Shown here piece after piece: positions 1 to 64,000 of a DNA stretch of 64,000 bases (positions within the stretch are counted from its first letter, which is position 1; each line of letters starts with the position of its first letter). The stretch lies in the NCBI GenBank assembly GCA_963422465.1, contig OY730171.1, positions 3,596,001 to 3,660,000 on the forward strand. Reading direction: 5' to 3'. This stretch comes from Lichina pygmaea. Its lineage: Eukaryota > Ascomycota > Lichinomycetes > Lichinales > Lichinaceae. Below the pieces are notes generated by a model. That model was given only the letters and a program-made list of their open reading frames with translations, ran no database searches and was not told where the DNA came from. Both the position numbers and the translations under genes were made by a program.

Positions 1-1
1 C

Positions 2-100
2 TTCATGTATCAGCAGCTTACCACTGGCACCATCGGATCCTTGGGTCTGAGCTTAGAGGACGTATTTTCCACGGTCAGACAGGTGGTAGCGGAGACGTAA
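2..100 (+). CDS. 3' end of an unidentified gene (partial)
   Basis: An open frame runs in from the left edge and stops at TAA 98-100. It gives about 32 residues ending in SLGLSLEDVFSTVRQVVAET, which has the amphipathic look of a real C-terminus. No family is recognised and the frame could still be chance. If real, it converges on the VHS-GAT gene, leaving about 500 bp between the two stops. Confidence 0.35.
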   Translation, partial: FMYQQLTTGTIGSLGLSLEDVFSTVRQVVAET

Positions 101-600
101 AGTCTGGGCTCTGCGAATCCCGGGTCCTGTCCTCGAACCTCCGAGCCGACCGGAAACCATGCCCGATTTGCCCGCCTTGTCTGCTGTATACGGTCCGCCG
201 GTTGTGCTTGGAAGGACAGAGCCTATTCAACTTTAAGAAATGTTTGGCGAAGAACCTTTGTTTTCCAAAGAGGACGTCAACATCGGAAGGGCCCATGACT
301 TCTGCAGCGTGTTTGAGGTCGTGGGCCATCTGGCTCGCCGTCATGCACAGCCATCCGAGACGACCATAAGTGTACAGGAAACAGAATGGCATTGCACGCC
401 CGCCCAACCGCGGACGAGAGAAACGCGCAGACGGGTATGACGTCCTTCGTGGTAAGATGGGTATGGGATTCCATAAGGGATAGTTGAGAGATGGAGCCCG
501 CATGATCCAAGAGCTAGAAGCGATAAAAATGGTACAGATGTCCAAAACAACACCGGGCAAGTCCAAACCAGGTCATGACAGCATCAATTTACTCCTGATC
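101..600. other. Intergenic stretch, no gene seen
   Basis: Lies between the putative gene end at the left edge and the stop codon of the VHS-GAT gene. Several frames are open here, but none shows a family motif or convincing splice sites. Probably two converging 3' untranslated regions. Confidence 0.5.
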
Positions 601-2248
601 CTAGGGACGAGTCCCTACAGCTCCATGCATGGCCGGATTGTTCTCGTTCTGCCTGGTCGGGGCATCGCGATCGCCGTAGTCAGACGGAGTCACAGGACTC
701 CCGCTGTTGTAGTAGTAATCCGCGTCGTCCGTCCGCGTCCGGTAGTTCGCTGGCGGCTGCTGGCTGGCATTTGGCGGTACCGACACCGGATGGGCCGGAT
801 GACCGTAGCCGAAACCCGGATGATAAGGCTCCTGTGAATGCGCCTGCGGCGGTATAGGCGGAGACGGGTATGACTCGTCGGCGGTGACCGGCTTATACGG
901 TCTTTGACCTTGAAGCCCAGGTTGCAAAGGTGTCTGGAGACTCTGCTGACCCGCTTGATATTCGTCGCCGAATGGATCGGCCCTTTGCTGCTCCGTTTGC
1001 GTGCCAGTAGGCACGGCTGGAAGCTGCTGTGGCTGTGGCTGTGGCTGTGGCTGTGGCTGTGGCTGTGACAACGGCGGCAGCGGTGCCGGCAGAGACAGGT
1101 CCTGGGAGGTCATCTGCGCCGACAGGGCTCTTCTGGCCTGTAGCACGGCGCGGTTGTGTTTGGACATGGCGAGCGTCACCTGATCGTTGGTGTCGATCAA
1201 CGTGAGCAGGGTATCGTTGTCCGGCGCAGGATTCTCGGCGCTGATGTACACTTGAACCGATCTGGAAGCCGATTGACAGCGTTCCGCAAATTCCTTGATC
1301 AGATCGTTCCCGAGCAATTCGCCCGGCGGGGTCGACTGGACCACCTGAAGAAGCAGTTTTGCCGATGTCTTGGCTTCCTCTATCCGCGCGGCCAGCTCAT
1401 GTGGCGGAGGGAGACCCTTGCTCCGATGTTGCCGCGCGAAATAGTTCTGTTGGCGTTGTGCATCACCGGTTCTGCCGGTAGCCTGTGACTGTGGCTGAGC
1501 CGGACCCTGTCGCAAAATGCTCAGCTAGTTGCTCTGGCTGGTTGAGTCAACGAGCGTACCGCGGTGGCATAATGCTTTGCTATCTTCTCCTTCTCCTTCG
1601 CCCACATCTCCCTGAGAGGCGCCAGGTTCTCATCCGCCTGCTTGTCTGTCGCGAGCGCGTCGAGCGTCTCCTTTACCAGCTGAAGCAAGCTCGGGTCTTG
1701 GGTGTGTCTCAGCAGGTCCTTAACCGTCTGGACAAACTTGGCATCGACGTTGCGAGTAAAAGTCGGGCCTGGATTGTCCGCCAGGATGCGCACCAACATC
1801 AGGGCATTGTATTGGACGTGCGCTCGATTCAGGAACTCCTTGGAAAGATATATGCGGATCTGGTGGGCAGCCTCTCGCGCGGCCGATGGGCTGGATTCGG
1901 CCGCATCGACGATGCCAGGCAGGTGCAGAACATCGTCGCCCTGCGCAACGACGAGTAAGCCCCGGACACGGCCCTTCAGCATAGCGAGGGCTACTTACGC
2001 CGCTGGCTGGGCCACCAGACTCGCAAAAAAGTTTCTATCCAAGGATAAGCAGAGGAATTACGACAGCGCAACGCAGTCCATACCACCCCGTTGAGCGCGT
2101 TCCCCTCGGGCGAGTTGCTGACCGGTGTCGGCTCATCGCTGCGACCTGTATTCTCGGTCAGTCGGTGTGAATTGTGTTAGCGGCGTGCGACGGCGAACGC
2201 ACTACCTGTTCTCTTGTTCTTGTTCAAGGTCGAGAGGATGCGCTTCAT
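601..2248 (-). CDS. VHS-GAT domain vesicle-trafficking adaptor (Lsb5/GGA/TOM1-like)
   Basis: Five exons: 2248-2206, 2145-2084, 2034-1999, 1940-1560 and 1506-601, separated by 48-60 bp GT..AG introns. The phases agree and give 475 aa. Exon 3 codes only 12 residues (KLFCESGGPASG), and it restores the start of the VHS helix bundle (about residues 36-165; then GDDVLHLPGIV, HVQYNALMLVRILADNPG). A GAT helix bundle follows at about 208-302. The C-terminal third is Pro/Gln-rich with a (QP)7 run at about 322-335. VHS-GAT proteins bind ubiquitinated cargo and Arf or clathrin partners at endosomes or the Golgi. No gamma-ear domain is visible, so it resembles fungal Lsb5-like proteins more than GGAs. The ATG at 2248 (MKRILSTLNKNKR) starts the frame that splices cleanly into exon 2. 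Confidence 0.85.
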
Positions 2249-3827
2249 GTCTGCTAAGGCCGCAGGGCAGCAGAAGGCGACGGTGATGTAAAGTCGGTGC
2301 CTCCCCGTGCCTCCCCGCGAAAGACGAGAAGCGCAGCCCCTCTTTAAGAGGCCACTGGTGATCTCGAAGGACACGCAATCAATGGTCACGCCGAGCACCC
2401 AAACGCCGTCACCTGCCAAGAACTTCTATGACGATACATACGTAATTAACGACACCAAGAAGTCCCCAGTATTAAATCTCCTCGCCTCACGGCCGGCGGA
2501 CGCTCAGCCACGGTTGAAAACGAGGTTGCCTCTTGGTGGCGTTGAAGGACGCGTAAGGCTTGCTTACCAATCACACTTGTATCACATGCTACGTTAGAGT
2601 ACGAGTACAGCTTCAGATCACGTGAGATTGCGCCCTTTAGAGACCCCGCCATCCGACGAGCGTTTTGCTTACGTAAAGCTTACTGTACCCCGTACCGGTA
2701 CGAAGGCACTTGTGTACGAGGGCCACGACAGCCTCCACCGGCGCTCCCATCCTTTTACTTTCCAGCGTTGTCAATATCTGTAATGTGTGTGTGATCTCAC
2801 TTCTCGGGCATGTAGCTATGGTTCAACCCATCAGAGCACACTGAGATGAGACATGAACTGATCATGATACCGTATGCCACACCGTACCGGTACCTAATGA
2901 TGCACTTGAAGCTTCGCTTTGGACGATGCGTTCTCATTTGCTTCTCTACACATCCTGATGCCTGCAAATACTTCTCTCATATCTGATCGGAAAGCGTAGG
3001 CTATCGCGTGCTTCTGCTTCTAGCAGTAAATAAACCATAGCCGCCCTGTCTACCATTGAGAACTACGGTACCTTACGCACCACTGCCGGGAATACGGAGT
3101 CCGAAAGTCATATGGGCTTTTACTCGACGGCGCATTGAAATATCATCGTGGCGAGGCCAACAAGATCAAGCTAGACATCTCTCTCCCTGCGGTTTCATTG
3201 CAAGTCCTATTTACGAAAGCCTCAGGTTGATAGACTCATGCTGAGGGTTGAGGCGCGGAAGGATATCTTACCCCTTTTCCCCGGGAGCAAGCCAGAGTAG
3301 GTAAGTGTCTTGGAAGCTGTAGATAGAAAGTGGTGGGAACCGCTACTTGCTGTACATACTGTACGTACAAGAGATAGAAAAGGTCACACCCACTGCTAGA
3401 TGGTTCCTTAACAACTGTCAATGGTCAGAGGCAACCCTGTCGGCGTTTCTTCCTCGGCGGTGTATATCCTCTCTGAGAGACAAGGCTGTAGACAAGAAAG
3501 ATTGCTGTCTGCTTCAAGTCAATTTTTCTTTCCTTCCGATCAGTTTCCAACCCAAGTCACTTCTGTCACACACCTGTTCTTTGACTACGTCTACGACGCC
3601 CATCTGAGGATCCCAGAGGATCATGCGCGCTGTGGGAAACGTTTCCCGAGACAACAGCCTATCTCTAGCCAACAACGCTTGGGGCAAGAATGCCACATCA
3701 ATCTACAGGACCTATCCTCCAATATACTTGTCTGTTATCCTGCGCCTCACGGGGCCTGCAGAGCCAGAAGATGACATGCCATGCACCAGGTCTGCAATAC
3801 CTTCCATCCAGACAAAGGCGGGTCGCC
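2249..3827. other. Intergenic region between VHS-GAT and UBX genes
   Basis: About 1.6 kb with no supported gene. It holds the upstream region of the VHS-GAT gene and the 3' flank of the UBX gene. Short self-complementary strings (GTACCGGTAC near 2692 and 2884) recur. No transposon ends were recognised. Confidence 0.5.
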
Positions 3828-5433
3828 TTAATCTTCCTCGTCCTCCTCGAGCGGCTCCACCACGAGGTTGGTGTTGTTCTTGATACACGCGCCCACCATG
3901 ACGTCGGCCTCGGCCTCGTATACCGTTCGAGGCAACGGTGACACCAGCCGGAACTGATACGCGTGCTTGTATCCATGTGGTTTCTGCGCTCCCGAGGCCA
4001 GAGGGCCAGACGAGGCGTGGCCCGCTGGGTCGCGCGGCGCATCGTGGCACTCGACAAACGCGTACACCTCCTCGACCGACGCCTCCGAGGAGAACCGCCT
4101 CAGAATCCTCTCACCGGACGGCATCCTAATGCTGACTCGCGTCGAGGCTTCCGCATCTTCTGCGTCAGGCTCGGCCGACAGCTGTCTGGCCCGCCATAGC
4201 TTCCATTGTAGCAGGTCACGTTCTCTCTTCTCTTGCGCTTCCGCTCGTTCTCGTTGTTCTCGCTCCGCTCTAATTCTCGCGGCTTCGGCCTCCCGTCTCT
4301 CCCGTGCACGTTCGCGATCCTGAGCAAGAGAACGCTGGTATGCCGAGTTCTGCTCCTCGCGAAGGCTCCGCTCGGCTTCTCGCGACTCTCGTGCGGTGCG
4401 GGCTCGGTCTAAAGACTCTGAATGTTGATTGATGGCTTCCTGTAGCTTGGCGACGAATGCGCCTGGCGGAGTTGGGCCCACGATACGGGCCACGACCGAC
4501 ATGGCGCTTGACGATACCTGAGGAGTGTGAGCGATTAGGGCAGCGAATGGAAACTTGGTGCAGTTAAGAGCAGCCGAGACTTGATAGGCTTCCGAGTCCT
4601 GAACGGTACCAGCCCAGACAATGATTCTGTTCTCGGCGTTGGTGATACAGTCGACCACCTCTCGGGAGAGCAAGGTATTCTGGATGAAGGACGAGGTGTC
4701 ATCATGCTCGGGTGAGAGCAGTATTATGAGCAGAAACCGCAGATCCCTCTTCGCTAGATCAAGCGCTTGCGCGTAACCGTTGTCGTAGAACGGTATGGGA
4801 CTCGGGCCGTATTCTTCTTCGAGCTCGCGCACGAACCTGGCGGCCGTGTCACGCGGGCTAAGGGAACGGCGCTCGGTTGCAGTCGCGAGAGGACGGGCCG
4901 GGCCTCGGTGCGCCAGGCCTGCCGACGGAAGCAGCCTCTGCAGGAAAGGGAAGAGGTGGGAGAAGAGGCCGAGAGGTCTTGCGAGGAGACGGTATATGAA
5001 ATTGAGCGGAAGCAGCAAGAGACTGATGATGAACGGTGGTCGACGGTTGACCTGCGGCACAATTCTTGGAGCGGGCGTGATCCCCCTTAAGGAGGACGGC
5101 AGTCGAGGGGGAAATGTCGTGGAGCCATTGAGCAACGTCTCTGATCGTCTTGTTGACGCTGCGGCCGGAACAGATGGAGCAACCTGCTCGTTTCCTGACG
5201 TGGCCGCGCTGTCGCCATCAAAGAACCTCGAGACGGCAATCTGTAGCACGGCTGTTAGGGGAATATATTCAGCCGGAACGCCACCGGAAAAGACGGACCT
5301 GGACGTTCCACTCGGACCTCCTAAGGACGGGCAGGGCAGCTTCCATTTGTTGGTTGGTGACGGACATGAACTGTTGCAGAGCCTGTTGTTGAGCATCGCT
5401 CAGCTCCGAAATGTCCAGGGCGTTCTGCTCCAT
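3828..5433 (-). CDS. UBA-UAS-UBX protein, FAF2/UBXD8/Ubx2-like Cdc48 adaptor
   Basis: Two exons, 5433-5299 and 5240-3828, joined across a 58-bp intron (GTCCGT..CTACAG, branch CTAAC). The product is 515 aa. The splice rebuilds an N-terminal UBA-like domain (about residues 8-52), joining SEWNVQ to IAVSRFFDGD. A hydrophobic hairpin at about 112-145 (PPFIISLLLLPLNFIYRLL) would insert into the ER or lipid-droplet membrane. A thioredoxin-like UAS domain follows (about 176-312), then a charged coiled coil (325-395), then the UBX domain (about 408-505). This is the layout of FAF2/UBXD8 and fungal Ubx2/Ucp10, which recruit Cdc48 to ubiquitinated ER proteins for ERAD. ATG 5433 is preferred because it opens the UBA frame. 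Confidence 0.88.
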
Positions 5434-5927
5434 TGTGATGTTGAAAGACTGCTGTAGCTCTACAAAAAGGAGATCTGCTGGCTTGACGACATGTAGTAGA
5501 CGGTTCAGCCCTACGTGCCTACCGGTGCCTACGTACCGACGGGGCCGCTACGGGACGGGTGTCGCTCGTAGCCCTAAAAGTCCGCCGTGCTCCGTTTCTC
5601 CGGTACGGTAAGTTTTAGAGGCCATAATGGCCAGACCAACGAACCAGCAAACGATTGCAAGTCGCAGACATCGACGCGTTGCTCACTCGATCCTCACAGC
5701 CCCACAATAGTTCCACTCGCCCTTGATCTTCGATGTGAGGCCGTCGCTGCTCAGCCTACAGATCTGACAGGAGAGAGTCTCTGCTTTGGAGCAATCATGC
5801 GATATATCGCGCATACAACCGAGTAGGCCAGAAATGAGATGCCCCACCCTTGTCAAGATCCAAGCTGAACGCTGGCAGAAGTGCAGAACGAGGATACATG
5901 GATTTAGGGGTGTAGTAAGGCGCGAAC
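5434..5927. promoter_or_regulatory. Divergent promoter region between UBX gene and PAN3
   Basis: The UBX gene (leftward) and PAN3 (rightward) start about 0.5 kb apart, so both promoters must lie here. No TATA box or factor site was assigned. The assignment rests only on gene orientation. Confidence 0.45.
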
Positions 5928-8812
5928 ATGGCGACCGCTCCTAGGGGCTATCAGGGCGATATAGGCCGAGGTGGACTCTCACCGGTGCCGCAAGGACGAG
6001 GTTCGTCTTGAGGGCGCCCAAGCCAGTCAGCCCCGGAATGAATGGCACGACGGTGATGTTTCAGGAGGCTAATCCTGGAGGTGCCGGGATAGAGAGCAGC
6101 AAGGATACCCTGTGTCGAAATGTGACCATCTATGGCCGTTGTCGATATGAAGATAAAGGTGAGATGGAACGACGGCAGAGGCGTCCCAATGCTGACGGAT
6201 CTCCTTTCCCGCGGCAGGGTGTACATTCAGCCATGATCTCATCAAGATGCATGCCCCACAACGGCAGCCCGAGGTGTACGAAACCCCACCGGTCTTTTTC
6301 CTTTGGAAACACCCTCTCCTGACCATCGTCGACGCTGCAGCGTCAAGAAGCGGCTCAATGTCGATTCGCCCACTTTCACGCCGTCCGGTCTCGCAAGCAG
6401 CGGTCTTGGCAAGCAGATCCGGAGCAGGACGATGTCTCCCAAAGCAGTCAACGCCGCCCCTTTTACACCGAAGAAGCTGAACCCAAGTGGGTCTTTGATG
6501 AGAACCGTGCCCTGACCGCCGATCCCCTGACCTGGATCTCTAGGTGCTGCCAACCCTTTTGTTCTGTCCGATGTCACAAACAGCAGCTGGACGCCCTCGG
6601 AGGTGCAGGATTTCGTCCCTCAAAACTTTGACGGCCTGAGCATGGTACGTGGACAGGTGTATACCGTACGCTTCCGTACGCTTCAGACTTTGATTGCCCT
6701 GCATACGAATACTTTGTCGAGCCTTGCTTGTTTCACTTGGAGAACCCTAAACATCTTGTGTCACCATCCGCAGGCTGTCTCTTTTGACTGCTGTATCTTC
6801 CATCTGCTGTCTGGTTTTGTTATTCTGTATCGCTACGACGTACTTGGTGGCAGCGGGCAACGTAGATAATGTCGCAAGCATCTCGGCTGGACATTTCGGT
6901 GGAACGGGGTGACTAGTGCATCGTACTAGAGTCTCGACGAGATGGGCTTTCTGATGATAGACAGGCCGACGCCGGTTCCGCAACTGCTAACCTCGGCATC
7001 TATGAATCTTACGGCGCTGGACCCGGGTCACTTGCCGATTTGAGCGGCACCAACGGTCAGACGCAGGTAAACCCGTACACCCAGGATGCCTCTGGACTGC
7101 CCAGCAGCGGCGAGATGTTCTACCAAGGACAGAGCGGTTTCGCGCAACCGGTGAGGAGCGACCTGGCCCGTGTTGCGTCTGGCGCCGTTTTAACAAGGCG
7201 CTGTGTCCAGCTACAATACCACCTCTATGCGCCCCTGGGCCCGCACAGGGAGAACCTCCTGTCGTATCAGCGGACTGTCCACGACATGTTCATTCCGGAT
7301 GCCCTCCGCGAAGAGCTGCAGCGCAAGGCCGAGGCGTCGCTCCAAGTCTTGCCGAGTCAGTTCCTGCTCCGCAGGCCTCTCCGTCGGCGCTCTCTAACCG
7401 GACACAGATTCCTCGCTCCCTTCGCAGGTGGACGACTTCCACTCTCTCGTGCCACTCGACACGACCAACCAGAAGAACGCCACAATCTTTGGGTATCCCA
7501 GCTGGGTCTACAAGGCCGTCTCGACCAAGGATGGCAAGGTGTACGCATTGAGGCGGCTCGAAGGTACGCTCGTCACGGACTCGGGAAGATCCCTTGCGAC
7601 AGGCTGACGATGTCCCAAGGATACCGCCTCACGAACGAAAAGTCCATCCGCTCCGTCCAGGCGTGGAAACGAGTGGACAATGCCAACGTGGTCACGATCC
7701 ACGATGCCTTTACGACCGGTGCCTTTGGCGATCGATCCCTGATCTTCGTGACCGACTACCACCCCCTGTCCAAGACGCTTGCCGAGCACTACTTCGGACC
7801 AGGTGCGCGCTTTGCGAGCCGCATGTCCGGCGGCCAGACATCGGAACAGGTGCTGTGGAGTTACTGCGTTCAGATGGCGTCGGCGCTCAAGACGATCCAC
7901 GGCATGGGACTCGCAGCACGCCTGGTCGACCTCAGCAAGGTGCTCCTGACGTCCAAAGGCCGGGTCCGGCTGAACGGCTGTGCCGTGCTGGACGTCGTGA
8001 ACTACGACGTTCAGGTCAACGCGGCCGATCTGCAACAGGAGGACCTGCTGCAGTTTGGTCGGCTCATGCTCGCTCTGGCCAGCAACAGCGCCGTCATGGC
8101 GCACCACGCGCCGAAGTCGATGGACTTCCTCAGCCGCGCGTACAGCACCGAGTTCAAGGACGCCGTGCTCTGGCTTCTGTCGCCGGCGCCGGCCAAGGCG
8201 CCGGCCAAGACGATCGATCAGTTCCTGCAGGGTATCGCGGGTCAGGTGACGACGTCGTTGAACCACGCGCTGCAGCACGACGACCAGCTGCAGTCGGAGC
8301 TCATGCGGGAGCTCGAGAACGGGCGTCTGGTGCGGCTGATGGCGAAGCTGAACTTCATCAACGAGCGGCCCGAGTTCGACCACGACCGGCAGTGGTCCGA
8401 GACGGGCGACCGGTACCTGCTCAAGCTGTTCCGGGACCATGTCTTTCACCAGGTCGAGCCCGCGTCGGGGACGCAATCCGCAGGCAACAACAACCACAGC
8501 AGCACCGCCGGCGGCGGCACGAACGCCGCCGCGGCTCCTCCGGGGTCGGCGACCGTGCCCGTGGTCGACCTCGGGCACGTGATCACGTGTCTGAACAAGC
8601 TCGACGCCGGCGTCGACGAGAAGGTGACGCTGGTCAGCCGCGACGAGCAAAACTGTCTCGTTGTCAGCTACCGCGAGCTGAAGCGCGGCGTCGACAACGC
8701 CTTTCAGGATCTCGTCCGGGCCGCGAGCCGGGCCGGCACGGCGACGGTCGCCGGTGCCGGTGCTTCTTCTGTTGGGATGGGTCAGGTCGGGGGGTTGCAT
8801 CTTCATCAGTAG
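5928..8812 (+). CDS. PAN3: PAN2-PAN3 deadenylase regulatory subunit PAN3
   Basis: Exons after the first are well fixed by phase: ..6158, 6218-6275, 6341-6486, 6544-6644, 6965-7150, 7211-7355, 7408-7563 and 7620-8812. A CCCH zinc finger is rebuilt across the 6159-6217 intron (KDTLCRNVTIYGRCRYEDKG, then CTFSHD). Then come a PAM2-like stretch (NAAPFTP, NPFVLSD), the pseudokinase domain (LQYHLYAPLGPH, then VDDFHSLVPLD, FGYPSWVYKAVS, YRLTNEKS), a coiled coil and the C-terminal knob domain (NFINERPEF). PAN3 dimers recruit the PAN2 nuclease to poly(A)-binding protein for mRNA deadenylation. The start is the weak point. ATG 5928 has a good context and needs a GTGCCG..TTTCAG intron (5985-6064), giving 711 aa. 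ATG 6038 needs no intron and gives 701 aa. The 320-bp intron 6645-6964 is long for this locus. Confidence 0.9.
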
Positions 8813-9157
8813 CGTGCGTAGTGCTATGGGTGCGTACGTAGCGCTAGGCGTACAGTACAAGACCGTGGGTATGTATTCTCATGGCAGCCAGTCAAGCACC
8901 CTACGTCAGAGATGCTACGGTGGGTATACACTACATTTCCATTGGCAGCCCGTTTCATCAGGAGAGCACACACGAGTATTCTACTGCACTGCACTGTACT
9001 GTACTGTACTATACGCAAGTCCTCTCGTTAGTGACCGGACCGAACCGGACCAGACTGGGCCAAGTACGTGATGGAAAAGGCACCTGCCTAGGAGAGAGAG
9101 AGAGCTGGGGAGGGAAGGAGGCTTCATGCCAGATCATTCTCTATCTTCCTCCCTTCC

Positions 9158-9160
<3 letters not shown>

Positions 9161-9249
<89 letters not shown>
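9161..9249. repeat. (TC)n microsatellite, about 44 units
   Basis: An uninterrupted TC run of nearly 90 bases directly downstream of PAN3. The purity suggests active slippage or an assembly-collapsed length. Confidence 0.95.
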
Positions 9250-9252
<3 letters not shown>

Positions 9253-9402
9253 CTCTTCTTTTCCATCTCGGACGTTCTTTTGCCTCGGTCGAAAACATAC
9301 AACAGACAGTATCTACGATGATTGCCAAATCAGAGCCCAGAGCCCGGAGAAAAAGAAAAAAAAACATCTCCAGTCCTTTTTTTTCATCTTTGTTGCGCGG
9401 GA

Positions 9403-9432
9403 ATGATGATGATGATGATGATGATGATGATG
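9403..9432. repeat. (GAT)n trinucleotide repeat
   Basis: About ten ATG/GAT units in a row between PAN3 and LSM7, noncoding in this position. Confidence 0.9.
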
Positions 9433-9536
9433 CCGAGTGACGCTGCCGCGGCCTACTCCTAGCTTCATATCTTCATTTTTTTGGTTTTTTTTGTTTTTTT
9501 TTTGAAAGGGAAGAAATGTAGGTCTCCTGGTCGGCC

Positions 9537-9681
9537 TGACGGTGGACTGACGGTGGACTGACGGTGGACTGACGGTGGACTGGCGGATGGATTGCCGGAT
9601 GGATTGGCAGTGGATGGGCAGTGGATTGGCAGTGGATTGGCAGTGGATTGCCGGATGGATTGCCGGATGGATTGGCTGATA
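9537..9681. repeat. Minisatellite of 11-12 bp units
   Basis: Starts with four copies of an 11-bp unit (ACGGTGGACTG). It then switches to 12-bp variants of GGATTGGCAGTG and GGATTGCCGGAT, arranged in blocks. The mixed unit order suggests repeated local duplication. Confidence 0.9.
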
Positions 9682-10374
9682 GACTTATCTGAAGGACAGT
9701 CAGAGTAGACCCGCCCACCCAAGTAAAACATCCAAAAATCTCTCTCTGTTGCCCCCTCAGCCATCAAAGCCGTCTTGTCTGATCAGCCATCGAGAATTGT
9801 TCAGCCGCACTGCTCTTCTCTACGTAACTCATCAACCAAGACTATCAACACATCTTCCCTCTCCTTCGTATCCCCTCTCTCATTCATTCATTCCCCCACA
9901 GCTCCGCCCCTTGCTCCCTCTCTCCTCACAGGGACCAGATCGAGCCAGGTATTCAATCACTGGTTTTTTTTCTTCTTCTTCAGATCACCGCTGTTCTTGG
10001 GTCCCACCTCAGGTCTACTTCTCGCGGTGTTTGTATTTAAAGGATGTGTTCCTCACATTGAACGGTGATGGTTTCCACTTTCGACCACTCTCCGCTCACG
10101 CTTGAAAGATCATGCTTGAATCTTCATGCTAGAAATCCTCATTCTTGACAATCGAGTACCCGTGCCATATCCATAGCGACTACGTCGGGCACGTCACGTC
10201 GTCAAGCAAGAGACACACAAGAGCCCATCCGTACATCGTTCATCCTCCCACGCTTCTCATCCACTGGGGACAAGACGATCTCGAGCCGTACATTCGTACA
10301 TTCGCCACGTCCAATTGAAAGGGCAAGGGGAAAGAACCAAAGCCGAAGGGCGATTAAATTTCTCCACTTTGCTA

Positions 10375-11336
10375 TCAACTCGGCAGAGCAGGGGCGTCGT
10401 CGGCGCTGTCTGGAGCCATGAACGGATTGGCTATCTCCTGGCTCCCGTCGAGCGGCGAGATGAGCACGAGCATCGTCCCTCTGGCGACGAGCAGGCCCAG
10501 GGAACGAGACGACTCGACGCCTTCGTCGTCTGTCGCGTGGCGGTGGGTCACGTCAGGATATGTGTCGTTTGCAGCAGAAAGAAGATTGGGGTTGTTCGTG
10601 TCGGACAGGTACCCGGGGAAAAGGGAGGAAGAGGGGAGGTTTATCGGAGGATGTTGCAGAGGAGCAATTGCGAGGAATAGAGTGTTCGAGAATTGGAATG
10701 GGAAATAGTTGCTCACCGCGCATAATCTCCTTGACGTCGTCGAGCACTAAATTCATCAACTGATCGTAGCCCTTGAGCGTGCCCACGGCTACCATGTGGC
10801 GGTCAGCAATCCGAGTTCTTTGTTCGATCGGGCCATCTCAAAAACAACCCCCACTCCTCCCCCTCCTCAATTGAACAAGCCATCACAAGCACATCTCCGC
10901 TGCCCATGCCACCCCACACCCCGAAACAACCTAACAGACAAGACACACATTTCCCCATCGACCGATTGACCCAACAGACAAGAAGAAAACCAGCAAGAGA
11001 CATACCTTCTCGTCCACCGCTGAACTTGACCCGTATGCCCTTGTCCATGTACTTGGCGAGGTCCAATATGTTTTCCTTCTTGGGCTTGTCGGCCGAGCCG
11101 GACGATGCTCCTCCTGCTCCTCCAGCACCACCACCGCCGCCTGACTGGTTTTGATGATGATGGTGGTGATGATGATATCCGCCGCCTCTGCCACCGCCGT
11201 GCTGTTGCCCACCCCCACCACCTCTACTGCCCCCTCGTGCGCCACCACCGCGAGAAACACCGTCGCCGCCTCGTCCGCCTCCTCGACCGCCTCGGCCTCC
11301 GCCAGCGGCACCCCGGAAGCTGGCTCGTTCGGACAT
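10375..11336 (-). CDS. LSM7: U6 snRNA / mRNA-decay Sm-like protein LSM7
   Basis: Three exons (11336-11006, 10788-10717, 10529-10375) with 217- and 187-bp introns. Phases agree and give 185 aa. Residues 89-170 form the Sm fold: ENILDLAKYMDKGIRVKFSGG, then GTLKGYDQLMNLVLDDVKEI, then DDEG and SRSLGLLVARGTMLVLISP. Both exon joins fall inside conserved Sm1/Sm2 sequence, which supports the splice sites. LSM7 sits in the Lsm1-7 ring (cytoplasmic decapping) and the Lsm2-8 ring (U6 snRNA). Unusual: about 85 residues of RGG/GGG repeats plus a run of seven histidines precede the Sm fold, whereas the yeast protein is about 115 aa with no such tail. RGG tails usually bind RNA, so the extension may add RNA contact (inference). 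Confidence 0.9.
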
Positions 11337-11708
11337 TTTGGTCCGGGGTGGGTCGAGGTGGGTCGGAGTGGGTTGAGGAGGGGAGGGGAGGGGCGGAGGG
11401 CAGAGTTGGATGCAGGACGAGGTCTGGTGACTGGCGGGAGTATACAAAGTATATACTGCACGTACGGTAGTCAGCGGTATCGTACTTTGGTACGACGGCT
11501 GCGGAGTACATACGCGTAGATACCAATACTTTGGGCTGTCGACAATCACCACAGCTGCTTATTCTTGCGCTCGTGTTCCCGACGCGAAGGTTGCGTTTAG
11601 TACGTATGTACGTATCAACAGTACTCAAAACGTACAGTACCGTACAGGATGTACGTATAGTAAATAGTCTGGCAAGCAGTTGGCAGGCGTGGCAGGCTAC
11701 ATATGGTA
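11337..11708. other. LSM7 upstream region with TACGTA strings
   Basis: No gene. Holds several GTAC/TACGTA palindromes (11461-11665) typical of the intergenic DNA of this contig, up to the left edge of the first pogo-like element. Confidence 0.45.
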
Positions 11709-12537
11709 CCCGTGCCATGGGGGGGGGGGGGTATTACCCCCCCCTCCCGTCCCTTCGGTACGTCCGGGACACCCCTCCACCAGGAGGGGTGTCGGACAGT
11801 TCAATGACTCGGACGGTTCAATGATCACTTTCTTGTCGGGATCAATTACAATGTCTATAACTCCACAACGCAACGACTAAATAAAGATGTAAGTGGCTCA
11901 TTTGATTCCTATACTTCTGTACTAATCATCTCTGAAGTTATAGACCTCTTCTAGATTTTTGTGGTGTTGCTGAGAAGTCATAGTAGTTGTCACTTGAGAA
12001 TGAAAGTATCAACAACATCAATTCCATAATCTTTATAACTTTATAACTGGATAGACAAGTAGTTTTTTTTATGTGCCCATCTGATTCCCCTGCCCTTTTT
12101 CTAATCATCCCTGAGATTGTAGGCTCCTCCTGATGATGCCGTTGCTAGGTAGCTATTGTAGTCTGACTTGTCTAAGGAGTCTTAGTCCTTCTTAATCCTC
12201 TCATGAGAGAGCTCGCTTCTCTCATGTTGGTAAGCTTTTTCTACTCTCAAAATCGCTGTACTGGGACATCAAATTCCCTGACTAACTTTGGTACGGTGAT
12301 AGTATTTTTACAGTCAGAGATGGAATTCACACCTTCTGTGATGTGAGTCTCAGCTTCCTTGTAAAATTTGGCCATGTTGTGGTGGAGTTGTAGTGGTTTA
12401 AAATTGGTGACTATCAACAGATTTACTAGCGATCATTGAACCGTCCGACACCCCTCCTGGTGGAGGGGTGTCCCGGACGTACCGAAGGGACGGGAGGGGG
12501 GGGGGGGGGGGGGTGTAATACCCCCCTATGGCACGGG
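11709..12537. mobile_element. Pogo/Fot1-like non-autonomous DNA transposon, copy 1
   Basis: An 829-bp element with inverted repeats of about 110-120 bp at its ends. Each end begins CCCGTGCCAT, runs into a G tract, then TATTAC, a C tract, CCCGTCCCTTCGG and two inner arms with TCAATGAT. The element is flanked by TA at 11707-11708 and 12538-12539, as expected for Tc1/mariner-pogo insertions. The arms match closely apart from G/C tract length and a small indel, which suggests a fairly young copy. On the minus strand a frame near 12380-12250 starts MAKFYKEAETHITEGV and continues CKNTITVPKLVREFDVP. This resembles the first helix-turn-helix of Fot1/pogo transposases, with no catalytic domain left. 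The element is therefore a deletion derivative that would need a transposase in trans. Confidence 0.85.
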
Positions 12538-13308
12538 TACTGTACGAGTATTGCAGGATGCTTTGTCCTGCGTAGAAATTCCCTCCGCGGGGTCCTGCTC
12601 TTCGGTAGCTTGACTGAAGTACGTTACACTACGGTTTACTTGTACATAGCTCACGGATCTTAGTACGGAAGAACGGAGTACCCGTGCCATTGGGGGGGGG
12701 GGGGGGGGGGGGTAACAGGGGCTTCGTTACCGGTAGGCGGGTACGTAGCAGCTGCCCTACTCGTCCTGTCTGAGTTTAACATCCACGTGAAAATCGGTCG
12801 TGATCTCTGACGACAGGGATCCACATGTACGGTACGTATTGTGTATCAGCAAGAACCAGAAACACAATCATTCCTCTTCGGAGAGCTTCCCATTACTTCC
12901 CTCCGCAGCAAACGATGATATCTACAACAAGCAGTGCTAGCATTGTCCCAGCCCCAAGCACCTCGTACTTATGGGTACGTACTTGGGAGCACCGTCAAGC
13001 GTAGGGTCGTCGACACCGTTGCCAGCTTCACGACCACCACCACCACCACCACCATCATCAACAATCGTAGCACTATATACAAGAGTGCCGGCCACTCTAG
13101 CCAGATGTGGCGGCGAAGAGAACGTAGTGAAGAGAACAAAGGGTGGAAGGCAGCTTCTAGGTACAGATGAAGGGTAGGTCGCAATGCTTGGTCTAGACTA
13201 GATCGAAAGGGCAGACGCTGCCGGCAAAATGCAGGGATATCTTGGTCCTCGACGGGACGAGCGAGAACGACAAATGATGCGAGATGATGTCGGGTCGAAA
13301 AGAGATGA
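12538..13308. other. Intergenic, with an extra transposon-end-like string
   Basis: No gene. At 12678-12690 a GTACCCGTGCCAT string followed by a G tract repeats the terminus of the neighbouring transposon, without a partner end. The 3' flank of the ferric reductase gene follows, with a short ACC run near 13030. Confidence 0.45.
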
Positions 13309-13992
13309 TCACCAGCTGAAGGCCTCTTCGACAAAGTCCAGGTTGGCCACGTCCACCCGCTTCCGGGCCGCGTGTCGGACGGCGTCGGCAAGCGCGCCCG
13401 GGCCGCAGACGGTCACGGCCATGGCGCCGACGCGCTCGTCGATCTCCTTGTCGATGATCACCTGCGGCTGCGGTCGACCCGGGTACATCTGCACCGTCGC
13501 GCTCGGCGAGATGACCTCGCGCGGCGACTTGGGCTTGGTGATGAACAGCAGGATCTTGAGTATGTCGCGTCGGCCGGGCATCTGCAGGATCGTATCCATC
13601 CACGGTCGGACCCACTCGAGGTGTTCGGTCGAGCGCACGGTCCAGACGAGCACGACCTTCCGCGTCGCGACGGTGCCGTCGCCGTAGCCGGCGATGAGGT
13701 CGCGCACGTGCGAGACCTGGTGGGTGATGCCGATGCCGCCGGCGAAGAGCACGACGGTGCCGTAGCTGTCGAGCGTGCCGAGCGCGCCGTAGGGCCCCTC
13801 GACGGCACCCTTGAAGGTGATGCGCCCGTCGGGGGCGGCGGCGGCGCGGTCGTAGAGCTTGGCCGTCATGCCGGTGCGTCGGTGCACGACCAAGGAGATG
13901 GTCGACCTCGCCTGCGACGGCAGATCGGGCTGGCCCTTGCCGCCGCCGGCCGACTTCTCGTCGGTGACAGACTCTTCGTCCGACGGCCGCGA

Positions 13993-14031
<39 letters not shown>

Positions 14032-15207
14032 CGGAGCCGTCGCCGTGCCCATCTCGGCCCAGGCGACGGAGAACGGATGGGACTGGTGGTACGAGATGGC
14101 GGGAAGGTAGACGAAGACGTGCGTTCCGGGCTTGAACCTCCACGGACGCCGGATGTCGATCGTGACGCGCGAGGCCTCGCCGGGCAAGGCCTCGACGGTG
14201 ACGTTCGAGAAGCCCTCGCGCCACGACCAGGAGCGATAGAAGACGCGGCCGAAGCGAACGACGCGGTCGAAGGCCCAGAGGGCGATGACGGCCTTGATGT
14301 ACGGCATCTGCGGCAGCTTGTGCATGTGCACGTGCTGGTAGACGCCGACGACGGCGGCCAGCGCGGCGGCCTGGTGCAGGTGCAGGAAGGTCTCGTAGAA
14401 GGCGTGGCGGATGGCCGAGGGCGAGTGCAGCAGCATGAAGGTCATGGTGAAGGTGCCGACGCAGCCGTACTGCACGAAGGTGTTGGTCCTCAACTTCTCG
14501 GCGATGAGGCCGAAGCCCGAGGCCGAGATCTGGTTGGCGGCCCAGGCGGCCGTGTGGACGAGCGCCTCGGCGACGACGATGCGGCCCATCCAGCGGTGCA
14601 GGAGGTTGTACGTGTCGAAGCTGACGCGCAGGAGCCGGATCAGCGGGTTGTTGCGGCCGGCCAGCACGAAGAGCGGCACCATGTTGACGACGGCGAGCGA
14701 GCCGGATCGGCCGCGCAGCTCGGCGATCGTCCTCGCGCGCGGCTGGCCGTAGTCGAGGGCGGCGCAGTAGGCGATGTTGCAGACGACGTAGAGCACGAGC
14801 AGGGTCGCGTGGAAGCGCGACGGCAGCGTGCCGATGTTGATGGCCGACGACAGCTGCATCTCGCGGTTGTGGCGCTTCTTGCCCAGGGGCGCGTACAGCA
14901 GATGGCGCTTCACGTTCGGCCACAGCGACGAGCGGTTGCGACTCCAGAAGGACTGCTGTTCCCGCGTCGCCGACAGCGAGAAGAGATGTCGGAGGTGGGC
15001 GTCGCCGAACTGGGCGAAGCGGCCGAAGAGGATGATGAGACACACGGCGACGAGGGAGAAGACGAGGGCGTACGTGAAGACGTCGTTCATGTGGAGGTCG
15101 ACGCCGCTGAGGCCGGCCGTGTACGGCATCACGGACGGATCGCGGATCGGCTGCGAGGTCGGGTCGCCGCCCTCGGCCGTGGACCGGCGGAACAGCCGGG
15201 ACGCCAT
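13309..15207 (-). CDS. Ferric reductase-like transmembrane flavocytochrome (FRE family)
   Basis: Single exon, 632 aa from ATG 15207 (MASRLFRRSTAEGG). The frame stays open upstream to a non-consensus start, but the conserved part begins here. An N-terminal membrane helix lies at about 43-65. The FRD haem core has paired histidines at about 204/218 (HRWMGRIVVAEALVH) and 278/292. An FAD-binding domain carries HPFSVAWAE at about 377, and an NADPH-binding domain carries GGIGITHQ at about 490 and ends CGPGALADAV..FVEEAFSW. Such enzymes pass electrons from NADPH across the membrane to ferric chelates outside, feeding high-affinity iron uptake. A run of 13 serines plus an acidic stretch (about 394-420) sits between the FAD and NADPH domains, coded by a GAC/CGA-like trinucleotide repeat. 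NOX is less likely because there are no EF-hands and the motifs fit FRE better. Confidence 0.85.
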
Positions 15208-18200
15208 CGCTGGCCGGTGGTCGAGGGGGGCCCTGGCAAGGACGTGCGAGAGGCGTGGAGGCACGATCATCGTGACCTCGCCAGTCGCGACGGAAGCTTC
15301 TCGAAAGGTCTCGAGGAAGGCGCGGCCGTCAGGGACGAAAAAAGGGGAGAAGAGATGCGTTCGGCTCGTCGGATCCGTCAGTCGCAGGCAACGTCCGGGG
15401 GGGGGGGCTTCTCCTCGAGCCTTCGCGATGGCGGACAAGGAGGCGCAAGAGCCGTAGGGAATAGAATCTCGAGACCTTCGAGGGCTCGACGTGCCGCGCA
15501 AAAGATGCTGCAAAAGAGTGTCTGTCTCGTGGCGCGAACTCGGGTGCCCCTTTATTCGACGCGGTTCGGCGTGGAAGGATCAGGACAAACAATGGCCGAA
15601 CAACGGCCGTGACCAGCACTCGAACAAGGGAAGACTCGTCACGGGCAAGAGCGCCAGCCCGTCGCGATGGGGTTGAAGGAACGAAGCCGAGCGGTCAACT
15701 CCCGGCGACGAGGTCGATTAAGGCTAGGACGCTGGCGGAGAAAGGGACTGAAGCGAACGGAAGGTCAGCTCCGGGCAGGCGGACGGGTGAGACCGAACGA
15801 CCGAGAGCTGAGCAAGGACCGGAGGGTCGTCGGAGGAAACGTACCGGGTGAAAGTCGAGTCGACGGTACGTAGCCTGGCCGGCACGGATCCGCAAGCAAT
15901 CTCAGGCGCACTCGCATACGACGCGCAGGATCGAAGCGCAAGGTGGCCGAGGACGTGAGACGGCTCACAAAAGCAACGAGCGCTCTCGCGACGGACGATT
16001 CAAGATAGTGTACGAACGTCAACGACGCCGGGGACGGTAGAGGCTCCCCGTCACGGGCCGAGGAGGGTCGAAGGTCGAAGGTCGAAGGTCGAAGGTGCGG
16101 GCCTCCCGAGAACGACGGTGTTTTGGATTATTCGACTTGGATCTCTCGAAGCGTGGCCGATGTGAAACGGACGGGAGTTCTGAGCTCTGCTCGGGGAAGG
16201 AAGGGCGGACGGCCGGTCAGATGTATGCGGATCGACGAACGGCCCCTCCTGATCGAGAGGAGGGAGAAAGAACGGTGGGACGATGTTGTCGTCGTCGTCG
16301 GTGTAGCGTGACGGTCGACCAGCAACCGAGCGGGCGGAGTCCGTCAGACAGAGCAGTCAGAAGCTGTGTTTGCCTGACTGTGTTGTGTTGGACGGAGGAG
16401 TCAACGGCGACGAAGACGACGACGGCTGGCTGGCTGACTGGGCTGGCAGTGCCGGACTGGGCTGAAGTTGGGCCGTGTACGTCGATCGACGTTTTTTCGC
16501 TTCCCCCTCCCCCCACCCCCCCCCCTCCTCGTGCGTCACGTTCGGTCCGTCCTCTCCTCATCGTGAAGGTTTCGGTGGCGTGGACCGCTCACGGCCGCGA
16601 CGACGGTCGACCATCCAATCAAACGCGCATCGGACCTGCCTGCTCAGATTTCAAGGGGCTGCCTGTGAAACCAGTCACGGGATCTTATCCGGCGTACTAC
16701 CGTAAGCGGCGACGGAAGAACCTCTCGAGTCTTTTGACGGACGTCAATCGATTGACCGGTCGATTTCAAAAGTGGTCCTCGAGATCGTTCTTCCACGTCT
16801 CGAGCTTGTTCTGCCCGCTCGGGGCTTACCGTCGCACGAGTACCGACGCCGGCGTGCCAGTGCCACGCCGTGCCGGGATGAGTCTCAAGATACGTAGGTA
16901 GTCGTTGTACGAGCCCGTATCGGTACGACGTTGGCACGAGCCGTCACCAATTCGACCCGGAAGCTTTCGTCGGATGTCGGAGGAAACGCAAACCGGCGCG
17001 AAGCAGCGGTTGACTTTCCTCCGCTAAGAAAACGCCTCTCCGTGCGCTTCCCTCGGCTCCGCCGACTCGCTTAGTCACGAACCCAGCTTGGCCCGACCCG
17101 TCACGCCTTGGTGGTGCGGACAACGAACCTCCGATGCGAGATAACGGGACTATTTCGCTTCGTCCGAAACGGCCATTTCAAACCTGTAGGAGCTGGTCTT
17201 GGATTGCCACCGCCGTCGCGCTGGTAGTCGTCTGCAGGATATAAAGTGCGGCCGGTGGACGCAACTGCAGATGGCTTCATTCACAGTACCTTTGCAGACT
17301 GCGGACTGATGATGGTGCAGCGGGGTATCTACAGCAAATGCGCTCAACCGACATCATACCTACCTTGTAGGCTTGTACACTCAACGGTCCAGGTTCTCCA
17401 TACTGGATGCTGGAAGCTACCCTCCCCTCCCCCCTCCCCCCTCCCCCCTCCACCATCCTCATCCTCACAGCTCTCCAGACAAAGCTTCTTTGCTACCACC
17501 AGACACTAAGTATGAAATGGCATCACGTAGCTCCGGCTTCCTGTAACGCCAAGCAGCTTTGTTCTTGAAACCGTACATACTACTCGTGCTCGTTCTCTAT
17601 AGAGTGCTGATACTTGTAGTTGTAGCTCTTGCCCGGCCCAGAAGAGCATGTGTCATGGTTGCAGTGCGTACTCGTGTCAGCATGTGCGGAGTACGATGGA
17701 GGGATAATCTCCGTCTCTACTCCCTCACCCTCCGCTCTGGTGGAGTCAACCGCAAAAAAAGCAACTTCTTCTGGGGCTACACAGAGGGTTGGTGGGTGTA
17801 GGAATGGGAGAGGGAGAGAGAGGGAGGACAGCAGTATCAGAAACACAGAACATGTGAATTCCTGTGTCTGCTTCACTTACCGAAGTACAGTGCCTGGCAC
17901 TACCAGCAGGTGACTTTTATAATGTAAGAGCGAGACCTGTTTTGAGCCGCAATTTGAGCCGCATTGGCAAAAGTCGTCTGATTAGTCATGACATCGGCAA
18001 AACTTTTGCCGGACAATTACTGCCATGGCCCCCTCTTACTTCCCCTCTTACTTCAGTGCCCCCCTCGCTTACTTAGGTACATCCACTTCTGTCGCGTACA
18101 AAGCTAGGTATCCTGCTGTTTCTTTGCACCCTCTGGAAGTAAAGATAGAATGATGCATAGAGGGGGGTACCGGAGCAACTGTCCGGAAGTACGTACAAGT

Positions 18201-18574
18201 AGGGACATTTGAAAAGTACGGACAAACCGCCGTACCCCCTATCATGCAGATTCCTGTTGCCTAGCGCAAACACTTGTAGCTTGGTGGCACTCCCTGGACA
18301 AACTGGAGCTTCAGCCCCCCCGGACCGCCCAGCTCCACACCGCCGACGACGTCCCCACACCACCGAAAATGCGATGTATGACATCAAAAATAGGATCTGA
18401 CTTGACCGACATAGAGTCGGGCATTATATGTGACCACAGAAAAAACGCGACTGGAAAATGTGTATTATGTGATACCTCTAAGACTTATGAAGCTCATACC
18501 TTTACCTATCATGTTGGGGGGGCATCGAGGTAAGAGGGGGGCACGGAAGTAAGAAATCTGCACGGTGGGGGGTA
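15208..18574. other. Long intergenic region upstream of the ferric reductase gene
   Basis: About 3.4 kb with no supported gene, although several long frames are open by GC bias. Contents: a short GGTCGAA tandem run at about 16067-16096, CCTCCCC repeats near 17423-17452, an AGATAG (GATA-type) string near 16003, and paired inverted blocks near 18045-18078 and 18520-18560 described below. The reductase promoter must lie at its left end. Confidence 0.45.
18045..18560. mobile_element. Possible second MITE with degenerate inverted ends
   Basis: The string CTTACTTCAGTGCCCCCCTC near 18045-18064 reappears inverted and slightly changed near 18531-18555 (GAGGGGGGCACGGAAGTAAG). About 500 bp of unrelated sequence lies between. 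Imperfect termini spaced like this fit an old miniature inverted-repeat element. No clear target duplication was found, and a chance pairing of two CT-rich blocks is not excluded. Confidence 0.35.
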
Positions 18575-19288
18575 CCCGTGCCTGTGGGGGCTGACACCCC
18601 TCCTAGGGTACGCATCATGCCAATGAAAACAACCCTTGATACGTATGTAGAATTGACTGCAATGCCTGCAATGCCTACAACTCCACAACAGAGCGACTAA
18701 ATCAAAGTGTAACCGGCTCATTTGATTCTCCTACTTTAGTACTGCAATCTCCGAAGTTATAGACCTCTCAGGATTTTCCTAGTATGTGTGAGGAGCTATT
18801 GCAGCTGTTGACTCGATAACAGGTCTCCGACAACAACAAGTTCAAATACTCGTAACTCCACAACTGGATAGACAAGTAGTCCGTTTTTTATGTGTGTATT
18901 TGATTCCCCTACTCTTTCTCCATCGTCTCTGAGGCTGTAGACTTCTCTCCTGATGATGCTGTCGTTGTTGGGTGGCTGCAGCTTCGCAGACCTGACTCCG
19001 TCTCCTCCACTTACCGCACTAAAATCGTCGACGTGGGACGTTGGAGATCTTGGCCAATTCCGAGATGGTGAACTTTTCGCAAGTGAGAATAGATTCTAGA
19101 GCTCCTGAGATACAGCCCTGGACTTCTATGTATGGGTTGGCCATGGTGTGGTGGAGTTGTGGTGGCTTGAACATGGGCACTGTTGTCGGTGGTGTTCATC
19201 GGGCTGATGTTTTCATTGGCGGGACGGACAGCCTCTTGGAAGGAGGGGCGGGAGGAGGAGGAGGGGTGTCAGCCGCCACAGGCACGAG
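18575..19288. mobile_element. Pogo/Fot1-like DNA transposon, copy 2 (older)
   Basis: A 714-bp relative of the 11.7-kb element. Its ends read CCCGTGCCTGTGGGGGCTGACACCCC and, inverted, CTCGTGCCTGTGGCGGCTGA; each is flanked by TA (18573-18574, 19289-19290). Internal similarity to copy 1 is plain: both share ACTCCACAAC, GGCTCATTTGATTC, GAAGTTATAGACCTC, ACTGGATAGACAAGTAGT and a GGTGGAGTTG block. The minus strand again codes a short transposase N-terminus (MANPYIEVQGCISGALESIL, then CEKFTISELAKISNVPRRR), closer to known pogo/Fot1 helix-turn-helix sequence than in copy 1. The long TIR arms of copy 1 are missing or changed, so the two copies are different lineages of one family. Confidence 0.8.
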
Positions 19289-19290
19289 TA

Positions 19291-20481
19291 CGGCGGTGTA
19301 TGTCGTACACAGCTTGCGAGGATACGGTGCCGTACTCCACAAGGCAGAGATCACGTTGAAGAAACACTACGCAGTTGTGTGTGTGTGGAGCCCAAGTCGG
19401 CAAGAGTCTCGTAAACGATCACCCATCCTAGTCTTGCTTGTAGGAGCCTCCGTCTCGGATATTATGACGGTGGGCACTGCGGTGGACTCGTACTTTGTAC
19501 TCGGTGCGGACGTACTTCCGTACTCCGTACTTCCGTACTCCGTACGGAGTTGTTCGAAGTACCGAGGTCGACACATCGCAGACAGCCCTCCGGCACGACA
19601 CAGTAAGTTTTTTACGTGAGGTGCAGTCATCACCGGACGGTGCAGCACGAATCCGTAGGCCCGGAACACCGTCTCGGGTGGCACATACAGCAGTGCGGCA
19701 CAGCTCAGTACAGCACGGAGCTGACAGGTACAGTATAGCGTCGACAGGGATAAGGGACGAGGGACAAGGGAGGACAGGTCGAAACGGGGCTTATCGATTG
19801 CTCATGCTGGTGCTGATGCTCATCGTCTTTTGACGTGCATCCACCCTCCGTAGGGCTGCTGCCACCGGTGCGTGTGACCGACCGCTGTGACGGGTGGTTG
19901 CCTACCTCCGCCACGTTTCGACATGATGCTGACCCATGGCACGTCATGGCAGCGGAGCTTGGATCTGCGCTTGGCCCAAGCTTGGCTTAGCTCGACCCGG
20001 CTCGAACTGACTCGACCTGACTTGGACTTGCTACAGCACGGACCAGTGGGCCTAACCGTTGCTTTGCTCTCGTAATCGGCCGATACACCATCCAGGGTCC
20101 CGTGGTCTTCGCGCCATGACGTACTGCGCTCGCTTTCGTCGCTGTTGGGTGGTGCGATGTGGAGCGCAAGCGGAACACAGCGTGAGCTGAGGTGAGCTCC
20201 GTTCGAAGATCGCCTCTGGCCCAACCGCTGCTCGAATGGGTGCGCGGCCCCTCACGATCGTCCGAGGTGTTGGGATTCGTCTCCTACGACGTCGTGTCTG
20301 TGACCTTCTCTCCAACCTATAGGGTGGCCACGTGCTGTATCGGATCAGGTGATACGATAAGGATCGGTTACTCCAACGTGATGTTGCCTGGGTCGTGTCA
20401 TCCACCCCGGTCGAGACGCCCGCCGGAACCGAGCAACGTGCAATGCTCCCGACTCCTCCGATCGCTTGGTGAAACATTCGC
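19291..20481. other. Intergenic, VPS3 3' side
   Basis: No gene supported. Holds repeated TTCCGTACTCCGTAC strings near 19514-19550 and other GTAC-rich sequence, then the 3' flank of VPS3. Confidence 0.45.
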
Positions 20482-20781
20482 TCAGTCAGACGTCTCGAAC
20501 GATGGTCCCAGCTCCTCGCAGCGGTCCACGAATCGGACCTGCACCTGCACGTTTTCGGCTCCGCTTAGGGCCTTGACCATCGTCGTCTCGCTGTGCTCGA
20601 CGTGGATGCGTCGCAGCGCGCCGACAAAGTAGCCGGCCATGAGATCCAGCGCCCAGGTTTCCGGGATGACGGCTAAGACCTGTGTCACGATAAGCCCGCG
20701 TGTAAGTGGAGACTTTTGTTTTGTCGCAGAGGGAGGAGGAGGGGGAGGGGCCGTGCGCCCAGCGACGTCTCTCCCCCTGCT

Positions 20782-20812
<31 letters not shown>

Positions 20813-23800
20813 GAAGCTCGGACGTGTGCTGATCGTCGCCCGCTTACCTTGTCCTCGTCGTACCATCGTCCGAACCGCTCTAGCAGCCGGCCCGTCTGCT
20901 CGGCTCGGTGGTCGGCGTCCTCGATCTGCAGAAACTCCGACAGCAGGTGGCCGAAGAGCTCGGCTTGCTCGTCGTGGGACGGCACCGATCGGGGTCGCTC
21001 GGCCCCGAAGGTCGGGTGGAAGATGCCCGACCCGCCCAGCAGGCAGTAGTTCACGGCCGAGCCGTAGTCGCCGAGTCCGTGCGTCAGCAGCCTTAGGGCT
21101 GACCGGTGGCGATCTTGCTTGCCGTCGAGGATGATCATCTCCGGCACGAGCTCCTTCTCAAAGGGCTCGACCCGAGCCAGGGCAAGAGGCACGTCGTACG
21201 CCGCCGCCGCCGCCGCCGCCGCCGCCCCGTGGCTGCCGCCCAGGAGCTCGAGCAGACGCAGCCGATCGGACCACCACGTCTCGTCGACGGCGTTGGCCGT
21301 GATGAATTCGCGGTACGTCGGTCTCGGCGGCCGGAGGGACCGATACGTCTCGTACGACCGTGCCAGGATCGAGCGGGCTCGGTCGGAGCCTCCCAGCACC
21401 GAGAGCACGCTGTCGAGGTAGAACATGACGAGGTCGTTGGCGAAGCGTAGCTCCTGCTCGAGCGTCAGTCTCGGGGGGGTTCGGACGGAGGGAGAGAGGG
21501 CCGCCTGCTCGGCGGAGGTTCGTTACGTTTCTGCCAAAGACGAGATGCTCGAGATACCGCTTGAGAGCGTCTGGAGCACGGCGTTTCAGGATCTCGATGA
21601 CCTTGGCCGGCTCCAGCCTCACCCGACTGTTGCTGTCGGTGAAGACCTGGATGCCCATCGTAGGGTTGCGCTGGGCCAGCCAGGTTCCGTACTCGGCCAC
21701 GACGGCGGCATCGCGGATCCTGCTGAGATACCGCCGCATCTCGTTCTCGCCGTCCGGCAACTCCTCTCCGCTGTCGCTTTCGCCTTCCAGGATGCGCTTC
21801 CACGTGGCCAGCACCCTCTCGGACAGCTTGCGGCTCTGGTGAAGGCGACTCAGCACGTACAGCCGCCGGTACCTCTCGAGCAGCTCGACTGCCCACTCGA
21901 AGCAGTCGAGCCCTTGGTCGACGAGGGCGTAGAGCTCCGATCGAGCAGAATCGCCTGTGGCGCCGCTGGACATGCTTCTCTTGTCCGCCTCCAGCAGGGC
22001 GTGCAAGAGCCCCGCGTCGACCGACTCGAAGATCTGCTTCTCGTCGCCGATGCTCCCGAACCCTTTCTTGCGCCGCCAGCCGGACAGATACGCACGCAAC
22101 AGCCTCAGCAGATCCTGACTGGGCTCGCCGGGACCGGTGTCGGTGCCGCCGCGAGACCCGGTCCGGACAGCGGCGGCGTGACTTTCCAGGTAGGCACGCA
22201 CACCGCCGTGGACCCAGACGCCTCCTTCGCTCTCGTAGACGTCTTCCCGCAGAAAGGGAACCATGCCCATGATGACGCGGGGGTCGATCATGCCCTCCTG
22301 AAGAGTCTCCTCGGCCAGACGCGTGTCCTCCTCCGTCACGGGCCTCCGTTGCGACGAAGCTTCCATCAAGCCTGAGAACAGGATCAAGCTTGCCTTCTGG
22401 CGGATGTATCCCAGGCTCACAAAGTGGGCCTCCGAGGCGGGCTCCTGGCCTCGGATGTGGCCGAGAACGTCGGCCACTCTCTGGCGGTCGATCGTACCGG
22501 TAGGACCGGACCGAGGCGGACACGCCGCCTCGAGCTTCGCGTCGAGACGGACGGCAACCGCATTCCTGACGATCCACCAGACCCTGTTGCCGCTCCAGAG
22601 CACCAGCTGGCATTGCTGCCTGCTGAAGCGGCGAGCAAAGTGCTCTTCCTCTCGGCTTCTGGAAGCGCCCTGCGCATCCCCGTGCTCGTCCTTGCTCGAG
22701 CGTTTGGTGCCAGCTGTCACCGCCCTACTGGAACTTTCGATCCCGGGAGAGTTGCCGGGAGTGAGCCGACGGCGAGGTAGACGCAAGCGGACCAGCTGCA
22801 GCATTCCGCTCAGTGAGCTCAGGGTCATGACGAAGGGGCTGCCGAGTTTCCTGATTCCAAGCTTGGGTGGACCCTCGCCGCTCTCGTTGAAATCCGAGTC
22901 TGACGACGGACCCGGCACGGACAGCCGTGATCGGTAGTCCTCGGCGGCAGCGCCCTGGGCATGGCCGCCCAGAGACTGAATCTCGATCGCGGCTTTTACG
23001 CCATGTTCCGGAGCGTCATCGATGAGCGCCAGACAAAAGTCCTCGGCATCGCCTTCTGGCCGAGCAGGGTGGCCCTGCGGACCGGGTTCCAGGCAATCGA
23101 CGACCACGTCCTCCGGGTACCGCGAGAACTGAATCGTGCCTCTGCAGACGTCCCCGTCGAGATTCACAAAGATTCCGACTCCTGCATCCGACTTTGTGGT
23201 GCCGGTAGTCAGTAGAAACTCGGTCGGGGTAGGTGAAGTTACATGCGGCCGTAACGACTCGGATCTTGCTGGTGGTGGCTCGGGAGAGGCAACGGCGCCG
23301 GCCCGGATCTCGGCCGGTGTAGGCGGCAATACCTTGTCGTGAGTGGCGTTGACGGAGGGACCGCTGCTTCGCCCAGAGACGCGTCCGGACTCTGGCTGGA
23401 CAGCTGGTCGCAGCGTTTCTTCGGAGCCAATCAGCTGATCTTGATCGAGTCCATCGCTGCTTCGAGGGCGTGGACTTTGCCCTCGTTGCGTGAAACCCGC
23501 AACGAAAGCGCCCAAGCTCGTGCTCCTCCCATGGCCCTGGGTGCTTCCGGTGCGGGCATGCTGTGTGGTCGGCGGCGAACTCGGTCTGTCCGCGCGAGTC
23601 TCGGCGGCCTCGCTGCTACGCGCGCCGCTTGCATCGCTGGGAACCGGATCTTCCGGTGCAGGCTGAACGGAAGAGATTGGAAACAGAGGTATCTTCTGCT
23701 GATGATCGACGTCGAGCAGATCGTACGAGGTGGAATTCGCCACGCAGGCGAACGATCCTCTGCGGGCGGAAGTTAGGGACCCGGGATATTCTATATTCTA

Positions 23801-24568
23801 GGGATCAAACTTAGCACGTCAATAGCATTCCTCGACGAGGGAAGATCTATACAGCAGCTGCCTGCGCACCTACTTACACGAACGACAACTGGACGTGGGC
23901 CGTTTCCGATCCTGACCAAGCTGATACGACTCTTTCGGGAAAGCATGACGACTTCACCGTCGCCTCCCATGCTCTCGTCCGCATGCAGATCCACCCCTCC
24001 CACCCAGTTGCAGTTCCGGACCGGAGTCGAGGCATAGGCCGGACTCAGCTCCGGCAACGAGTAGAAAGTGAGGACCCCGTTGCTCAGTATGCAAGCTTTG
24101 TTTGCCCGCGGAAGCAGTAGAATCTGCCGGACTCCGATCGGGTACAACTCCCTCGAGCTCGCAGCAGCTGCCTGAAGCTGCGTCCTCGACGCCAGCATGA
24201 AGTCCGGGCTGGATATGTCATCCCCTCCCTCTGCAGGCAGCAGAACGAAATGCAGCACTTGTCCCTGGGATGTCCCGATGTACAGATTGCCTTCTGCAGG
24301 GCAAAGCTTGTCAGCACTGTCTGCTCATTCGACGAGGAGCTGCAGCGTATACAGCGACGATACGATGGCTGGCGCTATGGAATTTCCACGTACCCCAGAG
24401 CTCCACGCAAGTGATCGAGCTGTCTTTATCATCGCCGCCCACTGCGAGCTGGACGTTGTCGAGAAGCGGTTGTAGAAAGTAGGGTCCTGTATGGTGCGAC
24501 CACTTGGTCTGACCATCGGCGTCGTCTATTCCCGTTTCACCATCGTCATCTTCTTTCTCGGTGCCCAT
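20482..24568 (-). CDS. VPS3: CORVET tethering subunit Vps3 (CNH / Vps39-like)
   Basis: Five exons: 24568-24394, 24293-about 23870, 23759-21527, 21453-20848 and 20679-20482, giving about 1211 aa. The N-terminal CNH-like beta-propeller shows LLDNVQLAVGG, GNLYIGTSQGQVLHFV, QILLLPRANKACIL, TFYSLPELSPAY and SYDLLDVDHQQKIPLFPISS. The middle and C-terminal parts show the Vps39/TRAP1 helical solenoid (GLLHALLEADK, VVAEYGTWLAQRNPTMGIQVFTDS, ELRFANDLVMFYLDSVLSVL, VLAVIPETWALDLM). Vps3 lets the CORVET complex bind Rab5/Vps21 at endosomes. The exon 2/3 join is unsure: phase needs donor AG|GTGCGC at 23869, while a stronger GTAAGT lies 8 bp upstream in the wrong phase. Intron 4 (20680-20847) holds a pure 28-base C tract. 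A nine-alanine run (GCC repeat, 21197-21226) sits in exon 4. Confidence 0.85.
20782..20809. repeat. Homopolymer C tract (28 bases) inside a VPS3 intron
   Basis: Pure C on the plus strand, so poly-G in the VPS3 pre-mRNA. It lies close to the donor side of the last intron and could form a G-quadruplex in the transcript (inference). Its length is likely unstable or uncertain in the assembly. Confidence 0.9.
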
Positions 24569-24831
24569 TGTAGCGAGTGGGATCCTAGGCGGACAGAGCG
24601 TCACGAGCGTGTATCTGGTGGAGGCGGGCCAGCGTATATTCGTACTGTAAGAGTTATGGTGTTCCCGCGAGCCCTCCCGCCTTACTGCGCCACCTCATCA
24701 CAACAACGGACACTTAAGGGCTGCGTTGACTTGTTCAGGAAACGGCCAGGTCTAGTCATGGGCTGAGAGATTCAGCTCCTGAAGGTCAGTCTCCAAATCC
24801 ATCCCGCAGACTAGTTGCCGTGGTCGGCGAC
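24569..24831. promoter_or_regulatory. Shared divergent promoter of VPS3 and the CASP gene
   Basis: Only 263 bp separate the two start codons, which face away from each other. Both products act in endomembrane traffic (CORVET at endosomes, CASP in Golgi retrograde traffic), so co-regulation is plausible. No factor sites were assigned. Confidence 0.55.
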
Positions 24832-27281
24832 ATGGAGGCGCATTTGGAGAAGCAAGCAGACGGTCAGCTAGAAGGAGCGCAACCGAAGGCAGAAGAGGCC
24901 GGCTCGAAGGCCGATGCGGATGCCAGCCATGAAGGTGGAGACAACCAGTTTCAAAGGGCAATTGCAGCATGGCGAAGTAAGTGTCTCGCCCTCCGTGATA
25001 CGCCCATGTGCATGGCTCACACCCGACCGACGCAGAGATCAGTCTTGGTACCTTGATGCCGGATCTAGACAAGGCGGCATCTGATATCGTGTCGTTCCAA
25101 CGCGACTCGGTCCTCCAACGGAAAGAACTTGCGCAGAAGACAAAAGACTTTAGGAAGCTGGAAGATGCGGCCAAATTGTCGGAGATCAAAGGGCTACTGA
25201 AAGGTGCGGTGTCGTGTTCCAGGGCGGATGAATGCCTTGCTGACGGCGACTGCACAGCGTACCAGGCCTTCATCGACATTCTCACGAATCAATCAAAGTC
25301 CACGAATGCAGCCTTCTTCCAGGTCTATTCTCCATTGTCAGAGGTCCCCGACCCGTATCCGCTGCTCGAAGCGTCGGTTGAAGCATTGGTCCTCTCGGAA
25401 GATACGCTGCCGAAGGTGACCGAGGAGAATCGTCATCTGCAGGGTACCGTCATCGGCCTGTCGGCGCAGCTTGACGATGCCGAGAAGAGGCTGGAGGAAG
25501 AGCGGGGCGCTCGAAGGGCCTCTGAAGAGGCGCAGGATGCGAAGATTCGATCCGTCGAGACGTCTTGGACCGCGGTGCTCGAGGAGAAGAAGGACAATTG
25601 GGAAAGCAAGGAGCGAAGTCTCGAAGAGAAGGTCGAGAACCAAGAGCGGCTGCTGAAGGAGTTGAAGGCGAACTACGAGGTGACGCAGCGGCTGGATCGG
25701 GCGGAGACGGACCAATATGACGACGCCAGGAGCGGTGCCTCGGCAGCCGAGCTTGAGCTTGTGACGGCGGACCTCGAACGAACGACGCTCCGGCTCGCAG
25801 AGATCGAGGCGAGGAACGAGCAGCTCCGGGTCGAGCTGGCCCACGCCGCCTCACGATCACAGAACGCTGCTGGGCCGACCGCGGTCGAGGACGACCCGAC
25901 GTTCCTGCGCATCCGGTCCGAGAACTCCTCGCTGCGTCGCAAGCTAGACGCCACGAAGATCGAGAAGACTTCCGAGGCGCGGGCCGTCGAAGCGAAGCTG
26001 CGATCTCTGGAGAGAGACGTCGCCCTGTTGAGGGACGATCGAGACGGCCTACGGCAGAAGATGGACAGATGGAGCGACTACGACGAGATCAAGAGGGAGC
26101 TCGACATGCTCAAGGTAGGCCCTGCAGCGCCTTCACCGGCCTCCCTTCGGGCGCAGACGAGGCCAGGCTGACACCGGGTTCACGGACAGTCGATCGAGTT
26201 TGCTACGGGAGACGATGACGAGCTCGAGGGTGGCGACGGGGAGGCAACGTCGGAGAACGCCGCCCCCGACGCGAACATCGTCAACGGCACGTCATCGAGG
26301 TCGAAGACCGATTCGCTCGAGCAGCTGCTGCTCGCGCGCAACAAGAAGCTCGGCGACGAGCTGACCGTCTTCAGAGTGTCTCACAACAGCCTTCGGGAGC
26401 AGCTTCAGACTCTGCGGGGGGAGCTGTCCGACACCACGGCCGCGCTCGACCGGTACCGCACGCTCTCGGCCAGCCTCGAGAACGACCTCGTCCGAGTCCA
26501 GCAGGAGGCCTCCAACGCGCTGCCGTCGTCGGCCCTGTCCGTCGCAGGCACGCACGTGTCGCGCCACCCTCAAGCGTCGGCGGCCGGAGGTCGGCGGTTC
26601 CGGACGTCGCCGACGTCGTCCATCATCTCCGGCTTCGATCCGGTCGGCGGACGGCAGCCGTCCCCGGCATACCCGGGCCGGGACGGCGAAGGGGCCGGTG
26701 GCGGATCGAGCATCCTTCCGATGGTGACGGCGCAGCGAGATCGGTTCCGGCAGCGCAACGCACAGCTCGAGCAGGAGCTGTCCCAGACCTACAACAGCGT
26801 GACGTCCCTGCGACAGGAGATCGCGTCGCTCCAGAAGGACAACCTGGCCCTGTACGAGAAGACTCGATACGCGTCGTCCTTCAACCGGGGGCCGGGCGCG
26901 GCCGGGGCGACGACGTCGTCGTCGGGCTACCACGGAGCCGGCGAGACGAACCCGTCGACGGTGCACGCGTCCTCGTCGGCGGCCTCGCCGGCCGTCCCGG
27001 ACGAGCGATACCGGTCCGCGTACGAAGCCAGCATCTCCCCGTTCGCGGCCTTCCGGGCGCGCGAGTCGGTACGGGCCTACAAGCGGATGAGCATGCCCGA
27101 GCGCCTCGTCTTCTCGGTGTCGCGGATCGTGCTCGCGACGCGGGTCGGTCGCGTCGTCTTTGCGGCCTACTGCCTCGGCCTACACCTCTTCATCGTGCTG
27201 CTCCTCTACCGCGTCGGTACGGCCGAAGTCGAGAAGCATACGAACAGGCTGGGCGAGACGGCGCTAGGACCACGGCGATAG
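24832..27281 (+). CDS. Golgi coiled-coil membrane protein CASP
   Basis: Four exons (24832-24976, 25036-25203, 25258-26114, 26190-27281), introns 54-75 bp, 753 aa. The N-terminus carries the CASP signature: AIAAW, then ISLGTLMPDLDKAASDIVSF, then QRKELAQKTKDFRKL and YQAFIDILTNQSKS. A long coiled coil fills about residues 100-600. The C-terminal CASP_C region ends in a single membrane anchor (VVFAAYCLGLHLFIVLLLYRVG) about 20 residues from the end. CASP is a type II Golgi tethering protein (COY1 in yeast, splice form of CUX1 in animals). The glycine/serine-rich linker before the anchor is less conserved. ATG 24832 opens the first conserved block. Confidence 0.92.
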
Positions 27282-27501
27282 ATGGCCGACCAGGCTCCCT
27301 TCAAAGAGGAGGAACGCCGAGCGACAGCTCTGCTCGTACAGAGTAAGGCTCGCTCGATGCACTCGGACGTGGCCACCTGCTACTGTGCGGCACGTACAGT
27401 ACCGCTCCGCGACGACACCCGCGACGACACCGCGACGACACGTCATGCCTCTGGGCGGCGCTTACACCGTACGACGATGGCCTAGCATCTCTGGGCGGCT
27501 C

Positions 27502-27701
27502 NNNNNNNNNNNNNNNNNNNNNNNNNNNNNNNNNNNNNNNNNNNNNNNNNNNNNNNNNNNNNNNNNNNNNNNNNNNNNNNNNNNNNNNNNNNNNNNNNNN
27601 NNNNNNNNNNNNNNNNNNNNNNNNNNNNNNNNNNNNNNNNNNNNNNNNNNNNNNNNNNNNNNNNNNNNNNNNNNNNNNNNNNNNNNNNNNNNNNNNNNNN
27701 N
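27502..27701. other. Assembly gap (200 N)
   Basis: Exactly 200 N, the usual size for a gap of unknown length in scaffolding. Flanking sequence on the two sides need not be adjacent in the genome. Confidence 0.99.
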
Positions 27702-28142
27702 TTTCGAAGCTAAGAGAATCCATAAAAAATAGCCTGGAGTACTGGACCTCCGTGAAAGATGATAATATTGTTGATGTCGAGGAGAGGTGTGGCAAGATTC
27801 TCGTTGAGCTAATCATTATTTTGCTCCATACGAGTACAGTACATACGTACGTACGCATTTCTTACTGCATCTGTCGTTCCACCCGTCGTCTCCACAAACG
27901 TACGTATGTACAGTACTGTGCCGTACATACGTACGTAACGTACGTATGTACGTATTACGGCTCCGCGCTTCACACCCTCCCCTCCTCCCCTAATTGGCCC
28001 GGCTCGATCTTCTTGGATTACGTATCCAGATACGATCTGCATAGACACGGTAAATAGCCGCCGTGCTTAGCTGTTCATTGGTCGCCTTAAGCGTCGTCAG
28101 AACCACTAATTACCTAACCTAGAACACGCTTAATTAGTTACA

Positions 28143-28482
28143 GTGAGGTCGGTGCAGTTGGACACGCGGCAAGAAAAAGACGCTAGGGACTCGGCGAATC
28201 CAGCCTACAGCACGGAGTACTATAGGCACAGATTGACGAGGGCGAGACTACGTCCGTACGTATTACTACTACGTACGTACTGGACACAACTCCGAGAGGG
28301 CTCCTCTACTAGGATCTACAGGAGAGCTGAAGAAGAAATCTAGACCGAGTCGATAGAGCTTCATCTGACCCCTAGACCTAGCGACACTCCCACCATCGTT
28401 CCGGTCAGGAAGAGAAAGGCCTCATATTTACTCGTAGGCAGCGAGACGGATTCGGAAGAACGTTCCTCCGGCAGCGATTAGT
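28143..28482 (+). pseudogene. Relic coding fragment of unknown origin
   Basis: The translation in one frame looks protein-like over about 110 codons. It is basic (EYYRHRLTRARLRPYVLLL), then ends in a low-complexity tail (PTIVPVRKRKASYLLVG, then SETDSEERSSGSD). The frame is interrupted and has no recognised start. It may be the decayed C-terminus of a mobile-element protein or of a lost gene. No family is recognised. Confidence 0.3.
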
Positions 28483-30128
28483 CATCCAGCCGACCCTGGC
28501 TACGGCATGACTAAGCTTTGACGCTCTGGCGTCCGTGGAGATGGGGTTGGGTTGGGTCACGTGACGTTATCTGCGGAGACGCACGTGATATGTAGCCATC
28601 TTCTCCCAAGATGGTAATCCCATCTGCAAGCTGATATACCTGAATATAGCTTGGATCTCGACGCATCGATAACCGACTGCAGCCACAGTGCAGTAGCCGA
28701 AACAGACGACGACGGCCGGCCAGCGACTTGGATGCGCACGAAGAGGAGGACGATGACCGTGATGATGATGATCTCGGCTGTTGCAACGTGGCTCTCCAAG
28801 AGCCGGCGGTGAGACTGGCAGAACCTCGGTAGGTAGTAGCACTGTCTACTACGTACCGTAGACTGCCGCGTTGTTCTGCTGTACGGGAAAGTCTGACGAG
28901 ACCTTGCTTGCTGCATCGACGTGTTTCTGTTGGTGCTGGTTGGGAATAAGAGCGTTCGACGACGATCCTTGCCATGTTGCATGGCTCCAGTCGATCTTTA
29001 TGCTGCAGCACGTAATACGGCAGCTTCGCTTCGTACCATCTCGCACTCTGTCGTCCGTCGTCTGTCTCATCCTACCTGCGTCAGGGCGCTTACGCTCGTT
29101 CTTGTGTTCCTGAACGGTCTGCGGGGCCTGGCTTGGCATCGGTGGAGGAGTGTTCGCGCTCGTCCGTTGTCGTCGTTGTACGTATTGCCGTCGGTCTTTT
29201 GAGCGTGCCGAGGTTCAGCCGTACGTATTACCGGTAGCCGTTCCCCGCTACGTATAGGTACGACAGGCGACGACATCCCAACGTCGTCGAGGTTGCACGA
29301 AGTTGGAATAGCTACCGCATCCGAGCAGGATCTGGTTGATCCGACGCGAAGCCATTGTCTGCCGCCTTCCCCGCACGATGGTCGGAAATACGGCTCCCTC
29401 CCTCACCTGCTCTCGAGGCCGGCAAGTCGACATGGGGCCGGCTGCCAAGACGGCTATGGCGCTACGAGGTGAAGCTCTCCCGAGTCGTCGTAGCGCGGCT
29501 CTGTCCTTGACAGCACTCTACTCAAATCTTATTCCTGGAAATTACGTATGGTACTAAGGTACGTGCCCGTTAAGCGCCGTGCTCGACCTCGACCTTGGCC
29601 GACTCGGGCTTCTGCTTCTACTTTTAGGGACGAGCCGAGTCCTTGATCGCGTCGCTCCCGCCCGACCCCCCCAAAGAGATCCTAGCGGTTTCACACGCGC
29701 CGCAGCCAATGAGCGGCGTCTACGGCCGCAGACGGCCTACGGGACCCCGGCACGCCCGGCAGAGCCTATGGAGACCCGATATTAGTGTCCGTCGAGTGGG
29801 TTGACGTCCGGTAGCCGGCGCATGTGCGGCCTGTCTCGGAATAGCAATCTTCGCTCGAGGCCTCGAGGTCTCGAGAAGGAGCTGTCGAGATGTCGAGGCT
29901 GCCTGGCGACGTTGATATAAAGACATCCAACCTCGACCACGATGGATTGCCGTTCCATCACCATCTTGCGCCGCTCCAGACCGATCACCTCTCCATCATC
30001 ACTCCGACCACCGATTCCGTTTCAGGTTCGCGTCGAGCCAGCCTCCAACAGCTAGAAGCTGTCGACGCTCCAGTGCCTCCTCATCGCTCACCACATCTCC
30101 CTCGAGTATCCACTTCGCTCGTCCGAAG

Positions 30129-31014
30129 ATGCGGTCGTACGCCTGGATATTGCTGGCGACATCCGCCATCGTCGCCGCGCAGCCGGCATTCGACCCCAGA
30201 TCTTGTCCCTGGCAGACCCTGAGGTACTTTGAATCGCTCGGGAAGCGGTTCGCGAGGATTCGGGGTAGCAGGCGGATGCCGGCTTGCAATCCGGCCGACA
30301 TCAAGCTTCCAGTTGGTGCGTACCTCTCCTCTCCCTCTCTCACTCTCCCTCCACAAGAGTCGTACGCTGACGTTGTCGACTTGCAGCTCCCACTCCGTTG
30401 CCCGAGCCCGAGGGGGATCTGCTGGTGTCGCACGTGAGCCTCGGTCGCGGCACGCAAAACTACACGTGCGCCGACGACGCCGAGACGACCAAGCCCGTGG
30501 CCATCGGAGCCCTCGCGAGTCTCTACAACGTGACGTGCATGGCGGCGACGGCGCCCGACAGCATCGCGTTGCTGCCGGCATCGGCGCTCGAGCAGGACTC
30601 GGCCGAAGAGCGTCCGCTCCGGCTGTCGTCGGCGGGCAAGCATTTCTTCGTCGGCTCCACGCCGCGCTTCAACGTCGGCAGCGAGAGGGACCCTTTCGGC
30701 TCGATCGAATGCAAGAAGGATGCTAGCTCGCCCGCACCGGCCGGCGCTCCCAGTGGCCAACACGGCCAAGGCGACGGCGCCGTTGCCTGGCTCAAGCTAT
30801 CCGACAACGGCGTCAGCGACGGCTTCCAGGAGGTCTACCGGATCCATACCGCTGGCGGAAAGCCGCCGTCGACGTGCGCCGGCATGCCCCCGTCGTTCGA
30901 GGTTCAATACGCCGCTCTGTAAGTTCCTTCTCCACAGGCCCGCTGCTCGACTGGATCTGAATCTTGGGAGCTGACTGGATGCGATCACGTGCTAGATACT
31001 ACTTCCTCAACTGA
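30129..31014 (+). CDS. Secreted DUF3455 family protein
   Basis: Three exons (30129-30315, 30387-30918, 30996-31014), 245 aa. The last exon codes only the final residues (L)YYFLN and stop. A signal peptide is clear (MRSYAWILLATSAIVAAQPA, cleavage near residue 18). The DUF3455 signature follows: LPEPEGDLLVSHVSLGRGTQ, then NYTC, later SLYNVTC, VGSTPRFN, DNGVSDGFQEVYRI and FEVQYAALYYF. Members are small secreted fungal proteins of unknown biochemical role, often listed among plant-associated secretomes. Four to six cysteines would allow disulphides. The CT-rich first intron ends TTGCAG. Confidence 0.88.
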
Positions 31015-32543
31015 CATCTCCGGCGACGGAACCCGTACAGGTCCCTCGCCTGCAGTAACGGCTTGACGCTTCCTCTTCTTCATCCACTCCTTGGGCTGTG
31101 CCTCCCATACGGTGCCTTGGCCTCGATACTTATTCCCACCATCCACGACTCTGGTCGCTTCGCTCTCAACCTCACGGTCCCTGCAGCCATCGCACACCGA
31201 ACAAAAAAGAGAGCAGATCGACCTGGAGTTGATGGGGGGGGTTCCACGTCTTTCCGGCATTATAATCGGCGTTTCGTTGGTCCGGGCCGGTCCTTGTCGG
31301 CTCGGCCGTGCTTTGGGTGTCGGCGGCCACGTCTTTTTTTTTTTTTTTTTTCAACGTCCTTCCCTCGCTTGTTTCGGACGATCTAGCCATTCGCTTGCGT
31401 CATCTTCCTTCTCCTCGGCGCTACCATCTCCTTGTCATCACCATCGCCATCGTCATCGCCATCACAGCTCCGAAGGTGACAGTTCTTTGACTTTCATCTC
31501 CATCTCCTTCCCCTCAACGGTGTTCCTGTCGATAGATGCATTATACCTTCTCGCGCTCCCTCAACAATGTTAAAATACGAACTTTTACTCCTTCGAAGCC
31601 TCGGTGCAACGGTCCTCCTCTTCGTCGTTGTGGCCATCCAATCTTATACTGGTCCTTGAATTTCCCTCATCCTCCTAAAATCTCTATCCAGCCATTCAAC
31701 CTCTTCGGGACGTTGGACGGACGTACGTACGTACTGTAACTCGCACACTCCCAAGCTACGCTTTCTTCGCAGCATACTGTAAGGGTGCAGGACGTTCCCT
31801 CGTCTTTCATTCTCTTCGCTCTTTTGCATTCGTTCTACGTATCCGCTCTCTTGTAATCATTTCATTCTTCCCACCTACAGTACGTAACGTACATACGTAC
31901 AAGCTCGAAAAATCCTTTTTCATCTTTCATCTTGGTTCTTTTTACGTCATCTTACCGGTAGTTCTTTGCTGTCGAGATGGACCCCCGGCCGCGCGCGCAC
32001 ACGAGAGCTGAAGACGGACACGTAGGCACGTAGGGTAGTTTGGTGCTTTTCAGAAAGACTTTTGTAAAGAATTTTGTTCGTTGTGGGCCGAGACGGTTGG
32101 AGAACGCGAGTATGGTAGGGAAGTACGGTACGTTACCACGGTTACGTACGTTACGTACGTATCTAGGGAGGCACGGGAGGTACAGTACGTATGGAGGGAA
32201 AGTGTCCGCGGACGGAAGTATTCACGGAGGTATTCACGGAAGTAATCCACCGAAGTATCCACGCAAATACTGTATGTAAACACCTGTTGGCCTCTCGGGT
32301 CAGTCACGGGAAGAGCACGGGCCGTCTCTATTCCGGTGTCGATGGGTGCGAACTTGTCACGGCGCTGCTCTAGTGTCGATGGCTGCTACCGTACAGTACT
32401 CATCACACGAGCGTTGTACGTACGAGAGCGAGTGGTAGCAAAGATCCTTCTGGGTATTGTAGTAGCTACCGATCGATCACGGATGAGCTATATCGTCGAG
32501 TAGTCGGGGCCCCCCAAGTCTTTCCCCCCCCCCCCCCCCCCCA
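31015..32543. other. Intergenic region, CT-rich and palindrome-rich
   Basis: No gene seen. Long CT-rich stretches (31340-31500, 31520-31680) look like fungal promoter or 5' leader sequence, but no following start on the plus strand gives a convincing protein. GTAC palindromes cluster at 31722-31735, 31882-31900 and 32125-32190. A 19-base C tract (32524-32542) abuts the stop of the next gene. Confidence 0.45.
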
Positions 32544-34361
32544 TCAGGGATCGTCGGACAGGTCCTCGACCACGAAGGCCATAGCGTCGTCGTAGCCTCC
32601 CAAGAGCCGGGTGCAGCCTCTGGCGATGCCGTTCAGATCCGTCTCGACGTCGGCGATGCCGGCGAGGACCGCCCTCACGTTGTCGCGGATGAGCTGGACA
32701 TCCTGCGTCGCTCGATCGAGGTAGGTCAGGGCGTCGGGCTGGGCCAGTCGGCCCTGGCTGACCGCGTCGCGTTCGTCGCCGGCCGGCACGTCCTTTGCCG
32801 AGAGCCGGTTGACCCGCGTCTCCAGCTGGGAGCAGGCGTTCAGGGAGAGTTCGAGAACGCCGGAGAGCGCCGAGAGCTTGGTGACCACGAGCGGAATCTC
32901 CGTGCTGCAAGACTTGCCGACCATCTCGTCGTGTTGCGCGAGGACCGAGGAGAGCACTTCGTGCGTCGTGAGGAAGGACCGCAGCAGCATGTATCGTTGC
33001 GCCGCCTTGAAGAGGTGTAGCTCCTCGAGCTCGCGGAGAGGCTCGAGCAGTGTCCCCAGGAGGCCGCTCTCGACCTCGGCCACTTGCGAGCGCATGCAGT
33101 CTATCATCGCCTCTCGAGTCATGCTTCGGCGCCGTCGCGAGAGCTGCGTTCCTGGCTCGCGCGTCCGAGCGCCGTCAGCTGGGCCGGCTTCCTGGGTTCC
33201 TTCGTCGACATGCTCGGCGCCGGGTCGAGCCAGCCGCTCCGCCAGTGCGGGCTTGTACGTGCGCTCCCAGGTCTCCTGGAGTCTCTCTTGGACCCAGACC
33301 CTGGCCACGGCCGAATCTGACAGTACCTCCGGCTCGTTCGCCGCGGATGGCCGGCTCTCGTTGTGGGTTGCGATGCGCTCAAGCTCCCGCATCAGACGGC
33401 CGACGTCCAAGTTCGTCCCCTCCATAGCCTCTCCTGGCGCCCCGACGCTCTCGGTTTCTCTTTCCGTTCGCCTGCCCGCCAGTCGCCTGACGGCCACCAT
33501 GTCATTGATTGTCCTGCGCAGCGGCGTTTCCGCAACAGGTTGGCCCGTATCGCGACGAGACTGGCCAGGGGCCGCGGATTCCGTTCGCGCCGGTTCTTGG
33601 TCCACGTCGGTGTTCCGACGGTTGCGGATCTCACTACCCCGAGTGCCAGCGGCTTCTGTTGATCCGGCCGTCGACTGATATACCGCCGGGCGCACGCGCT
33701 CCGTTTCTTCGCCGCCGCTCGGAGTCCGCGGCGTGAGGTAAGAATCGATGATGCGACCGACCAGATCGCTATCAGCACTGCGGCTGGCCTGGGACGGAGA
33801 GCGCATATCCGGGGACGCGCTGGAAACGTCGAGGCCGATGACGATCGACTCGAGAGAAGGCGGTCTGTTCTTGGTGCCGGCCATGTTCTCGACGTCGTGC
33901 AGGGTTGTCGTGGGTGGAAAGTGCGCCGCCACTCTATGTCCGGTGTAGTTATTGTTGTTGTCGTTGTTGCCGGGGAAGGAGAGTCTCAAGAATCTCCTCC
34001 ATGGCTGCGAGTCCCACCACGGAGCGGTATCGACGATATCACGACGTCTAGCCGGCACAGGCACAGGCGCAGACACGTGCTCGGCGCCTTTGGTCCGCTC
34101 ATGCGCGTCTTCTCCGTCGTCGCTCGAAGGCGGCGGGCTGGCCAGGAGCAGAGAATCATCCGGTCCTACATCGGAATCATCCGTCCGGGCTTGCCACTCC
34201 CACCGGCTGCGACTGTCGTTCCATCTGAGTGACGCACGTCTTTCACCTGCGCGTCCGCGGCCGTCTTGGCCGTCGTTCTCGTCTCTCGAGTGAGGCGCGC
34301 TTGCGAGGAGAAAGGCATCTTCGAGGTCTATATCCTCATCGACGTCGTAGTAGCCTGCCAT
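32544..34361 (-). CDS. Hypothetical coiled-coil protein, 605 aa
   Basis: Single open frame of 605 codons from ATG 34361 (MAGYYDVDEDIDLEDAFLLA); an in-frame upstream ATG-equivalent would add 18 residues. The first 380 residues are acidic and low-complexity, with two similar acidic-leucine motifs (EDAFLLASAP and DDSLLLASPP) and an Asn run. The last 230 are helical and well-behaved (LHLFKAAQRYMLLRSFLT, then LSALSGVLELSLNACSQLET, and ETDLNGIARGCTRLLGGYDD). No family is recognised. The repeated acidic-leucine motif may be a short binding site. The smooth codon use and length argue for a real gene. Confidence 0.65.
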   Translation of the reverse strand: MAGYYDVDEDIDLEDAFLLASAPHSRDENDGQDGRGRAGERRASLRWNDSRSRWEWQARTDDSDVGPDDSLLLASPPPSSDDGEDAHERTKGAEHVSAPVPVPARRRDIVDTAPWWDSQPWRRFLRLSFPGNNDNNNNYTGHRVAAHFPPTTTLHDVENMAGTKNRPPSLESIVIGLDVSSASPDMRSPSQASRSADSDLVGRIIDSYLTPRTPSGGEETERVRPAVYQSTAGSTEAAGTRGSEIRNRRNTDVDQEPARTESAAPGQSRRDTGQPVAETPLRRTINDMVAVRRLAGRRTERETESVGAPGEAMEGTNLDVGRLMRELERIATHNESRPSAANEPEVLSDSAVARVWVQERLQETWERTYKPALAERLARPGAEHVDEGTQEAGPADGARTREPGTQLSRRRRSMTREAMIDCMRSQVAEVESGLLGTLLEPLRELEELHLFKAAQRYMLLRSFLTTHEVLSSVLAQHDEMVGKSCSTEIPLVVTKLSALSGVLELSLNACSQLETRVNRLSAKDVPAGDERDAVSQGRLAQPDALTYLDRATQDVQLIRDNVRAVLAGIADVETDLNGIARGCTRLLGGYDDAMAFVVEDLSDDP

Positions 34362-34879
34362 TTCGGCCACCTCAACATGCTTGGCTATGAGGAGATGCCC
34401 TGAGGGGGATGACACTAAAGCGTTCCGAGTCCGCTGTCTGCACGGGCGGAGATATGGTGCTCAGCTGGTTGATGTGATCGGTGGTGATTGACGTGTGAAA
34501 CGGGCAGTGGGCCAACTTCACGATGTCAGCTATGAGGGCACATGGTGTAGGGGACGCCGTTGCACGCAAAGGTGTCCATGGCCATTCAATGGGCGTAAAC
34601 CTCGCAGGCCTCTCTCGGCGAGTGAATGAGAACATGCGAGCCATCTCTCAAGCCAGGGCAACGATGCCCTGTCTCCATTCATTCTTTGGGCAGAACGTAG
34701 ACAGATTCAAATCAGAGCATTACATTCAAGTTCATCGAGGGGCTGCGCGCAACAACGAGCACGAGAAGAGAAAGGAATACTGCAAGATATCGGCTTGCAA
34801 TCAGAACCTGACGAAGCGCAACGGACGCACAAGGATACATGATATGTAGCTCGCAGAGCAGAGTAGGACAGAATAAAAT

Positions 34880-35262
34880 GACAACTCTTGACTTTGTAGA
34901 GCAAAGGCCCAGCAAGGCGTATGCGACGAGACATCGTTGGAGAACAGCGTTCTTGCAGCAGTTGTAGATCTTCGACCGGACCTCGACTCCTTGAGGACCT
35001 CCAGTAGCTGCGCAACGCAGAGCAAGGCATGCAAAGAGAGAAAGTGCTGGCTTGTAGCAGCCAAAGCCAAGAAGAGCGCATATGATGAGAAAATTCTTGG
35101 AGGGCTGGGTGCTAGCAATAGCTGGGGGCCTTGAATCGAGGAGCATGGCTCGGGTCGAGACCTGGGGGCCAGGGATCTGTGTAGCTTTGCAACGCGGAGC
35201 AAGGCATACAAAAGAGAGACTGTTGGCTTTTAGCAGCCAAGAACAAGAAGAGTGTATGTCAT
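34880..35262. repeat. Diverged direct repeat, unit about 177 bp
   Basis: Blocks containing GCAACGC(A/G)GAGCAAGGCAT, then AGAGAG, then TAGCAGCCAA, then AAGAAGAG lie at about 35012 and again at about 35189. A weaker first copy starts near 34890. Both strands are largely open over this stretch, as expected for duplicated GC-neutral sequence, but no family is recognised. Confidence 0.7.
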
Positions 35263-35629
35263 GGGAGTCCTTGAAGATGAGTGGTTTGGGGCATGACTGC
35301 CTGCCAGCCTTCTGATCAAGAGATTTAACTCGAGTTGAAACCTAGAGTCCAATCACATGTCTCAGTTAACAGTTTTTTGAAGTCCACAGTGCGTAGAAGA
35401 AGGAGAAGGGTTCACATGTCAGATCTACCAACCGGTCTCATCCACAAATGGGAGCATGTAGTGACTGGGTACTCCGAGTTCAAGATGCCGGTCGTTCAGA
35501 TGAAAACGAAGATACGGCACTCAAGACCTGATGCTTGAGGCTCAACGGCCTTCGGGCCAATTTTAGAGGGTCTGCCATGGGGAATAATGGTGAAAGAAAA
35601 GTTTGGCTGATATAATTGCTAGCTAGCCT

Positions 35630-35920
35630 ATCCACAGTCCGTAGAACACAGGAATTGCGCAGGCCTGTATCCACAAGAAAGATCAGGTCTCCAGAAGCGT
35701 GCGAAGCAGGCACCCTCGCTGGTCTGTCCATAAATCCGTAGAACACAGGAGTTACGCAAGCCTGTATTCGAAAGTAGACTAGCTGTCCAGACTGGTGCGA
35801 GGCAGGTGCGATTGCTGGCCTATCAGCAGTCCGTAGGACACAACAGCTGCGCAGAACTGTGTCCAAAGAGTAGACTAGTTGTCCAGATGGGTGGGAGTAC
35901 AGGGCGCTCGCTGGCATCGA
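35630..35920. repeat. Tandem triplication, 95-97 bp unit
   Basis: Three adjacent copies anchored at TCCGTAG (35639, 35736 and 35831), each followed by GAACACAGGA-like sequence and a TAGACTAG.TGTCCAGA block. The minus strand stays open through all three and repeats a peptide pattern (DRPA..PASH.SG.L). This may be chance or a worn repeat protein. Confidence 0.75.
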
Positions 35921-36446
35921 TCGTAGAATCTTCGTCAAGCGGGGCACCATATCTCAAGGTCCCCCTTGACAACACAGACGTACTTGGTGGTCTTGGTGCC
36001 TTGCTTCGACAACGGTCAGCACTCGTTTTCCGACAGTGAAAATCGGTGAGCAGGCAGCACACTCACTCCACGTGACCTCCAGCTTCGGCTACTGTAGGCG
36101 CTAGTGCCTGCGTAAACGGCGTCTCCCGTAACCAGTCGGCTTCACCCGGCCGGATATCGCCGGCCTCGGAGCTGTTGACATGATATAATTCCAGAGGCTG
36201 AGGGCAAGGAGAGCTGGCCTGGGGTATAAAAGCCGTGTTTTCCTCCCGAATTTGAGAAGATGTTCTTTTCCTTCCTCTCCACCTCCCAACCTCCCCACTT
36301 CAACCAGTGACGGTCACCTTGGACCACCATCCAACCGTCACCGTCACCGTCACCGTCACGCTCCCTGGCGGACTATTTCAGCCATCTCAGCTGTCTCAAC
36401 CATCTCGTATTCTTCCCTATTACTTCTCTTTACCGTCAAGTCGACC

Positions 36447-38041
36447 ATGGGTGATATCCACCGTCCCTCGGCCACCGACGTCGCCATACCTCCTCCCCAG
36501 GCTGCTTTTCTTTCGAACCGGTCCAAGTCCAACACCGACCCACTAGCTGCATCAAGGGGTCATCGGAAAGATGACCCGCTTGAAGACGGGTTAACGGATC
36601 TCGATCGAGCTCTTCGGTCTGCACGGGAAGAAATCGTGAAGATGCAACATGAACTCGAACGGTTCAAGGTGCAACAGAACGGAGACCCGAGTCAGTCACG
36701 CGACGAGCGCAGTTCGTCGGCTCAAGATGCTGCTGATCCAGACGCGTCAACCGCTGTCGGTGGCCTCAACGTAAGTCTGCTCTCGGATTTGCAAGCCATG
36801 ACAGACGAGAAGAACTTTTGGAAGGAGAGGCATGAAGATATCAACGAGAAGTACCTGAGGGCAGAGAGTGAAGTTCGCATCTTGAGGGTAAACCTAGCAG
36901 ACCGAGAGGTAATGTGGAGGAGAGAGTGCGAAAGAAGAAACGAGCAGCTCCTGCTGGAGCGCGACAGATGTCAAGAGGGCTACCACGCTGCCCAGAAGAC
37001 CATCCATGAGCGTGAAGAGGAGATTTCTGAGCTTCGTCACCATGCGCTCGGTCTCAAGCGCAACATCTCTGCTTGGACCAAGCTCGAGGGCCAAGTGTCG
37101 GATGATGTCTTCGTCGAGAGGATGAAAGCTTTGGGCCACGACTTGCAGAACTGGACTATTAATAATTTCCGGAGAGCCACACTTGGTAGCTTGCCTGTGC
37201 TACCGCTCTGTTGACAGGGTGTGTGCTGACCACTGTCTTCAGATGCCTCGGCTTTATCCAGCCCTGTCAGGCTGGATCTTGCCTCGTTAATCGTCTCTTG
37301 GGACACCGTGGTCCACGCCACATCGAAGCTCAACTTCATTCAGTCTATCATCTCGGCGATCCTGGTCAACAGCGTCTTCTCGTCGTATTACTTCGGTTTG
37401 GATGAAGAACGTACCAAAAGTCTTGTGGAGATGGAAGATTATTTGAGAGAAGTTGGTGAGAGATCTATTTAGTCGGCCGTATATTCTTTCTCAAGCTCCA
37501 CAGCTGACACTCTCCATAGCCCCGGTGGCTAGTATCAACAGGTGGCGATCGATCACCCTCAGCCTCTTGAGCCAGGCGCAAGAGCTCGGGTGTCGAGATC
37601 ATATTCGGGGAGTAGTCAAGAAGATCTGCTGTCGGATCTTCCATATCTTGGACGAGATCACCTCAAGTTCTGGGACCGAGCTTCGTGAGAGAGGGCTGCA
37701 GTCGATTATCGACCGGGCTATCGACCTTTCTCGGGCTTTTCGAGTTCAGCGAGCTCGGTTTGAAGTCCAGCTTGAAACCAGCAAGACTTGTCTCGGAGAC
37801 TTGGAATTTGACGCTGCAACAATGGAGGACGTCACTGGAGAAAGTGACGTGGATGCCAGACACCAGTTTGTCAAGTGTGTGATCTTTCCTTGTGTGATCA
37901 AACAAGGGGATGAGGCTGGTGACAATGTTAGTCCTCGTGCCACCCGCTACTACATATCTTGTGAGTAGCTGCTAACTCGGGATACAGACACACCTTCGAA
38001 ATGTTCTCGTGAAGGCAAAAGTGTATTGCGGGCATTCTTAA
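36447..38041 (+). CDS. Coiled-coil protein of a fungal family of unknown function
   Basis: Four exons (36447-37185, 37243-37455, 37520-37926, 37988-38041), introns 57-64 bp, phases consistent, 470 aa. A Ser/Asp-rich N-terminus is followed by a coiled coil (about 45-215; DEKNFWKERHEDINEKYLRA). Then comes a helical domain that opens VSDDVFVERMKALGHDLQNW and INNFRRATL. The second half (SWDTVVHATSKLNFIQSIIS, YYFGLDEERTKSLVEMEDYL, WRSITLSLLSQAQEL) ends NVLVKAKVYCGHS. I recall this layout (coiled coil, then Q.W...NFRR, ending in a K.K/RV.C tail) from large families of uncharacterised ascomycete proteins, but no function is known to me. It borders a repeat-rich island, and such families often expand in variable regions (inference). 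Confidence 0.75.
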
Positions 38042-39467
38042 GCAGACTGGATATCGTGAGGAACAAGTTCTTGACATCTTGGGTCGACTCTAAAACTCGT
38101 ACCGACACCGAAGTAAATAAGCGTCTAATTTTTGCCGGAGCACACCAACATCCAGACTTCCAGTGACTTTGGTCACCGAAGGTCGATCTCCGATCAGCGA
38201 AGATATCTAATCCCTAGTCTTTCTGGTCGCTGGAAGTCGAACAGGGACCAGCGACAATACGCCAGTCGCTGAAGGTCATACTGACATCAGCGACAATATA
38301 TTGATCTTCGGTGATATTCCAACTATGAACAGCTGAATAGCAGGTGATGAAGACTGCCCAGCTATCTTAGCAGTGAAGAATATTAGCGATAGATCGTCCT
38401 GGCTATCATGACCTCCTGTGCTAGCAACCACAGTTGTCTGTGACTGGCAAGGTGAGTGACAAGGTTAACTTACTATAGATAGCAGCTTACAGCTAACATT
38501 TTGGCGGGATCAGATCAAGAATCTTAATAGTCTTTCTGTATCCACATTGTGGTTAACAAAAGTTCTCACAAACCTGTTATCAATTTTAGGATCAAGATTT
38601 TGGATTGAACTAGTTTCAGCAAGACAACGAAAATGCTGTGGAAATTGGTGGAAGAGCATCTCCACAAATATATCAGCACAATCAGTCAACACACTCAAGC
38701 ACAACAAGGTACACAATACCTGAAACAAGTCTTGGTTTACAAAAAAAATCAAACCTTTTGATAACATTCAAACCTATCAAGGCAAGATACTATCAACAAA
38801 AAGCGATCCACCACCGGACTGTCTGCCGACATCTCGCCATACCGAAAAGTCAAAAGTCAAAAGTCTTGACAAAATTTATCGTCATCAAATCTTGACAGAA
38901 CTTGATCAGACATACAGACTAGTCTCTGGGACAGATAAAAGCCAGAAAAATCAAAGTCCTTTCAAAAATCAACTAATATCAGAAAGTCGACACAGGAGTA
39001 TGGCACAATACATGATTTTGGTTATAGAAAAAATAATCAGAAACCTGTCTAGGTTTCTGATCACTCTACTTAAGTCTATGTTTTGGTAAGAACATAGACT
39101 TAGCAACTTGCTGTACAAGCTGGGAAAGGCCCAGCGATCTGTCGACAATATTCAAAACTACATACATCAAGTATAAGTTACTTGGGAAACACCTATCATC
39201 TTGGTGAAGAACTCTGGCTTATTGTGCAAACTTGTTCAACTCAACCAACAACTTGGGTTTTCGATACTTACCACTATTCCACCTTAGCCAAGATATCATG
39301 GCTGTACACCTAGTACACCAGTCTTCAACCTTGTTTGGGTCTGCTCAACACCCAGCACACAACATCTACCAAAAGAATTCGCCAGCACCAGTTTTTCAAC
39401 TTCTATCAGCTAGCATCAAGTTAGCTAGCTCAGATCAAGTCGATTCTTAGACCTATGGTGGTCTAAG

Positions 39468-39930
39468 AAAAGCTCAAACATCTTGAGCTTCTCCAGCTTC
39501 TTATCGCTAACTAGTACCACACCCCTCTCCTCTGGTGGGGTGGGGTGAGCATATCCAAGTCATCTGGCAAAGTCAATCCGGCGCTCAAATATCTTGAGCT
39601 TCTTCAGCTTGTCATCTCAATCCCTTCTCCTCTATCCTCTCGGTGAGGTGGAGTAAGCACACACAAATCTCTTCTAGCAAAGCTAATCCGACACTCAAAC
39701 ATCTTGAGTATCATCAGCTTATCAAGTTTCAACACCCCTCAGGCAGGGTAAGCCAGACGCACAAGGTCTTTCTTATCGCTGGAACTCAAGTATGTCGACC
39801 ACCTTCAGCTTGCTGTCTGAACTCTTCCCACCCCACCTTCTCTAGGTGGGGTGGACTGCGGACATCAAAGTCTTTCTTTGCCCGCCCAATCTGGAGCTCT
39901 AACATATCAAGTACCTTCAGCTTGTCAGCT
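39468..39930. repeat. Five diverged tandem repeats of about 90-112 bp
   Basis: The string CTCAAACATCTTGAGC with following CTTCAGCTT recurs at about 39472, 39583, 39693, 39784 and 39896. Between copies lie CACCCCTC..GGTGGGGTG stretches that form short hairpins. Copies differ by many substitutions, so the array is old. Confidence 0.75.
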
Positions 39931-40149
39931 TTGAACAGCACAGACAAGGAAAAGCCGACCTGTGGTCTGGTTGTGTCTACTTACTTCAAGAACTTCTGTC
40001 GACTCCACGACAACCCAAGATACTTACACTTGACATATGCCACTATCCAAGCACGCCGGGAGAGTGCGATATTAGTAGCAACATCGACATCTGATTACTT
40101 TCAAGAACATCGACCAGATATTTAATAGCGCCACATACTGGTTGACTAT

Positions 40150-40790
40150 TTTCGCCTTACGCCAGCCACTTCGCTCCAAGGGAGCACTGGCTGCGAAAGC
40201 CAACGATAGTGTTGTGCTGCCTGGCTTCCCCTCCCGATGTGGCCCCAGATAAACTCGGGACTGCAGACATAACAGAAGTTCCATCGTCAATCTTGACGTG
40301 GCTTGAAGAACCAAGCAGCGAGGATCTGCTCGCTGCATTCCGAAACCACCCGGTCAAGACGACCCTCGATCCCGTGTCGCGCGAAGCAGTCCCCGTTCAA
40401 TATTTGCACATAGACTGATTGCCACGCCATGGTGAGCAAGCGCGTGTCAACTCAAAGAAGTGCATCCCTCGTCGCTGTCCACCCTCATCGCTCTCCCCTT
40501 CCGGGAGATGTCACTTTGGCTTGTGGGCCATCGCGACATAGCACTGCCTATTGCCGCAACAACAGCAACAATTCCCGAGACAACGCTCGACAAAAGATTT
40601 GGAAGCAGTGATGATGACGAACTTATGCATGACGCTTGGTCTGTTCAGCTCGGAAAAAGCCGCCAAGGAAAACATCTGGTTGATCAGAAAGAAGTTGTCG
40701 CAAAACGCACCACTGCCCTCGTCCTGGATACCAAGCCTGCAAGGTGGCAGAAGCAGCTGAACAACCCCTTCTGCTATAGATTATGATAGA
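40150..40790 (+). pseudogene. Worn coding-like segments, origin unknown
   Basis: Two adjacent frames translate into protein-like sequence: DKLGTADITEVPSSILTWLE with DLLAAFRNHPVKTTLDPVSR, then MSLWLVGHRDIALPIAATTA with DDDELMHDAWSVQLGKSRQG. They sit in different frames with no clean splice sites between them. They may be a decayed gene or part of an unidentified mobile element. Confidence 0.3.
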
Positions 40791-42078
40791 CCAAGAGAGT
40801 CTTGAATCGGGAAAAAAAAAAGATACAGCACCGTTGACCGGTGTTGGTAGAAACAAAGCGCAGCCGGAACGGATTCCATTTGCTCGAGCATCCGATGCGC
40901 TCCAGGTATCCATGGTCATCCTTTTGTCGACTAGAACGGCGCCCCAGCCATCCTCGTTGGCGTCTCGGTCTTCCCGCCGATAGCTGTCGCCGCTCGGCCG
41001 ATGTCACAAGTGCTTCACAATCTGATCCAGCAGATTGCCAACAAGTTCAACAGGACGGACCGTTATCGATATGTCCAAGCGGGGTCAAGGAACCAGAATC
41101 CTCCCAAGCTAGTGTTCTCTTTGGTGATAGGTAGCACGACAAAGAAACATCCAACGGACAGACGAAGAAAATAACACGCTGCGTAAGGCATGGCGGAGCA
41201 AATCAAGAAACACCTCTGTCGTCGACAATTGGAACAGAAACAGACCTCGCTCGTGAAGCTCGAGGCGACCACTGGGGGTCGAGGAATTATCGGGTTCAAA
41301 GCGTCAAACTGGCGCTCCCTCTGGTGAATGCTTGTGCCGGCACAAAGTGTTACCACGCTCAACATCATGACGATCACCACCAAAGGGTTGCTGACCGCGG
41401 ACCCGCGGTGGGGTTCAAAACCAGCAGCAAACACGTACCACATCCACCACAGGCGGATGCGGAGGTAGCATCCGCCATGGGGGCCAGGTCCCCCGTCTCC
41501 TCCGCGTCCTTGCAGACGTCCCTCTTCGACCAGGCCGAAGATGGTGACCTGGCGACATCCGCCCCAGGGGCCAAGTCCCCCGTCTCGTCGACAGCATCAT
41601 CGCAGAGAACCATCTTCGGCCTGCCTGGCAGCGATGCCACAGGAGGACGACATTACCCTTGGTGTGTCAAAGTTAGGACAATTCGACAAAGGTGTTGAAG
41701 ATGAGTCCGAATATCCTTCGTCGCAATCAGGATATTTGAGCGAGCATCAGCTCGCTACGAATGACCACCAGGTGTCCACAATCACCTGGTCAAATTCTAG
41801 GGTCACGGCAGTGACCGTAGACCGTGGAGATCCATATCGACAGCTCGCGTGAAGGGTCTCCCTGTTTCAACAAGTTGACAAATCTGGCGTTGAGCCTTTG
41901 GGTTTACCGTCAACATCCTTATCCGCATTCAGCAGCTTATGAACTGCTGTGATAACTCATGGCCGTCGTCTCCCGCTTCGACCGAGAATCACGGGTCGAC
42001 CAATCGATAATGCTTTCAACTATTATTCGCCCTTGGCTGCGGTTCAGTCGCCAGGAATCAAAGCCTCGTCAGGCGAAG

Positions 42079-42370
42079 ATCAAGATGGACAGGGGGAGGG
42101 GTACTTACACACCCTTTTCCCCAATCCCCCCTGGCTGCACTTCGGTCGCAGAGAAGCAGAGTCTCCATCAAGAATAAATCAAGATGGACAGGGGGACTTA
42201 CACACCTTTTCCCCCCAATCCCTCCTGATTTACACTTTGGTCGTTGGGAAGCAGAATCCCCAACCAGAATAATTCAAGATGCACGGGGCAATGTACATAC
42301 CTTTGTTCCCCTCCGAGATCAACAAGCTATTTTAGGAGAAGACAAGAAGCTGGAGGGGGAAGTATGCTGC
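42079..42370. repeat. Tandem repeat, three copies of 93-100 bp
   Basis: ATCAAGATGGACAGGGGG starts at 42079 and again at 42179; a changed version (TTCAAGATGCACGGGG) starts at 42273. Each copy continues ACTTACACACC, TTTTCCCC, a CACTT.GGTCG block and GAAGCAGA.TC. It is noncoding as far as can be seen. Confidence 0.8.
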
Positions 42371-43883
42371 GCTCCGGTAACTCTGGCCAACAAACCTCTC
42401 AAAAAAGTGCTGAGAAAGACGGAGAAATCTTCGACGCTGAGGGTTCCTGTCAGACCTCACCGGTCTTCCCTTCGAGCTGACCAAGCTACGAGCACCCTGC
42501 CATGATTCCTGCTAGAATCATGGCGAATACGGGTGCTCGTCTTGGCAGGGGACGAAATCTCCCCTCCACCGGCCCTGGATCGGAAAGCGACGCTGACGAC
42601 GGTCAATCAACCGTGGTCGGTTGGGCCGTTCCTGCGAAAAGGAGGGAGTCCGATAGGCTCAGGGCAGCGCTACCCGAGCGGTTACGAGTGCAGAGTCAGA
42701 TCTCTGGTACAATCAAGCAAGAAGATCTCCCAGAATCTTCCAAGACTTGTTCTCTTGGATCGGTTCTATATTAACAGCGCCGGGCTCTGTTGTGTTCGCC
42801 ACGATGATCAGCAAGAGCCCATTGGGGATAAAAACAATATCGGTTGCCTGTGGCTCTTCACCACCAAAGCCAAGAAAACCGGAAAGGTCAAGAACGCTGA
42901 GAATTCCAAGAACAGCGCAAAGAAAAGGGACAGTTGGACAGACAAAAACCACCACCATCCGCGACGAGCAAGCGTCCTTCCCAGGATCCTAGGCATGCTG
43001 GCACAAGTCCAGCCCTATATAGGTTGGGAATCTCCAGCATGATCCTTTTGGGTGTCTCTGAGTGGGAGTGAAGTCAGCCGGAATAGGTCGAAAACAACAA
43101 CTTGTACGGCTGTTGCTGGTTTGTGAGGTGTTGGAACCACCCACAAGCTCCCACTTTCACAAATCCGCTATTGTGACCGCTGCGCCCCAGAATCAAAATT
43201 ATGTGGCGGTTCATCAAAAATAACAGGCACCCAAGACAAAAAACAACAGAGAAAAACAGGTTAACATACATTGTTGCTCTGTTTCTCTGGGGTGTGGTGC
43301 AAAACCCACCAAAACTGTCCAATACAAGCAGGATGAGCATGCAAGACATCATTTTACCTTTGGCTTTTTGACTGGCGACTCACAAAAAATAACAGAGCCA
43401 AGACAATCAAAAGTAACAATCTGTGTATTACCCATTTGTTCTCCCTGTGGTGGAATACACCTCGTGCGAAAGTGACTGCCAAGACATATCTCTAGAGATA
43501 TCACAACGGTGTCACGGCGTACGCACCCGTGCTCACAGGGCGCTCACAGGAGCAGACGGGGGTAATGTACATGTTAATTTTCATGTTTGGGATTCCGGTC
43601 TTCATTGGATTCTTCCTGCTTTCATTGAGCTGTCCTACCCTCATTGGGAGAGGGCGTGGCCGCGTTTGCCGGAGAGAAGGATGGAGGGAAACGTGAGCCG
43701 TCGTCAGCATCAATGTCATCATCACCATCATCATCGCCATCGCCATCGTTTTCCATCTGTACGTCCATGACTCGTTCGCCCGCTTTCTCAAGCCACCTCC
43801 TACTCCATGCTCGAACGCCTTTGTAAACGCCCTGTTGAGAGAGATCAGTAGTTGCCACATCGTCGTCGACGGCCTCGAGTACT

Positions 43884-44996
43884 TCAATCTTTTGGGGTAG
43901 AGATCCTGGGACAGTCGTACCCGAGGATAGCGCTCCAGCTACGTACCCAGATAAAAGTGCCGACGCCTACGAGAACCACGATCCAGCTGATCGACGCTAG
44001 TCGATCTCTACCGGACGCGCCTGCCCTGCCTCCGGAGCCGCCACCCATAAGACCCGAGCTGCGCAGGTTCCACCACTGCCACGGTGACATGGCGAAGAGC
44101 ACCTTGACGAAGCTGAGCAGGCCGAGTGACGCCAGACCCTTGAGGAAATGTTCAGTCCACGTCGTCAGCTCGTCGTCGGCGGCTTCGAACGCACGTCGTG
44201 GGCCGAACGAGTCGCCTAGACGAGAGAACGGGGCGGACAGGATGGTGTTGTACGGGTCCACGTAGAGATTGATGATCGGATCGGCCACGAAGCCGAGAAG
44301 GAACATGGCCAGGCATAGGATGGATATCGTCAAGGAGATCTGCGTGCCTGCACCAGCGGAATATGGGCTTAGCAAAGTTGTAGAAACCTGTGGACGATTT
44401 TGGACGCTACGGTGGCCACTGTTGGGACGGCTTCGCTCATGGAAACATTGGCAACTTCGTTCACGGGTCAACCTACTCGTACTACTTATCCAAGCTCCCC
44501 ACCTCATCCTCTCCAGACGATATCGAAACCCGCACGTAGGACACTCCCAGTAATTACGTTTCCCGTACCCTGGATCGGCATGACGCCATGCTTGCAGACA
44601 GCCTTCGTGAACATATCGGGACGAGCCTTTGCACTTGCACGGACGGAGCAGTCGCCCTGCGTCTGGGGACACGTACTGCACCGAGGGCGAGGGACTGAAC
44701 ATGCTCGACAAGTTCTCTGATGCCTGCTCGAAGGACGGAAGGACAGTCTCGAGGCAGATGCGGCATGTCCTTGGGGAGTATATCTTCTTCGGCCTCTGAC
44801 GTTGCGACGGCTCTTGAGCATTGCTAGATCTGCCCTTTGTGGTCGCTGAACCACGCGGACTGGACGGACCGGACGGACCGGACGGACCGGACGGGCCAGT
44901 CGAGGACTGGCCATTGTTGCGTTGTCGCAGATGATCTGGCACCTGCCTCTGATCAGGCCACGTCCAGGTCGGCTCTCCATGATAGATCGACGCCAT
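43884..44996 (-). CDS. RING-CH (MARCH-type) membrane E3 ubiquitin ligase
   Basis: Two exons (44996-44483 and 44347-43884) joined across a 135-bp intron (GTACGA..GGTGCAG), 325 aa. The intron happens to stay open, but removing it rejoins RWGAWISS to TQISLTISILCLAMF, the usual order in this family. The C4HC3 RING-CH finger spans about 78-155: CRIC, then CKC, H130, C133, then CPTC. Three hydrophobic segments follow (ISLTISILCLAMFLLGFVAD; FLKGLASLGLLSFVKVLF; ISWIVVLVGVGTFIWV). Such proteins ubiquitinate membrane substrates in ER or endosomal membranes. A GPSGPSGPSGPS tandem lies at about 35-46, coded by repeated CCGGACGGA. ATG 44996 is used; a TTG five codons upstream is unlikely to serve. Confidence 0.85.
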   Translation of the reverse strand: MASIYHGEPTWTWPDQRQVPDHLRQRNNGQSSTGPSGPSGPSGPSSPRGSATTKGRSSNAQEPSQRQRPKKIYSPRTCRICLETVLPSFEQASENLSSMFSPSPSVQYVSPDAGRLLRPCKCKGSSRYVHEGCLQAWRHADPGYGKRNYWECPTCGFRYRLERMRWGAWISSTSRLTRERSCQCFHERSRPNSGHRSVQNRPQVSTTLLSPYSAGAGTQISLTISILCLAMFLLGFVADPIINLYVDPYNTILSAPFSRLGDSFGPRRAFEAADDELTTWTEHFLKGLASLGLLSFVKVLFAMSPWQWWNLRSSGLMGGGSGGRAGASGRDRLASISWIVVLVGVGTFIWVRSWSAILGYDCPRISTPKD

Positions 44997-45746
44997 TGCC
45001 AGAGATTTCAATCGAACATATAGCGATGTGTAGAGGTGGTTTAGTGAAGGATACCTTGTAAGGTAGCGGCGCTATGCTGTCTCCGCGACCCAGCGGAAGA
45101 GGCCAAGTATAAGGATACGTTCAACTGGAGATGATCCCTAGTGACGTACAATACATATCGTACGAAGTATTGGTAAACTCGAATGGGTGTGCTTTTCATA
45201 CATGCTCTACATACAGTACGTACTGTACGTACGTATGTACTGTACGTACTTCCGTACGTAGGTAGATACTTACGAATACGTACTGGTAGAGAGTACTTCC
45301 GTACTCCGTATAGTACCAGGTATGCCCGTACGCGGGCACGGAGTGATACCTGGTACGCTTCGTACTTCTTTACAGCACTACGTACGTAAGTACGTACCCG
45401 TGCCAGGAACAGCCGCGTAGTACGTACATCCCAGTTTTAGTCAGGACGTGTGATGGGGGTTCAACGCAACTTGGCATGCTTGCCTAACACCGCTGACTAA
45501 ACGCTCAAGCATCTTCGATTTTGAGCCTGCGAGTACAGAAATATTCGCATTACTTTCGTATCAAACCCTTGCTACATGTGAGTCTAAGAATATTCTAGCT
45601 CTCTTTATGTAGTCGCTAGCCCTCCTACCTGGAGCCTTGTCATGTTCTAAACCAAATCTCCGAAAGTTAGAGCAACAAGAGCTCTTCATTGAAGTTGTTG
45701 GACCATATTCCGATACACCGCCGCATTCTCTTCCTCGTAGTTCACG
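44997..45746. promoter_or_regulatory. Divergent promoter region with dense TACGTA palindromes
   Basis: The RING-CH gene and proteasome alpha-2 gene are transcribed away from each other across 750 bp. Between 45200 and 45420 the sequence is dominated by overlapping GTACGTAC/TACGTA strings and ends in a GTACCCGTGCCA string (45394-45405) like the ends of the pogo-like elements. No specific factor site is assigned. Confidence 0.5.
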
Positions 45747-46842
45747 ATGGCAGATCGGTACTCCTTCTCCCTGACGACTTTCTCGCCAAGGTAAGGGTCT
45801 CTTGCATGCATTCCACCCCAGAGATAATACGTCGAGCAGCCCAGATCGGCTAACACACCTTCAGTGGGAAGCTTGTTCAAATAGGTACCGTGAACTGCCT
45901 GAAGCTTGACGTTCATGAGACCTCCATGAGCGCTGTGCTGACGCTCTGCCCAGAATATGCTCTCAATGCCGTCAATCAAGGAGTTACCTCCTTGGGAATC
46001 AAAGGTGGGTACTGGATGGCCTATCTTGAAGCTTCGCGGCAAGCTAATCGACGCTCAATCTAGCCACAAATGGCATTGTCCTGGCCACCGAGAAGAAGTC
46101 GTCCTCGCCTTTAATAGACCCGCCTTCGCTCTCCAAAGTCAGCCTCATCACACCGAACATTGGCATGGTGTACTCGGGGATGGGCCCAGACTATCGTGTT
46201 CTTGTCGACAAGGCTCGGAAGGTTTCTCACACCGGCTACAAGCGGATATACAACGAATATCCGCCGACACGTATACTGGTGCAAGACGTGGCTCGAGTGA
46301 TGCAGGAGGCAACACAGTCAGGTGGAGTGAGACCGTACGGCGTCAGTCTCTTGATCGCCGGGTGGGATGACGGGATCGAGCCCGAGGAAGACATCGGGGT
46401 AGTAGGTCCCGACGTGGACCCAGAGAAGAAGCTCTCGGGGAAGACGGGGGGTATCCTGATGGGAGGACCAAGTCTCTATCAGGTGGATCCGAGTGGCAGC
46501 TACTTCCCATGGAAGGCCACCGCCATCGGCAAGAGCGCAACCAGCGCGAAGACGTTCTTGGAGAAGAGATACACCGAGGGTCTGGAGTTGGAAGACGCCG
46601 TACACATCGCGTTGCTGACGCTCAAGGAGACCATTGAAGGGGAGATGAACGGCGACACAGTGGAGATCGGTGAGCTGGATACCACGCAATTGACTCCTTC
46701 GGCCGCTGCTAAATGGATTCTAGGCATCGTTGGCCCTCCGGCAGATCACTTGCTGGGATTCGAAGGCGTCGAAGGTGCTCAAGGGCCGAGATTCCGCAAA
46801 CTCACTCCTTTGGAGATTGAGGATTATCTAACCAATCTTTGA
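45747..46842 (+). CDS. PRE8: 20S proteasome subunit alpha-2
   Basis: Four exons (45747-45790, 45865-45884, 45954-46004, 46064-46842); exon 2 is only 20 nt. Assembled start: [20 protein letters not shown], then [20 protein letters not shown] and [10 protein letters not shown], which is the canonical alpha-subunit H0 helix and first strands. It continues [51 protein letters not shown] and ends [13 protein letters not shown]; 297 aa. The subunit forms part of the outer ring that gates substrate entry. The protein is about 45 residues longer than the yeast subunit. Extra sequence lies after [13 protein letters not shown] (acidic/Lys insert) and before the C-terminal RFRKLTP block (including [20 protein letters not shown]). 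The second insert could hide an unspliced intron, but no good GT..AG pair was found. Confidence 0.92.
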
Positions 46843-47793
46843 TACCAATCGTCATTCTGGCGCATCGGACGAAGTACTCCGGAGTCAATTGTCTGTTGCT
46901 GTAAAGTCTCGTGTAGAACACAGCCTAGGCGACAAGGGCCTGACGGAGGAGCGAAGATGCACCGCAATTATCGGTTTCTTTCACACGGTACAAGTTCGTG
47001 GCGACGAAATATCGCAGGCTCTCTTCAATCAAGAGGCCGGAGGGTTGTGGATACACTCAGTCCAGGAGGAATTAGAATTCCCAGTAGCTACGGTACCATG
47101 ATGCGGCCATATCAGTGCTTTTGTTGGCAGCACCTTTTCCCAACTTCATGATAAGTGGTTGAGATCTAGCTTCGATTGGCGGGGCCTCTTCAAGCAATGA
47201 CCATTCCTAGGACTAGAAGTATCCTGATGCCTGTGCTGCTGCTCTACGTGGTGGGTACCTCAGCTGTGCGATATTCGTCTATCATCATGCCAAGCTATTC
47301 TCTAACGATGTCAAGCCTTTGTGTTATGCTCCATCTTGAGGCTTCGCTTTCTCGGGGTATGAGGACCGTTTCCAAGGCAGACGTGCATGGTTCTGTAGAT
47401 CTAAAGCTGATAGAGTTTCTGTACCGCATTAGTTGCTGGGTCGGGCCCAAGGCAACCCTCGTTCTTGATAGCAAGGGAACAAGGCAAACATACCCCTTCG
47501 CCGCGATGGCAGATTTGTCAGTCTTGTCGGGGGAAGACTCATTGACAAAACCTAAAGGCTGTTGCCCGAAATTCACCTGAAGAATGTGGCCGGAAAGGGA
47601 GCTGCGGCTGTCAGTACTTACCGGTACCTTATTAACTAACGCAACACCACGCACCAATGTTAGACGGAAGGCGAAGTTAGTGACATCTGCAAGCAGGGGC
47701 CCTGCCCTTGCAGATCAGTGCGGAGATGTCGTGCCCCCATCAATTTCTCGGCTTTCTGACAGCTGGTCGGTGCCACTACGCGCTGTAACGGAC
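46843..47793. other. Intergenic between proteasome alpha-2 and Dicer-like genes
   Basis: No supported gene in 950 bp. The frame upstream of the Dicer-like start is open for about 70 codons without similarity, so it is read as 5' leader. Confidence 0.45.
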
Positions 47794-50700
47794 ATGGACA
47801 CTGCTCCTCAGTATAGTCCTTCTGGCTCTACCAACGACGATAGCGACTCGACACCAGGCAGCCCGAAAAGCTTGTCCAATGTCGGGCAAGAGACACCACG
47901 GCAACCTGATGGCGAGGTCCTCGATAGAGCTACTGGAGATGCTTTGCCCTCGGACAAGAGAAGTGCGTTGCTTCAACCGAGATCTTACCAGCTAGAAATG
48001 CTTGAGATAAGCTTGGAGAGGAACATCATTGTTGTGGTAAGTATGCGTCTATGCCTATATCTATGCCCGGCACTAAGCGGAGATAGATGGACACTGGCAG
48101 CGGAAAGACTCACATGTACGACTCCGCTTTCGAGTGATGGCGGCCTCTGCTCCGGGAAGAAAGTGGAGCAGAATTATATTGTCAACTGCGAGGTGTCCGT
48201 GATGTTGACCCAGTGCATGACCCAGAGCTACTCTTCGCATAGCCGCGCAGCTTGAGCGATGCCAACCCGATCAGGTATGAAACTGGCCAGATCCTCCAGC
48301 ATGGCTGATCTAGGCTCTAACAAACGAACAGTATGTCTGGTTTCTTGCACCAACTGTGACATTGTGCAAGCAGCAGTACGATGTGCTGTGCCTGCATCTC
48401 CCTTCGGTGCAAGTACGGTTTCTCAGCGGAGGAGACAAGCCTGAGCTTTGGAGGAACCAATCAATCTGGGATGACGTCCTAAAGAACATCAGCGTTGTGG
48501 TCTCGACACATGCCGTGCTCCTCGACGCCTTATCAAATGGATTCGTACGCATGAAATCCTTGGCTCTCCTCGTTTTTGACGAAGGTGTGCAATGGGAGCA
48601 TTTCGTGCAGATTGCAGCTGTTAATACGTTCCAGCACATCATTGTGTGAAAAAGCACCCGGCAAACCACATCATGCAGTCCTTCTATCATCCTGCCCTAA
48701 AGGGGGGGAACGGAAAGGTGCCACACATCCTGGGACTCACTGCTAGTCCTGTCATGAATCTGAAGCCTCAGAGCCTGCAGTGAGTCTTTAACTTTGCATT
48801 CGCCATCCATCGCTAAGGATCCTCCAGAATTGTAGAGACCAACATGAACGCGATAAGCAAGACTCCCAAAGTACACCACGAGGAATTCTTGAAGCACGCG
48901 AATCGACCAGCGCGAGAAAAGCTGGGGTATTTCCTTGATCTCAGGTCTATCTTACGATCGGGCCTCCTGAGTAAGCTACTCAGTGTGACCGATTCTCTCG
49001 ACATCAATGAGGACCCTTCGGTTGCCGAGCTTCGGAAGCAAAACGATCCTGTAGGTCGCAGCCGACTTGAAAAGGTGCTGAAGACACGTCGGACGCACTG
49101 TCGAGACCAGATCAAGTCGCTGCGCAACAAAGGTGAATATATCAACCTGGAGCTCGGCTCATGGGCTGCGGATTTCTACATATCGAGTGCCATCAGAAAG
49201 CTTCGAGACTCCATCGTGGACAAGGAAGAGTGGTTGGGTGAGTGGACCGGTCGTGAGAAGGAGTATTTATTGACGATACTTCTACGCGTGGAGCCCCTAT
49301 CTTCTGGACCGAGTTACTTCACCGCTAAAGACATGAATGTCTCGCCCAAAGTCGAACAGCTCCTTAGGCTCCTGGCTAGAGAGCACAACCCCAGCTTGAC
49401 AGGTCTCATATTTGTTCAGCAACGGGCTGAGAGCGCTGTACTAGCGCACCTGATCTCAGTTCATCCCTCTACCAAAGATCTATTTCGGTGCGGAACGTAC
49501 GTGGGTACTTCGACCAACTCGCAGAGAAAGTATACGGACGTCGCAGAGTTACTAGATCCGAGGGATCAGCAGCACTACCTCGATGACCTTCGCGAAGGCA
49601 GGAAGAACCTCATCATCGCAACTAGTGTGCTGGAGGAGGGCATCGACGTTTCGTCGTGCAACCTCGTAATATGCTTTAACAAGCCTGTCAACCTCAAGAC
49701 TTTCATCCAGAGGCGAGGTCGAGCCCGCAAGATGCAAGCCAAGTTCGTCATCATGGTGAACGATAACGACGCCGCTACAAATGCTAGGGACTGGGAGTCG
49801 GTCGAGGAGCAGATGAAGGCAGAGTACATGGACGAACTTAGGGAACTGGAGGAAATCGAAGAACCAGATGATGGGAAAGAGTCATATGACGTGCGGCTTG
49901 AGATCCCATCGACAGGGTACGTGAAAAATGAGTTTGACCAGGTCGCTATGGTTTACGACGGGTCTGTCCTTGCCGGTCTCAAAGGACCAGCGATTCACCA
50001 TCGATCTTCCCTCTCTTTGATTATACTATCGAGCGATTATCAGAAGATCTTGCTTGCGATCCCTTGTCGCTTTAACGCTGACGCGGCCTCAGCGCCCTCC
50101 TCACCCCGGAGAACGCGGTGCAACGCCTCTACCACTTCTGCAATGTCCTTCCCCCCGACCCGTACGTCGACCCCCAACCGGAGTTCACAATCGAGGATGG
50201 CTTGGCAGGCGTTTCAGCCATCGTGGTTTTACCAACCTCAGTACCGCATCACGTGCGCCGAGCCCGAAGCCATCTGGCCTGGGAGACCAAGCGGACAGCG
50301 AAGAGAGATGCTGCTTACCAGGCCTGTCTAGCACTGTATAAAGAAGGGCTCCTCAATGACCACTTTCTCCCACTGTTTCACCGTAAAGACATTTACACAT
50401 CTCTGGAAGCCATTGGAATAACAGCCTCGATTGTGGACGCGCGCCCGTTGCTCAATCCCTGGGTCGAGATTGCCAATTCCTGGCGGAATGCCACCACCGT
50501 TCATTCCACACAGATAAGTATACGAGACGCCAGCGGAAACATGCGAGTTGGGATGAATATGGTCTTGCCCGTGGCACATCCTCTACCACCAGCCTTCGAT
50601 ATCTACTGGGATGCGGACCACCGATGGTCGGTGTATTCTGAGGCAGGTGACGCTGCAGCAATAGACCCCACGAGTGCAGAGCTGTACTCTGTGATAACGG

Positions 50701-52775
50701 AAGCTCTCCTACAGTCTGTCTTCCGGCCACGCATGGAAAAGGGGGCAAAGGACTTTGTTGCCCTCTTCACGCCCTCCGTGGAAGCCGCCTCCTGCGAACA
50801 GTGGATTGTCTCGTTCGAGGGGCGTCGTCCAGCGGAAGAACTCTATGACAACAGTGCCACGGACCTGTCAGGTGACGGTTATGGTGTTGTGCGTCTCATA
50901 ACACACAATCGTTCCCCGCATATATTTAGAGACTGGGCCATACGTGAGGTGCGAACGGAAGGGGATGCAGCCTCAGCTGAAGAAGACATTATCGTCGAAA
51001 AGCTTCATGTTGAAGCGACAAGGTGGCCCAAACGAACTGATCTGCTACATCCCGTGACAGCCAACGAGCAGAGAGCTCGCAGCATCAAGTACCTGCTCGC
51101 TCAGCATTGCGAAGTTGACAATCTTCCACTGCAGCACTCGCAGTTCGCTTTCTGCGTGCCGTCAATCTTGCACAAGTACGAGGTGTATCTCATCGCTGAC
51201 CAGCTCCGAAAGACACGACTCGCGCCGGTACAGTTTCAGGATCTAGACGGGGTCGTCATGGCCCTCTCCGCATCATCGGCTCGCGAAGGCGTCGACTACC
51301 AGCGCTTGGAGTTCCTGGGCGACAGCGTTCTCAAGTGGTGCATCTCGCTCCAGCTTCTGGCGGAACACCCCAGCTGGCACGAGGGTTACCTCACGACACA
51401 CAAGGCGCAGATCGTAGCGAACCCGCGCCTCGCCCAGGCGGCCGTCGACTTCGGGTTGGATGGCTACATCTTGACCGAGGCGTTCACGGGCCGCAAATGG
51501 AGACCGCTCTACCAGTCGCATCTGACAGAACCGCCGACGCCAACCCCGAGGAAGGTGGCGGCGAAGAGACTGGCAGACGTCGTCGAGGCGCTCATGGGAG
51601 CGGCCTTCATCGAGGGCGGACTCTCGACAACGCTCCAGCTCATGCAGATGCTTCTTCCCGAGCTCCGATGGGCCGCGTTGAGCGAACGATGCCAGCAGCT
51701 GCTGAATCTGGTACCAGGGGACGTTTCGATGCCGTCTCACTTCTATCTGCTGCAAGAACTCATTGGCCATCAGTTTGGCAAAGGAGCTCTCTTGGTAGAG
51801 GCCATGACACATCCGTCGTACCAGGCGGACACCAGAGTGGTCACGTATCAGCGGCTCGAGTTCCTCGGCGACGCGATCCTTGACCAGATCGTGGTGAAAG
51901 CATTGTGGACCGCTAATCCGGCGCTGCCGCATTACGAGATGCATCTCATGCGCACAGCACTCGTCAACGCTGACTTCCTCGCTTTTCTTTGCATGGAGCA
52001 TTCGGTTCAGGAGACCCGCATGGACATACGAAAGGCAGCCATCGGTGGTGGTTGTGTCGTCTTCAACCCAGCGGAGACCAAGGTCGACCACTACATCTGG
52101 CAATACATGCGACGCACTAACGATGTCATCGCACTGACGCAAAGGGAAACCGTGGAGCGCTTCTGCACGTACCATCAGGCCGTCCGCTCGGCGCTCAATG
52201 ACGGTTACGAATACCCGTGGCTAGACTTGGCTCGTATCTGTGCAGACAAATTCTTCTCTGACCTCGTCGAAAGCATCTTGGGAGCGATCTATGTCGACAC
52301 CCTGGGCGATCTGGGCGCTTGCGCCGCGTTTCTGGAGAAGATTGGGCTCATGTGGTATCTCGGCCGATTGATATCCTGCTCGTCGGTGCTGAACACGGAA
52401 GGAAAGACCATAGAAATCATGCACCCCAAGGAGCAGCTTGGCAAGAAGACCATGACCCAGAAACTCAATTATGTTGGATTTCGAGGCGTCGGCGATCCCA
52501 CCGTAAGTGACACCGATACTCTCAGCGACACAGCCGAACGTCAGGACTAACTTTCTCCAAAGCGGACTGCTTCAGAGAATCATGTACCCAGCCCTCTTTT
52601 CGGTTGCCGAGTCTTTTTGGGCGAAAAACACTTGGCAACGGTCGAGGGAGAGCCGTCGAGATTCACGGCCGAGACAGCCGTGGCCATGAAAGTTCTAAAG
52701 GAGATGGGCCGTGCATGCTTTCATCCTTTTGAAGGAGTTCCAGCTACCGCAGAGGTCCATAGAAGCTACTATTGA
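47794..52775 (+). CDS. DCL2: Dicer-like ribonuclease III, DCL2 type
   Basis: Eight exons: 47794-48036, 48087-48115, 48226-48274, 48332-48584, 48635-48779, 48828-49916, 50093-52502 and 52563-52775. All phases agree; 1476 aa. Helicase motif I is MDTGSGKTH. Motif II DEAH is split by an intron (GACGAAG | CACAT). Motif III is LGLTASPV. The HELICc part shows [35 protein letters not shown] and FIQRRGRAR. The Dicer dimerisation domain is [14 protein letters not shown]. RNase IIIa has [14 protein letters not shown] with [15 protein letters not shown]. RNase IIIb has [14 protein letters not shown] with [16 protein letters not shown] short dsRNA-binding-like end ([20 protein letters not shown]) closes the protein. 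No PAZ domain is evident, as in fungal DCL2. The enzyme cuts double-stranded RNA into siRNAs for quelling and antiviral defence. ATG 47794 is the best start, but the frame is open upstream. Confidence 0.92.
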
Positions 52776-54145
52776 CCTTCCAGGTAGGGGCCATCTTGTA
52801 CTGCAACCAGCCGATGTGGCCATTCTTCTTGGCCACAACGCTGGGGGCGTATACGATGGTCAATCCTGAGGACAGTGAACATAGGCTCTTCCTCTGTGTG
52901 CCTATCCGGTCGGCCAAAGGATGAAGCTCTGGTTCGAGAGCGCACACGCGGTATGGATCGGGCGAGATCTGTATTCTTTCGATGGGATACGGCACCGGTT
53001 TCTGGGTAGTCGCATACTTTGATTGATTATGTCTGTTGTTTCTGTTTGAAGGTCCGTTCGGTTACTGGGCGCGCCGCGGTCTTTTGGGTTGATGAGTCAG
53101 ATATCAGTCAGTATCAGCCCATCTACCTACCGTCTTCTAAGATACTGTTCGTGTCGTACCAACAGGATGCGATCATTTGTGCTACGTATGCGCTCAGGCT
53201 CTCCTACCCAATATCGAACGTTTCGGTTTTCTTTGCGGGATAACAGTGGTGCCTTAGCTTCACTGAAGAAAATGGGTCGAGACAGCACAGCTGAACCCTC
53301 GATGCGGATAGCTTCTCACGTTATCAACTCTTCCGCGCCACACTTCCCCGCAAGGACAGCGGAGCTTTGTTTGGAGACGGGGCGGATGGTGGTATATGTT
53401 TGCAGTTTGGATGGAGTGCCATGAGAGCCGAGCGACATGAACCCCACCGCAGCCATCGGGTTGACGACGTGTCTGCCGCGCTGTGCGGTCCGTGGCGTGT
53501 TGTTAGCGACTTCATGAGACTTCTGTTTCTACCCCATTGGTAGCCAGCCAGGAGATGGCTGCTTTCTTGTGACTCCTAGACCGCAAGATCAGGAGGCCAT
53601 CTCTTTCACGTGCGCCATCTACGGTCTCCTCTTGGTTGGGACAGATTGCCCATCTTCACCTCCTTCGTTCTTGAGGAGCGATCTTGTTAGATCTGGGTAG
53701 CATGGGCGGCTACAGTTTTTATTTGCTGCATGCTGCCGCTGCTTACCGAACTGCATGCGCGGAAACATTTTCATTCGAGCCAAACCATCAACACGTTGTT
53801 CACGGGTACGCAACAAACCCGGCAGAGCCAGCATCGCGTTTGCTGTTCGGGTCTCTTCAGCCAGCTTGCACATCATGCACCGGCTTGTGGGTCTTTGTCC
53901 CATTGTTTTCCTTTCTATGTTGGAGATCTCGTCCTTCAGCGCAGAGCGTGTTTGCAGAGGAACATGCGTTTCCTCCGCTTCCATAAGTGAAGCAGGCCAG
54001 GACTATTTCGTAGATAAATCAGGAAGCTTGGTAGCCGCCGATTCTTCTCGGACCTTGCGTCTCTCAAGCTCGTCGGTCTTCAAAGAGATTCCCGAGATTT
54101 TTCTGTTGCCAGTTTTGCTGTTCGTCGATATCAGAATCGTCTTCA
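52776..54145. other. Intergenic region downstream of the Dicer-like gene
   Basis: No confident gene. A minus-strand frame (about 53030-52744) gives a protein-like stretch (PVPYPIERIQISPDPYRVCA, then GLTIVYAPSVVAKKNGHIGW). It overlaps the Dicer 3' end and matches no family I know, so it may be a fragment. Confidence 0.4.
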
Positions 54146-56914
54146 ATGGCCCGTTTTAGCTTCGACCGCCCGCCGCTGGATTCGTTGACATACTACGACA
54201 CCCCAGCCTTCGAGAGACGTGCCCACGATCGCAGCCGCCGGTCATACCGCGGATGGTACCCCGAGTATCAACATGACGGCTTCTCGTCCTTGGATACACC
54301 AAGATATCCATCCCCTTGGCAACAGTACTACTACTTCGGACACGGCTCCTGGGCCGAGCCGGCAAGGCCCCGTCGCGCTTGGTGTGGTCCCTTTGATGGC
54401 TCGACGGACCCTCCACCACCGCCTCCGCGGCGGGGGGGCATAATTCCGCCGGGTTGTGACGGTCATTCCGACACGTACGCTGTGCCACACTGGCCCAGCT
54501 CTTCAGCTGGGTCATACGGTGCTTATGACGATGGGCCAGATGCTGCTCCAGAAGTGGGTTCCAGCTCAGTTGACTTGTGTGAGGCGCCGTTTGATGCTTC
54601 GTTCTCACGGGGGCGGTGTCTTAAACCCAGGCGCAGAGTGGTGCCCTTGGTCTCGCGGACCTGCAACGGTATGTTGCGGGGATCTGGGTTGGGTAGGCAT
54701 TGCCGCAGACTACGCGACTGGGCCAGGCATCGCGCTGTGCCAAAGGCCCGTCGCTATCAGCACGCCCGGGAGAAAGAACAGACCCACTACGCTTGTCCCG
54801 CCTGGATTGACGAGCCTTGGATCGATCCACGATGCTCTGGCCGTCCGGAGCCACCTGGATGTCCTCGGCCGATGGCTGTGTCCACGACGCTGCTCGACGA
54901 GCATGTCTTCGGTATGGATTCATACGCAACATTAGCGGACGTGCCTATCTCGCCGTATTCTCGTTGTTCAGAGACACTGGGAACGGAGCACGTGTGGTCG
55001 CTTCAGCAGGTACTCAACGGATGCAGGCAACGGGCAAACGCGTCAATACAACCTGTATTTGATCGACGGTCGACTTATCGGGCTGGACCTGGTGGGGCTG
55101 TCAGCCCCCACGACGAGCTACGACTGCCCTTCTGCTCGCATTGGCCTTTAATGTGGGACAGTGACTCTTCGGCTATTCACGACAGGCATGGTAGTCGCAA
55201 CAAGAGCGCGCGCGACGCTCTCTTTGCGGAGGATGTCAAGCTCGAGGGGCCAAGATACAGCAAGAGCAGACCGTTGCCATCTCATCCAGTCACCCGCTCC
55301 TTCGTCTCCTCGCCCGGTGTGTCTAGTCCTCGAGCACGAGCCCCTCCGAGGACAGCTACCCGGTTTGGCCCAGCTGGACGTCGCCGTGGCGCCGAATATG
55401 CCGTTCTTCGTCACTTTTGCCGGCGGCTGTTGCGGCGATGCCAGAAACTACAGCGGAGAGAGGCGCGCCTCCGTCGTCAGCTACGGAGGGCTAGGATGGA
55501 GCAGCCGCTGGATCATTCGACCTTCACACCAACTTCCGGACCTGGACACGCCAGGACGGTATCGTCGACCGCTTCCTCTCCGTCCTCGCCATCGAGGTCG
55601 TCCCGGTCGTCTCTGGCCTCTGGACGACTTCGGGGGTTTTCGGACGCGTCGGCTGCAAGCGGGGCACCATGTGCAAATAGCACAGCCACTCACGGAGGTG
55701 ACTGGTGCAACGGTAGTCCTGACTTCAGCGCAACGCCGTCGGTTCCAATGGCGAAAAAGGTGGCTCCGGAGCCCTCCGTGGGTGTCGATACCCATCAACG
55801 TCGTCTCGAGAAATACAATGCCGCTTGGACCAAGCTCACGACCGAGCGATCTTCCTCCGCCTGCTTGTCTCACCCGATCCGGGACCTTCCCAGCACCGCC
55901 ACTACCTCCTCGATCGTTCCCTGGCCAACACCATCATTGTCCACCACAGAACTAACCGCTACAAGTCTCCCTCTTGCCATGCGCCGCTCCCTCGCGAGAA
56001 ACGCCACCGGGCATCCGGTCGTCGGAGACTGCCATGCGGCTGTCATCAAGTACACCGTCTATCAGTTCCTCGTGTCCCCCTTCGGGTTTCGCCCCGTTGC
56101 CCTTCGCGACGATGGTATCTTTGGTACCGACGGACCCGTAACAATTTCTCTCGTCGTCGACGATCTGCCTGTTGCGAGACACAAGGAGCGCAATGATGAT
56201 GGCCTTGGGGGATACTTCGCCGCTGAATCCGATCGATATAACGACTACGTTGAGGCCCAGCACGACCACCCGTCTCCCCGCTGCACCCATCCCTTCCAAC
56301 GCCATCATCGCCGTTGCCATGGCTCCTTCACGCCCGGGCTCGGATCCCACCCGAGGACTCGTTCCCAGCATCCGAACGAACGGGGTCGTCGTCCTAAGAA
56401 AGCACCAGACTTCCAGGCCCTCAAAGCACAGGTCAAGTGCGATCTGAAACGGTGGCATCCAGATCGGCTGCTACCTCTTCTATCGTCCATGGCATCCGCA
56501 TCCAATACTCGTTTCAAGTCTCCGGCGTCGTCGCCGTCCCGCGTCCGGCTCCGGCCATCAGGCGTGTACCAATGCCCTCGCCCTTCCTCGACTTTCCCTT
56601 CTCAGGAATGTCATGGCCGTTCTTTCGATCAACCCCGTCGCGACGACGACGACGACGACGACTATGATGGTCCTTTTTCGTGTGAATGCGACCGGCCTCT
56701 ACGGGATTCCACGTCTTGTCAGTGCCCACTTCTTGGCCCGGCACATTCTTCTTCCTGTTGCTCTCCTCCGCTGCAGTCAGCACAGCGGCCGCAACCGGAC
56801 CCAGCGTGTACGACCATCTCCGAGGCCGAGAAGGACCTGGTCAAGGACGTCACGCAGGCCATCCTAGATTTGTTCGTCGACGTGCGCCGCCTGGAACCGC
56901 TCTTCTCTTCCTGA
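54146..56914 (+). CDS. Low-complexity protein with NFKBIL1-like C-terminal signature
   Basis: An open frame of 922 codons from ATG 54146. The first 400 residues are rich in Arg, Tyr, Pro and Ser without a known domain. A basic coiled segment at about 425-455 (LRRCQKLQRREARLRRQLRR) follows. Near residues 550-600 come KYNAAWTKLTTERSS and SIVPWPTP, and near 755-775 LKAQVKCDLKRWHPDRLLPL. The order Y..AW..L, then I.PWP, then RWHPD(R/K), with a final helix (EAEKDLVKDVTQAILDLFVD), is the signature I recall for fungal proteins related to NF-kappa-B inhibitor-like 1, a J-domain-like fold of unclear function. The stretch between these motifs is longer and less ordered than usual, so unrecognised introns are possible. 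A GAC-repeat codes an Asp run (about 832-838). Confidence 0.6.
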   Translation: MARFSFDRPPLDSLTYYDTPAFERRAHDRSRRSYRGWYPEYQHDGFSSLDTPRYPSPWQQYYYFGHGSWAEPARPRRAWCGPFDGSTDPPPPPPRRGGIIPPGCDGHSDTYAVPHWPSSSAGSYGAYDDGPDAAPEVGSSSVDLCEAPFDASFSRGRCLKPRRRVVPLVSRTCNGMLRGSGLGRHCRRLRDWARHRAVPKARRYQHAREKEQTHYACPAWIDEPWIDPRCSGRPEPPGCPRPMAVSTTLLDEHVFGMDSYATLADVPISPYSRCSETLGTEHVWSLQQVLNGCRQRANASIQPVFDRRSTYRAGPGGAVSPHDELRLPFCSHWPLMWDSDSSAIHDRHGSRNKSARDALFAEDVKLEGPRYSKSRPLPSHPVTRSFVSSPGVSSPRARAPPRTATRFGPAGRRRGAEYAVLRHFCRRLLRRCQKLQRREARLRRQLRRARMEQPLDHSTFTPTSGPGHARTVSSTASSPSSPSRSSRSSLASGRLRGFSDASAASGAPCANSTATHGGDWCNGSPDFSATPSVPMAKKVAPEPSVGVDTHQRRLEKYNAAWTKLTTERSSSACLSHPIRDLPSTATTSSIVPWPTPSLSTTELTATSLPLAMRRSLARNATGHPVVGDCHAAVIKYTVYQFLVSPFGFRPVALRDDGIFGTDGPVTISLVVDDLPVARHKERNDDGLGGYFAAESDRYNDYVEAQHDHPSPRCTHPFQRHHRRCHGSFTPGLGSHPRTRSQHPNERGRRPKKAPDFQALKAQVKCDLKRWHPDRLLPLLSSMASASNTRFKSPASSPSRVRLRPSGVYQCPRPSSTFPSQECHGRSFDQPRRDDDDDDDYDGPFSCECDRPLRDSTSCQCPLLGPAHSSSCCSPPLQSAQRPQPDPACTTISEAEKDLVKDVTQAILDLFVDVRRLEPLFSS

Positions 56915-57735
56915 CCTTTCCAACTCGAGCGCTACATCATGGGCTTTTCTTTTTTTTTTTTTTTTTTGTGGTGGATCCATGGGTCTTCTGCGGTCGCTTT
57001 GCCTTCGAGCTTACATGCACCTACATGCTACTTGCCCTTTAATCCTCGTATTTGAAACTACAAAATCCCGCTTTGTCAGGCTCTGGAGGTCAAGTTCCAT
57101 GCTGTTTCATTGCATTTTCTTGACTCTTGCCCCGTGCTGTTGCTTGGCTCTCGAGCGGCTTCTTGTCGGGAGGGGGTCGGCGAGCCGATGCGTGTGGGTG
57201 TGGTTGTGAAGGCGGTACTTTGTCGGGGTTGTACTTGTGGGGAGGTCTGTGTGGTTGGGGGACAGCACTGGGGGAGGTCCGTACGGGGGGGAAAGAAGGC
57301 GCCGATGAGCGGCCAGGCTGGATTTGATCATTTTTCTTCATAGATCGACCGACCAACAGAGAGGTTCGAATAGATAAAATAGATGGCATGGTTTTTATCT
57401 TGATGGCGTTGACCGTGTGGTCAGGATCAGAGCCCAACATCCCTCATCCTCTTGTTGACGATATCTTACGACGTGATCAGCGGACACTACACGTACGTAT
57501 TCATGATGACGGCTATCGCACTCGTAGCAAGGCCCTTACCTTCCAGATTCACAGTCCACGAGACACGCGTCCAGCGTTCACTAACTAGGCTGCCTTGACC
57601 AAGATCTGATAATTAGGCGACACAACTTAGTTGCCGCAAGTGTAACTCACGGAGTACATGCAACCCGGCTATCAGCGTGGGCCCTTGACTTTCAAGGGAG
57701 GGAATGTCGGCCGCTGAACGTGCGCCTAGGGTATC
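56915..57735. other. Convergent intergenic region
   Basis: No gene seen. A T tract (56950-56967) and G-rich sequence (57165-57300) mark the 3' side of the 922-codon frame. Confidence 0.45.
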
Positions 57736-58179
57736 TTAGCGCGCCTGAGAAGACTGCGGGAAAGGGTCACTCACCTGATCGCACATGATATTGAATATCA
57801 TCCGCTGGTTGGTGACAACCTCTCGCAGCAGCTCGACCACCTCACCCTGCGTCACATTAGCAATGCATGTCAAGCAGGCGAGACGGGGCTGTACCATCGG
57901 ATCGTCCTCGTCCTCGTCGTCGTCCTCGTCCTCGTCCTCGTCTTTGTTCTCATTCTCGCGCCTACGCTTCTTCGCTGGGGGCGGCTTCAGCATGAGCTTG
58001 TCGCCCACAGCCGGGTCGATCGGCGAATCCGACAACGGGCTAGATGATTCGGGCGCGGCCGGGGGCGCGGCCGCGGCGTCATCGCTCATCCGCGAACGCT
58101 TCTTTCGGACACCCAGGCCTACCCCTGTCGAGCCTTCAGCCACAGGAGTGGGCCCGGCTTGCTGGCTTCTTCGCGGCAT
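57736..58179 (-). CDS. Small acidic, probably nuclear, hypothetical protein
   Basis: A 147-codon frame from ATG 58179 (MPRRSQQAGPTPVAEG), with 48 further open codons upstream. It shows basic nuclear-localisation-type clusters (RKKRSR at about 26-31, KKRRRE at about 71-76), an Ala/Pro/Ser middle, then an Asp/Glu run (DEDEDEDDDEDEDD) coded by a GAC/GAG repeat. It ends in a short helical segment (LACLTCIANVTQGEVVELLR, then EVVTNQRMIFNIMCDQ). A good donor (CAG|GTGAGT, at 57776) follows MCDQ, so the true C-terminus may lie in a further exon that I could not place. No family is recognised. Confidence 0.55.
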   Translation of the reverse strand: MPRRSQQAGPTPVAEGSTGVGLGVRKKRSRMSDDAAAAPPAAPESSSPLSDSPIDPAVGDKLMLKPPPAKKRRRENENKDEDEDEDDDEDEDDPMVQPRLACLTCIANVTQGEVVELLREVVTNQRMIFNIMCDQVSDPFPQSSQAR

Positions 58180-58760
58180 CGTCTGACGGGCGAGAGCGAG
58201 AAGGTGTTTGATTGTGGGGGTTGTGCTGTTGCTGTACGTACGCAATTGGTGAATCTGTGTTGTTGTGGGTGGGTGAAATTGGAAGCTCTCGTGGAGGCTC
58301 CGCAGCACATTTTGAAAGGCCATTTCACACTAAACCCAATTCGGGAAAAATCCGAAGAACAACAACTGTCAGTGATGGAATGTTCCTACAGCACTATGCC
58401 TGCAAAGGCCTACAGACTACTCTGTACACTGTGGTAGTTCTCACTAGGCCTACAAAGAAGTAATCTTTTTTGCTGCCTGTGCCTAGCTAGGGTGGGTACC
58501 AGCAGTAATCTACAGACAGCACATCTATAACATGAACAGTGGTAGGGCTGGCCCTACCAGCGAGGCCTGGGTGGAGAAGTCTAGAATAGCATGTAGTGCT
58601 CTATTATAGTCTATGCGCCTAGTTATAGTCATGAGGGGTCGTGACCCTACTGTAGGAGGGGGAGCCCTGTCTGACAAGGTTTGGCCACATGGTCATCTCT
58701 CTTGTTGGGCATGTGACTGGTACCTACCTGAGCCATGTGACCAGTAAGCAGGATATATAC
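58180..58760. other. Boundary between gene region and retroelement nest
   Basis: Holds the upstream region of the small acidic gene, then sequence grading into repeat DNA (short repeats of GGGTCGTGACCCTAC and GTCACATG types near 58630-58740). No gene seen. Confidence 0.4.
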
Positions 58761-60100
58761 TGTTGGAGCTGGGAGGCAGGGAAGAGCTGTTATCAATTTC
58801 TTTAGGGAAAAAGCACTCACTATATACATGAATTCAACCTCTGCTCAGTTCTCTATTCAGCCTCTATTCTGCAGCCCACTGTGTCCTTCCCAAGATTGGA
58901 CCTTGGCAGTGTTGTAATCCTAACACCCTCCCTCAACACTGGTAGGGTTGTCAGAATACCAAATCCAACAACAATGAAGTGACTGCTAGATAGGCTGTGT
59001 GCTTCCACTGCTGTCTCTTCTTTCCCTCTTTCTTCTTGCTCTGATGGTCTGTTTTGTTCTTTGAATCTGAGTCTGAGGCTGAGTTGTTGTTCAGTCAAAG
59101 TTCTGGGTGTTTTGTCCAGCAGTTCTTGCTCCAGTGCCCTATCTTCTGACAGTGTCCACATCATTCTTTTCCTTTTGCTGAGTCTGTAGCTTGTAGAGCC
59201 TGCTCTAGCTCCTGTTCTTCCAACCCCATCCACTGACTTTCATCAATGATGTTGGCAACCAGCTTATCAAAGCTGATTGTTTTGTCTGTACAGTAAACCT
59301 GGGTCATGAAGAAGACAAAAGTCTTGTAGCTCCCATCCAATCCTTGCAGTAGTGCCATGGCTAAGATCTTATTATGGACCTCAAAGCCTGCATTCTTCAA
59401 CTGCTCCACTATTGACTGTATCTCCTCTGTGTACTCAATCACCAACTTGTAGCCCTGTAGCTCAGTCTTGAACAGCTGCTGCCACAGCCAGTGGTGAGTC
59501 GAGAAACTGGTTTGGCTGTCCAGGTTGTGTAGCTTCTTCCAAAGTTGGACTGGGTCACAGATGCCTTGTACATTCCCGCTGACACTGTCACTGAGGTAGA
59601 GAAAGATTGTGGCTGTTGCTTGTTCAGTCTCCTCATCAAATGCCAGCTGGGTGTCTGTTGGCTTGTCCAAGTCCTTCTTTTCTTTTCCTTTTGCCTTAGG
59701 CCTTGTCTTCTTTTCTGAGACAACTGCCCAGAGGTGCTCCCACATCAACAGTATCTTCATCTTTGTCTTCCATGTGTTGTAGTTGTACACTGTGAGCTGG
59801 TCAATCCTGACTGACAGCTTGCTGGTGGATGCTGACATTGTGGTGATCACAGGTGGGATTGCTTGTTGACTAACTGACTGCTTCTTGCTGCAGAAACCAA
59901 CTTAGCTTCTTGTAGCTAGTGAACAACTCAGACTTCTCATAGCTGGTGAACAACTCAGACTTCTTGTAGCTGGCAGACAACCTGGCTTATCACAGCTGGT
60001 AGGTGGACAGCTTCAATCTTGCGCAGATTCTGAGCTTATAACCTGTTGGAGCTGGGAGGCAGAGAAAAGCTGTTATCAATTTCTTTAGGGAAAAAGCACT
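58761..60100 (-). mobile_element. Copia-family LTR fossil with only a gag gene
   Basis: On the minus strand the order is: a partial 5' LTR (60100-60044), a primer-binding-site-like stretch just inside it, a gag frame, a purine tract (58940-58926), and a 3' LTR of about 165 bp (58925-58761, TGTTAGG..CCAACA). The two LTR pieces share about 57 bp nearly exactly in direct orientation, then differ. The gag frame at 59850-59161 shows the Copia-type UBN2/DUF4219 pattern (YNYNTWKTKMKILLMWEHLW, LYLSDSVSG, LWKKLHNLDS, KILAMALLQGLDGSYKTFVF) and is followed by zinc-knuckle-like sequence. No pol genes fit in the space, so this is a gag-only derivative. It is broken. Similarity of the LTR pieces suggests moderate age. 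Confidence 0.65.
59890..60000. repeat. Four short tandem repeats, about 27-33 bp
   Basis: Variants of CTTCTTGTAGCT.GTGAACAACTCAGA repeat four times between the Copia-type gag frame and its 5' LTR piece, in what would be the 5' leader of that element. Confidence 0.7.
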
Positions 60101-60497
60101 TGTAAGAGTGCTAGAGTCTTAGCAGGACAGAGTTGTGATGAAGGCCTGTTCTCTAGGCAGCTACTGAAAGGTGCCTGGAAGGTGTTGTCAAGTAAGTCTG
60201 TAGAGTATCACTCAATGGATAGAAACTGACAACTGGCCTCTCAACCAGTGTTGGGGGGAGGCCTGCTTATATGAATCTTGCTTAATGATCATGTGACTTG
60301 GTATGTACATGTCACATGACTGCTAAGCAAGATGACATGCAGCCAAACCCAGTCAGGTGCTTGCACAAGCTGTGTGGCTCCTGACAGGTCCCCCTCTCCT
60401 AGGGTCACAGTCTCTTGTGACTATACTAGGCACATGTCCCAGAACCAAGCCCAGAAAGCTTCCAGACTGACCCTGAGATACAGCTCTCCCAGGAAGT

Positions 60498-60510
60498 AAC
60501 ATGTGAAGAA
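60498..60510. repeat. SINE target-site duplication, left copy
   Basis: AACATGTGAAGAA, identical to 60951-60963 on the other side of the SINE. Confidence 0.85.
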
Positions 60511-60950
60511 TGGGGCGGCATAGTGTAGCGGGAAGCTGGTGAGAGTTTCTCACTACGTGGCACCCATGACCCGGAACTAGTGGTGTCAGGCCTGGAGAAC
60601 CTGACTAAACTAGTTGTCAGTTCAAATCTGACCCACCCCACATTCTGCCACAAAAACCCCCAAGATTCATAGAACTTGTCTAAGATGTACTCCTCGCAAG
60701 ATGTATGAAAACCCCCAAGAAATAGCTCACCCAATATCTGTCAAGATCCACAAAACCCTTATTACTGTGGTTTTCCTATTTCCCCTACAGGGTTTGGGGT
60801 TTTCCCACAGTACGTACACTACAAACCACAGAGTGTACGGTAAATGCGTGAGGTCCCCGAGTCAAGTCTACCAGAGACAAAAATCCTTCAAGAAGTTCTG
60901 CATGGCTTAACAGCCAAATCAGTGTAAGAATCAAATCAAATCAAATCAAA
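60511..60950 (+). mobile_element. tRNA-related SINE, 440 bp
   Basis: Bounded by perfect 13-bp direct repeats. The head has both parts of an internal Pol III promoter: an A box TAGTGTAGCGG (60521-60531) and a B box GTTCAAATC (60620-60628). A perfect 5-bp T-arm lies around the B box (GTCAG/CTGAC, 7-nt loop), and an acceptor-like pairing joins GGGGCGG (60512-60518) to CCACCCC (60633-60639). An anticodon-like arm GTGAG/CTCAC is also present. Between the arms sits a long hairpin (AACTAGT..ACTAGTT enclosing GTCAGG..CCTGAC, 60574-60615), not found in normal tRNAs. A 280-bp body with two AAAACCCCCAAGA strings follows, then a tail of four TCAAA units (60931-60950). Simple-repeat tails and target duplications are the marks of LINE-driven insertion. 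No ORF is expected. It interrupts older repeat sequence. Confidence 0.85.
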
Positions 60951-60963
60951 AACATGTGAAGAA
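60951..60963. repeat. SINE target-site duplication, right copy
   Basis: AACATGTGAAGAA, identical to 60498-60510. The bases that follow (GTGGAGCAAATT) would have continued the pre-insertion sequence. Confidence 0.85.
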
Positions 60964-61017
60964 GTGGAGCAAATTCTGGCTAAAAAGAAATATTTCACAG
61001 CAGGAGGAAAAGACAAG

Positions 61018-61430
61018 TGTTAAAGGCCAGTCCACGTTCACACAGAATGTGGGTGGTCCTGTCTTCGACCGAGGAGGGCAGGGACTCAATAGATGAATAG
61101 CAAGTGGGGTAACTCTCTTGCTATTGTCGCTCGTAATGTGCGTTCAGCCTGGAGAGCTATTCTCTCCGGCTATCTGGGTTCTTATATACAGAAGCCTGAG
61201 GGGGGGGGGTCCTCCCGAGGGGTATCAGCTTTCTGCGTGGACGAGCTGGACGAGCTGGTTACACATCGTCCACCTCGTCCACCGGGTCGGGTGAACATTG
61301 TTCCTGTGGATGAGCTGGACGAGCTGGTTACACATCGTCCACCTCGTCCACCGGGTCGGGTGAACATTGTTCCGTGTACTTCTGTACACTCGCTTCGGTC
61401 GGCTCAGCCGTTCCGGCCTGGGCCTTAACA
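61018..61430 (-). repeat. LTR of a Ty3/Gypsy element (3' LTR, 413 bp)
   Basis: Begins TGTTAAAGGCC and ends GGCCTTAACA on the plus strand, so it has 10-bp inverted termini and the TG..CA rule is met. Read on the minus strand, a purine tract (GGAGGGAGGGGA, 61443-61432) lies just before it, which marks it as the 3' LTR of the leftward Gypsy element. It holds a tandem pair of 69-bp units (61237-61305 and 61306-61374). Confidence 0.85.
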
Positions 61431-61482
61431 CTATCCCCTCCCTCCAAAGGTTCTGTCCCCAGATCCTCTCGCTTCTCTTACC

Positions 61483-62013
61483 ATGACCCGGACGTCTCGT
61501 GTTAATCGTCGTGGAGTCCTCGGTTCTTGTGTTGGCAAGATGGGCAAGGTATCCAAAGTTTCATGCAGCGCATGTCGTCGTGACCGTGCCAAATGTGTTG
61601 TCAGTTCAGAGTCCACATTTTGCGGTCAGTGCCTTGAGAAGGGTCGCCGTTGCGATCTCCATCTCGCGGAGTCGGAGTGGGAGAAGATGGAGCTTGAGCG
61701 CACTCAGCTCAAGGCTCAACTGAAGGAGATCGAGGAGCAGGAGTCTGTTCTCCTTCCTCGCAAACTTCGTCTCCGTCGTCAGTTGGGTGTGTTGTCCAAG
61801 AAGGAGGGTGAGGCCATCAAGTGTGAGCTTGCTGCGATCAAGGATCAGGAGGATCTTGAGCAGGAGGCTACACGTGTGGAGTCCCCGCTGCCTTTGGAGG
61901 ACTTCTTCTCTTCGGAGGCTTTGGCTTCTCTTGAGCCTTTGTCTCCATCGATCCTGGCTTCTGCGGGTTTTGTCGGTGGAAACTCCGCAGTTTCTTGTTC
62001 GTCGCAGGGCTGA
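61483..62013 (+). CDS. Antisense zinc-cluster-like coiled-coil frame inside the Gypsy element
   Basis: A 176-codon frame on the strand opposite to gag-pol, just inside the 3' LTR. It starts MTRTSRVNRRGVLGSC and carries a cysteine cluster C-x2-C-x6-C-x9-C-x2-C-x6-C (CSACRRDRAKC, then CGQCLEKGRRC) like a fungal Zn2Cys6 finger. A coiled coil follows (about 65-130; EWEKMELERTQLKAQLKEIE), then an acidic Ser/Pro tail. I recall similar small CxxC..CDL..W proteins as very numerous uncharacterised entries in ascomycete genomes, which fits carriage by an element. It reads as whole. A role in regulating the element or the host is unproven. Confidence 0.65.
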   Translation: MTRTSRVNRRGVLGSCVGKMGKVSKVSCSACRRDRAKCVVSSESTFCGQCLEKGRRCDLHLAESEWEKMELERTQLKAQLKEIEEQESVLLPRKLRLRRQLGVLSKKEGEAIKCELAAIKDQEDLEQEATRVESPLPLEDFFSSEALASLEPLSPSILASAGFVGGNSAVSCSSQG

Positions 62014-64000
62014 AGTTCTCGGTGGGTTCCCACGAGTTCTCCTCATTGTCATACCCTAACCACTTGACCAGGTATTCGATTTTCCGTCCGCTTCTCCGGC
62101 TGTCTAGGATCCTTTCGACATCGTACTCTTCTTTGTCGTCCTCAAAGTGCTATTCTGTTTTGATTGCTGCGTCGCTGGGTGCTGGCTCAAGCAGCAAGAC
62201 GTGGAATACTCGGTGTATCCGTGCCTTTTTTGGCAGTCTCAGTCGGTAGTTGACTTCTCCAGTGCGCTTCTCAATCTCAAACAGTCTGATTCGTACATGA
62301 TCCAGCTTTTTGCTCGGTCGCTTCAAGCGCAGGTTTTTTGTTGACAAATAGACCTTATCCCCCCTCTCCAGGGTTGGTCCCTTCAACCTTTTGCTGTTTA
62401 GGTGGTGGCTTGTTGTCTTTTGTGCGGATTCAATTGCAGTCTTCATTTCCTCATGCATAGCAGTGAGTTTTTCGATGTTCGTTGAAGTGCCACTTCCAGC
62501 CGCCATCGCTTCCCAGCGGGGGTTTCTGCCGTAGTTCGCAAAGAACAGCGTCATGCCCGTCACGCTGTGTTGCTGATCGTTGTACGCAAACTGAGCCATT
62601 GGTAGCAGTTCTACCCAATCATCCTGTCGGTGGTTGACGTAGTGGTGTAGGTACTGTTCCATCGTCTGGTTTGTTCTCTCAGTTTGTCTGTCTGTTTGTG
62701 GATGGTAGGCAGTAGACATCCTTGTGTCTATCCCTAGCTGTCTTGTCCACGTGTTCCAGAATTTTGAGGTGAAGAGTTTGTCTTGATCCGAGATAATCTT
62801 CGTGGGTAGCCCTCGCTGGCTAACCAATTCTTTGAGCAGGACATTGGCGAGTTCGCTCGCTGTTCCTGTCTCTCGCCACAGGATCAGGTGAGCGTATTTG
62901 GTGAGTTTGTCAACAACCACCAAGATACTGTCATATTTCACCTTTGTTACCGGGTCCTCTGACCTCGGCAGCTTCACCACAAAATCCATTGTGATGGTAT
63001 CCCAAGCCGCTTCTGGGAGGTCCATTTGTTGACTCTCTCCATAGGGTTTGTGGCGTGACAGTTTGTTTTTCGCACACTCTTCGCAGTTGCGAATAAATTC
63101 TGTCACTTTCCGCTTCATTCCGTTGAAGTGGTAACATCTCCGGATCTTTTCCAGGGTCTTGTCTTGCCCAGGATGTCCGTGTAGAGGTCCATCGTGATGT
63201 TGTCAAATCACGTCCTCTTGTGCGCTCTCTGGCACTTCTTCCTTGTTCGTGGCCGCAACGTTGTGGCCTAGGGTCAGGAGTGCACCCATTTCTTCAGTTT
63301 TCGCTAACTGAGGTTGAGCATAGACCAGAGTTTGTCCTTTTGTCACTAGGATTGGGTGCTCTTCTGTCGTGTTGTCTGTCGTCATATCAGGCTGTCTGCT
63401 AAGCGTGTCCGCTCGTGTGTTTTCTGATCCTTTTCAATAGAAGATCTGGAAGTTGTATGAAGCTAAAAGCTCCGCCCATCAGACTTGTTGTCTGTTTAGC
63501 TTCTTCGTCGTCGTGAAGTAAGCCAAATTCTTGTGGTCTGAGTACACGTCCACTGTGTACTTTGCTCCTTCCAGGTAAGGTCTCCACTCCTGGAATACGT
63601 CGACAATCGCTAACAACTCCTTGTCGTGAACATCATACCTGAGTTCTGGGCCAGAGAACTTTCTTGATCAGTATGCGACAGGGTGTAGGCGGTTTTCGGC
63701 GTCTGGTTGACACAAGCAAGATCCAAGTGCTTGGTCTGAGGCATCTGTCTCCATGATGATCCACCGTCCGGGATCAAATGATGCCAGTATGGGTGCGGAG
63801 GTGAACTTCTCTTTCAGCTCCTGGAACGCTCTCTCTTGGCTGTTCCCCCATGTGAAGGTTTCTTCCTTCTTTGTTAGTTCAGTCAAGGGTGCTGCTGTCC
63901 TCGAGTACTCCTTGATGAATCATCAGTAGAAGTTCGCAAATCCCAGGAAGGATTGGACTTCTTTGAGGTTTTTGGGTGTTGGCCAGTCTTGTACTGCCGT

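Follow-up and report, generated by a model that had tools for sequence, protein, structure and literature searches.

At positions 60498–60963 of the window (the whole 64,000-nucleotide stretch analysed here), the initial annotation described a 440-bp unit with A and B boxes, a perfect T-arm, a (TCAAA)4 end, and identical 13-bp flanks; all of these are read directly from the sequence, and the structure is real (Table 1). The large hairpin reported before the T-arm is likewise present, as an inverted repeat of 16 bases (60575–60590 / 60600–60615, 81% complementary). The element is short and non-coding, its longest stop-free run being 92 codons with the start codon ignored. Its first base, 60511, varies among 41 copies (T in 18, A in 14, G in 6, and C in 3), and hence may lie outside the element. 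Two TTTT runs in the body, at 60771 and 60800, are a point against the reading as a SINE, as Pol III could stop there.

Elsewhere in the window, a protein encoded at 3831–5396 (minus strand) has its best named match in Peltula (59% identity over 89%), with a further match, to an entry lacking a name, at 90% over 64%; lichen fungi account for many of the named matches in the 120 listed of 1383, which suggests a Lichinomycetes-like lichen fungus as host. A Dicer-like gene with helicase C-terminal, Dicer-dimerisation, and RNase III domains lies at 48844–52547 (plus strand). Integrase domains of an LTR retrotransposon are seen at 62153–63118 (minus strand), with a reverse transcriptase (RT) match just past the window at C3:3660040; as judged by eye, this LTR element may begin near 61018, adjoining the fragment that hosts the 440-bp element.

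Table 1. Features of the element and its insertion site (window coordinates; TSD, target-site duplication).
Feature	Position	Strand	Description
Left TSD	60498–60510	+	AACATGTGAAGAA, 13 bp, 0 mismatches against the right TSD
SINE	60511–60950	+	440 bp; one of 40 scored full-length copies; flanks differ between copies
tRNA-like head	60512–60639	+	Acceptor-like arms 60512–60518 / 60633–60639, 6/7 pairs
A box	60521–60531	+	Majority of copies: TGGTGTAGCGG
First predicted head hairpin	60525–60556	+	Arms 60525–60537 / 60544–60556 (fold); overlaps the A box
Large hairpin	60575–60615	+	Immediately 5′ of the T-arm (fold); part of the ~55-base head surplus
T-arm	60616–60632	+	Perfect, 5 bp; contains the B box (majority GTTCGAATC)
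SINE body	60640–60890	+	Between the head and the LINE-like tail
3′ tail common to LINE 3′ ends of the genome	60891–60950	+	82–90% identity, E down to 2e-15
Small tail hairpin	60903–60916	+	TGGCT-TAAC-AGCCA; stem kept, loop variable in LINEs
(TCAAA)4 terminal repeats	60931–60950	+	Count and spacing differ between copies
Right TSD	60951–60963	+	AACATGTGAAGAA, identical to the left TSD
Insertion host, ORF2 fragment of another LINE	60436–61017	+	Split by the SINE: at least 60436–60510 and 60964–61017

An internal Pol III promoter, consisting of the A and B boxes, is recognised in the head by sequence. Across both strands of the window, a perfect T-arm combined with an A box and with acceptor arms that pair at 6/7 positions or more is found a single time, and in 60 random 64-kb sequences from an order-1 Markov model, each read on one strand, not at all; the T-arm and acceptor set taken without the A box occurs twice in the same 60 sequences. 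With the Rfam tRNA model RF00005, neither the window copy nor five sibling copies give a hit at E ≤ 10; ARAGORN with default settings predicts no tRNA in the window and, with introns allowed, none in the SINE head. As both tools reject it, the head is called here only tRNA-like, and no named tRNA origin is claimed.

A search of the genome (32.5 Mb in 8 contigs, the smallest of which, C8, with 47,955 bp and sampled as C8:1-10000 (L095), reads as one frame free of stops in all directions, as masked letters would, and is possibly the mitochondrion) shows that the element is not unique. Full-length copies with at least 97% identity number 40, the window copy included, these being the scored copies, the most similar to the window copy among 819 first-look candidates; rates of TSDs and of divergence in this set hence lean toward young copies. 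With at most three mismatches, 218 heads and 203 bodies are found in the whole genome, and none in reversed controls, by which count the family size is about 200 or more copies; the similar numbers of heads and bodies suggest little 5′ truncation. For comparisons between copies, an older copy in L094 was added to the 40 scored ones. These 41 copies diverge from their majority sequence by 0.7 to 4.4% (median 1.8%), and the window copy by 1.6%, or 1.0% outside CpG; hence, the insertion, annotated as young, is so in relative terms, and no further. In the same 41 copies, C-to-T changes (on either strand) are concentrated at CpG, with 145 of 984 cells, compared to 0.1–2.1% in other contexts, which speaks for methylation of CpG, or for a RIP-like process acting on CpG, and not for CpA-directed RIP.

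Different flanking duplications had been expected for the copies of a SINE, and 37 of the 41 full-length copies have a TSD of their own (11–14 bp, at most one mismatch; perfect in 34 of the 37), although a few copies sit in copies of one repeat. Of the two outcomes that the initial annotation named as refuting, a unique sequence and flanks common to all copies, neither is thus seen. No clear TSD was found in the remaining four (L017, L021, L039, and L048). As a control, left flanks were paired with right flanks from other copies, and 1.2% of the 1640 pairs attained the TSD score, in some cases owing to a repeat that hosts both copies. The target shows a strong preference for T at position −1 (36/37), A at position +1 (32/37), and, more weakly, C at position −2 (28/37); CT precedes the TSD in 28 of the 37 copies, while the window copy has GT/A (here and below, the slash marks the start of the duplicated target).

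With the element taken out, the joined flanks are found uninterrupted at all 40 scored places (of 329 candidates), with 88–98% identity. These empty-site places are copies of the LINE fragment hosting the window SINE, a 5′-truncated ORF2 piece from a different LINE in the same orientation; in L098, the stretch homologous to this fragment lies in an ORF just ahead of the RT domain. Similarly, L032 holds a LINE 3′ end that is interrupted by a SINE but intact in its sisters. The SINE L038 and the 3′ junctions of the LINEs L080 and L093 occupy an identical CT/ATC position of one repeat. This dispersed repeat (...CTATC...GACTATATAGTGCT...) is a recurrent landing site of both SINEs and LINEs (L012, L016, L038, L043, L080, and L093), with landings at two neighbouring CT/AT positions. 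A fixed 2.1-kb element around the target was also considered and dropped, the left border held in common being the edge of the truncated LINE fragment in the window itself.

The last 60 bases of the SINE (381–440) match the 3′ ends of four LINE groups, labelled A to D in this analysis, with E down to 2e-15. Over 49–50 columns, identities to the SINE tail are 44 for group A, 45 for B (with gaps), 43 for C (with gaps), and 44 for D. Groups A and D align with the tail core without gaps, and the (TCAAA) unit matches that of group B. Of the two features that the initial annotation proposed to look for in LINE 3′ ends, a (TCAAA)n tail and a shared body, the (TCAAA)n unit is present in one group; the tail as a whole is shared by all four. 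The SINE body has no BLAST match among the LINE loci examined. The exact SINE tail occurs in no LINE group sampled, which is a point against the pairing, and LINE-type upstream sequence is joined to a SINE-type tail at a single place (C1:5641978) among the matches listed. Hence, the partner may be rare, lost, or outside the sample, or a sampled LINE may tolerate the difference.

Of 85 SINE-type tails, 71 belong to scored copies or have a listed SINE head or body no more than 450 bp away; the remaining 14 sites among the matches listed, C1:5641978 included, may be ordinary SINEs. The A/D-type tail pattern is found at 217 places and the pattern with B/C spacing at 658; all 30 of the latter that were read letter by letter are of the B/C type, and at least one other (C2:52162) belongs to a SINE copy that has gained a base. 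Of the 38 SINE copies with a readable pattern, 37 have a spacing of 16 and fall outside the B/C pattern (spacing 17). The tail stem TGGCT/AGCYA keeps its 5 bp in seven aligned sequences, with a variable loop; only one pair varies among these seven (G-C to G-U), and against shuffles the hairpin is not clearly better folded (z from −0.5 to −1.3). A stem with a variable loop recalls, by analogy, LINEs of the stringent type, which we offer as a suggestion.

Two complete LINEs, L090 (5476 bp) and L091 (5554 bp), each have a 13-bp TSD. Their stop-to-stop open frames comprise, respectively, 493 and 416 codons for ORF1, and 1090 and 1083 codons for ORF2. Both ORF2s contain endonuclease (PF14529) and RT (PF00078) domains above the cut-off and no match to RNase H PF00075; no Pfam match was obtained for either ORF1. 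An arrangement of two ORFs, the second holding endonuclease and RT, is a trait of the Tad1 clade and is seen in these candidate partners. The initial annotation had postulated an active partner LINE; an active LINE is likewise predicted here from the long open frames. A loose TSD search over 16 LINE loci returned ten rows, two of them from one site, and no candidate at six loci; in the nine distinct insertions with a proposed TSD of 11–17 bp, T is seen at position −1 in 7/9 and A at position +1 in 6/9, so that these few LINE insertions resemble those of the SINE in TSD length and in the lean of the target. Stops in the listed RT matches (at least 150) are mostly TGA, although not counted exactly, as decay of CGA to TGA would give.

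Taken together, these data support, at the sequence level, the SINE interpretation of the initial annotation: we consider 60511–60950 to be a SINE copy with a tRNA-like head, a candidate Pol III transcript mobilised by tail-sharing LINEs (probability about 0.94). LINEs such as L090 and L091 probably copy it. In the proposed mechanism, RNA polymerase III would start from the A and B boxes and make a SINE RNA of ~440 bases; a LINE protein would recognise the ~60-base 3′ tail, that is, the conserved core and (TCAAA)n, common to several LINE groups; the LINE endonuclease would nick the bottom strand opposite the (C)T/A target; reverse transcription would be primed on the tail (target-primed); and repair would duplicate 11–14 bp of the target.

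Instead of a retroposon, the element might be a fragment of some larger repeat, a product of segmental duplication, or a DNA transposon of the MITE type. Some copies indeed have common flanks (L012 and L043; L024 and L025), as they sit in copies of one repeat, and the body contains several internal inverted repeats. However, no inverted repeat of at least 8 bases joins the ends of the element, and the sole listed inverted-repeat pair at the 5′ end stops at 60646; furthermore, the number of 3′ repeats is variable, and the tail is of the LINE type. The individual TSDs, the precise empty sites, and the inverted-repeat search rule these candidates out, and we regard any of them as extremely improbable.

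Within the SINE reading, the head requires separate consideration, as its 128 bases exceed a 73-base tRNA by ~55. This surplus, with the large hairpin, might be a retained tRNA intron, the family having arisen from an unspliced intron-bearing pre-tRNA. Most tRNA genes of the genome seem to be intron-bearing: among 37 matched loci (from 62 scored of 631 candidates), 27 span more than 90 bases, and all 15 genes fetched (L099–L113) have introns, of 9–63 bases according to ARAGORN, although these 15 had been preselected from the 37 for a length of at least 95. Such long spans and introns make an unspliced pre-tRNA head plausible; its length falls inside the tRNA gene spans of 95–137, and ARAGORN with a lowered threshold reads it as tRNA-Ser with a 48-base intron. 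The same threshold, however, also gives a conflicting tRNA-Leu on the opposite strand of the same stretch; the best fold has self-contained hairpins in place of a normal anticodon arm; and these intron-bearing genes match the tRNA model, whereas the SINE head does not. Nor is there a convincing parent among the 15 of 37 loci compared, the best scores being 10/31 on the 5′ side (L101, tRNA-Gln, mostly the A box) and 9/24 on the 3′ side. The alternative is that the head derives from an intron-less tRNA, with the surplus either acquired afterwards as a hairpin or representing a grossly oversized variable arm. In class II tRNAs, the variable arm stands directly before the T-arm, and the large hairpin abuts the T-arm at that very place; folding of the head against shuffles gives z of −2.35 for the window copy and −2.63 for the majority sequence. 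No independent counter-evidence bears on this origin, although no ancestor lacking the hairpin was seen. We consider a later hairpin or enlarged arm an evenly balanced proposition and a retained intron doubtful; that the family both keeps an unspliced pre-tRNA intron in its head and has a hybrid tail copied by several LINE families is less likely still. If the head does represent an unspliced pre-tRNA, it would indicate which tRNA precursors can seed SINEs.

The analysis adds a well-resolved SINE and its LINE relatives to the few ascomycete sets. With its 200 or so copies, or more, its clean TSDs and sharply preferred target, and a tail common to several LINE groups, this set is a good natural test of how strict LINE proteins are about their template. 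The statement of the initial annotation that SINEs are seldom documented in filamentous ascomycetes is fair in part, as several genera are named: Magnaporthe, Fusarium, Erysiphe/Blumeria, and Nectria, with Aspergillus fumigatus added (PMC5063351). For lichen fungi, the accessible part of a repeat survey of Solorina crocea gives SINEs as absent (PMC12387558), and the list in the accessible part of a survey of Umbilicaria pustulata contains no SINEs (PMC8773270). Our literature search, subscription papers being outside its scope, found no paper on Lichinomycetes retrotransposons and no lichen SINE, and priority is unproven.

Tail sharing between LINEs and SINEs is already known in ascomycetes, hence, the Lichina SINE is a further case and not a new phenomenon. 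Mg-SINE/MgL and SINE2-1_BG/Tad1-24_BG are listed SINE/LINE pairs (PMC3747384), and the Tad1 clade is among the LINE clades with such pairs (PMC4176376). Mg-SINE of Magnaporthe, similar by description, not by sequence, has a tRNA head, a length of 472 bp, and about 100 copies (PMC5063351), and is paired with the LINE MgL/MGR583 (PMC3747384); it differs in belonging to another fungal group, and here several LINE groups have the tail. SINE2-1_BG/Tad1-24_BG of Blumeria, an ascomycete pair of a tRNA SINE and a LINE (PMC3747384), is again likened by description, not by sequence. The fish LINEs UnaL2 and ZfL2 (the latter of the L2 clade) and their SINEs would work in a like manner, through a common 3′ tail that carries terminal repeats and a small stem-loop (PMC4176376); the need for the stem-loop in stringent-type LINEs was established there by assay (PMC4176376), whereas here it is suggested. 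AfuSINE2-1a of Aspergillus fumigatus has a 3′ end similar to the 3′ UTR of the LINE I-1_AF, with short 3′ repeats, and its partner belongs to the Tad clade, to which the LINEs here are likened (PMC5063351). An RNase H domain is described for I-1_AF (PMC5063351), and ORF2 of L090 and L091 gave no PF00075 match. The differences are in copy number (an estimated 4, compared to about 200 or more here) and in the repeat unit (ACT instead of TCAAA).
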